Origin: a virus
IMG/VR virus record: IMGVR_UViG_3300009151_000211
Location: 1-34,698 of that record
Length of the DNA: 34,698 nucleotides
Strand: one strand, 5' to 3'
A program made the translations under genes and the position numbers. Position 1 is the first letter of the stretch; each line of letters begins with the position of its first letter. Below the pieces are notes generated by a model, which saw only the letters and a list, made by a program, of their open reading frames with translations, did no database searches and had not been told where the DNA came from. Shown here in pieces: positions 1 through 34,698 of this stretch.

Positions 1-272
1 CCCGCCATCCTCTCATCCGTCAATGCGTGCGCGGTGTCCGGGTTGTCTCGCAGCCATTGCCCGATTGCCGATGCCAGATCGGCATAACTGGGAACGATAG
101 TCCGGCGTTTGGCTGTGGCGACAGCGTCCAAGCAACTCCTCGACTGCCAGACTCTATCCGGCACATCGAGCATCTTAACCATGCCCGTGAGAGCCTCAAC
201 CGCCTGCTCCTGGCGATCCGGCTGGACCATTTGAGCAAGCTTCGCGATCCAACGCGCTTTATCCGGTGTCAT
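1..272 (-). CDS. Hypothetical replication-module protein (partial, runs off left edge)
   Basis: The ATG at 272 overlaps the TGA of the upstream replication gene (ATGA), indicating translational coupling. Ninety full codons are visible and the frame is still open at position 1. The protein begins MTPDKARWIAKLAQMVQP, is mostly helical and contains a SYADLASAIGQWLRDN segment. I recognise no catalytic motif. Its place directly after an O-like replication gene suggests a replication accessory role (in lambda, O is followed by the helicase loader P), but nothing in the visible residues shows loader or helicase function. If the window is circular, the frame closes two codons later on sequence at 34692-34698, giving a protein of about 92 residues. 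Confidence 0.72.
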   Translation of the reverse strand, partial: MTPDKARWIAKLAQMVQPDRQEQAVEALTGMVKMLDVPDRVWQSRSCLDAVATAKRRTIVPSYADLASAIGQWLRDNPDTAHALTDERMA

Positions 273-817
273 GCGGTCCACCCTTCGAAGTCGTCTTCTG
301 ATTTTTGAATTACGCGAGCCATGCGCGCTTCGAGGCTGTTGTCCAGCGGTTCATCGGTCCATCGCTCCTGAGTGAGCCATGTCGCCGGATGCGGCAGGAA
401 TTGAACGTCGGCAGGCCACGGCTGGCTCTTAACGGCAGATAAGACGGTGGCCGGATCGGTCTTGGTCAACGCTTTGATCCATGCCTTCCGCGCCGCGCCC
501 TTGCCGATCTTGCGGGGATACAAATCCCAAAACAGGTCAAACTCACGCGCATCTAGGCGCGTGGGGGTTAGAGATAGGATGGATGGGGATAAGGAGGGAG
601 GGGGAGTTATAGTATTAGCTATAGAGGCGGGGGAGGGAACCATCGGGGAAGGAAGGGAAGAGGAAGGGGGCAAAGAAGTGACACCACGTTGATGCCACAG
701 TGACGCCAAAGCTTCCCCTACAATGAAGTTCACAGATCGCCTATCTACCTTTGCAAGCACCTGTATTTGCTGCATAAGTTCCTTCGGAATGCGTATGTTG
801 AAGCGGACCATATCCAT
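269..817 (-). CDS. RHH-domain / phage replication protein O-like
   Basis: This 182-residue protein has two parts. Residues 4-45 (RFNIRIPKELMQQIQVLAK...SVNFIVGEAL) look like an Arc/MetJ ribbon-helix-helix DNA-binding domain. After a Pro/Ser/Thr-rich linker (about 46-90), residues 92-156 (FDLFWDLYPRKIGKGAARKAW ... LPHPATWLTQERW) match the C-terminal region common in phage replication O-type proteins. I chose the ATG at 817 because GAGGAG lies about 8 bases upstream; an upstream ATG at 859 lacks such a site. It is the first gene of a leftward unit, divergent from the early operon. Inferred role: origin-binding initiator that recruits host replication proteins and may repress its own promoter. 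Pairing an RHH domain with this C-terminus is unusual, as these proteins often have winged-helix N-termini. Confidence 0.8.
   Translation of the reverse strand: MDMVRFNIRIPKELMQQIQVLAKVDRRSVNFIVGEALASLWHQRGVTSLPPSSSLPSPMVPSPASIANTITPPPSLSPSILSLTPTRLDAREFDLFWDLYPRKIGKGAARKAWIKALTKTDPATVLSAVKSQPWPADVQFLPHPATWLTQERWTDEPLDNSLEARMARVIQKSEDDFEGWTA
560..706. other. Candidate replication origin inside the O-like gene
   Basis: Within the linker-coding part of the O-like gene the + strand is strikingly purine-rich (about 564-680), with an A+T-rich core at 605-624 (agttatagtattagctata). On one side lie repeated (G/A)TGnC(A/G)C motifs at 679-685, 692-698 and 700-706. In phage lambda the origin also sits inside gene O and has iterons next to a strand-asymmetric A+T-rich stretch. 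The similarity of layout is the only evidence; function is inferred. Confidence 0.35.
677..697. repeat. Imperfect 21-bp repeat, copy 1 (inside O-like gene)
   Basis: This copy matches 836-856 at 16 of 21 positions. The core agtgacacca...tgatgcca contains the palindromic GTGnCAC motif. Possible iteron or operator for the RHH protein. Confidence 0.45.
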
Positions 818-835
818 CGTGTATCTCCTCTTAAT

Positions 836-856
836 GGTGACACCAATATGGTGCCA
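836..856. repeat. Imperfect 21-bp repeat, copy 2 (upstream of O-like gene)
   Basis: The core ggtgacacca...tggtgcca matches 677-697 at 16 of 21 positions and holds two GTGnCAC motifs (838-844, 851-857). A third related motif, ATGCCAC, lies at 873-879. The motifs flank the -10 and -35 of the candidate leftward promoter. Confidence 0.5.
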
Positions 857-873
857 CATTAATGTCAGGTCAA
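845..873 (-). promoter_or_regulatory. Candidate leftward promoter for the replication unit
   Basis: On the minus strand, TTGACC (873-868), a 17-base spacer and CATATT (850-845) resemble sigma70 -35/-10 boxes. The start codon at 817 follows about 28 bases downstream. GTGnCAC repeats overlap the spacer and the start region, an arrangement expected of an autoregulated promoter. Confidence 0.45.
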
Positions 874-887
874 TGCCACTTTTATCC

Positions 888-916
888 TTGCGTCCGGGTG
901 CATGGATCGGTATACG
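888..916 (+). promoter_or_regulatory. Candidate rightward early promoter
   Basis: TTGCGT (888-893), a 17-base spacer and TATACG (911-916) lie 35 bases before the first rightward gene at 952. The boxes are imperfect but correctly spaced. The GTGnCAC cluster (838-879) is immediately upstream. Confidence 0.4.
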
Positions 917-951
917 GGACAGGCCAATCCTGGCACAGAGGAGAACACTCC

Positions 952-1152
952 ATGAGGACGCTCTACAAAACGACCATCAACGCGGACACGCACCTGACCT
1001 ATTTCGCCGTTGAGGTGGATGCCGCCTGTCTTTATATCAGCACCACGATTGAGCAGCGCGGGCAGCCCGGGTGCCTGATTTCGATTGACCTGCCCCTGTC
1101 GATGGCACGCCACCTGCGCGCTGCTCTCGATGAATTGGATTTGAAATCGTGA
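952..1152 (+). CDS. Small hypothetical early protein (66 aa)
   Basis: First gene of the rightward early operon. The start at 952 is set by AGAGGAGAAC 8-10 bases upstream; the frame is open further upstream to 862, but that extension crosses the candidate promoter. The protein starts MRTLYKTTINADTHLTYFAVEV, is mainly beta in the first two thirds, and ends in a helix (LSMARHLRAALDELDL). The strand-rich start and closing helix resemble the 58-aa product at 1349-1525, so the two may be distant relatives. Its TGA overlaps the next GTG start. Function unknown. Confidence 0.7.
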   Translation: MRTLYKTTINADTHLTYFAVEVDAACLYISTTIEQRGQPGCLISIDLPLSMARHLRAALDELDLKS

Positions 1153-1349
1153 GCCATGGGAAGGAACTGCTGCACCTCGCCCGTCAGCTTGCTGAGGACA
1201 TCGAGGCCGGGGACTACAAGCGGCTGTCGATGCGAACTTTGTGCAATTTGCGCGGGATGGCAATTCAGCTTGAGGAACTCGGCGGCTTGGTCTGCATCGT
1301 GGAAAAAGTGCGACCTACTCATTCACGCCCTTGGTGGAGGATCTGGTGA
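1149..1349 (+). CDS. Small hypothetical early protein (66 aa)
   Basis: Starts with GTG at 1149, overlapping the preceding stop (GTGA), and ends TGA at 1349, overlapping the next ATG (TGATG). This double coupling is the main evidence that it is translated. The product is helical (GKELLHLARQLAEDIEAGDYKR) and its C-terminus ...RPWWRIW is encoded by the same bases that give the next gene its GGAGG ribosome site. No domain recognised. Confidence 0.65.
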   Translation: MSHGKELLHLARQLAEDIEAGDYKRLSMRTLCNLRGMAIQLEELGGLVCIVEKVRPTHSRPWWRIW

Positions 1350-1525
1350 TGACTGCGATAAAAATGAAAACGGGGCAGATGCATCTCGTGTTTTTGACAG
1401 AGTGGGACACTGTTTCCATTTCTAGCTGGGGTGACACGCACGACGTGACACTGCGGCTTCGGCGCGAACAAGCGCAGGAATTGGTTGAACTGCTTAAGAA
1501 GTTTTTGGAGAAAGAGAATGGATGA
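1349..1525 (+). CDS. Small hypothetical early protein (58 aa)
   Basis: The ATG at 1349 follows a GGTGGAGG ribosome site and overlaps the previous stop. The product (MTAIKMKTGQMHLVFLTEWD...) has beta strands followed by a C-terminal helix, LRREQAQELVELLKKFLEK, typical of small phage proteins often found beside recombination genes. An upstream in-frame ATG at 1331 lacks a ribosome site. The TGA at 1523-1525 overlaps the exonuclease start. Confidence 0.68.
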   Translation: MTAIKMKTGQMHLVFLTEWDTVSISSWGDTHDVTLRLRREQAQELVELLKKFLEKENG

Positions 1526-2429
1526 TTTTGGCGAATTGAGCCGGAACTCGGCCTGGTGGTCAACCGACTGCCGCCGGGATGTGAACGGGGAGACCGTTGA
1601 GGTTATCCTGGAGAAACAGAACCTCCGGCGCCGCAATCCGACCTGGGAACTGCCGGAGCGGCAGCAGGAAGCCATGCGGATGGGCTTGTTCATGCAGCCG
1701 CACATTGCGCGGCTGTTTGAGGATGCTCAAAAGATACGAGTGAAGGCGATGGACGATGAGATGACGCATCCGACGGAGCCGTGGATGAAGTCTCATTTCG
1801 ACTTTGTCACTGAAGACAACCTCGCCTTGGTCGAAACCAAAAACTACAACCATGCGGCTTCGGTCAGATTCTCAGAGGAAGGGGAGGATATCCGCATTCC
1901 CCCGGCAGATATGGTGCAGTGCATCCATCAAGCGTGCGTTGCACGGGTTTCTACCGTTTACTTGGCAGTCCTGTTTGGAGGTAACCACTTCCGAAAATTT
2001 AGGATCGTCGTGGACGACGCGATGAAGCAGGCACACATCAAGCACTATGCCACCCTCTGGGCGCATGTGGTGCAAGGCACGCTGCCTGAGCCAAAAACCA
2101 GCAATGACGCTCGTCTTGTTTGGCCACAGGATAACGGTGATTTTGTGCTTGCCTCTAAGCAGTGCGAAACCATCGTAGAGCAATTCAAAGCGGTCAAAAC
2201 CCAGCGCAAGATACTGGAGGATCAAGAGGAACAGATATCGGCTTATCTCCAAACCTCGATGGGCAATGCCAGCGAAATCCGCACGATTGATGGGCGTACT
2301 CTGGTTACGTGGAAGACGGCCAAAGGCACCAAAACGCTTGATACCGCATTGTTCAAATCGACAATGCCTGATACTTATGAAAAGTTCATCATCGAGCGCG
2401 CCGGATCGCGGCGTCTCATTGTCAAATAG
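1518..2429 (+). CDS. YqaJ-type viral recombinase / lambda-exonuclease-like nuclease
   Basis: A 303-residue protein of the PD-(D/E)XK fold. Residues 41-66 (PTWELPERQQEAMRMGLFMQ...) form the N-terminal motif of YqaJ-like exonucleases. The acidic residues expected at the active site are visible: D95 in SHFDFVTED and the E106-T-K108 motif in LALVETKNYN. The C-terminal 110 residues are helical with a coiled-coil-like FKAVKTQRKILEDQEEQI stretch. The start at 1518 is preceded by GGAG and overlaps the prior gene; the longer frame to 1485 is inside that gene. Known role of the family: 5'-3' resection of dsDNA ends to give ssDNA for the annealing protein. The RecT-like gene one position downstream completes the pair. 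Confidence 0.9.
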   Translation: MDDFGELSRNSAWWSTDCRRDVNGETVEVILEKQNLRRRNPTWELPERQQEAMRMGLFMQPHIARLFEDAQKIRVKAMDDEMTHPTEPWMKSHFDFVTEDNLALVETKNYNHAASVRFSEEGEDIRIPPADMVQCIHQACVARVSTVYLAVLFGGNHFRKFRIVVDDAMKQAHIKHYATLWAHVVQGTLPEPKTSNDARLVWPQDNGDFVLASKQCETIVEQFKAVKTQRKILEDQEEQISAYLQTSMGNASEIRTIDGRTLVTWKTAKGTKTLDTALFKSTMPDTYEKFIIERAGSRRLIVK

Positions 2430-2438
2430 GGGACCAAC

Positions 2439-2705
2439 ATGAACGATTGGGAATCAATCTACATTATCGACTGCGATATCCCGGGGCGGGCTAAGAACGC
2501 TCTCGTTTTTGAGTTTGGCGAGGCGGTCACACTGGGAGACATCAAGGACATGCCTCTGGGCCACTTTCGGAACATGCCGGGCGTTGGTCCCGCTGCGGTG
2601 CAGAATATCGTTGCGGCCATGACGAACGCCCTGAAAGGCACTAGGCCAAAAGCTTCAGTGAGCTTGATTGAGGCTGCTATGGAGAAGGTGGACACCAATG
2701 AGTAG
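2439..2705 (+). CDS. Small helix-hairpin-helix protein (RpoA-CTD-like)
   Basis: An 88-residue protein with ATG at 2439 behind AGGGGAC. Residues about 31-60 (VTLGDIKDMPLGHFRNMPGVGPAAVQNIVAA, described here in part) resemble the HhH fold of the RNA polymerase alpha C-terminal domain and related DNA-binding modules: a leading helix, then a PGVG hairpin and a helix. It sits between the exonuclease and the annealing protein, so a DNA-binding recombination accessory is likely; contact with host transcription machinery is an alternative. The stop overlaps the next start by 8 bases. Confidence 0.75.
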   Translation: MNDWESIYIIDCDIPGRAKNALVFEFGEAVTLGDIKDMPLGHFRNMPGVGPAAVQNIVAAMTNALKGTRPKASVSLIEAAMEKVDTNE

Positions 2706-3435
2706 CGCGCTTATTCCCGTTTCAGAAATGAAGCTGATGGCAATTGCCGTGGCCAAGAGCGGGCTCTTCGGGATCAAAACCGAGGATCAGGCTCTGGCTT
2801 TGATGCTCATCGCTCAGGGCGAGGGGCTGCACCCGGCAATCGCTGCCAGGGACTACCACGTCATCCAAGGCCGACCGACTCTCAAGGCTGACGCGATGCT
2901 CGCACGCTTCCAAGCTGCTGGCGGGCGAGTTGAGTGGCGCACATATACGGATGAACAGGTCACAGCCGTGTTCACGCATGCTCAGGGCGGCAGCCTAGAG
3001 CTTACGTGGACCATGAAACAGGCCAAGGCTATCGGGCTCGCCGGCAAGGATAACTGGCTTAAATACCCACGCGCCATGTTGCGGTCGCGCTGCGTGTCAG
3101 AGGGCATCAGAACGGTGTATCCGGGCTGCGTTGTCGGCACCTATACAGAGGAGGAGGTTGAGGCGTTTACGTCGCCCGCGCCTGCTGCTCCGCCGATGCC
3201 GTCACTGGAACCGCCCGATGGGGGCATCCCGCTCTATCTGCCTAACGGCAGGCTACACGCAAGGCACGATGGGCAACCCGAATGGGCGGAAAGCTACAAC
3301 GAGTTGGTAGATCGCATACAAGTCTCGGTGAAAATGTCGCAGGACAACAAATACACCACCCTCCAGGACCTCGCTATCGCCAATAAAGAGGTGATCAACG
3401 AACTGGCTCCCGAATATTGCTCACTGTTGAAGTAG
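2698..3435 (+). CDS. RecT-family ssDNA annealing protein
   Basis: A 245-residue protein. Residues about 45-85 (GLHPAIAARDYHVIQGRPTL then KADAMLARFQAAGG) and 120-145 (NWLKYPRAMLRSRCVSEGIR) are hallmark stretches of RecT-like recombinases. A Pro-rich linker (FTSPAPAAPPMPSLEPPDGG) leads to a variable C-terminus. The start at 2698 is chosen because it gives MSSALIPVSEM and lies behind GGAGAAGGTGG; a further upstream ATG at 2668 lies deep in the previous gene. Known family function: binds ssDNA and anneals complementary strands. Together with the YqaJ exonuclease it forms a Red/RecET-like system, probably used for concatemer formation. Confidence 0.9.
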   Translation: MSSALIPVSEMKLMAIAVAKSGLFGIKTEDQALALMLIAQGEGLHPAIAARDYHVIQGRPTLKADAMLARFQAAGGRVEWRTYTDEQVTAVFTHAQGGSLELTWTMKQAKAIGLAGKDNWLKYPRAMLRSRCVSEGIRTVYPGCVVGTYTEEEVEAFTSPAPAAPPMPSLEPPDGGIPLYLPNGRLHARHDGQPEWAESYNELVDRIQVSVKMSQDNKYTTLQDLAIANKEVINELAPEYCSLLK

Positions 3436-3444
3436 GAACACGTC

Positions 3445-3720
3445 ATGCAACTCAAAAATCCGCCGCAGGTTGGCGCTGGCATTGCCTTCAAGGTCAAGGA
3501 AAAGAAGCACGAGAAGGCACCCGATTGGGATGCCGTACTTGTGCTGGATGATGATTACAAGGCTGGCCAGATGATCAAGATCGCCGCATGGAACCGGCAA
3601 GGTGCCGGAGGCATGTTCCTGAGCCTCAAGATCGACAACTTCAAACCCAAGGCAAAGCCTGACGCTGAAACGTATAAGCCCAAAGAGATTAGCGCACTTG
3701 GCGACGACGTGCCGTTCTGA
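3445..3720 (+). CDS. SSB-like / DUF736-like small protein with acidic DDVPF tail
   Basis: A 91-residue protein. The body (KVKEKKHEKAPDWDAVLVLDD...IKIAAWNRQGAGGMFLSLKID) looks like a compact beta-barrel similar to DUF736 proteins (APDW...AAW...LSLK). The last residues are LGDDVPF, almost the same as the C-terminal tip DDDIPF with which bacterial SSB recruits partner enzymes. Position between RecT-like and resolvase genes supports an ssDNA-binding role. DUF736 similarity is from memory of the family pattern; SSB function is inferred. The TGA overlaps the next ATG. Confidence 0.75.
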   Translation: MQLKNPPQVGAGIAFKVKEKKHEKAPDWDAVLVLDDDYKAGQMIKIAAWNRQGAGGMFLSLKIDNFKPKAKPDAETYKPKEISALGDDVPF

Positions 3721-4052
3721 TGGGCAAATCCCAGCGCACTAAAGGGGCTACTTACGAGCGTGACATCGTGCATGTCCTTAAGGATGCGCTGGGGATCGAC
3801 GTAGAACGCAACCTAAGTCAAACACGGGATGGCGGGGGAGACGTAGATCTCCCCGGCTATCTGGTGGAGTGTAAACGCCGGGCGGGCATTGCTGTGTATG
3901 AGTGGCTGGACCAAGCCACACGCGCCGCCAAGCCCGATCAGAAGCCTTTGGTGATAGCCAGGGCTGACCGGCGAGAAAATATCATCATCATGCGGTTGGA
4001 CGACTTCCTGCCGTTGCTCAAGGGGACACAACATGCCGAAACCACCGACTAA
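3720..4052 (+). CDS. Holliday-junction resolvase-like (Hjc/PD-(D/E)XK) nuclease
   Basis: A 110-residue protein with the arrangement of archaeal-type Hjc resolvases: KGATYERDIV with E13, GGGDVDLPG with D41, then LVECKRR with E50-x-K52. These four residues form the expected metal-binding active site. The family cleaves four-way or branched DNA. In this operon it would resolve recombination intermediates before packaging. It starts on the TGATG overlap with the SSB-like gene and its end overlaps the glycosyltransferase start by 20 bases. Confidence 0.85.
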   Translation: MGKSQRTKGATYERDIVHVLKDALGIDVERNLSQTRDGGGDVDLPGYLVECKRRAGIAVYEWLDQATRAAKPDQKPLVIARADRRENIIIMRLDDFLPLLKGTQHAETTD

Positions 4053-4803
4053 GCGTGGTCAAAAACCGAACGTAATGCTGGCAACGCCGATGTATGGCGG
4101 CATGACTACGGGTTTCTTCCTGCAAAGCGTTTGCCAGCTTCAAGCGCAATTCGCCGCCGCCAAGTGGCATCTATCCAACAGTTTTGTGTTTAATGAGTCT
4201 CTCATCACGCGGGCTCGCAATGCCCTGGCGCATCAGTTCCTTAAGACGCCTTCAACTCACCTGCTGTTTATCGACGCCGACATTCGGTTTCAAGCTGAAC
4301 ACATCATGGCGATGATCGCGGCGGACGTTGACGTTCTCTGCGGGATCTACCCCAAGAAAGAAATCAACTGGCACACGGTTGAACGCGCTGTAAAAACCGG
4401 CGTGCCTGTGGAGAGCTTGAAAAAGCACACAGCGGCGTTCGTGCTGAACCTGCTGAACGACGCCAACGAAATAACTGTGGTTCAAAATGAGCCATTCGAG
4501 ATACTGGCTGGTGGCACGGGTTGTATGCTCATCAAGCGTGATGTGATTCTCAAAATGGCAAAAGAAGTGCCGACTTACACCAACGACGTCGGAGATTTAG
4601 CAGGCAACATGGGTGCTGAGAAGGTCTGCGAGTTTTTCAGCACGAGCATCGACAAGGAAAGTAACCGCCTGCTTAGCGAGGATTATCACTTTTGCTTTAA
4701 GTGGCGAGAGATGGGAGGCAAAGTTCATGCGGCACCGTGGGTAAAACTGGCACACATCGGCACCTACATTTTCGAAGGCGGATTGCTGGAGGAAAAAGCG
4801 TGA
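4033..4803 (+). CDS. GT-A fold glycosyltransferase-like protein
   Basis: A 256-residue protein. The N-terminus (NVMLATPMYGGMTTGFFLQS), the middle (NESLITRARNALAHQFL) and LLFIDADIRF with D81-A-D83 match phage glycosyltransferases of the GT-A/Anp1-like type, where DxD coordinates the metal and nucleotide sugar. LSEDYHFCFKWREMGG near residue 217 resembles the acceptor-side ED motif. The ATG at 4033 follows AGGGGAC. It is encoded among recombination genes rather than structural ones, so DNA-base, host-surface or virion glycosylation are all possible; the target cannot be read from sequence. Confidence 0.8.
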   Translation: MPKPPTKRGQKPNVMLATPMYGGMTTGFFLQSVCQLQAQFAAAKWHLSNSFVFNESLITRARNALAHQFLKTPSTHLLFIDADIRFQAEHIMAMIAADVDVLCGIYPKKEINWHTVERAVKTGVPVESLKKHTAAFVLNLLNDANEITVVQNEPFEILAGGTGCMLIKRDVILKMAKEVPTYTNDVGDLAGNMGAEKVCEFFSTSIDKESNRLLSEDYHFCFKWREMGGKVHAAPWVKLAHIGTYIFEGGLLEEKA

Positions 4804-5162
4804 TCACGGATCAAATGGTTCAGGCGGCGCTGCAGGCGTATTGCGGACAGGATCACCAGTTAGATTTCGGCGTGTTGGCAGATTACCTTGCAGCGATGCG
4901 CGCCGCCCTTGAAGCCGCCGAGGCCGCAGCGTGGCAGCCGATTGAGACGGCGCCAATGGATGGGGCGGCAGTGCTCTGTTGGCCATTCGTGTATTTCGGT
5001 TTGTTTGAGGGGTGGGGAGAGCAAGAGATTGTCGTCGGCTATTTCAGCGATGACGATTGGTGGTGCGAAAATGCACCAACTGCAAAACAATTTGCGCCTA
5101 CCCACTGGCGCCCCCTGCCTGCAGCACCGAAGGAGATCAACGCGCTGGGTGATGCGTCATGA
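4800..5162 (+). CDS. DUF551-like phage protein (120 aa)
   Basis: Starts with GTG at 4800 overlapping the TGA of the glycosyltransferase, behind GGAGGAAAAAGC. Residues about 45-110 (AWQPIETAPMDGAAVLCWPF ... VVGYFSDDDWW ... PTHWRPLPAAP) carry the DUF551 signature W-P-I-x-T-A-P and T-H-W-x-P-L-P. The family is common in phage early regions and has no established function. The frame extends upstream to 4701, inside the preceding gene, which I take as a shadow. Confidence 0.82.
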   Translation: MITDQMVQAALQAYCGQDHQLDFGVLADYLAAMRAALEAAEAAAWQPIETAPMDGAAVLCWPFVYFGLFEGWGEQEIVVGYFSDDDWWCENAPTAKQFAPTHWRPLPAAPKEINALGDAS

Positions 5163-5440
5163 CACGTGTTCCGAATACGGAACTGCCCTTCTTGCCAATA
5201 GAAAATAGCGAAATCCCTATTCCAGCCTTTTCAATGCCGAAAAAAACTCGCGTTCCTCACGCCAGGTGGGGACTGGAACGCCTAGAGGTCGGGCAAAGCG
5301 TCTTTATGAAAGGCGCTAAAGCGCATCCTAAAAAGCTGCTTTTTTTGCTCAAAAAGAATCACGGCCTTTTGTTCACATCTCGCATCTACTGGGACAAAAA
5401 CGGGAATCTTCTGGGCGTTCGCGTCTGGCGAGTGGTTTAA
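5159..5440 (+). CDS. Hypothetical early protein (93 aa)
   Basis: The ATG at 5159 overlaps the previous TGA (ATGA). The product has an N-terminal extended region and a compact C-terminal part (WGLERLEVGQSVFM...LLFTSRIYWDKNGNLLGVRVW) that resembles small phage domains often found as putative DNA-binding or HTH-accessory proteins (DUF7303-like; recalled, not verified). Basic (AKAHPKKLLFLLKKN). Function unknown. Confidence 0.75.
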   Translation: MTRVPNTELPFLPIENSEIPIPAFSMPKKTRVPHARWGLERLEVGQSVFMKGAKAHPKKLLFLLKKNHGLLFTSRIYWDKNGNLLGVRVWRVV

Positions 5441-5447
5441 AGTGCTC

Positions 5448-5516
5448 ATGAGTTGGGTAGACTGTTTCGTCCTTGTTTTTGCCGTTCTGGTCTGGTGGAG
5501 GATCTATTATGACTGA
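5448..5516 (+). CDS. Candidate 22-residue single-pass membrane micro-ORF
   Basis: An ATG at 5448 opens a 22-codon frame in the gap between the 93-aa and HTH genes, ending TGA at 5514-5516 and overlapping the HTH start. It reads MSWVDCFVLVFAVLVWW followed by RIYYD, a nearly perfect transmembrane helix with a positive end. There is no strong ribosome site (GAGTGG about 14 bases upstream), so reinitiation after the stop at 5440 would be needed. The last codons contain the GGTGGAGG used by the next gene. Confidence 0.4.
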   Translation: MSWVDCFVLVFAVLVWWRIYYD

Positions 5517-5916
5517 AGAAGACGACAAGAGGTTCATCCTGATGTGGGAGAATGGGACTCCCAACGACGTAATTGGCAACACGTTTGGCGTAACCGCACA
5601 AACGGTGCGGGACATTCGCAACCGGCTTGGTTGCTTGCCCAGGTCGGCGCCGATCAAACACGTGGATCTAAGTCTGATTCTTGAAAGGCGGAAAACCGAA
5701 ACTCTGGAAGAGATTGCTTCTGAACTGAAAGTGTCGCGGTCTTACATCACCAAACTCCTTCAGAGGCACGCAAAAGATAATCCCCCGCCTGCTCCTGAAC
5801 CTCCTCCAGTAAATTGGAAAAAAATCCGGGATAGTTTTGGGCCTTTGCCCCTGGAAGCCTGCATCCCCTACACGATGGCAATCTTGGAAAAGGCTAATCA
5901 CCTCAACCTGGATTAG
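5509..5916 (+). CDS. Double helix-turn-helix regulator, end of early operon
   Basis: A 135-residue protein. Two HTH-like units are visible: about 18-40 (PNDVIGNTFGVTAQTVRDIR) and 65-86 (ETLEEIASELKVSRSYITKL). A Pro-rich linker (91-100) leads to a short C-terminal domain, FGPLPLEACIPYTMAILEKA. The start at 5509 is fixed by GGTGGAGGATCT. The N-terminal unit recalls GcrA-type or transposase-type HTH modules of Alphaproteobacteria. As the last early gene it may turn on the late operon or repress the early one; this is inferred. Its TAG interlocks with the TAA of the convergent endolysin. Confidence 0.78.
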   Translation: MTEEDDKRFILMWENGTPNDVIGNTFGVTAQTVRDIRNRLGCLPRSAPIKHVDLSLILERRKTETLEEIASELKVSRSYITKLLQRHAKDNPPPAPEPPPVNWKKIRDSFGPLPLEACIPYTMAILEKANHLNLD

Positions 5917-6275
5917 ACAACCGTCAAAACCTTGTCTTCAGATGCAGCGATTGCCTCTCGGATAAGGCGGGGCAGGATAATGCACCCGTGAGACGCTGTA
6001 TGATTCATCGCCTGATTATCGCCGTGGATGAGGAAGCCGTCACGCCCGAACGTGTCGGTTCCCTCCTGCGGCGTTAATCTCATGGAAACTGGGCCGCACC
6101 TCGGATGCGCAAAAGATTGGCCAATGTCGTAAACCCCAACCGGGATCGGGCCAGTGTTGGGAACGTCCTGCTCTGCCGGGTTGTCTAGCCCGTCATCAAT
6201 GCCAGAGTAGCCCAAACCCACAATGCCGCCATAGTGCGACATAAAGCCGTTGTTCTGCCGGTAGATCCAAGTCAC
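5913..6275 (-). CDS. Endolysin, DUF2778 / L,D-transpeptidase-like fold
   Basis: A 120-residue protein with the full DUF2778 pattern: TWIYRQNNGFM at the start, GYSG (22-25), NTGPIPVGVYDI (40-51), and the active-site region GFLIHGDN (H84) plus ASHGCI (H96-G97-C98). The His...SHGC arrangement is that of L,D-transpeptidase-fold enzymes; Tlde1 effectors of this family cut peptidoglycan. I chose GTG at 6275 because it overlaps the holin stop (GTGA) and restores the family's usual N-terminus; the upstream frame to 6347 lies within the holin gene. As the gene after the holin it is the probable muralytic enzyme, although no signal peptide is present. Confidence 0.87.
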   Translation of the reverse strand: MTWIYRQNNGFMSHYGGIVGLGYSGIDDGLDNPAEQDVPNTGPIPVGVYDIGQSFAHPRCGPVSMRLTPQEGTDTFGRDGFLIHGDNQAMNHTASHGCIILPRLIREAIAASEDKVLTVV

Positions 6276-6661
6276 TTTGATACGCCCTTGATTTTCTCGT
6301 AAGTGCGCAAACCACCCATCCCCAACATCCCGAACATCAACTGCCAAAGTGTGTCGTCTAACTTGGGCGGGTTTGGAATCGCGCTATGTTGCAATGCAGC
6401 AATCCAGATTGCTATGGGAAGGAGAACGTATTGGTAGCCCAAAGCACACGCACAGATCCACCCGATAGCAGGACGCCAACCCGCCACAAAGACACTGTTA
6501 CTTCCCGCTTCTGCGGCGTTCACAGTGTTCTGAGTGGCATCCCATTGCTGGAGAGAAGATCGCAACGCCTCTTCGGCTGCCTGCTTTTGAGCAGGGTCGG
6601 GGATGAACTTGTTGATGATCTGTAGGCCAGCACCAATAGCGTCATCTATCCCGAATGCCAT
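6272..6661 (-). CDS. Holin (3TM holin family)
   Basis: A 129-residue protein matching the 3TM holin family first described for gene-transfer-agent release: MAFGIDDAIGAGLQIINKFIPDP, a charged helical segment (AAEEALRSSLQQWDATQN), then SVFVAGWRPAIGWICACALG and YQYVLLPIAIWIAAL as membrane segments and a C-terminal LMFGMLGMGGLRTYEKIKG. The ATG at 6661 is one base after the previous stop. It makes membrane lesions at the end of infection that give the endolysin access to the wall. A signal-less endolysin right after it fits a holin-dependent lysis pathway. Confidence 0.9.
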   Translation of the reverse strand: MAFGIDDAIGAGLQIINKFIPDPAQKQAAEEALRSSLQQWDATQNTVNAAEAGSNSVFVAGWRPAIGWICACALGYQYVLLPIAIWIAALQHSAIPNPPKLDDTLWQLMFGMLGMGGLRTYEKIKGVSK

Positions 6662-6662
6662 G

Positions 6663-7205
6663 TCACTTACCCGCTGGAATAGGGCCGCCCACGGCGTAAG
6701 AGACGCTGCCTGGGGATTGGGTCACAACCGTAGTGCCGAACGCCACAGTGCCGCCTGAGAGGTTCTCGTTGGCAGGTCCATAGCAATTAGCCAACTGCTG
6801 ACCGTTTACGGTTTCAGACTTGGTGCAGGAGAAGCTAAACAGATTGCTCATCTGAGCCGTCTGGCTGCTCACAAACGTGCGGTAAGGGGCGGGCGTATTG
6901 CGCAACCAGTTGGGAGCCTGCGGAATGTCCGAACGCACCTGATACATGGACCAAACCTTCCCTTTGCCGGGAGGTGAGCAGCTACCCTGCATGTTCCCGC
7001 CGGTCACGTCCGCAATGGCTGGGCCATGCAGCACCGGACACACCGCAACCACTTCCGGGAAGGTATTGCCGTTAACCGTGATGGTTTTGCCCGTCAACGT
7101 GGCACCGCTGGCGGCGCACAAAGCAAACTCACCAGTGCAGATCTTGAACGACTGGGCAAAGGCAATCGACGGCACCAAAGCCGCCAACAACAACAGATAC
7201 TTCAT
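6663..7205 (-). CDS. Exported Cys-rich protein of unknown function
   Basis: The product begins MKYLLLLAALVPSIAFA followed by Q, a clear Sec signal peptide with an AFA cleavage site and no lipobox. The mature part, about 163 residues, has seven cysteines (KICTGEFALC, AVCPV, GSCSPP, FSCTK, ANCYG), which suggests disulfides in the periplasm. A start at 7217 adding MELQ is possible, as it lies four bases from the preceding stop, but it would bury the signal peptide's charged end. It lies between the 855-aa structural gene and the holin, so a role in lysis, host-envelope change or superinfection exclusion is possible. I recognise no family. Confidence 0.75.
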   Translation of the reverse strand: MKYLLLLAALVPSIAFAQSFKICTGEFALCAASGATLTGKTITVNGNTFPEVVAVCPVLHGPAIADVTGGNMQGSCSPPGKGKVWSMYQVRSDIPQAPNWLRNTPAPYRTFVSSQTAQMSNLFSFSCTKSETVNGQQLANCYGPANENLSGGTVAFGTTVVTQSPGSVSYAVGGPIPAGK

Positions 7206-7221
7206 TTGCAATTCCATCTTT

Positions 7222-9789
7222 TTATGCTTGCGCTTCCGTCCAACTCACAATCATAGATACGTTGGCAGATCCAGCCGATTGGTTTTGAGCCGTGATAGTG
7301 ATCAAATCGGGACCGTCCGGGAAAACGCCATTAACCGTAGTTGGCACAGTGTTGCTAATTCCACCGCCAAGGATGGCATTGCCCAAATCTCTAATGATCG
7401 TCACGTCTTCTTCAGTCAAAGTTGAGTTTGAGCCGCCGCCTGAATTGTTGGTGAAGAACGAGAATATGTTCTCGCCTCCAGTCAACGTAGTTGCACCTGT
7501 GTGAGCCACGTACTGAGACAAAGATGAGCCGCCCACATTAGTAAATGTGCCTGCGCTATTTAGACCGTTCAAAATGACGTTGATCTTGAACACGCCGGTA
7601 GACAACACGCGAATGGACTGCAACTTCAACTGCATACGGTTGATAACTTCTTTGGCACCAAGAACGCCAATCAACCCAGTGTCCACCGAAGGACCAGTGC
7701 GCAAACTGAAAATTGAATTAGTCACCCCTGTGGCAACCGTAACCGGAGTTGCCCCCGTGCTTTGATTGAAACTGAACAGCAGATCGTTATTAAAGCCGCC
7801 ATCCATCACAACGGATGTTCCCCAATGCGACATGCTGCCACCGGCTGGGTAAACCGAGGCGTTGGTTGTCTGATTGGCCAGTTCTACGGCAACAGGCACC
7901 GTGGCTGAGTAGGTGTATGCCGTGGCTGCGCTGCCGCCTGTAGCGCCTCGTGTGCAGCCCGTAAACGTGGTGCTGGTCAACCCGGTATAAGTCACATACT
8001 CAATCACGCCCGTATTGCCAGGAGCGGAAATGCGGAAAGCGCCGCTAGTCGGGAACCCGGCAGTGCTAGACACGTTGATCGTGGTATCACCCGTTGCGAT
8101 GCTTGCCGTAATTGTGGTGATCGGCTGCACACAATACGATTCATAGTGCGCAGGCAAATTGCCTGAACGCATCCACGCTTCGGTATAGACGTTGTTGTTT
8201 TGAACCTTATGGCAATAAACCATCTGACCTAGGTTGGTGCGCAACCCAAAGCGGATAAAGCCCGCTCCATACCAAGAGTAGTCGATATACCACATTTGCA
8301 TCTTAGTCAGATCAATCGTGTATCCAGAAGGGCCTGTGCCGTCGCAACGGTCCAAGTTCCACGTAGACTGAGGAAACCGTGTTTCAATGGTCAAAGAAAC
8401 CACAACGTTGGAAGCGGTTGCAGCACGATATTCGGGCAGAATTTGAATCTGCGTGTTGCTAGTGACCGAATGCACCCGGTAGCTTTGCCCGCGAATCACA
8501 ATGTAACTGCCAGCAACCAATTGCTGGGAAAACAGCGTATTGGTGCCGGTGACTACATTTGAACCGCTGGTGACGGTAACAACACCCGAGATCTGCTGAG
8601 TGCTTTGACGCCTCACGGCGTAAAGAGTTTGCCCGTCAAACTCAAAGAAAATTCCGTTCTGCTGGTCCATAATGCCGATGCGATGGACAGTGCCATACCA
8701 ACTATAAGAGCTTACGCTGATAGGGAACCCGCTGGCTGGCGTGACTGTAGGCGCGGTGTTGGCGATATACGTCAACGTGGTAGGAGTCGCTGTAGCAACC
8801 TGCCAGGTGCCGTCATATTGGGCTTGAGCAGCCCCGCTGACCTGAATGAAAGATCCAGGAGTCATGTTGTGGACGAACTTGGTGTTGACCGTGATTGTGG
8901 TGCCTGAAGCGGTCAGGCTATCCACATACATGGCGTTCTTCATAATCGAGCCGGTAGACATTTGGATCGCCTTCCCGGACTGATACCGGAAATAGCGACG
9001 TGTTTGCCGGATAATCTGAGCGCCAGGGGAGCCTACACCAGCGGAGAATTGAATGCCGCCATCGTAAGCGCGATGAACCGAAAAGCCGTTAGGCGTGCAA
9101 TACAAGGTGCTGGTTGCTCCAGCCGCTGCCGTGATTGAGCCTGTCGCAGTCAAAGACGATGTGAATGTAAACGTGCTGTTGGTCGGAACCGTGGCAATCT
9201 GGAACATGCCATTTGGTGCGTTGGTGGTAGCTGTGGTGCCAACAACATAGATAATATTTCCAACGGAAAAACCGTGAGCGTAGGTTGTGGTTCCGGTAAC
9301 GGTTGTGCCGCTATTGGTGAACGCAGCGCCTGCCGAAACAGAGACCGGAATCGCCGCACCCGTATAGAATGATCCAAGGAACACGTATGTCTTGGTGCTA
9401 TCGTAAATGCTGCCAGAAGTGGCGTCAGTTGTGCCGGGAACCTGCTGATAGGTAAAGCTACCCGCACTTGTAGTGGCAACTATAAACCAGCCATTTGCTT
9501 GCACATCGTTTGTGCCTTGCACATAGATGGGAGCGCCAACGGCTGGGTTGGCGGTTGAAGTTACCGTGACAGTGCCTGTCGTAATGGATACGGCAGTGAT
9601 CGTAAGGGGTGATGTTGTGTTGTAAAAAGCCGTGGGGCGGTTATTCATCATATTGACGAACTCCCACTTGGTGGGCTGCAAACCATACTCAAAGTCCGTG
9701 TCAATCAACGACTGCGGAGTAGACGTGCGGATCTTGGCAACAGCGTCTAGTTGCTCTTCTTTTGGGATGATCTGGAGAACGTCAGGCAT
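7222..9789 (-). CDS. Large virion structural protein (855 aa)
   Basis: The core (NGFSVHRAYDGGIQFSAG, IIRQTRRYFRYQSGKAIQ, KMQMWYIDYSWYGAGFIRFG, VYTEAWMRSGNLPAHYES) matches a family of large structural proteins that I know from marine T4-like and other big phages, where it is assigned to baseplate or tail. Between these blocks lie Thr/Ser/Gly-rich beta segments (e.g. TITAVSITTGTVTVT, GTTTYAHGFSVGNIIYVVGT) resembling short beta-sandwich inserts. It is likely part of the tail or its host-facing end. The start at 9789 gives MPDVLQIIPKEEQLDAVAKI, with the upstream stop at 9802. Confidence 0.82.
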   Translation of the reverse strand: MPDVLQIIPKEEQLDAVAKIRTSTPQSLIDTDFEYGLQPTKWEFVNMMNNRPTAFYNTTSPLTITAVSITTGTVTVTSTANPAVGAPIYVQGTNDVQANGWFIVATTSAGSFTYQQVPGTTDATSGSIYDSTKTYVFLGSFYTGAAIPVSVSAGAAFTNSGTTVTGTTTYAHGFSVGNIIYVVGTTATTNAPNGMFQIATVPTNSTFTFTSSLTATGSITAAAGATSTLYCTPNGFSVHRAYDGGIQFSAGVGSPGAQIIRQTRRYFRYQSGKAIQMSTGSIMKNAMYVDSLTASGTTITVNTKFVHNMTPGSFIQVSGAAQAQYDGTWQVATATPTTLTYIANTAPTVTPASGFPISVSSYSWYGTVHRIGIMDQQNGIFFEFDGQTLYAVRRQSTQQISGVVTVTSGSNVVTGTNTLFSQQLVAGSYIVIRGQSYRVHSVTSNTQIQILPEYRAATASNVVVSLTIETRFPQSTWNLDRCDGTGPSGYTIDLTKMQMWYIDYSWYGAGFIRFGLRTNLGQMVYCHKVQNNNVYTEAWMRSGNLPAHYESYCVQPITTITASIATGDTTINVSSTAGFPTSGAFRISAPGNTGVIEYVTYTGLTSTTFTGCTRGATGGSAATAYTYSATVPVAVELANQTTNASVYPAGGSMSHWGTSVVMDGGFNNDLLFSFNQSTGATPVTVATGVTNSIFSLRTGPSVDTGLIGVLGAKEVINRMQLKLQSIRVLSTGVFKINVILNGLNSAGTFTNVGGSSLSQYVAHTGATTLTGGENIFSFFTNNSGGGSNSTLTEEDVTIIRDLGNAILGGGISNTVPTTVNGVFPDGPDLITITAQNQSAGSANVSMIVSWTEAQA

Positions 9790-9801
9790 GGTTTTGCTAC
9801 C

Positions 9802-10020
9802 TTAGTAAACGGCTTTGCCGGGCTTGGTCGTGGGGCTATTTTTCGTGTCGTCAGATCCATTCCGAAAGCTGAAAATAGCCCGGAAACCACCAGGGGGCAT
9901 ACCATCCCCCTGATGGAACTGACTTCCCATGCCGTATTTGTCCTGCGGAATCTGAGCCCGCGAAGCCACCGCAGTACGGAATACGTCGTTTTTTAGGCGT
10001 TTATTGCTGCTGTCCTTCAC
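9802..10020 (-). CDS. Small hypothetical protein (72 aa)
   Basis: Starts with GTG at 10020, overlapping the end of the preceding membrane gene by 20 bases, behind GGAAAAAAAGC. The product (KDSSNKRLKNDVFRTAVASR...QFHQGDGMPPGGFRAIFSF) is soluble, basic at the N-terminus and has no recognised domain. It fills the only space between the membrane protein and the 855-aa structural gene, supporting it as coding. Confidence 0.55.
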   Translation of the reverse strand: MKDSSNKRLKNDVFRTAVASRAQIPQDKYGMGSQFHQGDGMPPGGFRAIFSFRNGSDDTKNSPTTKPGKAVY

Positions 10021-10216
10021 GCTTTTTTTCCTTTACGAGTGATGGAACGAATACCACGCTGCCAAAGAATGCCGCCATGATAATCCGTTCTTGCGTCGGG
10101 TCGTGCATAACCCAACACGCCAAAGCGAACGTCATACATAGAGACAGGATAGTAAGAACCCGGTCGCTGATGGTCTGAAAAGCAATGCGAAGAATCTGCA
10201 AACTGAAGGCGTCCAT
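10001..10216 (-). CDS. Small two-helix membrane protein (71 aa)
   Basis: ATG at 10216, four bases after AGGGGAC. Hydrophobic stretches at about residues 20-37 (VLTILSLCMTFALACWVM) and 46-60 (IMAAFFGSVVFVPSLV) suggest two membrane helices with a basic tail KEKKREGQQQ. Could be an accessory holin or antiholin, but the lysis cassette is 3 kb away. An overlapping frame at 10017-10253 is weaker and rejected. Confidence 0.68.
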   Translation of the reverse strand: MDAFSLQILRIAFQTISDRVLTILSLCMTFALACWVMHDPTQERIIMAAFFGSVVFVPSLVKEKKREGQQQ

Positions 10217-10256
10217 AGGTGTCCCCTAAGTGAAGTTCGCAGATACCATACATCGT

Positions 10257-10460
10257 TTATTCTTCCTCGTCACCGCTTAAGAAGCCAGAACCGAAGTCGT
10301 CATCGCTGACCTTCTGCTTGATCTTCTCAAGGTTCAAAGCCCGATCCAGGACGCGCATTTTGTCGATCAAAGTGGCTTCAGGATCGCCCATGACCGCCTT
10401 GAGCAACTCACTGATAGCTTTCTCCAGATCCGGGTTTATGCCGCGCTGCTTTTTTGCCAT
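10257..10460 (-). CDS. Small conserved phage protein (67 aa)
   Basis: A helical, charged protein, MAKKQRGINPDLEKAISELL... ending DDDFGSGFLSGDEEE. Its layout (NPDLEKAI, DKMRVLDRALNLEKIKQK, acidic DDxxGSGF tail) recalls a small conserved protein seen in many podoviruses, function unassigned. The ATG at 10460 follows the preceding stop by one base. Confidence 0.78.
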   Translation of the reverse strand: MAKKQRGINPDLEKAISELLKAVMGDPEATLIDKMRVLDRALNLEKIKQKVSDDDFGSGFLSGDEEE

Positions 10461-10461
10461 G

Positions 10462-12777
10462 TCATTGGTCTCTTGTCTGAGGAACTAGACGCCCGCCAAC
10501 GCCAGCAATGGCGGCAGGAAGGGTGTTTTGAGGAAGGCCAACATCTGGCCTCATGCGGCGTTGAATTGCCCTAGCACCACGGCCTAGGGGCTCAGAGAGT
10601 GGTCCGCCAAGGAAGCGTGCCAAACGCTGACCACGATCAAGCACTGCGCGCAAAACGTCAGGCTCGCCCTGAGGGCCTTCTGTCAAAGATCGCATCTTCA
10701 AAGACAAACCCATCCGACCTGGCCCCGAAAGCGGATGCAAAGCACTGGCTTGTTCACGTTCCAAAAAAAGGCCTAAAGCTTGGGGGCTGACATGGCCTGC
10801 CGTATTAATCTCGCCAGCGTTTGCCTTTTTCAGGTCTGCTAGAGTCATGTAAGCTTGATATTGCCGGTTTACCTTACTTAAAGCCGCCCCTTTTTGAGGG
10901 TTAGACTTTTCAATGGCTTCGTCAATCTGGCGCACAATCTGACGCGCTTGAAAGCGAATGTTCCCATCCGGGTTGTTGACCGCTTGAGATGCTATCTCAC
11001 TACGCAAACGTCTCAACTCTTCGCCTTTGATTTTTGCATTGACTGGAGCGCGTGGCGCGGCGGCAGTTGTCCCTGAGGCGGTTGTCCCAATCGGAATTGC
11101 TCCAGGATCTTGATAAACCCTATTAACAACACTTTCGTTAATCAACTTGCCTTTCCAATTAGACTCCATGAATTTCTTCACTTCAGGAGAAAGCGGAGTA
11201 TGCCCAACTACACGGGCGTAAATGGCTTTCCAAGCATCACTGACGCTTTTAAAAAACTTCTCAATAGCTGTTACAGGTTTTTGAGCCGTCGTTAACCAAC
11301 GAGACGTTTGCTCGGCAAACCATTCTTCAAACCCATGATAATACCTAACTTCTTCTGTGGTGGCTGGAACCGACTTTTGATGAGAGCTAGTGTATTTGTC
11401 TGAAGTTACTGGCCTCAGTTGTTCCACATTCTTGCCTTTATCTGCCGTTTTTGCGGCAGACCAAGCTTCGTTAATCGCTTTTTTCACCTCAGGCGATGCA
11501 TATTCGAAAAGTTGAAATTCAGCTTGATGACCGAACTCATGCAAAGCGGTGGCAAGAGCGTCTTGAGGCTTTGTGATCAGAACTTCGTCAATAAAAATGT
11601 GTCCGGTCCGGCTTGCCCACCCGTAAGCATCTCCACCAGATCCAACGTAAATCCCAGGAGTAACCCTCATTCCCAATTTTTCGGATAATTCGTCTAGTGC
11701 TTTCTTTACGTCAGCGCCCCACAGCGGAGCATCGTGAGACGTGATAGGACGCACATTTTTATAGTTACGAACTTTTATTTCATTCATAAGCTCTTGAGTC
11801 AAAGGAGCGGCTTCCATCCGTTCGCCTGGAGCAAAAGTTTTTTCAACAAAATTTCCGATGCCTCTTTTGGCATTGGTAGTCTGTTTGCGCATTACATTAA
11901 ACGCTTCAATTTCACCGGCTTGAATTTCGGCTGCTTTGAACCGATTGACTAAATTGCGAGCAACGCCCATCACTTCAGGAGATCCAGTAGGATAAATTCT
12001 GGCCTCTTGCTTTCCAATCTCGGTGAGCACATCAGCCATATTTTGGTCTATGTTAAACTCACCGCCGTAGATGTTGCGGTATTCCTTGTCAAAATGACCA
12101 GCACGTTCAGACATAAATTCAGGGCTTACGTTGTCTGCTGGTTTCCCTGTAGCAGACGTGACTTTGCGGTTCATCTGAATCTGTTCAGCCGGGCGAAGGT
12201 TTTCCCCTTTAGGCGATTCTCCGCGAACCTGCCTTGCAGTCACGCGATAGCCAGCATCTTCGGCTACTTTCGCGGCTTCAGCCGCCGCTTTACTGGGGCG
12301 CCCAATTAGCGAAGATTCGGCTAATGCGCGAGCACCTTTTGCAACTACTTTTGGACCCCAATTAGGAGATAGGAACGGGCCAACAAAAGCGCCTATCTTT
12401 TCGGCATCCGTTTCCGGTTCACCAAAAACAAAATCTCGGATGTTTTCGGTTGTAGGCAATTGCCCGATCCCAGTGTCAGGCAAACCAACGGCGCCTTGCG
12501 CCCAACCAGCCAAATTTTGAACATCTCCCAAGATGCCAGGAATGCTCGCCAAAGCACTCTTGCCGCCACTGACCGCAACGTCTTTCAAATTTCCCATCTG
12601 CTCGGCGTAAGGCATAGACGATACCGGGGGCGCGTCTTCGTAATAGCCGGTGAAATTCCCCATCGGGTCATAGCTGGGAATTTGCGTCGCAGGAGCGGTC
12701 GAAACTGGTTTTTCTTGACCGGCGGCGGGCACAAATCTACCGCTACTTTGGCTGGTTTGGTCAGGAACAAATGGCAT
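10462..12777 (-). CDS. Large internal (ejection) virion protein with zincin motif
   Basis: A 771-residue protein in the position of ejection proteins. The N-terminal third is Pro/Gly/Ala-rich (residues 1-110) with helices after it; the last 200 residues are helical (about 585-650) ending in Arg-rich segments. In the middle, ALHEFGHQAEF (residues 411-421) is an HExxH zinc-protease motif (H413, E414, H417), with FEEWFAEQTSRW (483-494) offering a third ligand glutamate, as in gluzincin-type domains. GGGAG-like GGGAGTAACCA precedes ATG 12777. Expected: carried in the capsid, injected with DNA, possibly cleaving a host or virion protein or helping peptidoglycan passage. The protease role is inferred from motif and spacing. 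Confidence 0.82.
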   Translation of the reverse strand: MPFVPDQTSQSSGRFVPAAGQEKPVSTAPATQIPSYDPMGNFTGYYEDAPPVSSMPYAEQMGNLKDVAVSGGKSALASIPGILGDVQNLAGWAQGAVGLPDTGIGQLPTTENIRDFVFGEPETDAEKIGAFVGPFLSPNWGPKVVAKGARALAESSLIGRPSKAAAEAAKVAEDAGYRVTARQVRGESPKGENLRPAEQIQMNRKVTSATGKPADNVSPEFMSERAGHFDKEYRNIYGGEFNIDQNMADVLTEIGKQEARIYPTGSPEVMGVARNLVNRFKAAEIQAGEIEAFNVMRKQTTNAKRGIGNFVEKTFAPGERMEAAPLTQELMNEIKVRNYKNVRPITSHDAPLWGADVKKALDELSEKLGMRVTPGIYVGSGGDAYGWASRTGHIFIDEVLITKPQDALATALHEFGHQAEFQLFEYASPEVKKAINEAWSAAKTADKGKNVEQLRPVTSDKYTSSHQKSVPATTEEVRYYHGFEEWFAEQTSRWLTTAQKPVTAIEKFFKSVSDAWKAIYARVVGHTPLSPEVKKFMESNWKGKLINESVVNRVYQDPGAIPIGTTASGTTAAAPRAPVNAKIKGEELRRLRSEIASQAVNNPDGNIRFQARQIVRQIDEAIEKSNPQKGAALSKVNRQYQAYMTLADLKKANAGEINTAGHVSPQALGLFLEREQASALHPLSGPGRMGLSLKMRSLTEGPQGEPDVLRAVLDRGQRLARFLGGPLSEPLGRGARAIQRRMRPDVGLPQNTLPAAIAGVGGRLVPQTRDQ

Positions 12778-12780
12778 TGG

Positions 12781-14532
12781 TTACTCCCAAACTCCGCTTT
12801 GGCCGTTAACAATGATTTTCATGCCCGGCTTCACTTGGCCAGCGTCCGCAGCTTTTTGCGCCGCCGCCACATCAGGGAAACTCAACATCCCTCCCGGACT
12901 TGTTGTTCCTTGAACAAGACCGAGAGAAGTCTGCGCAATCGTTTGTGCATTCGGGTTTTTCTTTCGTTCTCTAGCAATCAAAATGTCTGCCATATCATCA
13001 GTCGTAAAAGGCACTGCTTTCTTTAATTGCTCCAAGATTGCCATTGCTGTTTGTTTTTGAGCATCAGACAATCGCCCTCCGTCAATCGCGGGTTGAATGG
13101 AGCTTTCGGCAATACGCCTTATGTCTGCCAGTTTGTTTGCAGTAGACCACGAACCTTCGCTTGCGTTGATATAAACGCCTTTCTGAAGGCTCTCAGACAA
13201 AGCGGCCAAACCCGTAGCAGTTCCAGACGCTTCAAGGACGGCCAAATTTCGGCCAATACCAGCCAAATATGTGTTCATGGCTTTTTCTTCATTGGTAGAC
13301 ATGGCTCTTGCCGTCGAAGAAAAGAGAAAACCAGACAACCCTTCTTTGCTGTCCATTTGGCGCAAAAGCCCCGTTGTTGCCCCTGATTTCAACCTTCCTA
13401 TACTTTCAACCGCCGAAGTAACGCCGCTCAGCGCGTTAATCATTCTTTGGCTTTGTTGTTGTGAGGCATCCCCGGCCCCACTAGCTCTGCCTGTTCGTGC
13501 CGATTGAAGTTTATCAACCACTTCTGGCGGCAATGGATTGTCGTTCATATCCGTGAGGGACACGCTTCCGTCTGAGGCTGTTTTCAGAACATAATCAAGG
13601 GGTTTGCCGTCTAGCGTTTCATGAATTACCCTTGTCGTCACTCTTCCGGCGCTTGGCGGTTGCACTTCAATGCCCTGCTCCATCATTTGACGGGCTTGCC
13701 CGCCTGTTATTTTCATCACTCGGCCATTGACGTAAACATCAACAAACTCGCGATCTTTGGCGGCTTGCGCATCTGCTAGAGTTCGATCATGGCGAGCTTG
13801 TTCTGTGGCTGTTGTTCTTGCCAAACGAGCGGATTCCACGCTCATTTGGTGCGCCCATTCAGCGGCTTTTAGCACCCCTTCATATTGGATTTTAGCTTGC
13901 AGAACGGGCGCACCTAAGCGGGCCATAGCCAACTGAGCGTAAGCTTTGCCTTTATCCATGTCATTTGCAGACAGCTTCAAAGCCTGTTGAAGCTCTTGCT
14001 GAATCTCGGCATTGTGCGACTTGATCGACTCAAGATTGGCCTGAAACTGCTTGTATTCCTTCTCATACAGATCCTGCCGCCCTTGCTGGTAGCCCTGCAT
14101 CATGCCGGTCATCGCCGCCATGCCTTCCATCCCAGCGGTCTTAGCCTTGCCGCCAAGGGCAGTGCCAAGCACTCCCAGCATGCCAAAGATCATAGACAGA
14201 TCTGAAGCCGTCTCTTTGGTTGGCACAAAAGCGGGAATTGGCTTGGTCTCGGATCTAGCTTGTGCAACGGCAGCATGATCGGCGGCAGAGCGTTGTTCTT
14301 CCGCTTGTGCCATAGCCTGTGCGCCGGCAACGTCCTGATTGCCCTGAGCCTGAGCATAAGCTTGCCCGGCAGCCATAACCCCGCTCATGCTCGCGGGATA
14401 CTGCAAGCCACTAGCAGGCTCTTGCGTGGGAGCGGGAGGCGGCGCAGGAGCCGGAGCGGGGGCGGGAGGGGGAGGCGTCATGTTTGCGCCGGGAACCACC
14501 CGAAAAGAACCGCTCAAAATGCTGTCTTCCAT
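12781..14532 (-). CDS. Internal virion / ejection protein (583 aa)
   Basis: The N-terminus is Pro/Ala-rich (PPPPAPAPAPAPPPAP), followed by an Ala/Gln-rich helical region (GVMAAGQAYAQAQGNQDVAG), a hydrophobic Gly/Met segment (DLSMIFGMLGVLGTALGG), long helices (QFQANLESIKSHNAEIQQEL) and a C-terminal domain ending KIIVNGQSGVWE. Such Ala/Gln-rich helical proteins encoded in a row upstream of the fiber genes are typical ejection proteins of short-tailed phages, which form a trans-envelope conduit. It lies between two other candidates with 3-9 base spacings. No catalytic motif seen. Confidence 0.75.
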   Translation of the reverse strand: MEDSILSGSFRVVPGANMTPPPPAPAPAPAPPPAPTQEPASGLQYPASMSGVMAAGQAYAQAQGNQDVAGAQAMAQAEEQRSAADHAAVAQARSETKPIPAFVPTKETASDLSMIFGMLGVLGTALGGKAKTAGMEGMAAMTGMMQGYQQGRQDLYEKEYKQFQANLESIKSHNAEIQQELQQALKLSANDMDKGKAYAQLAMARLGAPVLQAKIQYEGVLKAAEWAHQMSVESARLARTTATEQARHDRTLADAQAAKDREFVDVYVNGRVMKITGGQARQMMEQGIEVQPPSAGRVTTRVIHETLDGKPLDYVLKTASDGSVSLTDMNDNPLPPEVVDKLQSARTGRASGAGDASQQQSQRMINALSGVTSAVESIGRLKSGATTGLLRQMDSKEGLSGFLFSSTARAMSTNEEKAMNTYLAGIGRNLAVLEASGTATGLAALSESLQKGVYINASEGSWSTANKLADIRRIAESSIQPAIDGGRLSDAQKQTAMAILEQLKKAVPFTTDDMADILIARERKKNPNAQTIAQTSLGLVQGTTSPGGMLSFPDVAAAQKAADAGQVKPGMKIIVNGQSGVWE

Positions 14533-14541
14533 GATGATGCC

Positions 14542-15564
14542 TTACTTCGTCGGAGTCATGGTGTATGACGTTGTAGGAACTAGCATACGCATCATAGTGG
14601 CATAATAGTTTTGCGTCATGGCCTGCAATTGCTGGTTAGCTTGAACTCCAGCTTGGATGCCCTGGGCGGCGTAAGTGTCGCCGATCTGGACCGTGCTCAT
14701 GCCCAGCGTCATCTGGTTGTTCAGCAACGTGTTGTAGAGGTTCCCAAGCTGCATTGCCGCCTGTTGCGCCCCTACGCCACCTTGGTTCGACACCGATTGA
14801 TTCAATTGCGCTTTAGCTGCTTGAATCGTTTGCTGCGATTGAGGAGTCAAAACCCCTTGTTGAGCAGCGTTAATCATCTCCTGACCGCGTTGCTGGAACG
14901 GTGCTCCCAAAGCAGCATATTGAGCCTGTGTCTGTGCCGCTTGCTTGCGGGCCGCCGCCTGTTGGCTCATGCCAAGGCCAAGAGTTCCCGCGCCAAGACC
15001 TAGCTTGAGAAGGTTAGACGGATCTTGCAAAGCGTTCAGCGCCGACGTTCCCGTCCGGCTAAGGAAGCCGGGTTTTTGCGGTTCATTGGCCTGCTGTTGA
15101 GTGGGCGCCAGGTTGTTGATTTGAGCCTGATCTGCACCGGCAGGAGGAGAAAAGAATTGCGAGACTGACGGCAACGGAGCCGCCATTGGCGTAGGCTGCG
15201 CAGCGCCGCCAAATGACCCATACGGCTCAACCGTGTTGACCATCCCTAAATTCGAAATTTCTTGGGGCGGGGAAAGAGAATTTGCACTCGAATATGCCGG
15301 TGTTTCTGTAGCAGTTGGCGGTGGCGCATACGTTTCAGGAGGAGGCACTGTGGTATCAAAATATTCCGCAAACTCATGCAAGCCCGTATCCGGGTTGATG
15401 CCACCTGAGCCACCATACCGCTTCAGGATTTCCGCTTCACGCGGGCTGATGTGAGCAAGGATCTTGTCGTTCTTTCGTCCGTAAGACTGAAGGATATCGA
15501 CAAGTTTCTTCATGTCCATATTGGACAATCCATCGGTCTTCAACGCCTCTGAAAGCCTTGTCAT
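14542..15564 (-). CDS. Internal virion protein (340 aa)
   Basis: The N-terminal ~55 residues (LSNMDMKKLVDILQSYGRKN, ILAHISPREAEILKRYGG) form a helical domain that I associate with phage structural proteins (ISPREAE..L...GG). Then comes a Pro/Thr-rich linker (PPPETYAPPPTATETP) and an Ala/Gln-rich helical half (QQAAARKQAAQTQAQYAALG, QAAQQGVLTPQSQQTIQAAK). Fits an ejection-complex component alongside the 583-aa and 771-aa proteins. ATG at 15564 two bases after the previous stop. Confidence 0.72.
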   Translation of the reverse strand: MTRLSEALKTDGLSNMDMKKLVDILQSYGRKNDKILAHISPREAEILKRYGGSGGINPDTGLHEFAEYFDTTVPPPETYAPPPTATETPAYSSANSLSPPQEISNLGMVNTVEPYGSFGGAAQPTPMAAPLPSVSQFFSPPAGADQAQINNLAPTQQQANEPQKPGFLSRTGTSALNALQDPSNLLKLGLGAGTLGLGMSQQAAARKQAAQTQAQYAALGAPFQQRGQEMINAAQQGVLTPQSQQTIQAAKAQLNQSVSNQGGVGAQQAAMQLGNLYNTLLNNQMTLGMSTVQIGDTYAAQGIQAGVQANQQLQAMTQNYYATMMRMLVPTTSYTMTPTK

Positions 15565-15566
15565 GA

Positions 15567-16424
15567 CTAAGTTCCAGACCCATCAGTTTGCCGCAGAGAA
15601 GCGGAGTTCCACACGTTGCGATTCGGCGCGCTTGTATCTGACGATCCGAAGTAGGTGCCACCCGGTTGATACGCTAAATCAGGGGACAAACTCAAACCTT
15701 GTGCAAGCGCAGCCGTAGACGGTGAAGAAATACCACCAACACGCGGAGAGGCAACGCTATTTCGCGCAGGGAAAGCCGCTCCCTGTGCCAGGTTACTGGC
15801 CAATCCGCCAGTCACTTGACCGCCAATAGATGATGCAGGCTCACCAGAAAACGATGAATACAAGCTAGATCCAATGCCCGAAACCGCACCGCCCAAGCCT
15901 CCACGTTCCGCAGCAGTCAGCACATTGCCACCCGTTGCCGCAGCCCCCGCGCCAGCGGATAAGCCGCCCGTAATGCCCCTGCTCAAACCGCTACTAATTG
16001 CATCAGACGCCGTATAGCCCAACGCCCCACCCAATGTTGGAGAAATAGCAGAGCCAACAAGGTTCTTGACCGTAGGGCCAAGAGCACCGCCTAAGCCGCC
16101 GCTAACAGCCCCGCCAATTGCGCCTTTGAGAGGATCACCGCCCTGCAAGGCAGAAGACAAAGCACCTGTGGCAGAGCCTATAACGGCTCCAGAAGCAGCG
16201 TCAGCAACCGTTGTGATGGCAGCCAAAGTAGTTCCAGCTTCAGCCGCCGCAGCCGCTGTAGGAGCCGAAATAGCAGCAGCCGCCGCCGCTTCACCACCAA
16301 GAGCTTCAGCAAAAGCCGGTGCAAGCAATGGAGCCGCAAAGAAGCCAATGCCAGCAGCCACAACCGCCAACACGATTGGCGCAATGGTTTTGTTGTGTTT
16401 GATAAGGCTACTCACCCAAGACAT
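15567..16424 (-). CDS. Gly/Ala-rich membrane-active virion protein (285 aa)
   Basis: Begins MSWVSSLIKHNKTIAPIVLAVVAAGIGFF, a hydrophobic segment, then extremely Ala/Gly-rich (EALGGEAAAAAAISAPTAAA) with glycine-zipper-like stretches (AIGGAVSGGLGGALG, LSRGITGGLSAGAGAA). Such zippers occur in proteins that insert in membranes. It sits in the ejection-protein block, so a membrane-penetrating conduit part is plausible. Start overlaps the previous stop (TAATG) behind GGAGGTAGCC. Confidence 0.7.
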   Translation of the reverse strand: MSWVSSLIKHNKTIAPIVLAVVAAGIGFFAAPLLAPAFAEALGGEAAAAAAISAPTAAAAAEAGTTLAAITTVADAASGAVIGSATGALSSALQGGDPLKGAIGGAVSGGLGGALGPTVKNLVGSAISPTLGGALGYTASDAISSGLSRGITGGLSAGAGAAATGGNVLTAAERGGLGGAVSGIGSSLYSSFSGEPASSIGGQVTGGLASNLAQGAAFPARNSVASPRVGGISSPSTAALAQGLSLSPDLAYQPGGTYFGSSDTSAPNRNVWNSASLRQTDGSGT

Positions 16425-16930
16425 TAGAGGGCTACCTCCAGCACGTAACCGCCTGATTGAAGAGTCTGAGTCACGTTCACCGGAAACTTTTTGGACATCT
16501 GCTTGACGGCCATAGCGGCCTGTGGATCTTCAACCGTGGAAGTTACCCGGCTAATTCCCATAGATTTGAACGTGTTTAGAACCGCTACAAACCTCTGAGC
16601 AATCTGGTTGGCGTCTTCGGTAGATATGACATGAACATCAACCATGCCCTTAGGCAGAACCTTTTGGTCTGGCGTGTAGCCAACGGCAAGGAACAACGTG
16701 TTGCCAATTTGCACCAGCCTGGCTTTGCCAGATCGGGCGAGTTTGTTTAGGTTGGCTATGAACTGGTTGACGGTCTTTTCGTCGGCTCCAGTGGTCTGCA
16801 TGTATTGCTTGATGATACCATCTGGCCCTCTTTCGGAAGATTGAGTCTTTCCGCGCTGTTTCGCAATAGCCCCCATCATGCTTTTGGTTTGGGTGCCGAT
16901 CTGGGGTTGCTTTTCAGCCAGTCGTGCCAT
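16424..16930 (-). CDS. Hypothetical virion-associated protein (168 aa)
   Basis: The product has a basic N-terminus (MARLAEKQPQIGTQTKSMMG) and an alpha/beta C-terminal part (GKARLVQIGNTLFLAVGYTP, AQRFVAVLNTFKSMGISRVTS) that might fold like a GNAT-type or VRR-type domain, but I cannot assign it. ATG at 16930 overlaps the preceding TGA (TGATG). Its position at the head of the ejection block suggests a head or DNA-ejection role. Confidence 0.68.
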   Translation of the reverse strand: MARLAEKQPQIGTQTKSMMGAIAKQRGKTQSSERGPDGIIKQYMQTTGADEKTVNQFIANLNKLARSGKARLVQIGNTLFLAVGYTPDQKVLPKGMVDVHVISTEDANQIAQRFVAVLNTFKSMGISRVTSTVEDPQAAMAVKQMSKKFPVNVTQTLQSGGYVLEVAL

Positions 16931-17271
16931 CAGGAAAGTCCTAACACCGCCGCTATTTGTTGGTGAATCAGCAAATGCTCAGCAAGCCAATCGTAAAATG
17001 AACCCTCGTTGTTGAAGTTCACATCCAGCATATTAAACGGATTGCTAAGCCCTGTCAGCCCGGCAAACGCTTGATGTTCTACCTGATGAGCCTGTAGCCA
17101 GTCATCAAGATTATCAGTGTCAGCATCCATCAGCGGGTAAACCGGCACGCCAATGCCTTGGCTAAAAAACGTGTCTCGGAACAGAGCGTGTTGCAACCCG
17201 TTCTCAAACAGAAAGCCTCTCAGGCTATCGGTGTTGCCAAACTCAACTGCACTTAGTTGATCAAAATCCAT
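16930..17271 (-). CDS. Conserved small podovirus-type protein (113 aa)
   Basis: Acidic protein with repeated short segments of the type DTDNLDDWLQAHQVEHQAFA and EGSFYDWLAEHLLIHQQIA: two similar units of about 40 residues (W-L-x-x-H-x-x-x-H-Q). The repeats suggest an internal duplication. A protein of this type precedes ejection proteins in some short-tailed phages; function unknown. GGGAC lies four bases before ATG 17271. Confidence 0.72.
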   Translation of the reverse strand: MDFDQLSAVEFGNTDSLRGFLFENGLQHALFRDTFFSQGIGVPVYPLMDADTDNLDDWLQAHQVEHQAFAGLTGLSNPFNMLDVNFNNEGSFYDWLAEHLLIHQQIAAVLGLS

Positions 17272-17283
17272 GTCCCATTTCCA

Positions 17284-19101
17284 TCAAAAAAGCCTCAAAA
17301 AACCTGAGTTTGGTTGGGGAGTTGACGATATGTATGTAAATACAATGATGCCTTGCCCGCCTGTTCCACCTCCACCACCGGAAGCGCCGCCATAATTTCC
17401 TCCATTTCCTCCAACGCCGTTATTTCGCCCACCACCACCTCCACCAGAACCAGCAATTGAACCATCAACTGTTTGGGTCCAAAGATTGCCTGTTCCACCA
17501 TTGCCGCCCGTTCTAAACGATCCAGTTGAATATTGCCCACCGCCGCCTGAATTTATTCCACCATTTCCCGCCGCAAATGTTGATGTTCCACCAACGCCAC
17601 CGTTTGGACCGGCACCTTTGCCGCCAACACTAGCCGTTGGTGAAACGGCGGCAGGAATATATCCAGATGGAGCACCGCCCGCCCCAAGACCACCGGGCGC
17701 AGCAGTATATGATGCAGTTCCATTTCTACCAGTAAAAGGCCCTGCCGCACCGCCGCCACCACCAGGACCGGCTGTGTTGGCAGGGCTGCCCGAAGCGCCT
17801 GAGTATTTATAAGTTCCAATGCTTCCTGTGTTAATTGCGGCTCCTAAGTTGCTAGTTGCGACTAAACCTCCGGTGGCTACAACGCCGTTACCAAAAAAAG
17901 TAGGTATTGTCGATCCTGATGCTGCGAACCAAGTGGGACCGCCATTAGTATTGGATGCCCCAACTCCAACAGACACTGAATATGAAGAACCGGCTGTTAG
18001 TGACAACCAAGTAGGAATATCCAGACTTGTTGTCCTGGCATAATTACCGCCTGATGAACCACCCCTTGTCAATACAGTAGATCCTCCCCCACCAGCACCA
18101 ATAACTTCAAAAGACCAATAACTTCCAAGGTCTGATGGAATGGTGAAAGTTCCAGCACCCGGAGTTGTGTAAAAAATTCTTTTGTAAATAGTTGGAGTGT
18201 AAGTGATAATTACAATCCCTTGCCCTCCAGCAGTATTTAAACCTCCTGCGGCGCCACCCCCATAAAGGCCAGCGGCACCCGGAGCGTTGCCAGCACTTGG
18301 GCCACCAGCGCCGCCGCCTGGACCTGCCGTTGCCCAATCAGATGTTTGCACCCAAATAGAATCTCCGTTGCCACCATTGCCTCCAAGGCCGCCAACGCCA
18401 TAATTACCACCACCGCCACCAGAACCTAATGCGCCGTTCGCTCCCGGAGATCCCCCAGATCCACCTGGATTAGGTCCAGATGCCCCGCCAACCCCTCCAT
18501 TTGGGTCACCAAATGGGACGTTTGCCCCGTTTGAGCCAAATGTGGTTGCTGTTCCTGCCCCGCCCCCGCCACCTGAACCTGGATTGGCAAGGTCAGAAGT
18601 TCCCCCATCTCCTCCATTTCCCCCTGTTCCTGCCGCACCTCCTCCAGCACCGCTATTGCCGCTAGAACTCCAATCACCGCCAGAGCCACCACTATACGTA
18701 ACCGAACCAAAACTAGTAATTCCGCTTCCTCCCACACCTCCTGTTGGAGGAGCAGTAAAACCAGGACCTCCTTTTCCCCCTCCTCTAGCAAGCACGCCCG
18801 TAGATTGTGACGTTGGAGCAGCTTGAGCAGTTGGGTTAAACCAGACGTTTGCTCCCGCTGAATTTGCAAGTGATGCAGGGAGCGAAATAAAAACTGCTTG
18901 GTTTGGGTGCAAATTAAAAAAAGTATCAGCATTGGTAGAAGACGCATAAGCACCGCCGCCCCCTCCTCCGCTGCCGTCATTTACATAAGCACCTCCACCA
19001 CCACCGCCGCCAAGACATTCAACTTTCCACGGCGCTCCGAAGTCTGAAGGCAAGGAATATACGCTTGAAGACGTTGTAAAAAATATGACTTTGGTTGCCA
19101 T
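17284..19101 (-). CDS. Glycine-rich tail-fiber adhesin with two tandem modules
   Basis: A 605-residue protein, about one third glycine. Two copies of one design are visible: residues about 6-300 start VIFFTTSSSVYSLPSDFGAPW, and about 308-600 start IFYTTPGAGTFTIPSDLGSYW; each is followed by ECLGGGGGGG or EVIGAGGGGS and long Gly/Ser loops ending in GGQGIVIITYT / GGQGIIVFTYI. Poly-Gly sandwich tips like this determine receptor choice in gp38-type adhesins. Probably the distal tip of the fiber encoded just upstream. Glycine-rich DNA repeats could favour recombination and host-range change. Confidence 0.78.
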   Translation of the reverse strand: MATKVIFFTTSSSVYSLPSDFGAPWKVECLGGGGGGGAYVNDGSGGGGGGAYASSTNADTFFNLHPNQAVFISLPASLANSAGANVWFNPTAQAAPTSQSTGVLARGGGKGGPGFTAPPTGGVGGSGITSFGSVTYSGGSGGDWSSSGNSGAGGGAAGTGGNGGDGGTSDLANPGSGGGGGAGTATTFGSNGANVPFGDPNGGVGGASGPNPGGSGGSPGANGALGSGGGGGNYGVGGLGGNGGNGDSIWVQTSDWATAGPGGGAGGPSAGNAPGAAGLYGGGAAGGLNTAGGQGIVIITYTPTIYKRIFYTTPGAGTFTIPSDLGSYWSFEVIGAGGGGSTVLTRGGSSGGNYARTTSLDIPTWLSLTAGSSYSVSVGVGASNTNGGPTWFAASGSTIPTFFGNGVVATGGLVATSNLGAAINTGSIGTYKYSGASGSPANTAGPGGGGGAAGPFTGRNGTASYTAAPGGLGAGGAPSGYIPAAVSPTASVGGKGAGPNGGVGGTSTFAAGNGGINSGGGGQYSTGSFRTGGNGGTGNLWTQTVDGSIAGSGGGGGGRNNGVGGNGGNYGGASGGGGGTGGQGIIVFTYISSTPQPNSGFLRLF

Positions 19102-19110
19102 GTCTATTGC

Positions 19111-20019
19111 CTATGCCACTGCCACGCAACGCCAAGCGGGTGTTGCTACGTTCCAAACAAACCCAATATCAAGGCGAGTCGTGGACAGTGTGGTTGTCGG
19201 AAGCGTAGCCGTGGACGATTCAAAAGAAGCGCCCCAAGCAATGTTGATCGCCGTGGTTCCGGTGATCGCAATCCACAATTTTTGTCCGTTAACCGGAGTG
19301 CCGGTTAGGTTGGTTGTAAATGATGTGATCGCCACCGTCTGTGCAGTGATAATCATCATATCGTAGTTGTCTGTGTTTAAAGTGGGCGTGGCCGAATTAG
19401 CCGTGCTGGCATTAACTCTGGGTTGAATGCGAGCATTGTTGATAGTCTGATTAGCCATATTTAACCCGGCGGTTCCCCAAGTTACCTGACCAGCAGGGCC
19501 ACCGCCTGGCACAAACATATAACCGGACCAATCTCCCGCAACGGAGCTAGTAATCTCCGCAAACGCAAAAGCGGCCATGCCGGGAACAACTACGCCCAAC
19601 GGGTTTGTTGCTCCGTCTTGCAAAATCAAAGTGCCGGTAGAATCATTGTCTATGACAAAACCTTGGCCAAGAGCCAACGTAGTGGCATTTGGAAGCACAA
19701 TGGTTTGAGCCAAACTTCCAGTAAACCGTTGATAATTAGTGGAAGCAACCGTAAGGGTTGTGGTTCCTCCGGTCGTGGCGGTTGAAGTCCATCCGGGTAT
19801 TAGATTGCTCGCAGTTAAATTCCCATTTGCATCACGCAACACAACGCTGTTGGCTCCAGAAGACGTTGTGACGCCAGTGCCTCCCGATCCAACATTCAAA
19901 GTGCCAGCTAGAACAATGTCTCCTGTGGTCGCGCTTCCCGGCGTCAAACCACCTAAAGACGTGGAGAACGAAGAGACTCCGCTAGATCCACCACCGCTGC
20001 CGCCTGCTACTTTGAGCAT
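19111..20019 (-). CDS. Tail-fiber protein (302 aa)
   Basis: Gly/Ser/Thr-rich N-terminus (VAGGSGGGSSGVSSFSTSLG), then beta-rich repeats (TTTLTVASTNYQRFTGSLAQ, DSTGTLILQDG) and a C-terminal domain ending TTRLDIGFVWNVATPAWRCV, a pattern common in phage fiber C-termini (RxDIGFxWN...WRC). Strong ribosome site TAGGAGG before ATG 20019. It likely connects the virion to the Gly-rich adhesin. Confidence 0.8.
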   Translation of the reverse strand: MLKVAGGSGGGSSGVSSFSTSLGGLTPGSATTGDIVLAGTLNVGSGGTGVTTSSGANSVVLRDANGNLTASNLIPGWTSTATTGGTTTLTVASTNYQRFTGSLAQTIVLPNATTLALGQGFVIDNDSTGTLILQDGATNPLGVVVPGMAAFAFAEITSSVAGDWSGYMFVPGGGPAGQVTWGTAGLNMANQTINNARIQPRVNASTANSATPTLNTDNYDMMIITAQTVAITSFTTNLTGTPVNGQKLWIAITGTTAINIAWGASFESSTATLPTTTLSTTRLDIGFVWNVATPAWRCVAVA

Positions 20020-20028
20020 TGTGGCCTC

Positions 20029-20358
20029 CTACAAACCATCGCCCGGTGTGATGTAAACAATGCCAGTGCCGCTCACAGTGATCCCGGTGAACCAAGCGTT
20101 GGGCTGGAACGTCAGAATCTCGTCAGTGCTAGGAAGCAGCGGAATTGCCCCGCCACTGACCGTCAACACAGCCGCATTGGACGTGGCCAAAGCTGACGTA
20201 GTTCCAATGCCCAAAAACACAACGACAGTTGCGGTGCTGACAATCCGGTATTGATTGGGTCCAAGTGTGGCACCAGAAGCTTGCACGGGCGTAGGTGCCG
20301 TAGTGGCAGCCGTAAACGTGACCGTGTTCCCTAACGGCGTAAACGCATGGATTCCCAT
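20029..20358 (-). CDS. Small beta-rich structural protein (109 aa)
   Basis: Contains PTPVQASGATLGPNQYRIVS, VVVFLGIGTT and ILTFQPNAWFTGITVSGTGI, a small beta-sandwich pattern seen in minor fiber or decoration-type proteins. GAGGTAAA precedes ATG 20358. Part of the tail cluster; exact role unknown. Confidence 0.7.
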   Translation of the reverse strand: MGIHAFTPLGNTVTFTAATTAPTPVQASGATLGPNQYRIVSTATVVVFLGIGTTSALATSNAAVLTVSGGAIPLLPSTDEILTFQPNAWFTGITVSGTGIVYITPGDGL

Positions 20359-20364
20359 TTTACC

Positions 20365-20595
20365 TCATTTGTCCGCTTTGCGGTCCAGCTTATCAAAAAT
20401 CTGCTTCAAGATATCCTTCATCTCAAGAATGTCCTGACGGTATTCATCCTTGGTAACATACTTGGTATGTAGGTCTCTTTCTAGCACTTTTAGATCCTGC
20501 TCTAGGCTGCGAATCGAATCCCACACAACCTTCAGCAGCCACCCAAGGACAGCGCCAAACGCAGCGGCCATTATGTTGATGAAATTCTGGTCCAT
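20365..20595 (-). CDS. Small membrane/coiled-coil protein (76 aa)
   Basis: N-terminal membrane helix (INIMAAAFGAVLGWLLKVVW) followed by a coiled coil (LEQDLKVLERDLHTKYVTKD and DILEMKDILKQIFDKLDRK). Conserved in many phages near tail-fiber genes; sometimes proposed as a holin or spanin accessory, but unproven. I prefer ATG 20595 over a TTG at 20601, with AAGG nine bases upstream. Confidence 0.75.
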   Translation of the reverse strand: MDQNFINIMAAAFGAVLGWLLKVVWDSIRSLEQDLKVLERDLHTKYVTKDEYRQDILEMKDILKQIFDKLDRKADK

Positions 20596-20601
20596 TCCCA
20601 A

Positions 20602-20799
20602 TTACCTTTTTGCTTCACACGCCAATGCTTTTTTCATCTCCCATAGTTTTAAAACCGAATTTACAGAAAGACCGCTCATCTCAGCGGCTTCCGCAAAACT
20701 CCGCCCGCCGCAAAGAATTGCCAAAGCAAGATGTTCGTTTTTCTGCATAACAACAACTCTTTCTGAGTCAATCGAATTGGTCACTGTCTGGTATGGCAT
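20602..20799 (-). CDS. Small HTH protein inside the tail cluster (65 aa)
   Basis: The region ILCGGRSFAEAAEMSGLSVN plus SVLKLWEM reads as a compact helix-turn-helix. The ribosome site AGGAGGTAAT before ATG 20799 is the strongest in this part of the genome. A DNA-binding protein between tailspike and fiber genes is unexpected and could tune late transcription. Confidence 0.68.
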   Translation of the reverse strand: MPYQTVTNSIDSERVVVMQKNEHLALAILCGGRSFAEAAEMSGLSVNSVLKLWEMKKALACEAKR

Positions 20800-20866
20800 A
20801 TTACCTCCTCATAACACGGATGGTGGGGCTACCGAATAAGCGGTTGCGAAGATTGGGCTGCGGCTG

Positions 20867-22423
20867 TTAACCGACGATCTGACCGGCCAAGAAAGTCGTA
20901 ACGGTGCTCGATTGTATGTCCATGTCGAGGGCGCCACCGAAGGCCGCAACTTTCATAACGAGCGTATCGCCCGCCCTCATCGCAAACAAATCCGCAACTA
21001 CAAGATTGTAAATCGCGGAACCTACCGCTATATCAACTTCACCCTGCGCCGTCTGGCTGACACTACCTGCCTGCACAAGCTGTAGTTGCGCAAAAGTTTG
21101 CCCGGCTCCACCGTCTAAACGCGCAGCGGCAGCAAAACTGTAAATGCCAGTCACAGGGGCCGTGAAAACTCCGGTTCCTGTATTAAACGCTGACCCAATA
21201 TTGAAATTAACCCCATCCAGCGGAACCGTGTAGATAGTGCCATTGCCAGTGACATTTAGTCGAGCAGTTGCAGGATACGCACGAAAGCCGCACGCAATGC
21301 CACTTTTGGGAGAAGTGCCGGGAGCGTTCAAATCTACTACGGTCAGCGCAGTGTCCGCCACGTTCCCCACGACTGCGGCAGAACACCCGGCCTCAATGCG
21401 AATATGGGTGCCGGTCACAGCGCGAAAGACGTTGGCCGTGATGCTGTGCCCCGTAGCACGGAAACCGCTGCCGTTGGCATAAAGTAGGATACCAACCCCG
21501 GCCTGAGAGGCAATAACGTTGCCTTGGATAGTCATGCTTTTTGTGTTGCCGGCATTGTTTTGCAAGGTGATGCCGGGCAGCGTGCTGCCAGTTGAGACAA
21601 TAATGTTGTCGCTGATGCTGCCGCCTAGGGCATGGTCAATCCCGATAGCCCCGACACCTCCGATGAGGCAGGCGTTTTGAATGAAGTTTCCATCAATTAC
21701 CGTGTTATCGCTGGGCAAGTCATCCGTTATGCCTTCCAGTCCGACATTATAAATGTGATTTGCCATATGAACGCCGCCGGTCGCGCTGTTGTTCGAGATA
21801 CCAATGCCGTTCACATCATGGACATAATTGTTTTGTGTGCTGTTGCGTGCGCATGTAGTGGACTGTCCATCAAAATAGATGCCGTGGACGCCATGCCCAT
21901 ATACTTGGCAGTTGATAATATCGTTATCTGATCCAGTTACGCCGACCCCGGAATTACCTAAACTGTTGCCGTCCACCACCAGCCCGACCAGCCTGTTTTT
22001 GCTGCCAGTAACGCGGATCACGTCAACAGCGGCAGTTTTGCGAAGCACTGCATCCGACGACATGGAAATGGTCTGATTGGTTCCTGCTACAGTCAGCATG
22101 GTGCCAATCAAATACGTCCCGCTCCCGATGTGAAAGCTGCGGCCTGAGTTGATCGCGGCTTGAATTGCTGCGGTGTCATCGGTGGTGCCATCGCCAGTCG
22201 CGCCAAAGTCTTTGGCGTTGGCAATATCTGCTGCTCTGTTTCCCAGCGTCCGTGCAGTTGTGCTGCCTGTAGCCGTGACTACTGCGTTGGAAAGGCTGTT
22301 GGTGCCATTCCCAATGCCGTTCACAGCCCCATAGATAGTCAAAAAGTTGGTGTCTAGGTTCGGCAAGGAATTTTGCGTCGTTGTGTTGCCAAACGTGTAT
22401 GGAACGCTCACCGGAAGTGTCAT
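20867..22423 (-). CDS. Tailspike with pectate-lyase-like beta helix and C1q-like end
   Basis: A 518-residue protein. Residues about 70-92 (AKDFGATGDGTTDDTAAIQA) are the hallmark start of pectate_lyase_3 beta helices; the following ~280 residues carry repeated beta rungs (RNSTQNNYVHDVNGIGISNN, SDNTVIDGNFIQNACLIG). Residues 379-518 (NVTGNGTIYTVPLD, TGVFTAPVTGIYSFAAAARL, AGDTLVMKVAAFGG) look like a C1q/TNF-like jelly roll, probably trimerising. N-terminal ~65 residues would bind the virion. A depolymerase of host surface glycan is the likely role; catalytic residues cannot be seen. Start overlaps the nozzle stop (TAATG). Confidence 0.85.
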   Translation of the reverse strand: MTLPVSVPYTFGNTTTQNSLPNLDTNFLTIYGAVNGIGNGTNSLSNAVVTATGSTTARTLGNRAADIANAKDFGATGDGTTDDTAAIQAAINSGRSFHIGSGTYLIGTMLTVAGTNQTISMSSDAVLRKTAAVDVIRVTGSKNRLVGLVVDGNSLGNSGVGVTGSDNDIINCQVYGHGVHGIYFDGQSTTCARNSTQNNYVHDVNGIGISNNSATGGVHMANHIYNVGLEGITDDLPSDNTVIDGNFIQNACLIGGVGAIGIDHALGGSISDNIIVSTGSTLPGITLQNNAGNTKSMTIQGNVIASQAGVGILLYANGSGFRATGHSITANVFRAVTGTHIRIEAGCSAAVVGNVADTALTVVDLNAPGTSPKSGIACGFRAYPATARLNVTGNGTIYTVPLDGVNFNIGSAFNTGTGVFTAPVTGIYSFAAAARLDGGAGQTFAQLQLVQAGSVSQTAQGEVDIAVGSAIYNLVVADLFAMRAGDTLVMKVAAFGGALDMDIQSSTVTTFLAGQIVG

Positions 22424-24396
22424 TAGAACCTTGCCCTTAGCTCATGCTCTGTCTCAAGCGTGTTTATCACAAACCCGCCGTAAGTAGAGGTGATTGTTAA
22501 CCCGATATATTTGCCCCATTGCTGGGCATCGCTTTTGTAAAGGTAATAACCGTTGGTAAAGTCCCATGGAATAATGGATGAGACGTTGTTGACCCACGGT
22601 ATAAAGGCGCCAGATGAATTAAACCAAGGCACTTGGTTTGTTAGCGTGTAGATTGGGCTTGAGTTGACTTGACTGTCAACAGTGACGTTGAACACGCCGC
22701 TATTGGTCAAAGTGGCTTCAATGCCAAATTTCAAAGCTTGTTTGTCTCGAATAATATCGCCCATAGTCCACAATGCGCTTTGCACGTTGGACAATACACT
22801 GGCTGTGCTGCTTTGGTATAGTTTTACCAGTGATGTGCCGTCAGTGCCGTAGATTGAAGGCACGCCGCCGACAGGGACTCCGGTGACGTATTTGGTGGTG
22901 CCCTGACTCGTTAAAAACCACTTTTTATCAAAAAACACGGCTTGGATTGGGCGTGTGCCTTGCACTGGATCTTGATAGTAAAAGTTAAAAACCGCGCACA
23001 GGATGCCATTGAGCAAAACCTGCCCGCCGGTTACTGGCTGCGTAAAGTCAATCAGCGGAAAAATACCATCCAGTGCATCAGATAGTTTAGTCGTTGTCGA
23101 TCCTACCAGCGCATACACACCATAATCGTTCATGAGCAGAACGCTGCGAAAGTATGGGAACACGCTAGAGATGCGTTTTGTTCCAACCGAGGCGCTGACG
23201 TTGGTATTGGTGAAGATCGTCGTGCCATTGCTCTGAACGCGAACGTCCGAGAACACGTTGATGCTGTCGTCACCAAAAATGTAGAGAAAATTGTTGGCTG
23301 ACAGCAAACCTTGAATGTTTCCGTGCAGCGTCTCATCGGTCAGCGTCACAGCGCCCGCAGAAACGGTCACAAAGTCGCTGTATGAGCCTGCGGCTGAGTA
23401 ATACACTGTTCGCCCCTGAGCCACCCATACGCGGCCTGAGAAGGTTGCAACGTCTACGTTGGCGTTGGTCGTCACAGTAGCCGTAGCAATAGCTCCAGAT
23501 CCACCGCCGCCGGTTATGGCAATGGTTGGAGGAGACGTGTAGCCCGTGCCAAGGTTAGTCATCACAATCTGAATGATGACGTTGCCTGCAACCACCGCAG
23601 TAGCCGCCGCGCCGCTGCCACCGCCGCCTGTAATGCCCACCACAATCGTGCTAGGCGTTGTATAACCAGTTCCGCCGCTCTGGATGTTAACGAAAGCCGT
23701 GCCTGTCGCAAAGCTGATGTAACTAGCAACCGCAGTCGCGCCAGATCCACCGCCGCCGGTCAAAGTCACCGTAACAGGTCCGGTGTAGCCAGATCCTGCG
23801 TTCGTCAACGAAATTGCAGAGACCGTGGTGCCGGTCAAAGACACTTGCGCCGTTGCCTGAACGCCATTCACATCGTTTGGGGCGCTAATAGACACTGAAG
23901 GCGCGCTGGTGTAACCCGTTCCAGCATTGGTTACGGCTATCGTGCCAACAGATCCAATGCTGACTACGTTGGTGCCATCCCAACTAAAAAGACCCTTAGA
24001 AGGGTCAATAATCATCAGGCGTTCGTTTTTCCACTGCGCTGAACGGACTCCGCTGCCGCTAAACTTTCCTGAAGCAGCAACTGATCCTGTTGTGGAAGAC
24101 TGAATGTTGAAATTCTCAACCGCGCCGTTGTTTTGAAACGACATGATGTAGTCGGAAAGGTTGACGTTGGATGAAGTAAAATAAGTTGTCGCAGTAGTCC
24201 AAGAAACTACGCCGCCAGAACCATTTGTTACCGCAATTTGGGACGGCACTATTTTTAAGTTGCCCGAACCCACCGGCATGGCGTTCTCAAGCCACGAAAA
24301 CTCATTCTCAGGGATTGCCGTGCGGTTGGCGTGAGTGTTGATGCCCCTGAAGTCTTTAATGACCAGATATTGCTTGCGCTGCTCTGCCGCTGCCAT
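22423..24396 (-). CDS. Tail nozzle / tubular protein B-like with inserted repeats
   Basis: A 657-residue protein. The N-terminus (QYLVIKDFRGINTHANRTAI, FSWLENAMPV) and middle (ERLMIIDPSKGLFSWDGTNV, GRVWVAQGRTVYYS, NNFLYIFGDDSINVFSD) are typical of podovirus nozzle beta-propellers. Residues about 152-310 are four tandem units of ~41 residues with GYT at 161, 203, 244 and 285 and TGGGGSGA after it. It follows the adaptor gene, matching the adaptor-nozzle order of short-tailed phages. Forms the tail tube extension through which DNA leaves. Confidence 0.82.
   Translation of the reverse strand: MAAAEQRKQYLVIKDFRGINTHANRTAIPENEFSWLENAMPVGSGNLKIVPSQIAVTNGSGGVVSWTTATTYFTSSNVNLSDYIMSFQNNGAVENFNIQSSTTGSVAASGKFSGSGVRSAQWKNERLMIIDPSKGLFSWDGTNVVSIGSVGTIAVTNAGTGYTSAPSVSISAPNDVNGVQATAQVSLTGTTVSAISLTNAGSGYTGPVTVTLTGGGGSGATAVASYISFATGTAFVNIQSGGTGYTTPSTIVVGITGGGGSGAAATAVVAGNVIIQIVMTNLGTGYTSPPTIAITGGGGSGAIATATVTTNANVDVATFSGRVWVAQGRTVYYSAAGSYSDFVTVSAGAVTLTDETLHGNIQGLLSANNFLYIFGDDSINVFSDVRVQSNGTTIFTNTNVSASVGTKRISSVFPYFRSVLLMNDYGVYALVGSTTTKLSDALDGIFPLIDFTQPVTGGQVLLNGILCAVFNFYYQDPVQGTRPIQAVFFDKKWFLTSQGTTKYVTGVPVGGVPSIYGTDGTSLVKLYQSSTASVLSNVQSALWTMGDIIRDKQALKFGIEATLTNSGVFNVTVDSQVNSSPIYTLTNQVPWFNSSGAFIPWVNNVSSIIPWDFTNGYYLYKSDAQQWGKYIGLTITSTYGGFVINTLETEHELRARF
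23467..23943 (-). repeat. Four-unit tandem repeat inside the nozzle gene
   Basis: Encodes four ~41-residue units, each (I/V)xxxNxGxGYTxPxxxxxxGGGGSGAxAxA-like. The first unit has diverged the most (SAPNDVNGVQATA in place of the Gly run). See the nozzle entry. Confidence 0.75.
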
Positions 24397-24399
24397 TGG

Positions 24400-25038
24400 T
24401 TAATACCCTTGGCTGTAAGGATTAGGCATCCTGCGCGTGTAAGTGCCTACCAACACGTTCTGGACCTTCTTGATATACTCATTCTTGAAGATCTCGGACT
24501 CGCCGTAAGACTGCTCTTTGTATTTAGCGGTGTGGCAAGCGTAATAGGCAACCGGAGAGGTCCACGGGTCTGGAATGGGATCTACGTCCGACGTGTTGAC
24601 CAAAGCTATTGGCTCGATAACCGTGTCGATTTCCATCGAATAGACCTGATCTGGGACCGGCCCAAGGTAAAAGGTCTGCGGGCCATACATCGTAAAAGCA
24701 ATCGGACGCCCGATGTAGTTCTGCCAATAGCGAAGCTGTGCATTAAAGTCCGACCACGCCAAATAGCGCAGCGGAACGCGGCTGTTGCCCCAGTAGAGGT
24801 TAATATTCAAGATATCCATCGTCTGCGCGCCTTGCGGCATAGATGCAAACGTATAAGTCTCTTGATTGGTAACCGTATTCAACATCTGAATGGTGCGCAG
24901 GCAACCAGTATCGCGCACAAGGCGATTTCTCGCCTCATTGATGTAATCGGTTAACTCACCGGTCGAGTAGAAGTTGGAGTTAGCGTCGTGCAGTAGGCGC
25001 TGGCACTGCGTAATGTAGTTCTGAAGCGTCGTGGACAT
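24400..25038 (-). CDS. Head-tail adaptor / tail tubular protein A-like (212 aa)
   Basis: The product (LQNYITQCQRLLHDANSNFY, GELTDYINEARNRLVRDTGC, PLRYLAWSDFNAQLRYWQN, PIAFTMYGPQTFYLGPVPDQ, HTAKYKEQSYGESEIFKNEY) has the helix-then-beta layout of adaptors that join portal to nozzle (T7 gp11 and P22 gp4 types). Good ribosome site GAGGATGG before ATG 25038. Located between the capsid block and nozzle. Confidence 0.85.
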   Translation of the reverse strand: MSTTLQNYITQCQRLLHDANSNFYSTGELTDYINEARNRLVRDTGCLRTIQMLNTVTNQETYTFASMPQGAQTMDILNINLYWGNSRVPLRYLAWSDFNAQLRYWQNYIGRPIAFTMYGPQTFYLGPVPDQVYSMEIDTVIEPIALVNTSDVDPIPDPWTSPVAYYACHTAKYKEQSYGESEIFKNEYIKKVQNVLVGTYTRRMPNPYSQGY

Positions 25039-25050
25039 GCGCCATCCTCA

Positions 25051-25395
25051 TCATTGAGCGGCGTTGAAAGTCTTTACTCCCCCCACAACCCGGTGACGGG
25101 CTGAAGGGGGAGCATTGACCGTCGCCGGGGACACGGAACGACGATTGTGAGGCGAATCCTCGCTGATAACGATCTCAGCTAGGCGCACCAATCCTTGAGA
25201 AACGTCATTTGACGTTTTGACCCAACCCAAACGGGTCAAGATCGGCTCTTTATCTTCAATCTGATATCCAAAAGTGGCGCGGGCCACCTCAACAGGCACT
25301 TCAACATGGCTTTGAGGGGGGAATTTGAACATCTCCCCATCCCAACTCCCTTGCAGAAATTCAGAACCTGTGTTGGTGATCCACACTTTTTCCAT
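25051..25395 (-). CDS. Hypothetical structural protein (114 aa)
   Basis: Starts MEKVWITNTGSEFLQGSWDGEMF with a beta-rich N-terminus (FPPQSHVEVPVEVARATFGY) and a flexible C-terminus (HNRRSVSPATVNAPPSARHR). ATG at 25395 overlaps the previous TGA. Likely head-completion or head-tail joining component by position; no family recognised. Confidence 0.72.
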   Translation of the reverse strand: MEKVWITNTGSEFLQGSWDGEMFKFPPQSHVEVPVEVARATFGYQIEDKEPILTRLGWVKTSNDVSQGLVRLAEIVISEDSPHNRRSVSPATVNAPPSARHRVVGGVKTFNAAQ

Positions 25396-25847
25396 CAGAA
25401 GCTAACCACATCGCCCCAAACGCTGATGTTCACTGAAGAATTGGCAACAGCAACGCCAACCTTCACGAACAGAGCATTTGCCGTGTATGCAGTTGTAGCG
25501 GCTGCCGCAATCAGCGTCAGATCCTGCCAGGTACTGACGGCAGTCACGTTGGTCAGCACCTGACCGGCTGCCGTTGTCACCGCATTCGACGTGTTACCGT
25601 CATTGCTTGTCAAAATAGTCACGTTGGCAGTCGCCATAGAAGGCACCGCGCCGCCTGCGGTGTTCGCCGGGTTGGCGATCGTAATGCGCCGGATGATATA
25701 CGAGCCGCTGCCAATCCCACCGCTAAGAATAGGAAGAGCAACAATCGCGTTACCAGTAGCTGCCAAAGACGTGGCAGGAGCAAACGCAATCCGGTAAGAC
25801 CCGAATGAGTCCTGCGTATTCTGGCCTACAGCATCAGGATTAGCCAT
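25395..25847 (-). CDS. Ala/Thr-rich head protein, decoration-like (150 aa)
   Basis: Low-charge, beta-rich (SYRIAFAPATSLAATGNAIV, GSYIIRRITIANPANT, TWQDLTLIAAAATTA). AGGAGTGAGCA before ATG 25847. With its neighbour at 25857-26213 it has the look of small jelly-roll capsid decoration proteins; role inferred from position after the capsid gene. Confidence 0.7.
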   Translation of the reverse strand: MANPDAVGQNTQDSFGSYRIAFAPATSLAATGNAIVALPILSGGIGSGSYIIRRITIANPANTAGGAVPSMATANVTILTSNDGNTSNAVTTAAGQVLTNVTAVSTWQDLTLIAAAATTAYTANALFVKVGVAVANSSVNISVWGDVVSF

Positions 25848-25856
25848 TGCTCACTC

Positions 25857-26213
25857 CTAGGATGTAAACGTGCCAGAAGCCGCTTGACCACCATTGACCG
25901 TCATCAATGTGACTGTCTGGGTGCCGGTGACGGCGTTGGCGCGGACGTTAAAACCATCAGAGAGCAACATGCCGCCAGTGTTATTGGCGAGAAGCGTAGT
26001 CCAGCTATTTGCTGAACCAGTGTAGTTGTTGATCTCAATGGTGACGTTAGCTGCCGGAATCATGAGGAAAAGACCGGCAGGGACAAACTGCGAAAGCAGC
26101 ATTGCCGTAGCGTTGCCAGCGCCCACACTTGAGATAGTGATGGGCAGGAAGTAAGACGATGCCGTATTAGCAGAGACATTGCTTACAAGAATCTTAGCTA
26201 GAGCTAGTGCCAT
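25857..26213 (-). CDS. Small head protein, decoration-like (118 aa)
   Basis: Beta-rich protein (MALALAKILVSNVSANTASS, SYFLPITISSVGAGNA, PAANVTIEINNYTG) directly downstream of the capsid gene; strong AAGGAGTCAG site. Gly/Asn-rich loops and lack of charge resemble capsid decoration proteins. Shares style with the 150-aa neighbour, which may indicate duplication. Confidence 0.7.
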   Translation of the reverse strand: MALALAKILVSNVSANTASSYFLPITISSVGAGNATAMLLSQFVPAGLFLMIPAANVTIEINNYTGSANSWTTLLANNTGGMLLSDGFNVRANAVTGTQTVTLMTVNGGQAASGTFTS

Positions 26214-26225
26214 TGGACTGACTCC

Positions 26226-27242
26226 TTAAATCGAAAGGCTGTTGAAGCCGGTGACTTTGGTCATCGAACGCGGCTTGGTATTAACCAACTCCGCAATCAT
26301 GAGGACCGCACCGACGTAACCAATCTGCCAATTTGGCAGAGTGGATTCAAAGCCCGTAAACACAAACGAACCCTGCTCATGGATATAGAGCGACAGGTAG
26401 TTGGTGTTCAGGAAGTAGACCGTGCCTTCAGGGCAATACGGGTCCGGGTAAACCGGAACGCCAGCAACCATGAGTGCGCGGAACGCCGCCTGCGGGCCGT
26501 TGGAATCGCTGTCAAAGCCGTGACCCGGCGTGATGACATATTGCTCCTGACCAACGTAATCCTGCGCGAGCAGCGTCCAGGTGCCAAAGCCGCAAACCGC
26601 AAAGGTCGGGACTTCAGCGCCGTTCTTCACGGTGCCGGAGATGTATTGCAGGACGTTCTGACGGGTCGGGTTAACCGAACCAGCCGTGTACACCTTAGAA
26701 CGCCACCAAGTGTTCTGAGTGGTCGAACGGGTGATATTGCCGTAGGTGGCGGTGCCAGTGCCATCATCAACCGCAGCAGGCAGTCCAATGAACTGCTGAT
26801 TGTTGGTCGTGTTGGTGTAAAGCGCCGTCGCCATCGCATCCATCATCACGTTGGTCGCATCGTTCATGCGAGCCTCGATGAGTGGGATAATGGCGTGATC
26901 CTGCTGAACTGCGCCTTCCATGCCAAGGAACGGCACCGGAGCAATCATCAGCTTCAGGTTAAATTCAGCGTTGAATGCGCCCTGCTGGACGGACGGCTGG
27001 CTGAATGAACCGCTGTAGTCAGACCACTGAGCGTTGACAAACTGCGAACCCTGCACTGGCACGGTCACAGAAGAAACACCGCCAGAAGCAACCTGACTGT
27101 TAGAAATCAAAGCCGCAAGAAGCGGCGTCGAGTTGTAGATCTGAACAACCAGCTTCGGGATAAACGCACGCCGTGTGACATAAGTCAGCTCGGTGTACTG
27201 CGTCGAACCCGTCGCCGGAAGAATGCCACCACCAATAGGCAT
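26226..27242 (-). CDS. Major capsid protein (HK97 fold)
   Basis: A 338-residue protein. TRRAFIPKLVVQIYNSTPLL at the N-terminus, DHAIIPLIEARMNDATNVMM with the long spine-helix pattern, and C-terminal VPVYPDPYCPEGTVYFLNTN plus LSLYIHEQGSFVFTGF are typical of capsid proteins in this phage group. It follows a scaffold-like gene and precedes small head proteins. CGGAGATTAAACC precedes ATG 27242. Forms the icosahedral shell. Confidence 0.9.
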   Translation of the reverse strand: MPIGGGILPATGSTQYTELTYVTRRAFIPKLVVQIYNSTPLLAALISNSQVASGGVSSVTVPVQGSQFVNAQWSDYSGSFSQPSVQQGAFNAEFNLKLMIAPVPFLGMEGAVQQDHAIIPLIEARMNDATNVMMDAMATALYTNTTNNQQFIGLPAAVDDGTGTATYGNITRSTTQNTWWRSKVYTAGSVNPTRQNVLQYISGTVKNGAEVPTFAVCGFGTWTLLAQDYVGQEQYVITPGHGFDSDSNGPQAAFRALMVAGVPVYPDPYCPEGTVYFLNTNYLSLYIHEQGSFVFTGFESTLPNWQIGYVGAVLMIAELVNTKPRSMTKVTGFNSLSI

Positions 27243-27281
27243 GGTTTAATCTCCGTTTAAAGTTAAAGTCCCCTAGTAACG

Positions 27282-27824
27282 TCAAATGCCAATGGGTCGC
27301 GGACTCTTCCGCAACTCATTAAGAGCCTTTGCCGCTTCATTTCGTGCAGCCATCTGAGGATTCTTCCAGAAGGAAGAAAGCGTGAGACGTGCCGTGTCGT
27401 CCATCACATTCCGATTGTAGGAAGATGAAGTCGGCGCGGCCTGCTCGCGCATCCAACGGTTGTAATCCGCTGCGGTCTCGTGAGAAGTAATACCCCTCTC
27501 CAACATGACTCTCTCCACTTCTTCAATTTCCTGTTCGCTCTGCACAAGACCCTTGCGAATCAAATTTGTGCGGCGGCGATCAAGATCATCAAGAGCTTCT
27601 TTTTCCTGAATGCGTGCTTCAAGCTGACGAACGCGGGCATCAGAAGCGTCAATCGCAACATTTGTGCGATCTTCGATATCAATTTCCGGGATCGTCATCT
27701 CAGGCTTGGCCTTTTTCGTCAACCGCAAGAACTCTTTGCGAGTGGACGGATTCTCGGCAAGCTGACGTGCCAACGAAGCAAGTTCGTCGCGGGCTTCAGG
27801 CGAAAGATCTTCAAGAGAAGGCAT
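27282..27824 (-). CDS. Scaffolding protein (probable)
   Basis: A 180-residue highly charged, helical protein (LSPEARDELASLARQLAENP, DARVRQLEARIQEKEALDDL as coiled coil, SEQEIEEVERVMLERGITSH). Location just upstream of the capsid gene, size and composition fit a podovirus scaffold that directs procapsid assembly. ATG 27824 is four bases after AGGGGAC. The assignment rests on context and composition. Confidence 0.75.
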   Translation of the reverse strand: MPSLEDLSPEARDELASLARQLAENPSTRKEFLRLTKKAKPEMTIPEIDIEDRTNVAIDASDARVRQLEARIQEKEALDDLDRRRTNLIRKGLVQSEQEIEEVERVMLERGITSHETAADYNRWMREQAAPTSSSYNRNVMDDTARLTLSSFWKNPQMAARNEAAKALNELRKSPRPIGI

Positions 27825-27842
27825 GTGTGTCCCCTAACCTAT

Positions 27843-28028
27843 TCAGATGACCGAATGCCCGTCGCCGGGCTTCTTGATAGACATCATATTCTTTGGACCA
27901 GTTTTCGTCGCAGACGACAAACCGCCAAGGCGCGAGAAGCGCGGCGGGTTGTAAATCTGGCCATTAGACTGCTGATCACTGGTAGGGCGGCGGATGGCAC
28001 CGACGCCCCTGGGCTTGAACAGTTCCAT
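27843..28028 (-). CDS. Small basic head-region protein (61 aa)
   Basis: Starts MELFKPRGVGAIRRPTSDQQ and ends SIKKPGDGHSVI. The ATG at 28028 follows AAGGATAAAATC; the longer frame to 28085 lies within the previous gene. Basic and flexible, perhaps binding DNA or a head partner. Function unknown. Confidence 0.65.
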   Translation of the reverse strand: MELFKPRGVGAIRRPTSDQQSNGQIYNPPRFSRLGGLSSATKTGPKNMMSIKKPGDGHSVI

Positions 28029-28032
28029 GATT

Positions 28033-28533
28033 TTATCCTTGCATGGGTGGGACGCCGCCACCGGGCGGCATGGGGGGCATACCACCGGGCATCATGCCTT
28101 GTGGCATCGGCGGGGGGGCGCCCGGAGGCGCACCGGGCATCGGCGGGGAAGCCGCCATAGCCCTACCTTCAGGACTGCCGCCGCCTGCACCCGGCAGGCT
28201 TTGCAGCATCTGAAGAATCTCTGCATTTTTTAGGCTGTTCGTCTTGGATGCGCGCGGACCCATCATGTTGGTCAGGCTCTTCAAAGCCGTCATGACTTTT
28301 TGGCCTTCTTCGCTCTCAGATCCAAGCCCCGGCAACGATTGCTCGAGAAGGTCCATAGCCAAACCAATATTGATTCGGGCCGATTCTTGAGTCCCCATCC
28401 GAGGCTCAGGAGTAGACATCGGAGAAGCGGAAGGAGGCTGGGCAGAGTTAGGGTCTGCGCCCATACTGGCGTCCTGCGGCATAGGCCGCGAGTTCATCAA
28501 CTCCATTAGTTTGGCAGTCGAATCGGACACCAT
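28033..28533 (-). CDS. Proline/methionine-rich head-region protein (166 aa)
   Basis: N-terminal helical part, Pro/Ser-rich linker (QPPSASPMSTPEP), a helical core (SARINIGLAMDLLEQSLPGL, LKNAEILQMLQSLPG) and a Gly/Pro/Met-rich tail (GAPPGAPPPMPQGMMPGGMP). Proteins of this look sit beside portal genes in related phages. The ATG at 28533 has GGAG six bases upstream; a TTG at 28542 is less likely. Function unknown. Confidence 0.7.
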   Translation of the reverse strand: MVSDSTAKLMELMNSRPMPQDASMGADPNSAQPPSASPMSTPEPRMGTQESARINIGLAMDLLEQSLPGLGSESEEGQKVMTALKSLTNMMGPRASKTNSLKNAEILQMLQSLPGAGGGSPEGRAMAASPPMPGAPPGAPPPMPQGMMPGGMPPMPPGGGVPPMQG

Positions 28534-28540
28534 ACGCTCC

Positions 28541-28573
28541 AAAAAATAAGCTAAACCGAGTTAGCAGGTTTAG
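28541..28573 (-). terminator. Possible weak intrinsic terminator
   Basis: On the minus strand, CTAAACC (28573-28567), a nine-base loop and GGTTTAG (28557-28551) are followed by CTTATTTTTT. The stem is short and A+T-rich. It lies just before the ribosome site of the 166-aa gene, so it may reduce rather than end transcription. Confidence 0.35.
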
Positions 28574-28585
28574 ATACAAAAGAAC

Positions 28586-28617
28586 AAGGGGGAATATATT
28601 TTACATCCGTCCCCCTT
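28586..28617. repeat. Perfect 8-bp inverted repeat
   Basis: AAGGGGGA (28586-28593) pairs with TCCCCCTT (28610-28617) across a 16-base A+T-rich loop. Could form an RNA hairpin in the late transcript or mark a protein-binding site. Confidence 0.45.
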
Positions 28618-28662
28618 AGCGGACGGTTCGTTCCCAGCAAACGGGCTAAACCCGTCTGTTAG

Positions 28663-28695
28663 TTACTTCCGGCGGTGCTTACGGCCACGAGCCAT
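28663..28695 (-). CDS. Arg/Lys-rich micro-ORF A (10 aa)
   Basis: Encodes MARGRKHRRK and stops TAA. The ribosome site AAAGGAGGATTTACC before ATG 28695 is near perfect, far better than expected by chance in a spacer. The peptide is a paralogue of micro-ORF B (pattern M-x-R-G-x-K-x-x-R). Its charge suggests DNA or RNA binding, or a capsid-associated peptide like the Arg-rich J protein of microviruses; this is inference. Confidence 0.55.
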   Translation of the reverse strand: MARGRKHRRK

Positions 28696-28746
28696 GGTAA
28701 ATCCTCCTTTCCACAAAAGAGTGTTGTCCCCTGCATCTGCCATCAC

Positions 28747-28788
28747 TTATCGGCTGCGACGGCGAGCGCGCTTACTGCCACGATACAT
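28747..28788 (-). CDS. Arg-rich micro-ORF B (13 aa, or 45 aa from 28884)
   Basis: Encodes MYRGSKRARRRSR ending TAA. GAAGGTGATTTC precedes ATG 28788, resembling the site of micro-ORF A (AAGGAGGATTT). The first DNA codons also match (TCGTGGCnGTAAGC). The same frame is open upstream to an ATG at 28884 (45 residues), which has no ribosome site, so I prefer the short form but cannot exclude the longer one. Confidence 0.5.
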   Translation of the reverse strand: MYRGSKRARRRSR

Positions 28789-28891
28789 GAAATCACCTTC
28801 TTCAGCTACGTTCCATGCGGCGCGTATCCGGGCGCGGCGTGGAAGTGCGATTTGAAGATACTCTATATTCCAGGTTCGCGCCATTTCGTTC

Positions 28892-28918
28892 AGAGTTCAA
28901 CTGCGCAGTTTGAACTCT
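28892..28918. repeat. 27-bp near-palindrome after the portal gene
   Basis: Arms AGAGTTCAACTGC and GCAGTTTGAACTCT pair over 13 bp with a single bulged T. No T-run follows on the minus strand, so it is not an intrinsic terminator. An RNA processing site or operator is possible. Confidence 0.55.
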
Positions 28919-28950
28919 AGGTTGATCACCGCGTGGCGATTGATCGGCCA

Positions 28951-30585
28951 TTATTTTGCCTGCTTGGGCTTGCCAGCACCGCTGGGAGGCGGCGGCTGAG
29001 CAGCGGCTTTAGCCTCATTCTTTTTCAGCTTGTCTTTCAACAATTGCTTCATAGGAGGCTCCAGAAGATCTAGCAGGCTCTCTTTATCAATAGCACCAGC
29101 CTTGAAAAGATTAAACGCCAAAGTGCGTAAATCTTCCATAAAAATTGGGCTGTTGGAATGTGCGTCTACCTTGACCGTAAAGTTCTTTGTAAACTGTTCT
29201 GCGATGAACTCAGAACCCTCAGCATCGCGGAACACCGTATCATCATCCATCTGCATCAGCCGCAGATAAAGTGTCGCCATCTTCTCAAGCGCATCCTCAA
29301 CGACAAGAGCACGCTTCTTTGCGCGGGAAGAACCCAACCTCGCCAATTGCGAAGCATGGCCAGAAGAACGAACTCCAGACTCGCCGTGACCAGATAGAAT
29401 GCTGCTGATACCAGAAGCTTCAGCAAACATAGCGTCGATCTCGCCAATTTCCTTGTAAAGGTCCGGCGGCATCTGCGGCGCAAGTTTTTCTACCTTTGAA
29501 TTGGGCATGTCGGTAGAAATCAAACCACCGGCACGATTGAGCGCAAAATTCTTTTCATCCAAGATGCCAGTGAATCCCATCAAAGCTGTCGGCGGATTCA
29601 CTTGTTTAGACAACAGGTCCAGGATCTCGCCCATGCGCTTGTTGCGCATCTCCTGAAGGTAGACAAGGCGCGACACCTCCGATTGCCCCCAATAATAATC
29701 ATACTGAGGATTTGGGTTGATGTGGATAAAAGGCAACTCGCCCTTGAGGAAGATGGATTTGTTGGAATCTTCGTTCCACAACTCTCGGTCGTAAATAATG
29801 ACGCCCGGCTCGGCAATTGTCACAATCTGATAGTCTTGAGTCTCATCGTTGTAGACGTAAAGTTCCCGCATCTCGATTGTGTCTTCAGCAACCTGAGGCC
29901 GCATCCGGTTTATGCCGGAGAGGTCTAGATTCACGTTCCCGTAAATTGTAGGATTGCTTTGAGACATAATGATTCGGTTGACGCCGTTAGGCACTTCAGT
30001 GGGTGCGTGAAACGACGATGATATACGCTTCATCAAATGCTCACGCTTTGGGTGCCTGAACAGATTCCGGGCTAGTTCGGACTTGGTGATGTAGTAGGTC
30101 TGGCACACAGCCTCTTGGCGATCTGTAAACGGCACGTCCTCGCGCAGCACGCCCATCGCGCCGGGCTCAACCATATATGGAGTCACTCCTCCAGGTCGGC
30201 GCACCAGTTTTACAAACGTGCAACCAAACACCAAAGACCACGTAAGGGCCATGCTGAAGATGTTGTCAGCGTTTGTGGCAGACCACTCATCATTCAGAGC
30301 TTGAGTCAAAACCGGGATCTTGCTGTGTTCCACTTCTTTGACAGAGGCACCTAGCGCAATAGAAAACCGGGTCTGGTCCGCGCTGTAAAGGAACGAAACA
30401 AGCTGGTCGATGTGCGGGTAAATTTTGTTGTAGTGCGCCGGGCTTTCGTCTGGACCTGAACCAAACAGGAAAAAACTTCTCAGGGAAACATAATCTCCCT
30501 TTCTCTCGTTTTGCGAGACGTAGCATTTGTCAGCAAGATCTAGGTAGAAGAACTCTCGCTCATCGGCGTTGGACGGGATAATCAT
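28951..30585 (-). CDS. Portal protein
   Basis: A 544-residue protein with portal hallmarks: DADLADKCYVSQ-like N-terminus, YPHIDQLVSFLYSADQTRFS, FSMALTWSLVFGCTFVKLVR, LPFIHINPNPQYDYYWGQSE, LVYLQEMRNKRMGEILDLLS, SGVRSSGHASQLARLG. These match the P22/podovirus-type portals that form the dodecameric DNA gate. A Lys/Ala/Pro-rich C-terminus follows. Start overlaps the previous gene (ATGA). Downstream of the terminase block as usual. Confidence 0.9.
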   Translation of the reverse strand: MIIPSNADEREFFYLDLADKCYVSQNERKGDYVSLRSFFLFGSGPDESPAHYNKIYPHIDQLVSFLYSADQTRFSIALGASVKEVEHSKIPVLTQALNDEWSATNADNIFSMALTWSLVFGCTFVKLVRRPGGVTPYMVEPGAMGVLREDVPFTDRQEAVCQTYYITKSELARNLFRHPKREHLMKRISSSFHAPTEVPNGVNRIIMSQSNPTIYGNVNLDLSGINRMRPQVAEDTIEMRELYVYNDETQDYQIVTIAEPGVIIYDRELWNEDSNKSIFLKGELPFIHINPNPQYDYYWGQSEVSRLVYLQEMRNKRMGEILDLLSKQVNPPTALMGFTGILDEKNFALNRAGGLISTDMPNSKVEKLAPQMPPDLYKEIGEIDAMFAEASGISSILSGHGESGVRSSGHASQLARLGSSRAKKRALVVEDALEKMATLYLRLMQMDDDTVFRDAEGSEFIAEQFTKNFTVKVDAHSNSPIFMEDLRTLAFNLFKAGAIDKESLLDLLEPPMKQLLKDKLKKNEAKAAAQPPPPSGAGKPKQAK

Positions 30586-31052
30586 GGTTTGATCTTCAAC
30601 CCCTCATGATCGGCAATATAGCTTGCGGCTCGCGGGCCCTGCAAGTCTCCAATATCCTTCGGTAATACACTAACCGACTCACCTTTGACAGACTTGTAAG
30701 CGTTGCCACCCATGACGTTCGCCATGCTGATGCCACCGCCGCCGCCCCAGATGGCATTGTCGCCAGGACGCGCTTCCCGCATAGCCTCTTCTTGTTTGGA
30801 AACGGGAGCATTGTTCCGGGTGATGTAGTTTCCCTGGTTCTCCCCCTCACGTGTGCTCTTAATGTTCGTCATATTGAACTCTTTAGCCATGCCCTTGAGC
30901 GCACGATCAGCAGTCTTCGTTCTTGACGATATGTATGCCGGTGCTCGGAGGAACACCACACTGATTCCATGCTCGCACCCAGACGGGCATACAGGCTCCC
31001 ACGCCTCAAAAAACCCGTGATCCTCGCATTTGTAATCGCGCTTGATAGCCAT
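30582..31052 (-). CDS. Zinc-ribbon-like phage protein (156 aa)
   Basis: N-terminus DYKCEDHGFFEAWEPVCPSG then CEHG offers C/H ligands (C-x2-H ... C-x3-C-x-H) for a small zinc ribbon similar to FmdB-type domains. The rest has Gly-rich loops (IWGGGGGISMANVMGG). AGGGGAC precedes ATG 31052 and overlaps the upstream stop. Encoded between terminase and portal; conserved position in related phages, function unknown. Confidence 0.75.
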   Translation of the reverse strand: MAIKRDYKCEDHGFFEAWEPVCPSGCEHGISVVFLRAPAYISSRTKTADRALKGMAKEFNMTNIKSTREGENQGNYITRNNAPVSKQEEAMREARPGDNAIWGGGGGISMANVMGGNAYKSVKGESVSVLPKDIGDLQGPRAASYIADHEGLKIKP

Positions 31053-31053
31053 G

Positions 31054-31455
31054 TCAGTCCCCTTTTTTGCTGTTGAATTGTTGGTCTAGCCTTTGGCGTG
31101 AGTAATCCGCTCTGTTGCGAATGCCAACATCCATTTTCACTTGCCCATCAACCACCTGAAGTCCTAGGTGGCGATACATGCGAGGCTTTGGAACGCGGCG
31201 GTATTCGGTAAAGCGGGTGTTATACATACCCTGCATCACCGCGATCTCACCGTCTTCCCATTGCTTCAAAGCCCGGCTAACTCGGATCTGAGTCATTTCC
31301 GATATCGGAAGAGTCTTTGAGATAAAGTTCTTCTTGAACAGATCCTCGGTGATCCCAGCCACGTCGGCAAACAACGCCGCCGAAATACCGCGCTTCTTGT
31401 CTGCAAGAAACCGATCGATCCGTTCCATCAAAACCTTTTTGGGTAAGACGCTCAT
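31054..31455 (-). CDS. Hypothetical protein between TerL and portal (133 aa)
   Basis: Helical N-terminus (VLMERIDRFLADKKRGISAA, LFADVAGITEDLFKKNFI) that resembles an HTH/XRE-like fold, then EYRRVPKPRMYRHLGLQVV. Possibly DNA-binding or terminase-associated. ATG 31455 overlaps the TerL stop (TGATG). Confidence 0.7.
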   Translation of the reverse strand: MSVLPKKVLMERIDRFLADKKRGISAALFADVAGITEDLFKKNFISKTLPISEMTQIRVSRALKQWEDGEIAVMQGMYNTRFTEYRRVPKPRMYRHLGLQVVDGQVKMDVGIRNRADYSRQRLDQQFNSKKGD

Positions 31456-33215
31456 CAGGTGCCGTACAATCCAATGCCTTTGAGATAGTCTGATACGTTC
31501 TTCCCAACGCTCAATTGCTCAGGAGTGCTATTCTCTTGTGCCTTGCTAATGGCACGGCTCAGCTTCATCGCCACCAACCGGGGCTGCACTTGCTCTGCAT
31601 AAGCCGCTGCGGCCAACGCAGCACCAATCACCCGGTCATCCTTGCCCCGCCCGCCAGCCTCAATGGAAGCGCCATCACGCCGGATGGTCTTCATCTCGTC
31701 AATCAGATCCTGGCTGCAAACTCGCATCATGCCTCTCTCAAAATAATCCTTGAGATAACTCATCATCCGCTCTTTAGACGACACCGTAGTTACCCAACCC
31801 ATAGCATTGCTAGGCCCACTCAGCGTGTCGTTCTTGCGCCAAATGTAGTTTGTCATGTGGCCAAGCACATCCATTAAATCTTTGCCGTGTTGCCCGCCCA
31901 TGCTGACCGCTTGCCTACGCAAGTTGCGTAGTTCGTTGATGACGGCCTGTCCTGGCCCATTCACCTCAAGGTTCAATGTCGAGTTCTTATACGCACCTGC
32001 AAGATGGCTAATGACCCAAGCAAACTGGTAGGTGTTCATCTCGCTCGTCGCAAACTCAGCAACCTGCTCCATGCCGTCTGAATAACAACGCCATACGCTG
32101 ATGCAGAACCTATCGGCCCAATCACTGGACCCATACGCCGGATCGGCCCCGATGACGTAATACGCCGTGTCTATGGGCTGCTCCCAGATCCTGAGCGTAG
32201 CCAATTTGTCTGATGAACGGATAACCTCAGTGTCTGCAAAATGGGCGCCCATCACGTAACGGTAAACCTCGGGCAGCATCTTCTTTGCGTCCTTCATCGC
32301 ATCGGTGCAACGTGCGTTTGAAAAGAACGAACTGCCGGTCATGATGAAGGCGTAGTCTTCAGTCGGCGGAAACTCTTGATACATCAACGACTCATCGCGG
32401 ATTCCCTCAGCTAATTTCCAACGCCACCAAGCCATCTGACGCGAATTGATCTCCACGCCGTAAAGCTTCTTAATGTCGCGGACCCACTCCTTCTCTTCGC
32501 CGGTCAGTCTACCATCCCAATATACCTTGTAAACCGAAGTGTCTGCTTCGACAGAGTAGAACTGATTCCGCCACCAGCCACAAAAAATCGCCTTTTGAGT
32601 TCGCGCCCTTTTGGCCGTGACATACATATCATGGAACATGTTGAAGCCCCGCGCCGTGCTCTCAAACATATACAGCCGGTCGGGGTTGGTTTCTGCCAAC
32701 GAAGCCAGCAATGACGCCAAACCCTCTTCATCGCCCCATGAACTCGTTTCCGTCCCGTGCAGGTATGTAATAGCCTTACCACGCCCCAAAGTGCCTTTGG
32801 CCCTCAAGCCAGCCACCTGATAAAACAGACGACTGCGGTTCTTCAGCACCATCTGGTTCCGGTTGTGGCTATCAACAGGCATCTTCCATTCACGTGGCAA
32901 ATGCTCGTGATACATGCCCAAGGTGCTGCGGAACATTTCACGGTTTTCTTCGGTGTCAGTCACCAAAGTTGCCCCCAAACCAGGGTGCGTAAACACCCAG
33001 TAAAGGTCCAACGCCAAGCTGATGGTCGTGATGCCCTGCTGACGCCCTTTCAAGATCACAAAGTGATGAATATCATCCTCAAGACCCTTCTGCATCTCCT
33101 CCATCACATAAGTCTGAGTGCCAAGCAAAGTGCCTAGCTTCTTCAAACCCTGCTCTTTGGTCTCGATCTGAAGCTCAGCACAGAACTTGTAGAACTTCTT
33201 GATGTCGAATTTCAT
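31455..33215 (-). CDS. terL: Terminase large subunit
   Basis: A 586-residue protein. VILKGRQQGITT (residues 53-64) is the Walker A motif; AITYLHGTETSSWGD (148-162) is the Walker B region; QEFPPTEDYAF (280-290) is a typical TerL block; YVIGADPAYGSSDWADRF (353-370) with D358 and a late GRGKDDRVIGAALAAAAYA form the RNase-H-like nuclease site. It packages DNA by ATP hydrolysis and cuts concatemers. The ATG 33215 has only a weak site (GTGAGC). Confidence 0.93.
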   Translation of the reverse strand: MKFDIKKFYKFCAELQIETKEQGLKKLGTLLGTQTYVMEEMQKGLEDDIHHFVILKGRQQGITTISLALDLYWVFTHPGLGATLVTDTEENREMFRSTLGMYHEHLPREWKMPVDSHNRNQMVLKNRSRLFYQVAGLRAKGTLGRGKAITYLHGTETSSWGDEEGLASLLASLAETNPDRLYMFESTARGFNMFHDMYVTAKRARTQKAIFCGWWRNQFYSVEADTSVYKVYWDGRLTGEEKEWVRDIKKLYGVEINSRQMAWWRWKLAEGIRDESLMYQEFPPTEDYAFIMTGSSFFSNARCTDAMKDAKKMLPEVYRYVMGAHFADTEVIRSSDKLATLRIWEQPIDTAYYVIGADPAYGSSDWADRFCISVWRCYSDGMEQVAEFATSEMNTYQFAWVISHLAGAYKNSTLNLEVNGPGQAVINELRNLRRQAVSMGGQHGKDLMDVLGHMTNYIWRKNDTLSGPSNAMGWVTTVSSKERMMSYLKDYFERGMMRVCSQDLIDEMKTIRRDGASIEAGGRGKDDRVIGAALAAAAYAEQVQPRLVAMKLSRAISKAQENSTPEQLSVGKNVSDYLKGIGLYGT

Positions 33216-33239
33216 ACCATGCTCACTACGTAAAGGCTG

Positions 33240-33656
33240 CTAGTCCACATCAACCTTTGCCGGAAGCTCAGACTCGCCAACATAGACGTAACGGCGCTTT
33301 GACGTGGTGATGACATGACCCAATTTCCTGTTCTTCTGCGCACACAAACTCAAGATCGAACGCCACGACACCGGCACATAACCGTGCGGCCATAGCAACT
33401 GCTTCAAATCCTCCTGCGTCACACCATCCGCTCCAGACAGCATACACGCATCCAAAAACCTCACAGGCTGCTCAGCAGGCTTCACACGCCGCACATGAGC
33501 GCGATGATCCCCAGTCCCACGAGCATACTTCAAATATCCGAGAATCGTGGTCAAACTCACACCCTCGCTCTTGGCAATGTCGCGCAATCGCAAGTTGACC
33601 GCCCACATATTCAAGATCCGGTCCAAACGCCTCAGTGAATCCTCACGCATCCCCAT
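33240..33656 (-). CDS. HTH protein, possible small terminase
   Basis: From ATG 33656 the product has 138 residues: a HTH-like region (LRLRDIAKSEGVSLTTILGY, residues 22-41) and a second winged-helix-like domain (VTQEDLKQLLWPHGYVPVSW, KRRYVYVGE). As the first late gene directly before TerL it is the best candidate for the DNA-recognising small terminase, but a late transcriptional regulator is an alternative. A longer frame to 33719 exists; I reject it because a promoter-like TATATA lies inside it and it lacks a ribosome site. Confidence 0.72.
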   Translation of the reverse strand: MGMREDSLRRLDRILNMWAVNLRLRDIAKSEGVSLTTILGYLKYARGTGDHRAHVRRVKPAEQPVRFLDACMLSGADGVTQEDLKQLLWPHGYVPVSWRSILSLCAQKNRKLGHVITTSKRRYVYVGESELPAKVDVD

Positions 33657-33679
33657 ACCCCAAACCTTGCACGTAAAGT

Positions 33680-33708
33680 TATATACAGTTGCAAGAGGCT
33701 TTTGAAAA
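33680..33708 (-). promoter_or_regulatory. Candidate late promoter
   Basis: Minus-strand TTTTCA (33708-33703), a 17-base spacer and TATATA (33685-33680) lie 24 bases before ATG 33656. This would drive the whole 27-kb late operon. Confidence 0.4.
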
Positions 33709-33840
33709 GCAGGAAACATGGTTTTTCTTTGGGGGGAGGACGGAGATGGGCTCCCGCACGAGCGGCCCCGCGACCCAGGGCCGCGCCCACTCCAGAGCCA
33801 GCCGCCTAGGGCTGCTATAGGTCACATACCACTCACAGAC

Positions 33841-33897
33841 CTGTAGCAGTAGCTCTCGATAGAGCGTCACAGTCTATAGAACTGTGGCAGTAGCTCT
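33841..33897. repeat. Direct repeat pair plus two hairpins
   Basis: CTGTAGCAGTAGCTCT (33841-33856) and CTGTGGCAGTAGCTCT (33882-33897) match at 15 of 16 bases, 41 bp apart. Between them are GCTCT-CGAT-AGAGC (33852-33865) and CACAGT-ctataga-ACTGTG (33868-33886). Confidence 0.6.
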
Positions 33898-34006
33898 GAC
33901 CCATTAGCCCCTATATCATTACGGTAGCGCGGTGGATGTTGCAGCACACTCGGCACATTAACCGGTTGCTTTGCGTGGTGGCGCTGCGTCTGCTCCCCTG
34001 GCGTAT

Positions 34007-34046
34007 CTCTAGCTAGAGGCTATAGCTATATATAGCACGCGCGTGC
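34007..34046. repeat. Cluster of four palindromes
   Basis: CTCTAGCTAGAG (34007-34018), TATAGCTATA (34021-34030), GCTATATATAGC (34025-34036) and GCACGCGCGTGC (34035-34046) are all perfect palindromes packed into 40 bp. Confidence 0.65.
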
Positions 34047-34140
34047 GGGGGAGCATTTTGTTGATCGAGGGGGGGCTTGACAGGCCGTGCGTCGGATGGC
34101 ACGAAGGGGGCTAGGCAATCACGCCGAAGGAGACGAGACG

Positions 34141-34389
34141 ATGGCCGAGACACTCCGCCTTCGAGTTTACGCTGATCACCCTGTCGTCCATTTCGCCCTG
34201 TCGGGGGACTTGGTCGAGTGCTACCACAACACCTATACCGCGCTGTGGACGGCCGCCCATCGTGTGCACGGGTACGGCAAATCATACGCTACACCGCGCG
34301 ACGCTGTGGTGGCCCTGCTGCGTGCTGGTGGCTGCAGCAACATCCGCTTCGCTGACAGCAGCGACGCAGTCTGCATCAAGGAGATCTGA
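34141..34389 (+). CDS. Small orphan protein (82 aa)
   Basis: ATG 34141 has GAAGGAG eight bases upstream; the longer frame to 34087 lacks a site. The product (MAETLRLRVYADHPVVHFAL, LWTAAHRVHGYGKSYATPRD, DAVVALLRAGGCSNIRFADS) is alpha/beta and has no recognised motif. It forms a two-gene rightward unit with 34391-34678, opposite to the late operon. TTGACA at 34077-34082 could be a -35 box, but no good -10 follows. Confidence 0.65.
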   Translation: MAETLRLRVYADHPVVHFALSGDLVECYHNTYTALWTAAHRVHGYGKSYATPRDAVVALLRAGGCSNIRFADSSDAVCIKEI

Positions 34390-34390
34390 C

Positions 34391-34678
34391 GTGAACATCG
34401 CACTTGAGGCACTTCGCCGCGCCAAAGCCCTGGGCTTTACCTTCTGCGTCACATTCGACGGGGACGTGATTGACTATCAGGGCAACAACGTGAACGCCGC
34501 GTGGCGTGCTATCGTTGATTGCTCCGAGATCATGACCGTGATCTTTTTCGACGAGAATGGCACCCGCCGTGGTTTTTTGATGACTACAGCGCACGGCTTG
34601 GACATTGACGAAAACATCGTCGATTGCTCGGGTTCGGGTCCGATCGCGGACATTTGCGACGCAGTTTGCTCCATCTGA
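34391..34678 (+). CDS. Small orphan protein (95 aa)
   Basis: GTG 34391, one base after the previous stop, behind AAGGAGATCTGAC. The product (NIALEALRRAKALGFTFCVT, FDGDVIDYQGNNVNAAWRAI, IVDCSGSGPIADICDAVCSI) looks like a small alpha/beta fold with three or four cysteines. Unknown function. Its stop is 13 bases from the stop the truncated left gene would have in a circular map. Confidence 0.65.
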   Translation: MNIALEALRRAKALGFTFCVTFDGDVIDYQGNNVNAAWRAIVDCSEIMTVIFFDENGTRRGFLMTTAHGLDIDENIVDCSGSGPIADICDAVCSI

Positions 34679-34698
34679 TCAACCGGGGGGCTCAGGCC

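Follow-up and report, generated by a model that had tools for sequence, protein, structure and literature searches.

The window (the whole stretch of DNA that was analysed; 34,698 bp) comprised positions 1 to 34,698 of the IMG/VR virus record IMGVR_UViG_3300009151_000211, a freshwater phage, and no terminal repeats longer than 10 bp were found anywhere in it. Fourteen features of the initiator locus are considered here:

3-281, minus strand: gene directly downstream of the initiator, running off the window; it has an orthologue in L258
269-817, minus strand: initiator gene, 182 aa, encoding a ribbon-helix-helix (RHH) domain, a Pro/Ser linker and an FW-YP C-terminal domain
347-553, minus strand: C-terminal FW-YP...TWLNQxRW domain, residues 89-157 (phrog_270, 9327 and 9474; alignment)
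554-688, minus strand: linker-coding DNA, Pro/Ser-rich, residues about 44-88 (translation, low pLDDT)
582-681, plus strand: 100-bp stretch with the strongest purine bias in the window, 82% purine
590-643, minus strand: conserved core, consisting of ATGGTT, a C-tract, an A+T stretch and CCCTCCCTCCTTA; candidate unwinding or helicase-loading site
605-624, unstranded: least stable 20 bp of the window (nearest-neighbour energy profile)
678-698, unstranded: in-gene dyad GTGACACCACGTTGATGCCAC, 21 bp; candidate RHH site or iteron pair
689-817, minus strand: Arc-like RHH DNA-binding domain, residues 1-43
700-706, plus strand: third, weaker half-site GTGACGC (read from the sequence and the repeat families)
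837-857, unstranded: promoter dyad GTGACACCAATATGGTGCCAC, candidate RHH operator, overlapping the predicted promoter
845-873, minus strand: predicted promoter of the initiator gene (TTGACC, 17 bp, CATATT)
873-879, plus strand: half-site ATGCCAC, upstream of the promoter
1431-1451, unstranded: third 14-bp-spaced pair, GTGACACGCACGACGTGACAC, within a small early gene

The initiator gene started with ATG at 817 and was preceded by a AAGAGGAG-type ribosome site. In profile searches, the gene at 3-281 and its L258 orthologue matched no family above cut-off, and no lambda P-like (helicase-loader) gene was recognised among the initiator's neighbours. Among the window proteins scanned, no other initiator was recognised. 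Positions 1485-4052 formed a recombination module with profile matches to a YqaJ/RecE-like exonuclease, a RecT-like protein, an SSB-like protein and a RusA-like resolvase. The small early genes at 951-1152 and 1343-1525 appeared by eye to be paralogues, and the pair at 1431-1451 sat within the second of them. The large terminase (31455-33215) had at least 599 viral relatives among the matches listed (599 of 600 pattern matches were confirmed); these represent a large phage group whose members include two circular genomes from Manatee Spring.

The RHH domain matched PF03869 at 22.0 bits against a cut-off of 20.4. Its closest solved sequences were those of Arc repressor, at an E value (0.33) that is not significant alone. 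The AlphaFold2 model of the whole protein (mean pLDDT 77, pTM 0.43) contained the two RHH helices at residues 12-24 and 26-43; the strand expected of an RHH domain was not assigned in this monomer model. In RHH proteins this strand forms in the dimer. The linker had a pLDDT of about 55-61. The C-terminal domain was helical and confidently modelled, with ten-residue pLDDT means of 77-96 over residues 91-160, and residues 89-159 matched phrog_270 at E 1.1e-17. The preliminary description of this DNA had called the gene O-like, which was borne out through this C-terminal domain, and its low-complexity Pro/Ser linker was confirmed; the DNA-binding part differs from that of lambda O, being an RHH domain in place of a winged helix. 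By sequence, no solved relative of the C-terminal domain was found. Foldseek returned no significant match and a second structural look gave only Z 2.4 and 2.0, both for a structure taken from the full-length model rather than predicted alone. In annotated phages, genes for FW-YP-domain initiators adjoined DnaB-like helicase or helicase-loader genes, and the domain is probably the replisome-recruiting part of the initiator. Searched as a single protein against viral contigs the window protein had no relative, and a full-length relative was absent from the phages and plasmids searched; when the RHH part by itself was run against phages with tblastn, the matches were all weak and Arc/Mnt-like.

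The motif RTGNCAC occurred at 678 and 692 within the gene and recurred upstream at 837, 851 and 873. These five sites in 660-900 compare with 0.32 expected, while over the whole window the motif was mildly enriched (55 versus 42 expected). Pairs exactly 14 bp apart were found three times in the window (678, 837, 1431) and nowhere else in it, against 0.06 expected per given spacing (P 3.6e-5 before correcting for the 23 spacings examined). The in-gene dyad was the best other match to the promoter dyad in the window, agreeing at 17 of 21 positions, a value reached in 1 of 60 shuffled windows. The promoter dyad was self-complementary at 16 of 21 positions (27 of 34678 window 21-mers do as well or better) and lay over the sole promoter-like site found in 500-1200. 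The pair at 1431-1451, considered as a possible further operator, agreed with the promoter dyad at 14 of 21 positions, no better than shuffles. The general repeat test was not significant for the window's own linker (p 0.16; 0.17 in another run). The repeated motifs noted earlier are present, as RTGNCAC at 678 and 692 and the weaker GTGACGC at 700, but a true array was not confirmed.

After the 100-mer at 582-681, the next-highest in the window was 67% purine. Among 300 synonymous recodings of the linker protein using the window's codon usage, the maximum was 77% and none (0/300) reached 82%, so the purine bias is due to codon choice, beyond what Pro and Ser alone impose. The long purine-rich strand of the preliminary description was the window's top 100-mer, and the unwinding-energy profile proposed there placed the window minimum at 605-624. 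Its A+T-rich core held in terms of this stability minimum but was short: the linker stretch was 56% GC overall, and its best A+T 20-mer (75%) was exceeded elsewhere in the window by plain A+T content. The G4Hunter maximum of the window at the 100-bp scale (1.43) also fell in the linker stretch. A G-quadruplex role was rejected, since another site in the window scores higher at 25 bp, and the value is retained as a property alone. Cumulative GC skew, also proposed as a check, had its minimum at the window's right end, which would be adjacent to the locus if the ends join; the curve followed gene direction and no terminal repeat exceeded 10 bp, so skew decides nothing on the origin.

Relatives were defined as genes sharing the C-terminal domain and were gathered from phages, viral contigs and bacterial genomes. 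The repeat test, based on synonymous-codon shuffling, was applied to 142 distinct genes, of which 16 were omitted from the linker part of the test (too short or holding N), leaving 126 there. Linker DNA was periodic beyond what the protein requires (p<=0.05) in 69 of these 126 initiators. The corresponding figures were 8/141 for C-terminal regions, 10/82 for N-terminal regions and 8/200 for other ORFs, and lambda O gave a positive result (p 0.01) at the position of its iterons. Clear arrays had units of 11 bp (L087) or 10 bp (L084 and L099), and the strong iteron arrays of relatives occupied the same place in the gene, the linker DNA. In-gene repeats are common in the FW-YP initiator family, and the window, with its few repeats, is a weak representative of it. 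The N-terminal parts of relatives varied, being DUF1376, winged-helix-like or short helical (the latter two by eye). Repeat sequences differed among phages with different N-terminal parts, and GTGAC-type repeats also accompanied N-terminal parts other than RHH. In L356, L358, L371, L376, L379 and others, a short N-terminal helix plus a strongly basic region accompanied GACA-centred repeats (variants GGGACA, GCGACA, TGGACA and CGTGAC); this is possibly an undescribed DNA-binding domain.

Directly after the repeats lay a C-rich ATGGTT/AT/CCTCCTTA core common to phages that differ in N-terminal domains, repeats and C-terminal domains. In the window it was situated between the RHH-coding and C-terminal-domain-coding DNA, with the dyad where the RHH-coding part ends. 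The window's linker DNA (150 bp before the C-terminal domain) was compared with 131 targets picked by C-terminal domain alone, which makes for a fair test. The four best of the 131 were L099 (score 66), L107 (64), L104 (53) and L060 (53), against maxima over 200 dinucleotide shuffles of 41, 52, 44 and 44, respectively; of the 131, the 12 top-scoring targets were the ones shuffled. ATGGTT was invariant among the matching linker DNAs. Linker protein similarity between the window and these DNA-matching relatives did not exceed shuffles, and aligned columns were in the same frame in 44 of 74 (L060), 25 of 83 (L099) and 37 of 91 (L107). The suggestion that the DNA and not the linker protein was under selection is thereby supported. 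The related expectation, that repeats stay conserved while the linker protein varies, applied to the purine/pyrimidine core but not to the repeat sequences.

A core pattern, partly written from the window's own sequence, matched 27 viral stretches, in 24 of which the core immediately followed repeats within an initiator-like reading frame; matches L383, L387 and L388 were unrelated. Core-bearing genes were often close kin, and these counts are not of independent events. In the recoding control, core similarity was reached by 0 of 300 recodings for 25 of 26 targets and by 1 of 300 for the remaining one, all 26 targets carrying part of the core pattern and so matching by construction. Codon-order shuffles that keep the same codons reached it in 0 to 48 of 300 cases. 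Among 30 core genes including the window, the ATG of the core was in frame in three (the window, L360 and L363) and shifted in 27. The C-terminal domains of these 30 genes were FW-YP (15), DW-ATW-NW (nine), a third type (three) or unassigned (three). DW-ATW-NW domains occurred in L360, L363, L366, L370, L375, L376, L379, L382 and L385 and the third type in L371, L384 and L389, and genes of both types shared related short N-terminal parts, repeats and the core.

A wider pattern added L394 and L399, in which a winged-helix-like N-terminal part was accompanied by other repeats and the core was in frame; the remaining nine new loci were unrelated. An earlier, narrower pattern had matched 15 stretches: 12 in initiator genes, two outside one (L357 and L364) and one unrelated (L367). 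In L364 a small gene is closely followed by three short repeats and then the core; this gene matched phrog_13890 and had a weak match to a family that the RHH part of the window matches as well. L364:2617-2940 and L357 shared an order of small RHH-like gene, GCGACCGCTAC repeats and a core copy outside any initiator gene. A gene read by us as J-domain-like was near (L364:1891-2397). Bacterial genomes matching the core pattern numbered 0/10, 0/385 and 0/369 in the three sets searched, and one 181-bp stretch of L386 had no phage match by blastn. The titles and abstracts listed in literature searches yielded no description of an RHH-type phage initiator or of the core, which is not proof of absence.

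The window's exonuclease was 80% identical to that of L258, and the initiator was flanked by matches to L258 at window positions 34-162 and 923-1139. With one relative matching both flanks, two separate joins would have to be assumed for an assembly chimera. In L258, RHH is encoded by a gene of its own, and the initiator gene that follows carries DUF1376; L087 and L011 have this order too. Unlike the separate small RHH protein of L258 and L087, the RHH domain of the window was in one reading frame with the initiator, which is therefore apparently a fusion. In a regular-expression scan of 146 distinct genes, only the window had RHH fused to the FW-YP C-terminal domain, so co-variation of RHH and site is a single case. 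Sequence comparison suggests that the window gene is a replacement in which RHH became fused to a linker-core-C-terminal part. Recombination probably joined an RHH autoregulator gene to a linker-origin and C-terminal part, displacing the DUF1376 domain kept by close relatives.

The domains, the sites, the conserved core and the mosaic are present in the window, and the stretch is likely (probability about 0.72) a replication origin of the lambda type, lying inside the initiator gene and served by an RHH-type initiator. The lambda-like logic attributed earlier to this gene is upheld in the layout of repeats, strand-asymmetric stretch and recruiting domain. For the window's own protein and DNA, we infer binding, unwinding, recruitment, autorepression and origin activity in the following form. 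The sites at 678-706 (dyad plus half-site) would be occupied by RHH dimers in the way that lambda iterons are by O dimers, and the adjoining C-rich/AT core (590-643), with nearly all purines on one strand, would open. The C-terminal FW-YP domain would then bring the replicative helicase, or a loader for it, onto the captured strand. Binding of the RHH domain to the matching dyad at 837-857, over the gene's own promoter, would also limit initiator synthesis.

It is unlikely that the RHH part is merely a transcriptional autorepressor, with the in-gene dyad as a second operator (by looping or as a roadblock) and the origin elsewhere. Overlap of a dyad with the predicted promoter, the separate RHH gene upstream of the initiator in close relatives, and the known action of CopG-type repressors (in passages of PMC7848731) are all in keeping with repression. 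Repression does not account for the conserved C-rich core, for its recurrence after repeats in numerous phages, or for a purine bias that exceeds what the protein dictates. Quite improbable is a brake of the kind described, in passages of PMC7848731, for PrpA, an RHH antitoxin of plasmid pMBL6842 that binds its own promoter and the origin iterons through a shared motif. The two-place pattern matches the window, and RHH would autoregulate its promoter and occupy the origin repeats while another protein initiates; however, the window's RHH is covalently joined to the initiator's C-terminal domain, and the scanned proteins offered no other initiator. Control at the RNA level, for instance a Rho-loading (rut) site in the linker mRNA with no DNA origin, is highly improbable. 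The coding strand was C-rich and G-poor over about 100 nt, and the hairpin formed by the in-gene dyad also scored as terminator-like, but the core stood behind repeats in 24 of 27 pattern matches and, in L364, outside an initiator gene. Rut sites need no fixed core. Chance, with pyrimidine codons in a low-complexity Pro/Ser linker and repeats that arose by accident, would accommodate the non-significant repeat test (p 0.16) and the part of core similarity retained by codon-order shuffles, and has only a very slight probability in view of the recoding control and the DNA match to genes picked by C-terminal domain alone.

Within the reading as an in-gene origin, a more specific proposal is tentative and has, for its two halves jointly, somewhat less than an even chance. 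An RHH repressor domain may have become an origin-recognition part, one type of dyad both silencing the promoter and starting replication, and the core may be a portable origin part. Such a core would work with RHH, short helix-plus-basic and winged-helix-like N-terminal parts and with C-terminal domains of several kinds; its reading frame varies, and one copy lies outside an initiator, beside a stand-alone RHH-like gene. The dyad site could be inherited and not RHH-specific, because GTGAC-type repeats accompany other N-terminal parts. If the origin reading is true, repeats in linker DNA plus the shared core would point to the origins of many uncultured phages from sequence alone. Origins and DNA-binding domains would be exchangeable together, since the sites lie in the gene beside the domain, and the window would be a case of a repressor domain turned initiator domain. 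The retention of the core through reading-frame shifts raises the question of which protein or DNA property it serves.

Lambda ori resembles the window's locus in lying midway along an initiator gene (O), in the order of repeats and then a low-stability, strand-asymmetric stretch, and in the use of the initiator's other end for replisome recruitment, which is probable in the window. The DNA-binding domain of lambda O is a winged helix, and that of the window is RHH. Lambda has four 18-bp iterons, whereas the window has one dyad and a half-site, a C-rich core with a short A+T stretch, and no recognised P gene. The lambda order of binding sites, an easily opened strand-asymmetric stretch and a recruiting domain is described in passages of PMC5043065 and PMC7466680. 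The former places nearly every purine of the A+T region on one strand and has O dimers binding inverted repeats; the latter cites that two iterons plus the A+T region suffice for unwinding. For mycobacteriophage repA, an in-gene origin was suggested and repeats were not found, according to a passage of PMC7157519. The PLE origin of a Vibrio phage satellite, served by RepA, differs in being intergenic and in its RepA_N domain. The CopG-RepB operon of plasmid pMV158, in passages of PMC7848731, couples an RHH autoregulator to an initiator, as do L258 and L087; CopG is a separate promoter repressor, whereas the window's RHH lies within the initiator and has a matching site also in the candidate origin. 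For PrpA, a single motif occurs both at its promoter and among the origin iterons, a pattern resembling that of the window, but PrpA is unfused and competes with the initiator as a brake, while the RHH domain of the window is fused to the initiator.

Follow-up and report, generated by a model that had tools for sequence, protein, structure and literature searches.

Do the two very short arginine- and lysine-rich reading frames between the portal and head genes of an uncultured phage encode peptides, and what would these peptides do? The window, by which we mean the whole analysed stretch of DNA, is a 34,698-base virus record from an uncultured phage with its late genes on the minus strand (Table 1). 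Matches to PF23899 and PF24175 exceed the curated cut-offs and identify a portal and an adaptor of the SU10 type, as in SU10-like podoviruses. The structural proteins of the window are mostly acidic or neutral, and the portal, scaffold-like and capsid proteins are acidic. The Pro/Met-rich protein, which has no match in PHROG or Pfam, is scaffold-like by its position and composition only. The spacer between the portal and scaffold-like genes is 417 nt long and forms the largest gap of the late operon; the next largest is 211 nt, and the other gaps checked there do not exceed 39 nt. The spacer contains, in this order, a 49-aa ORF, micro-ORF B, micro-ORF A, a hairpin, and pseudoknot II. The 49-aa ORF is unannotated and has no match in PHROG or Pfam; it is open in nearly all relatives as a 49–57-aa protein with a conserved DQPR / YRV motif.

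Table 1 Features of the portal–scaffold spacer and of the neighbouring late genes in the window.
Feature	Position	Strand	Basis or remark
Portal protein	28951..30585	(-)	Pfam SU10_portal; upstream gene of the micro-ORF spacer
49-aa ORF	28802..28951	(-)	Starts on the portal stop codon (TAATG); upstream neighbour of B
Ribosome site of B, AAGGTG	28794..28799	(-)	
Micro-ORF B (type 1), MYRGSKRARRRSR	28747..28788	(-)	Type-1 family MY(K/R)...KR-RK-RR in relatives
Ribosome site of A, AAAGGAGG	28703..28710	(-)	7 nt before ATG
Micro-ORF A (type 2), MARGRKHRRK	28663..28695	(-)	Counterpart in nearly all relatives; in-frame purifying selection
Hairpin just after the stop of A, CAGACGGG-TTTAG-CCCGTTTG	28638..28658	(-)	Sequence
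H-type pseudoknot II, behind A	28588..28626	(-)	S1 CCGTCC/GGACGG, S2 GGGGG/CCCCC, A-rich loop
Pro/Met-rich acidic protein, 166 aa	28036..28533	(-)	First large gene downstream of the spacer
Major capsid protein	26226..27242	(-)	PHROG 9953, E 1.9e-37
SU10_adaptor match	24400-25038		Pfam

Two micro-ORFs in the portal–scaffold spacer

The first-pass annotation of the window had proposed two Arg/Lys-rich micro-ORFs in this spacer, and both are present exactly at the positions listed in Table 1, each with a ribosome site. They are the only ORFs on either strand of the whole window that pass a filter requiring an ATG, a ribosome site, at least 45% K/R, and 8–18 codons. Dinucleotide shuffling of the spacer (n = 20,000) produced one filter-passing ORF in 0.2% of the shuffles and two in none. 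The AAGGAG-type ribosome site of A is kept across relatives, and the counterpart of the ribosome site of B is a near-perfect AAGGAGGTGAT in L019–L034.

A and B had been regarded as recent duplicates because they share the 14-mer TCGTGGCnGTAAGC. The 14-mer matches at 13/14 positions in the window and at best at 8/14 and 9/14 in the nearest relatives, and the first and last micro-ORFs of one genome resemble each other to about the same degree as do pairs drawn from separate genomes. A recent duplication was therefore rejected, and the micro-ORFs are better described as two types. Type 1, the first ORF, mostly begins with MY(K/R) and ends with RR, whereas type 2, the last ORF, mostly consists of M(A)RK-type repeats. 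Duplication does occur in the family, since some clades have gained a third micro-ORF. The alternative 45-aa reading of B was also discarded, because its frame is closed by stops 0–7 codons upstream in the close relatives L010, L012, L002, and L011.

Distribution and selection

Relatives were gathered by portal-based searches of IMG/VR and GTDB genomes, reaching down to 41.5% portal identity, and 128 distinct portal–scaffold spacers (portal identity 41–100%) were compared. All except two of these spacers (126 of 128) hold one to three Arg/Lys-rich ORFs of about 10–17 codons, each with a ribosome site. By the filter, two micro-ORFs are present in 83 spacers, three in 13, one in 30, and none in 2, so that 96 of the 128 contain two or three copies. 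One of the two spacers without a filter-passing ORF, that of L163, encodes a divergent version of 20 aa that is preceded by a ribosome site. The other belongs to L167, a MAG contig from an Alphaproteobacteria bin with a portal identity of 64%, and it is the only relative seen without any micro-ORF; the function is therefore dispensable or replaceable in L167. In this natural loss, the 49-aa ORF leads directly into a promoter-like sequence and the scaffold-like gene.

The same filter found nine ORFs in 1.68 Mb outside the spacer, compared with about two per 400 nt within it, so that the rest of these contigs is about a thousandfold poorer in ORFs of this kind. Two of the nine are genuine family members located further downstream. 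The micro-ORFs are also carried by the two GenBank genomes of the group, MW202825 and MW202753, which are metagenome-derived and the sole relatives with a similar portal in the phage collection that was searched. The expectation that standard gene callers skip them was borne out, as both genomes are annotated with wrong-strand hypothetical proteins across the micro-ORF spacer (MW202825, L081, 5279-5539; MW202753, L082, 4740-5038).

A scan of 2.9 million IMG/VR viral contigs for the combination of pseudoknot and peptide yielded 112 stretches, and the 79 loci analysed first all had a window-related portal, capsid, or terminase. When the peptide-only scan and the remaining loci were considered, this was the case for 111 of 113 loci among the matches listed, and the two exceptions were fragments of about 1 kb. 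Since the scan loci carry these window-related genes, the micro-ORFs appear to be an old, almost universal trait of one phage clade; the peptide-only scan covers at least 120 matches and is thus compatible with rarer occurrences outside the clade. The window resembles SU10/phiEco32-type podoviruses in its matches to Pfam SU10_portal and SU10_adaptor, but in phiEco32, with its related portal type, the gap behind the portal gene measures 9 nt and there is no micro-ORF between portal and scaffold. A looser scan of Hydrogenobaculum phage 1 (33% terminase identity), without the ribosome-site filter, gave scattered K/R-rich short ORFs and no clear family member.

The first-pass annotation had suggested that the micro-genes are selected, and this stood up to comparison. 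They occupy the same place in essentially every relative, and the signs of decay that would speak against selection, frameshifts and stops, were looked for in the relatives and not found. The pN/pS ratio calculated from 118 nearest-neighbour micro-ORF pairs is 0.21 (bootstrap 0.17–0.25) when the coding frame is read, whereas the two alternative frames give 2.1 and 2.6. Of the 98 amino-acid changes, 24% exchange a basic for a non-basic residue or the reverse, compared with about 63% expected from random single-base changes, whereas K–R swaps make up 16% instead of about 5%, an approximately threefold enrichment. On this comparative evidence, the micro-ORFs are almost certainly true genes.

The 107 distinct peptides contain 34% R and 29% K (63% K+R), with A, G, and S forming most of the remainder, a composition biased by their selection at 40% K+R or more, which does not in itself exclude acidic residues. 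D, E, L, F, P, and W are absent from their 1271 residues. The peptides thus lack acidic residues and almost lack large hydrophobic ones; tyrosine is the only aromatic residue seen, mostly at position 2 of type 1, and apart from this conserved Tyr2 there is no hydrophobic capsid anchor. Seven or eight basic residues are present in 95 of the 107 peptides (89%), notwithstanding lengths from 10 to 17. These counts leave out more distant members that were found afterwards, among them divergent forms such as MQRKMLRYARPSRR. Arginine is encoded by CGT/CGC in 90% of cases in the micro-ORFs and by CGA/AGA/AGG in 2%, compared with 66% and 13% in the portal genes, which suggests high expression of the micro-ORFs. 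The comparison shows that the predicted peptides are under selection, that charge is their conserved property, and that their genes are linked to the head gene block.

RNA structures around the micro-ORFs

Many relatives, including L081, L082, L165, L166, L174, and L309, carry an H-type pseudoknot (pseudoknot I) directly upstream of the last micro-ORF. It has the form S1, UAU, GGCUGCN, S1', A-rich loop, N'GUGGCC. In 79 distinct sequences, 97% of the cells of stem 1 are paired, compared with 77% when partners are shuffled, and 99.8% of stem 2 is paired, both figures being somewhat favoured by the fitting of the rows to the structure. Positions of stem 1 are each occupied by several pair types. 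The last pair of stem 2 is U-A, A-U, C-G, or U-G, and its tandem U-G/G-U is invariant in the 79 sequences. In distant relatives (portal identity 41–53%; L166, L174, L309, and others), a promoter-like TTGACA element, the pseudoknot, the ribosome site, the micro-ORF, and a terminator-like hairpin form a compact unit. Pseudoknot I is absent from the window's own clade, and a short recurring motif of this clade (about GGGGACAACACTC; window 28746-28711, minus strand) takes its place between B and A.

Hairpins similar to that behind A were recognised by eye after the micro-ORF stop in several relatives. Pseudoknot II is followed by TTGTTCTTTT in the window and is present behind the last micro-ORF in the window's clade and in others. 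A strong H-type fold was found in this position in 84% of 74 distinct spacers, compared with 12% of shuffles, although some of these folds differ from pseudoknot II as described here. In the canonical cases, both stems vary in step and pairing is kept. A U-tract is often present behind pseudoknot II, and in relatives a TTGACA-type promoter as well. Searches of Rfam 15 gave no match at the gathering threshold in the window and none at E ≤ 1 in eight relatives. A known RNA in the spacer was rejected, because Rfam was negative for both pseudoknots.

Possible functions of the peptides

The best mechanism that we can propose, with a probability of roughly 45%, is that the peptides are nucleic-acid-binding polycations that are packaged or associated with packaging. 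It is put forward because of the composition of the peptides, the conservation of charge instead of sequence, the codon choice, and the position between the portal and capsid genes, which is constant. The micro-ORF products would be free polycations of 10–17 residues with a charge of about +7 to +8 each. Judging from codon choice and strong ribosome sites, they would be made in quantity during the head-assembly phase and would bind nucleic acid by charge alone. They may become attached to the phage DNA while it is being packaged or beforehand, offset some of its charge or compact it, and finally reside within the head or at the packaging machine. The pseudoknot before the last micro-ORF might stabilise a short mRNA or tune its translation, and might perhaps be bound by the peptide itself. 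The lack of a hydrophobic capsid anchor and the absence of micro-ORFs from L167 speak against a packaged polycation. In the usual view, a motor drives the packing of DNA in tailed phages, and metal ions and polyamines supply the counter-charge. Motor-packaging tailed phages have been set apart from viruses that balance the charge of the genome with that of the capsid (PMC7096446), and a polycation is therefore not generally needed in such phages.

By function, the micro-ORFs would be a variant of the small polycationic viral peptides, of which two kinds offer a comparison. Protein J of phiX174-type microviruses is a small, highly basic, DNA-binding protein encoded in a phage head gene block; it is about 24–38 aa long, and its aromatic C-terminal part seats in the capsid of ssDNA T=1 virions. 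The micro-ORF peptides resemble J in being small and highly basic and in their location in the head gene block, and genome binding in the head is the proposed shared task. In contrast to J, they are 10–17 aa long, belong to a dsDNA motor-packaging phage, and are encoded by several gene copies; a J-type aromatic C-terminal capsid-binding part was not found in the 107 distinct peptides, which lack F, W, and L. The adenovirus core peptide Mu (protein X), likewise very short and highly basic, has 19 aa, is present in 100–300 copies per virion, and helps to condense dsDNA (PMC7998265), so that a short basic peptide can be a core component. A viral protease releases Mu from a 79-aa precursor. Mu has no homology to the micro-ORF peptides, each of which has a start and a stop codon of its own in the relatives that were examined; the frames upstream close there at variable distances. 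The peptides would work like J or Mu and be unrelated to them by descent.

The peptides could instead act on RNA. Gene 32 of phage T4 has a leader with an H-type pseudoknot and is repressed autogenously by gp32, and short arginine-rich peptides commonly bind RNA. In a similar manner, the micro-ORF peptides may bind the phage's own pseudoknots and control late messages, which we consider unlikely. Pseudoknot I, with its covariation and invariant tandem U-G/G-U, is located directly upstream of the last micro-ORF, and other clades have a second covarying pseudoknot downstream of the ORF. As in gene 32, an H-type pseudoknot precedes the ribosome site of a phage mRNA, near a putative nucleic-acid-binding product. 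However, the peptides persist both in the window's clade, where pseudoknot I is missing, and in the many genomes that have pseudoknot I but not pseudoknot II. K/R and G/A/S exchanges are tolerated, unlike in sequence-specific arginine-rich motifs. The gene 32 leader is unrelated in sequence and structure, the product here is a micropeptide and not an SSB, and repression is only a proposal.

Attenuation is less probable than RNA binding. The micro-ORFs would then encode leader peptides, and the speed of translation through their Arg/Lys codons would set the formation of the terminator-like hairpin or of pseudoknot II, and hence the head-gene mRNA. The succession of micro-ORF, strong ribosome site, and hairpin or terminator is indeed that of amino-acid operon leaders; a U-rich tract follows pseudoknot II in the window's clade, and several distant relatives have a terminator-like hairpin behind the ORF and a structural gene soon after it. 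The last observation keeps this explanation alive. It is weakened because K and R replace each other freely, whereas codon sensing should not allow this, and because the arginine codons are the common CGT/CGC, not slow ones. A run of codons for one regulating amino acid, as in attenuators, is not seen, and K–R exchanges are enriched. Furthermore, genomes contain one to three different ORFs, and the structure is followed in many relatives by a new TTGACA-type promoter, from which the head genes could be transcribed without read-through.

The fixed position between the portal and scaffold-like genes, together with the acidity of the portal, scaffold-like, and capsid proteins, would also suit assembly cofactors that bind acidic faces of one of these proteins and nucleate the prohead without contacting DNA. 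This is slightly less probable again, since a different structural gene follows in distant relatives in which the peptides remain, and conservation of charge alone would be expected for a partner that is a polyanion, for instance nucleic acid, more than for a protein surface with a defined shape. That the micro-ORFs are chance ORFs, or by-products of selection on RNA structure or ribosome loading, is very improbable and already contradicted: very short ORFs are usually noise and structured RNA surrounds these, but purifying selection is confined to the coding frame, such ORFs are rare elsewhere in the contigs, and frame and charge are kept through changes of length.

Building on the packaged polycation, we speculate, with the odds somewhat against it, that the micro-ORFs represent a clade-wide new class of genes, namely free polycation micro-genes of 10–17 codons that occur as one to three non-identical copies and, in many members, have a dedicated pseudoknot leader. 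Their products would serve as counter-ions or core peptides for motor-driven dsDNA packaging, and the pseudoknot would represent a novel class of RNA that the peptide itself may read. We know of no precedent for this architecture, and a search of the open-access literature found no report of such peptides. If the proposal is true, genetically encoded free polycations would be a new answer to the charge problem, nearer to adenovirus cores or protamines. The comparison also shows that abundant uncultured phages possess conserved genes of 10–13 codons, which is below most annotation sizes; in virion proteomics based on trypsin, their products would be digested into fragments too small for detection. 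The two covarying pseudoknots that accompany the micro-ORFs make their regulation testable.

Two further features were noticed. A 61-aa basic ORF (MELFKPRGVGAIRRP...; window 28028-27843, minus strand) occupies the gap between the Pro/Met-rich protein and a coiled-coil-like protein, and counterparts by position are annotated in MW202825 and MW202753. The TTGACA-type promoters upstream of the scaffold-like gene in L026, L055, L098, and L100 overlap short inverted repeats, such as TTTGTAA...TTACAAA, which resemble repressor or activator operators.
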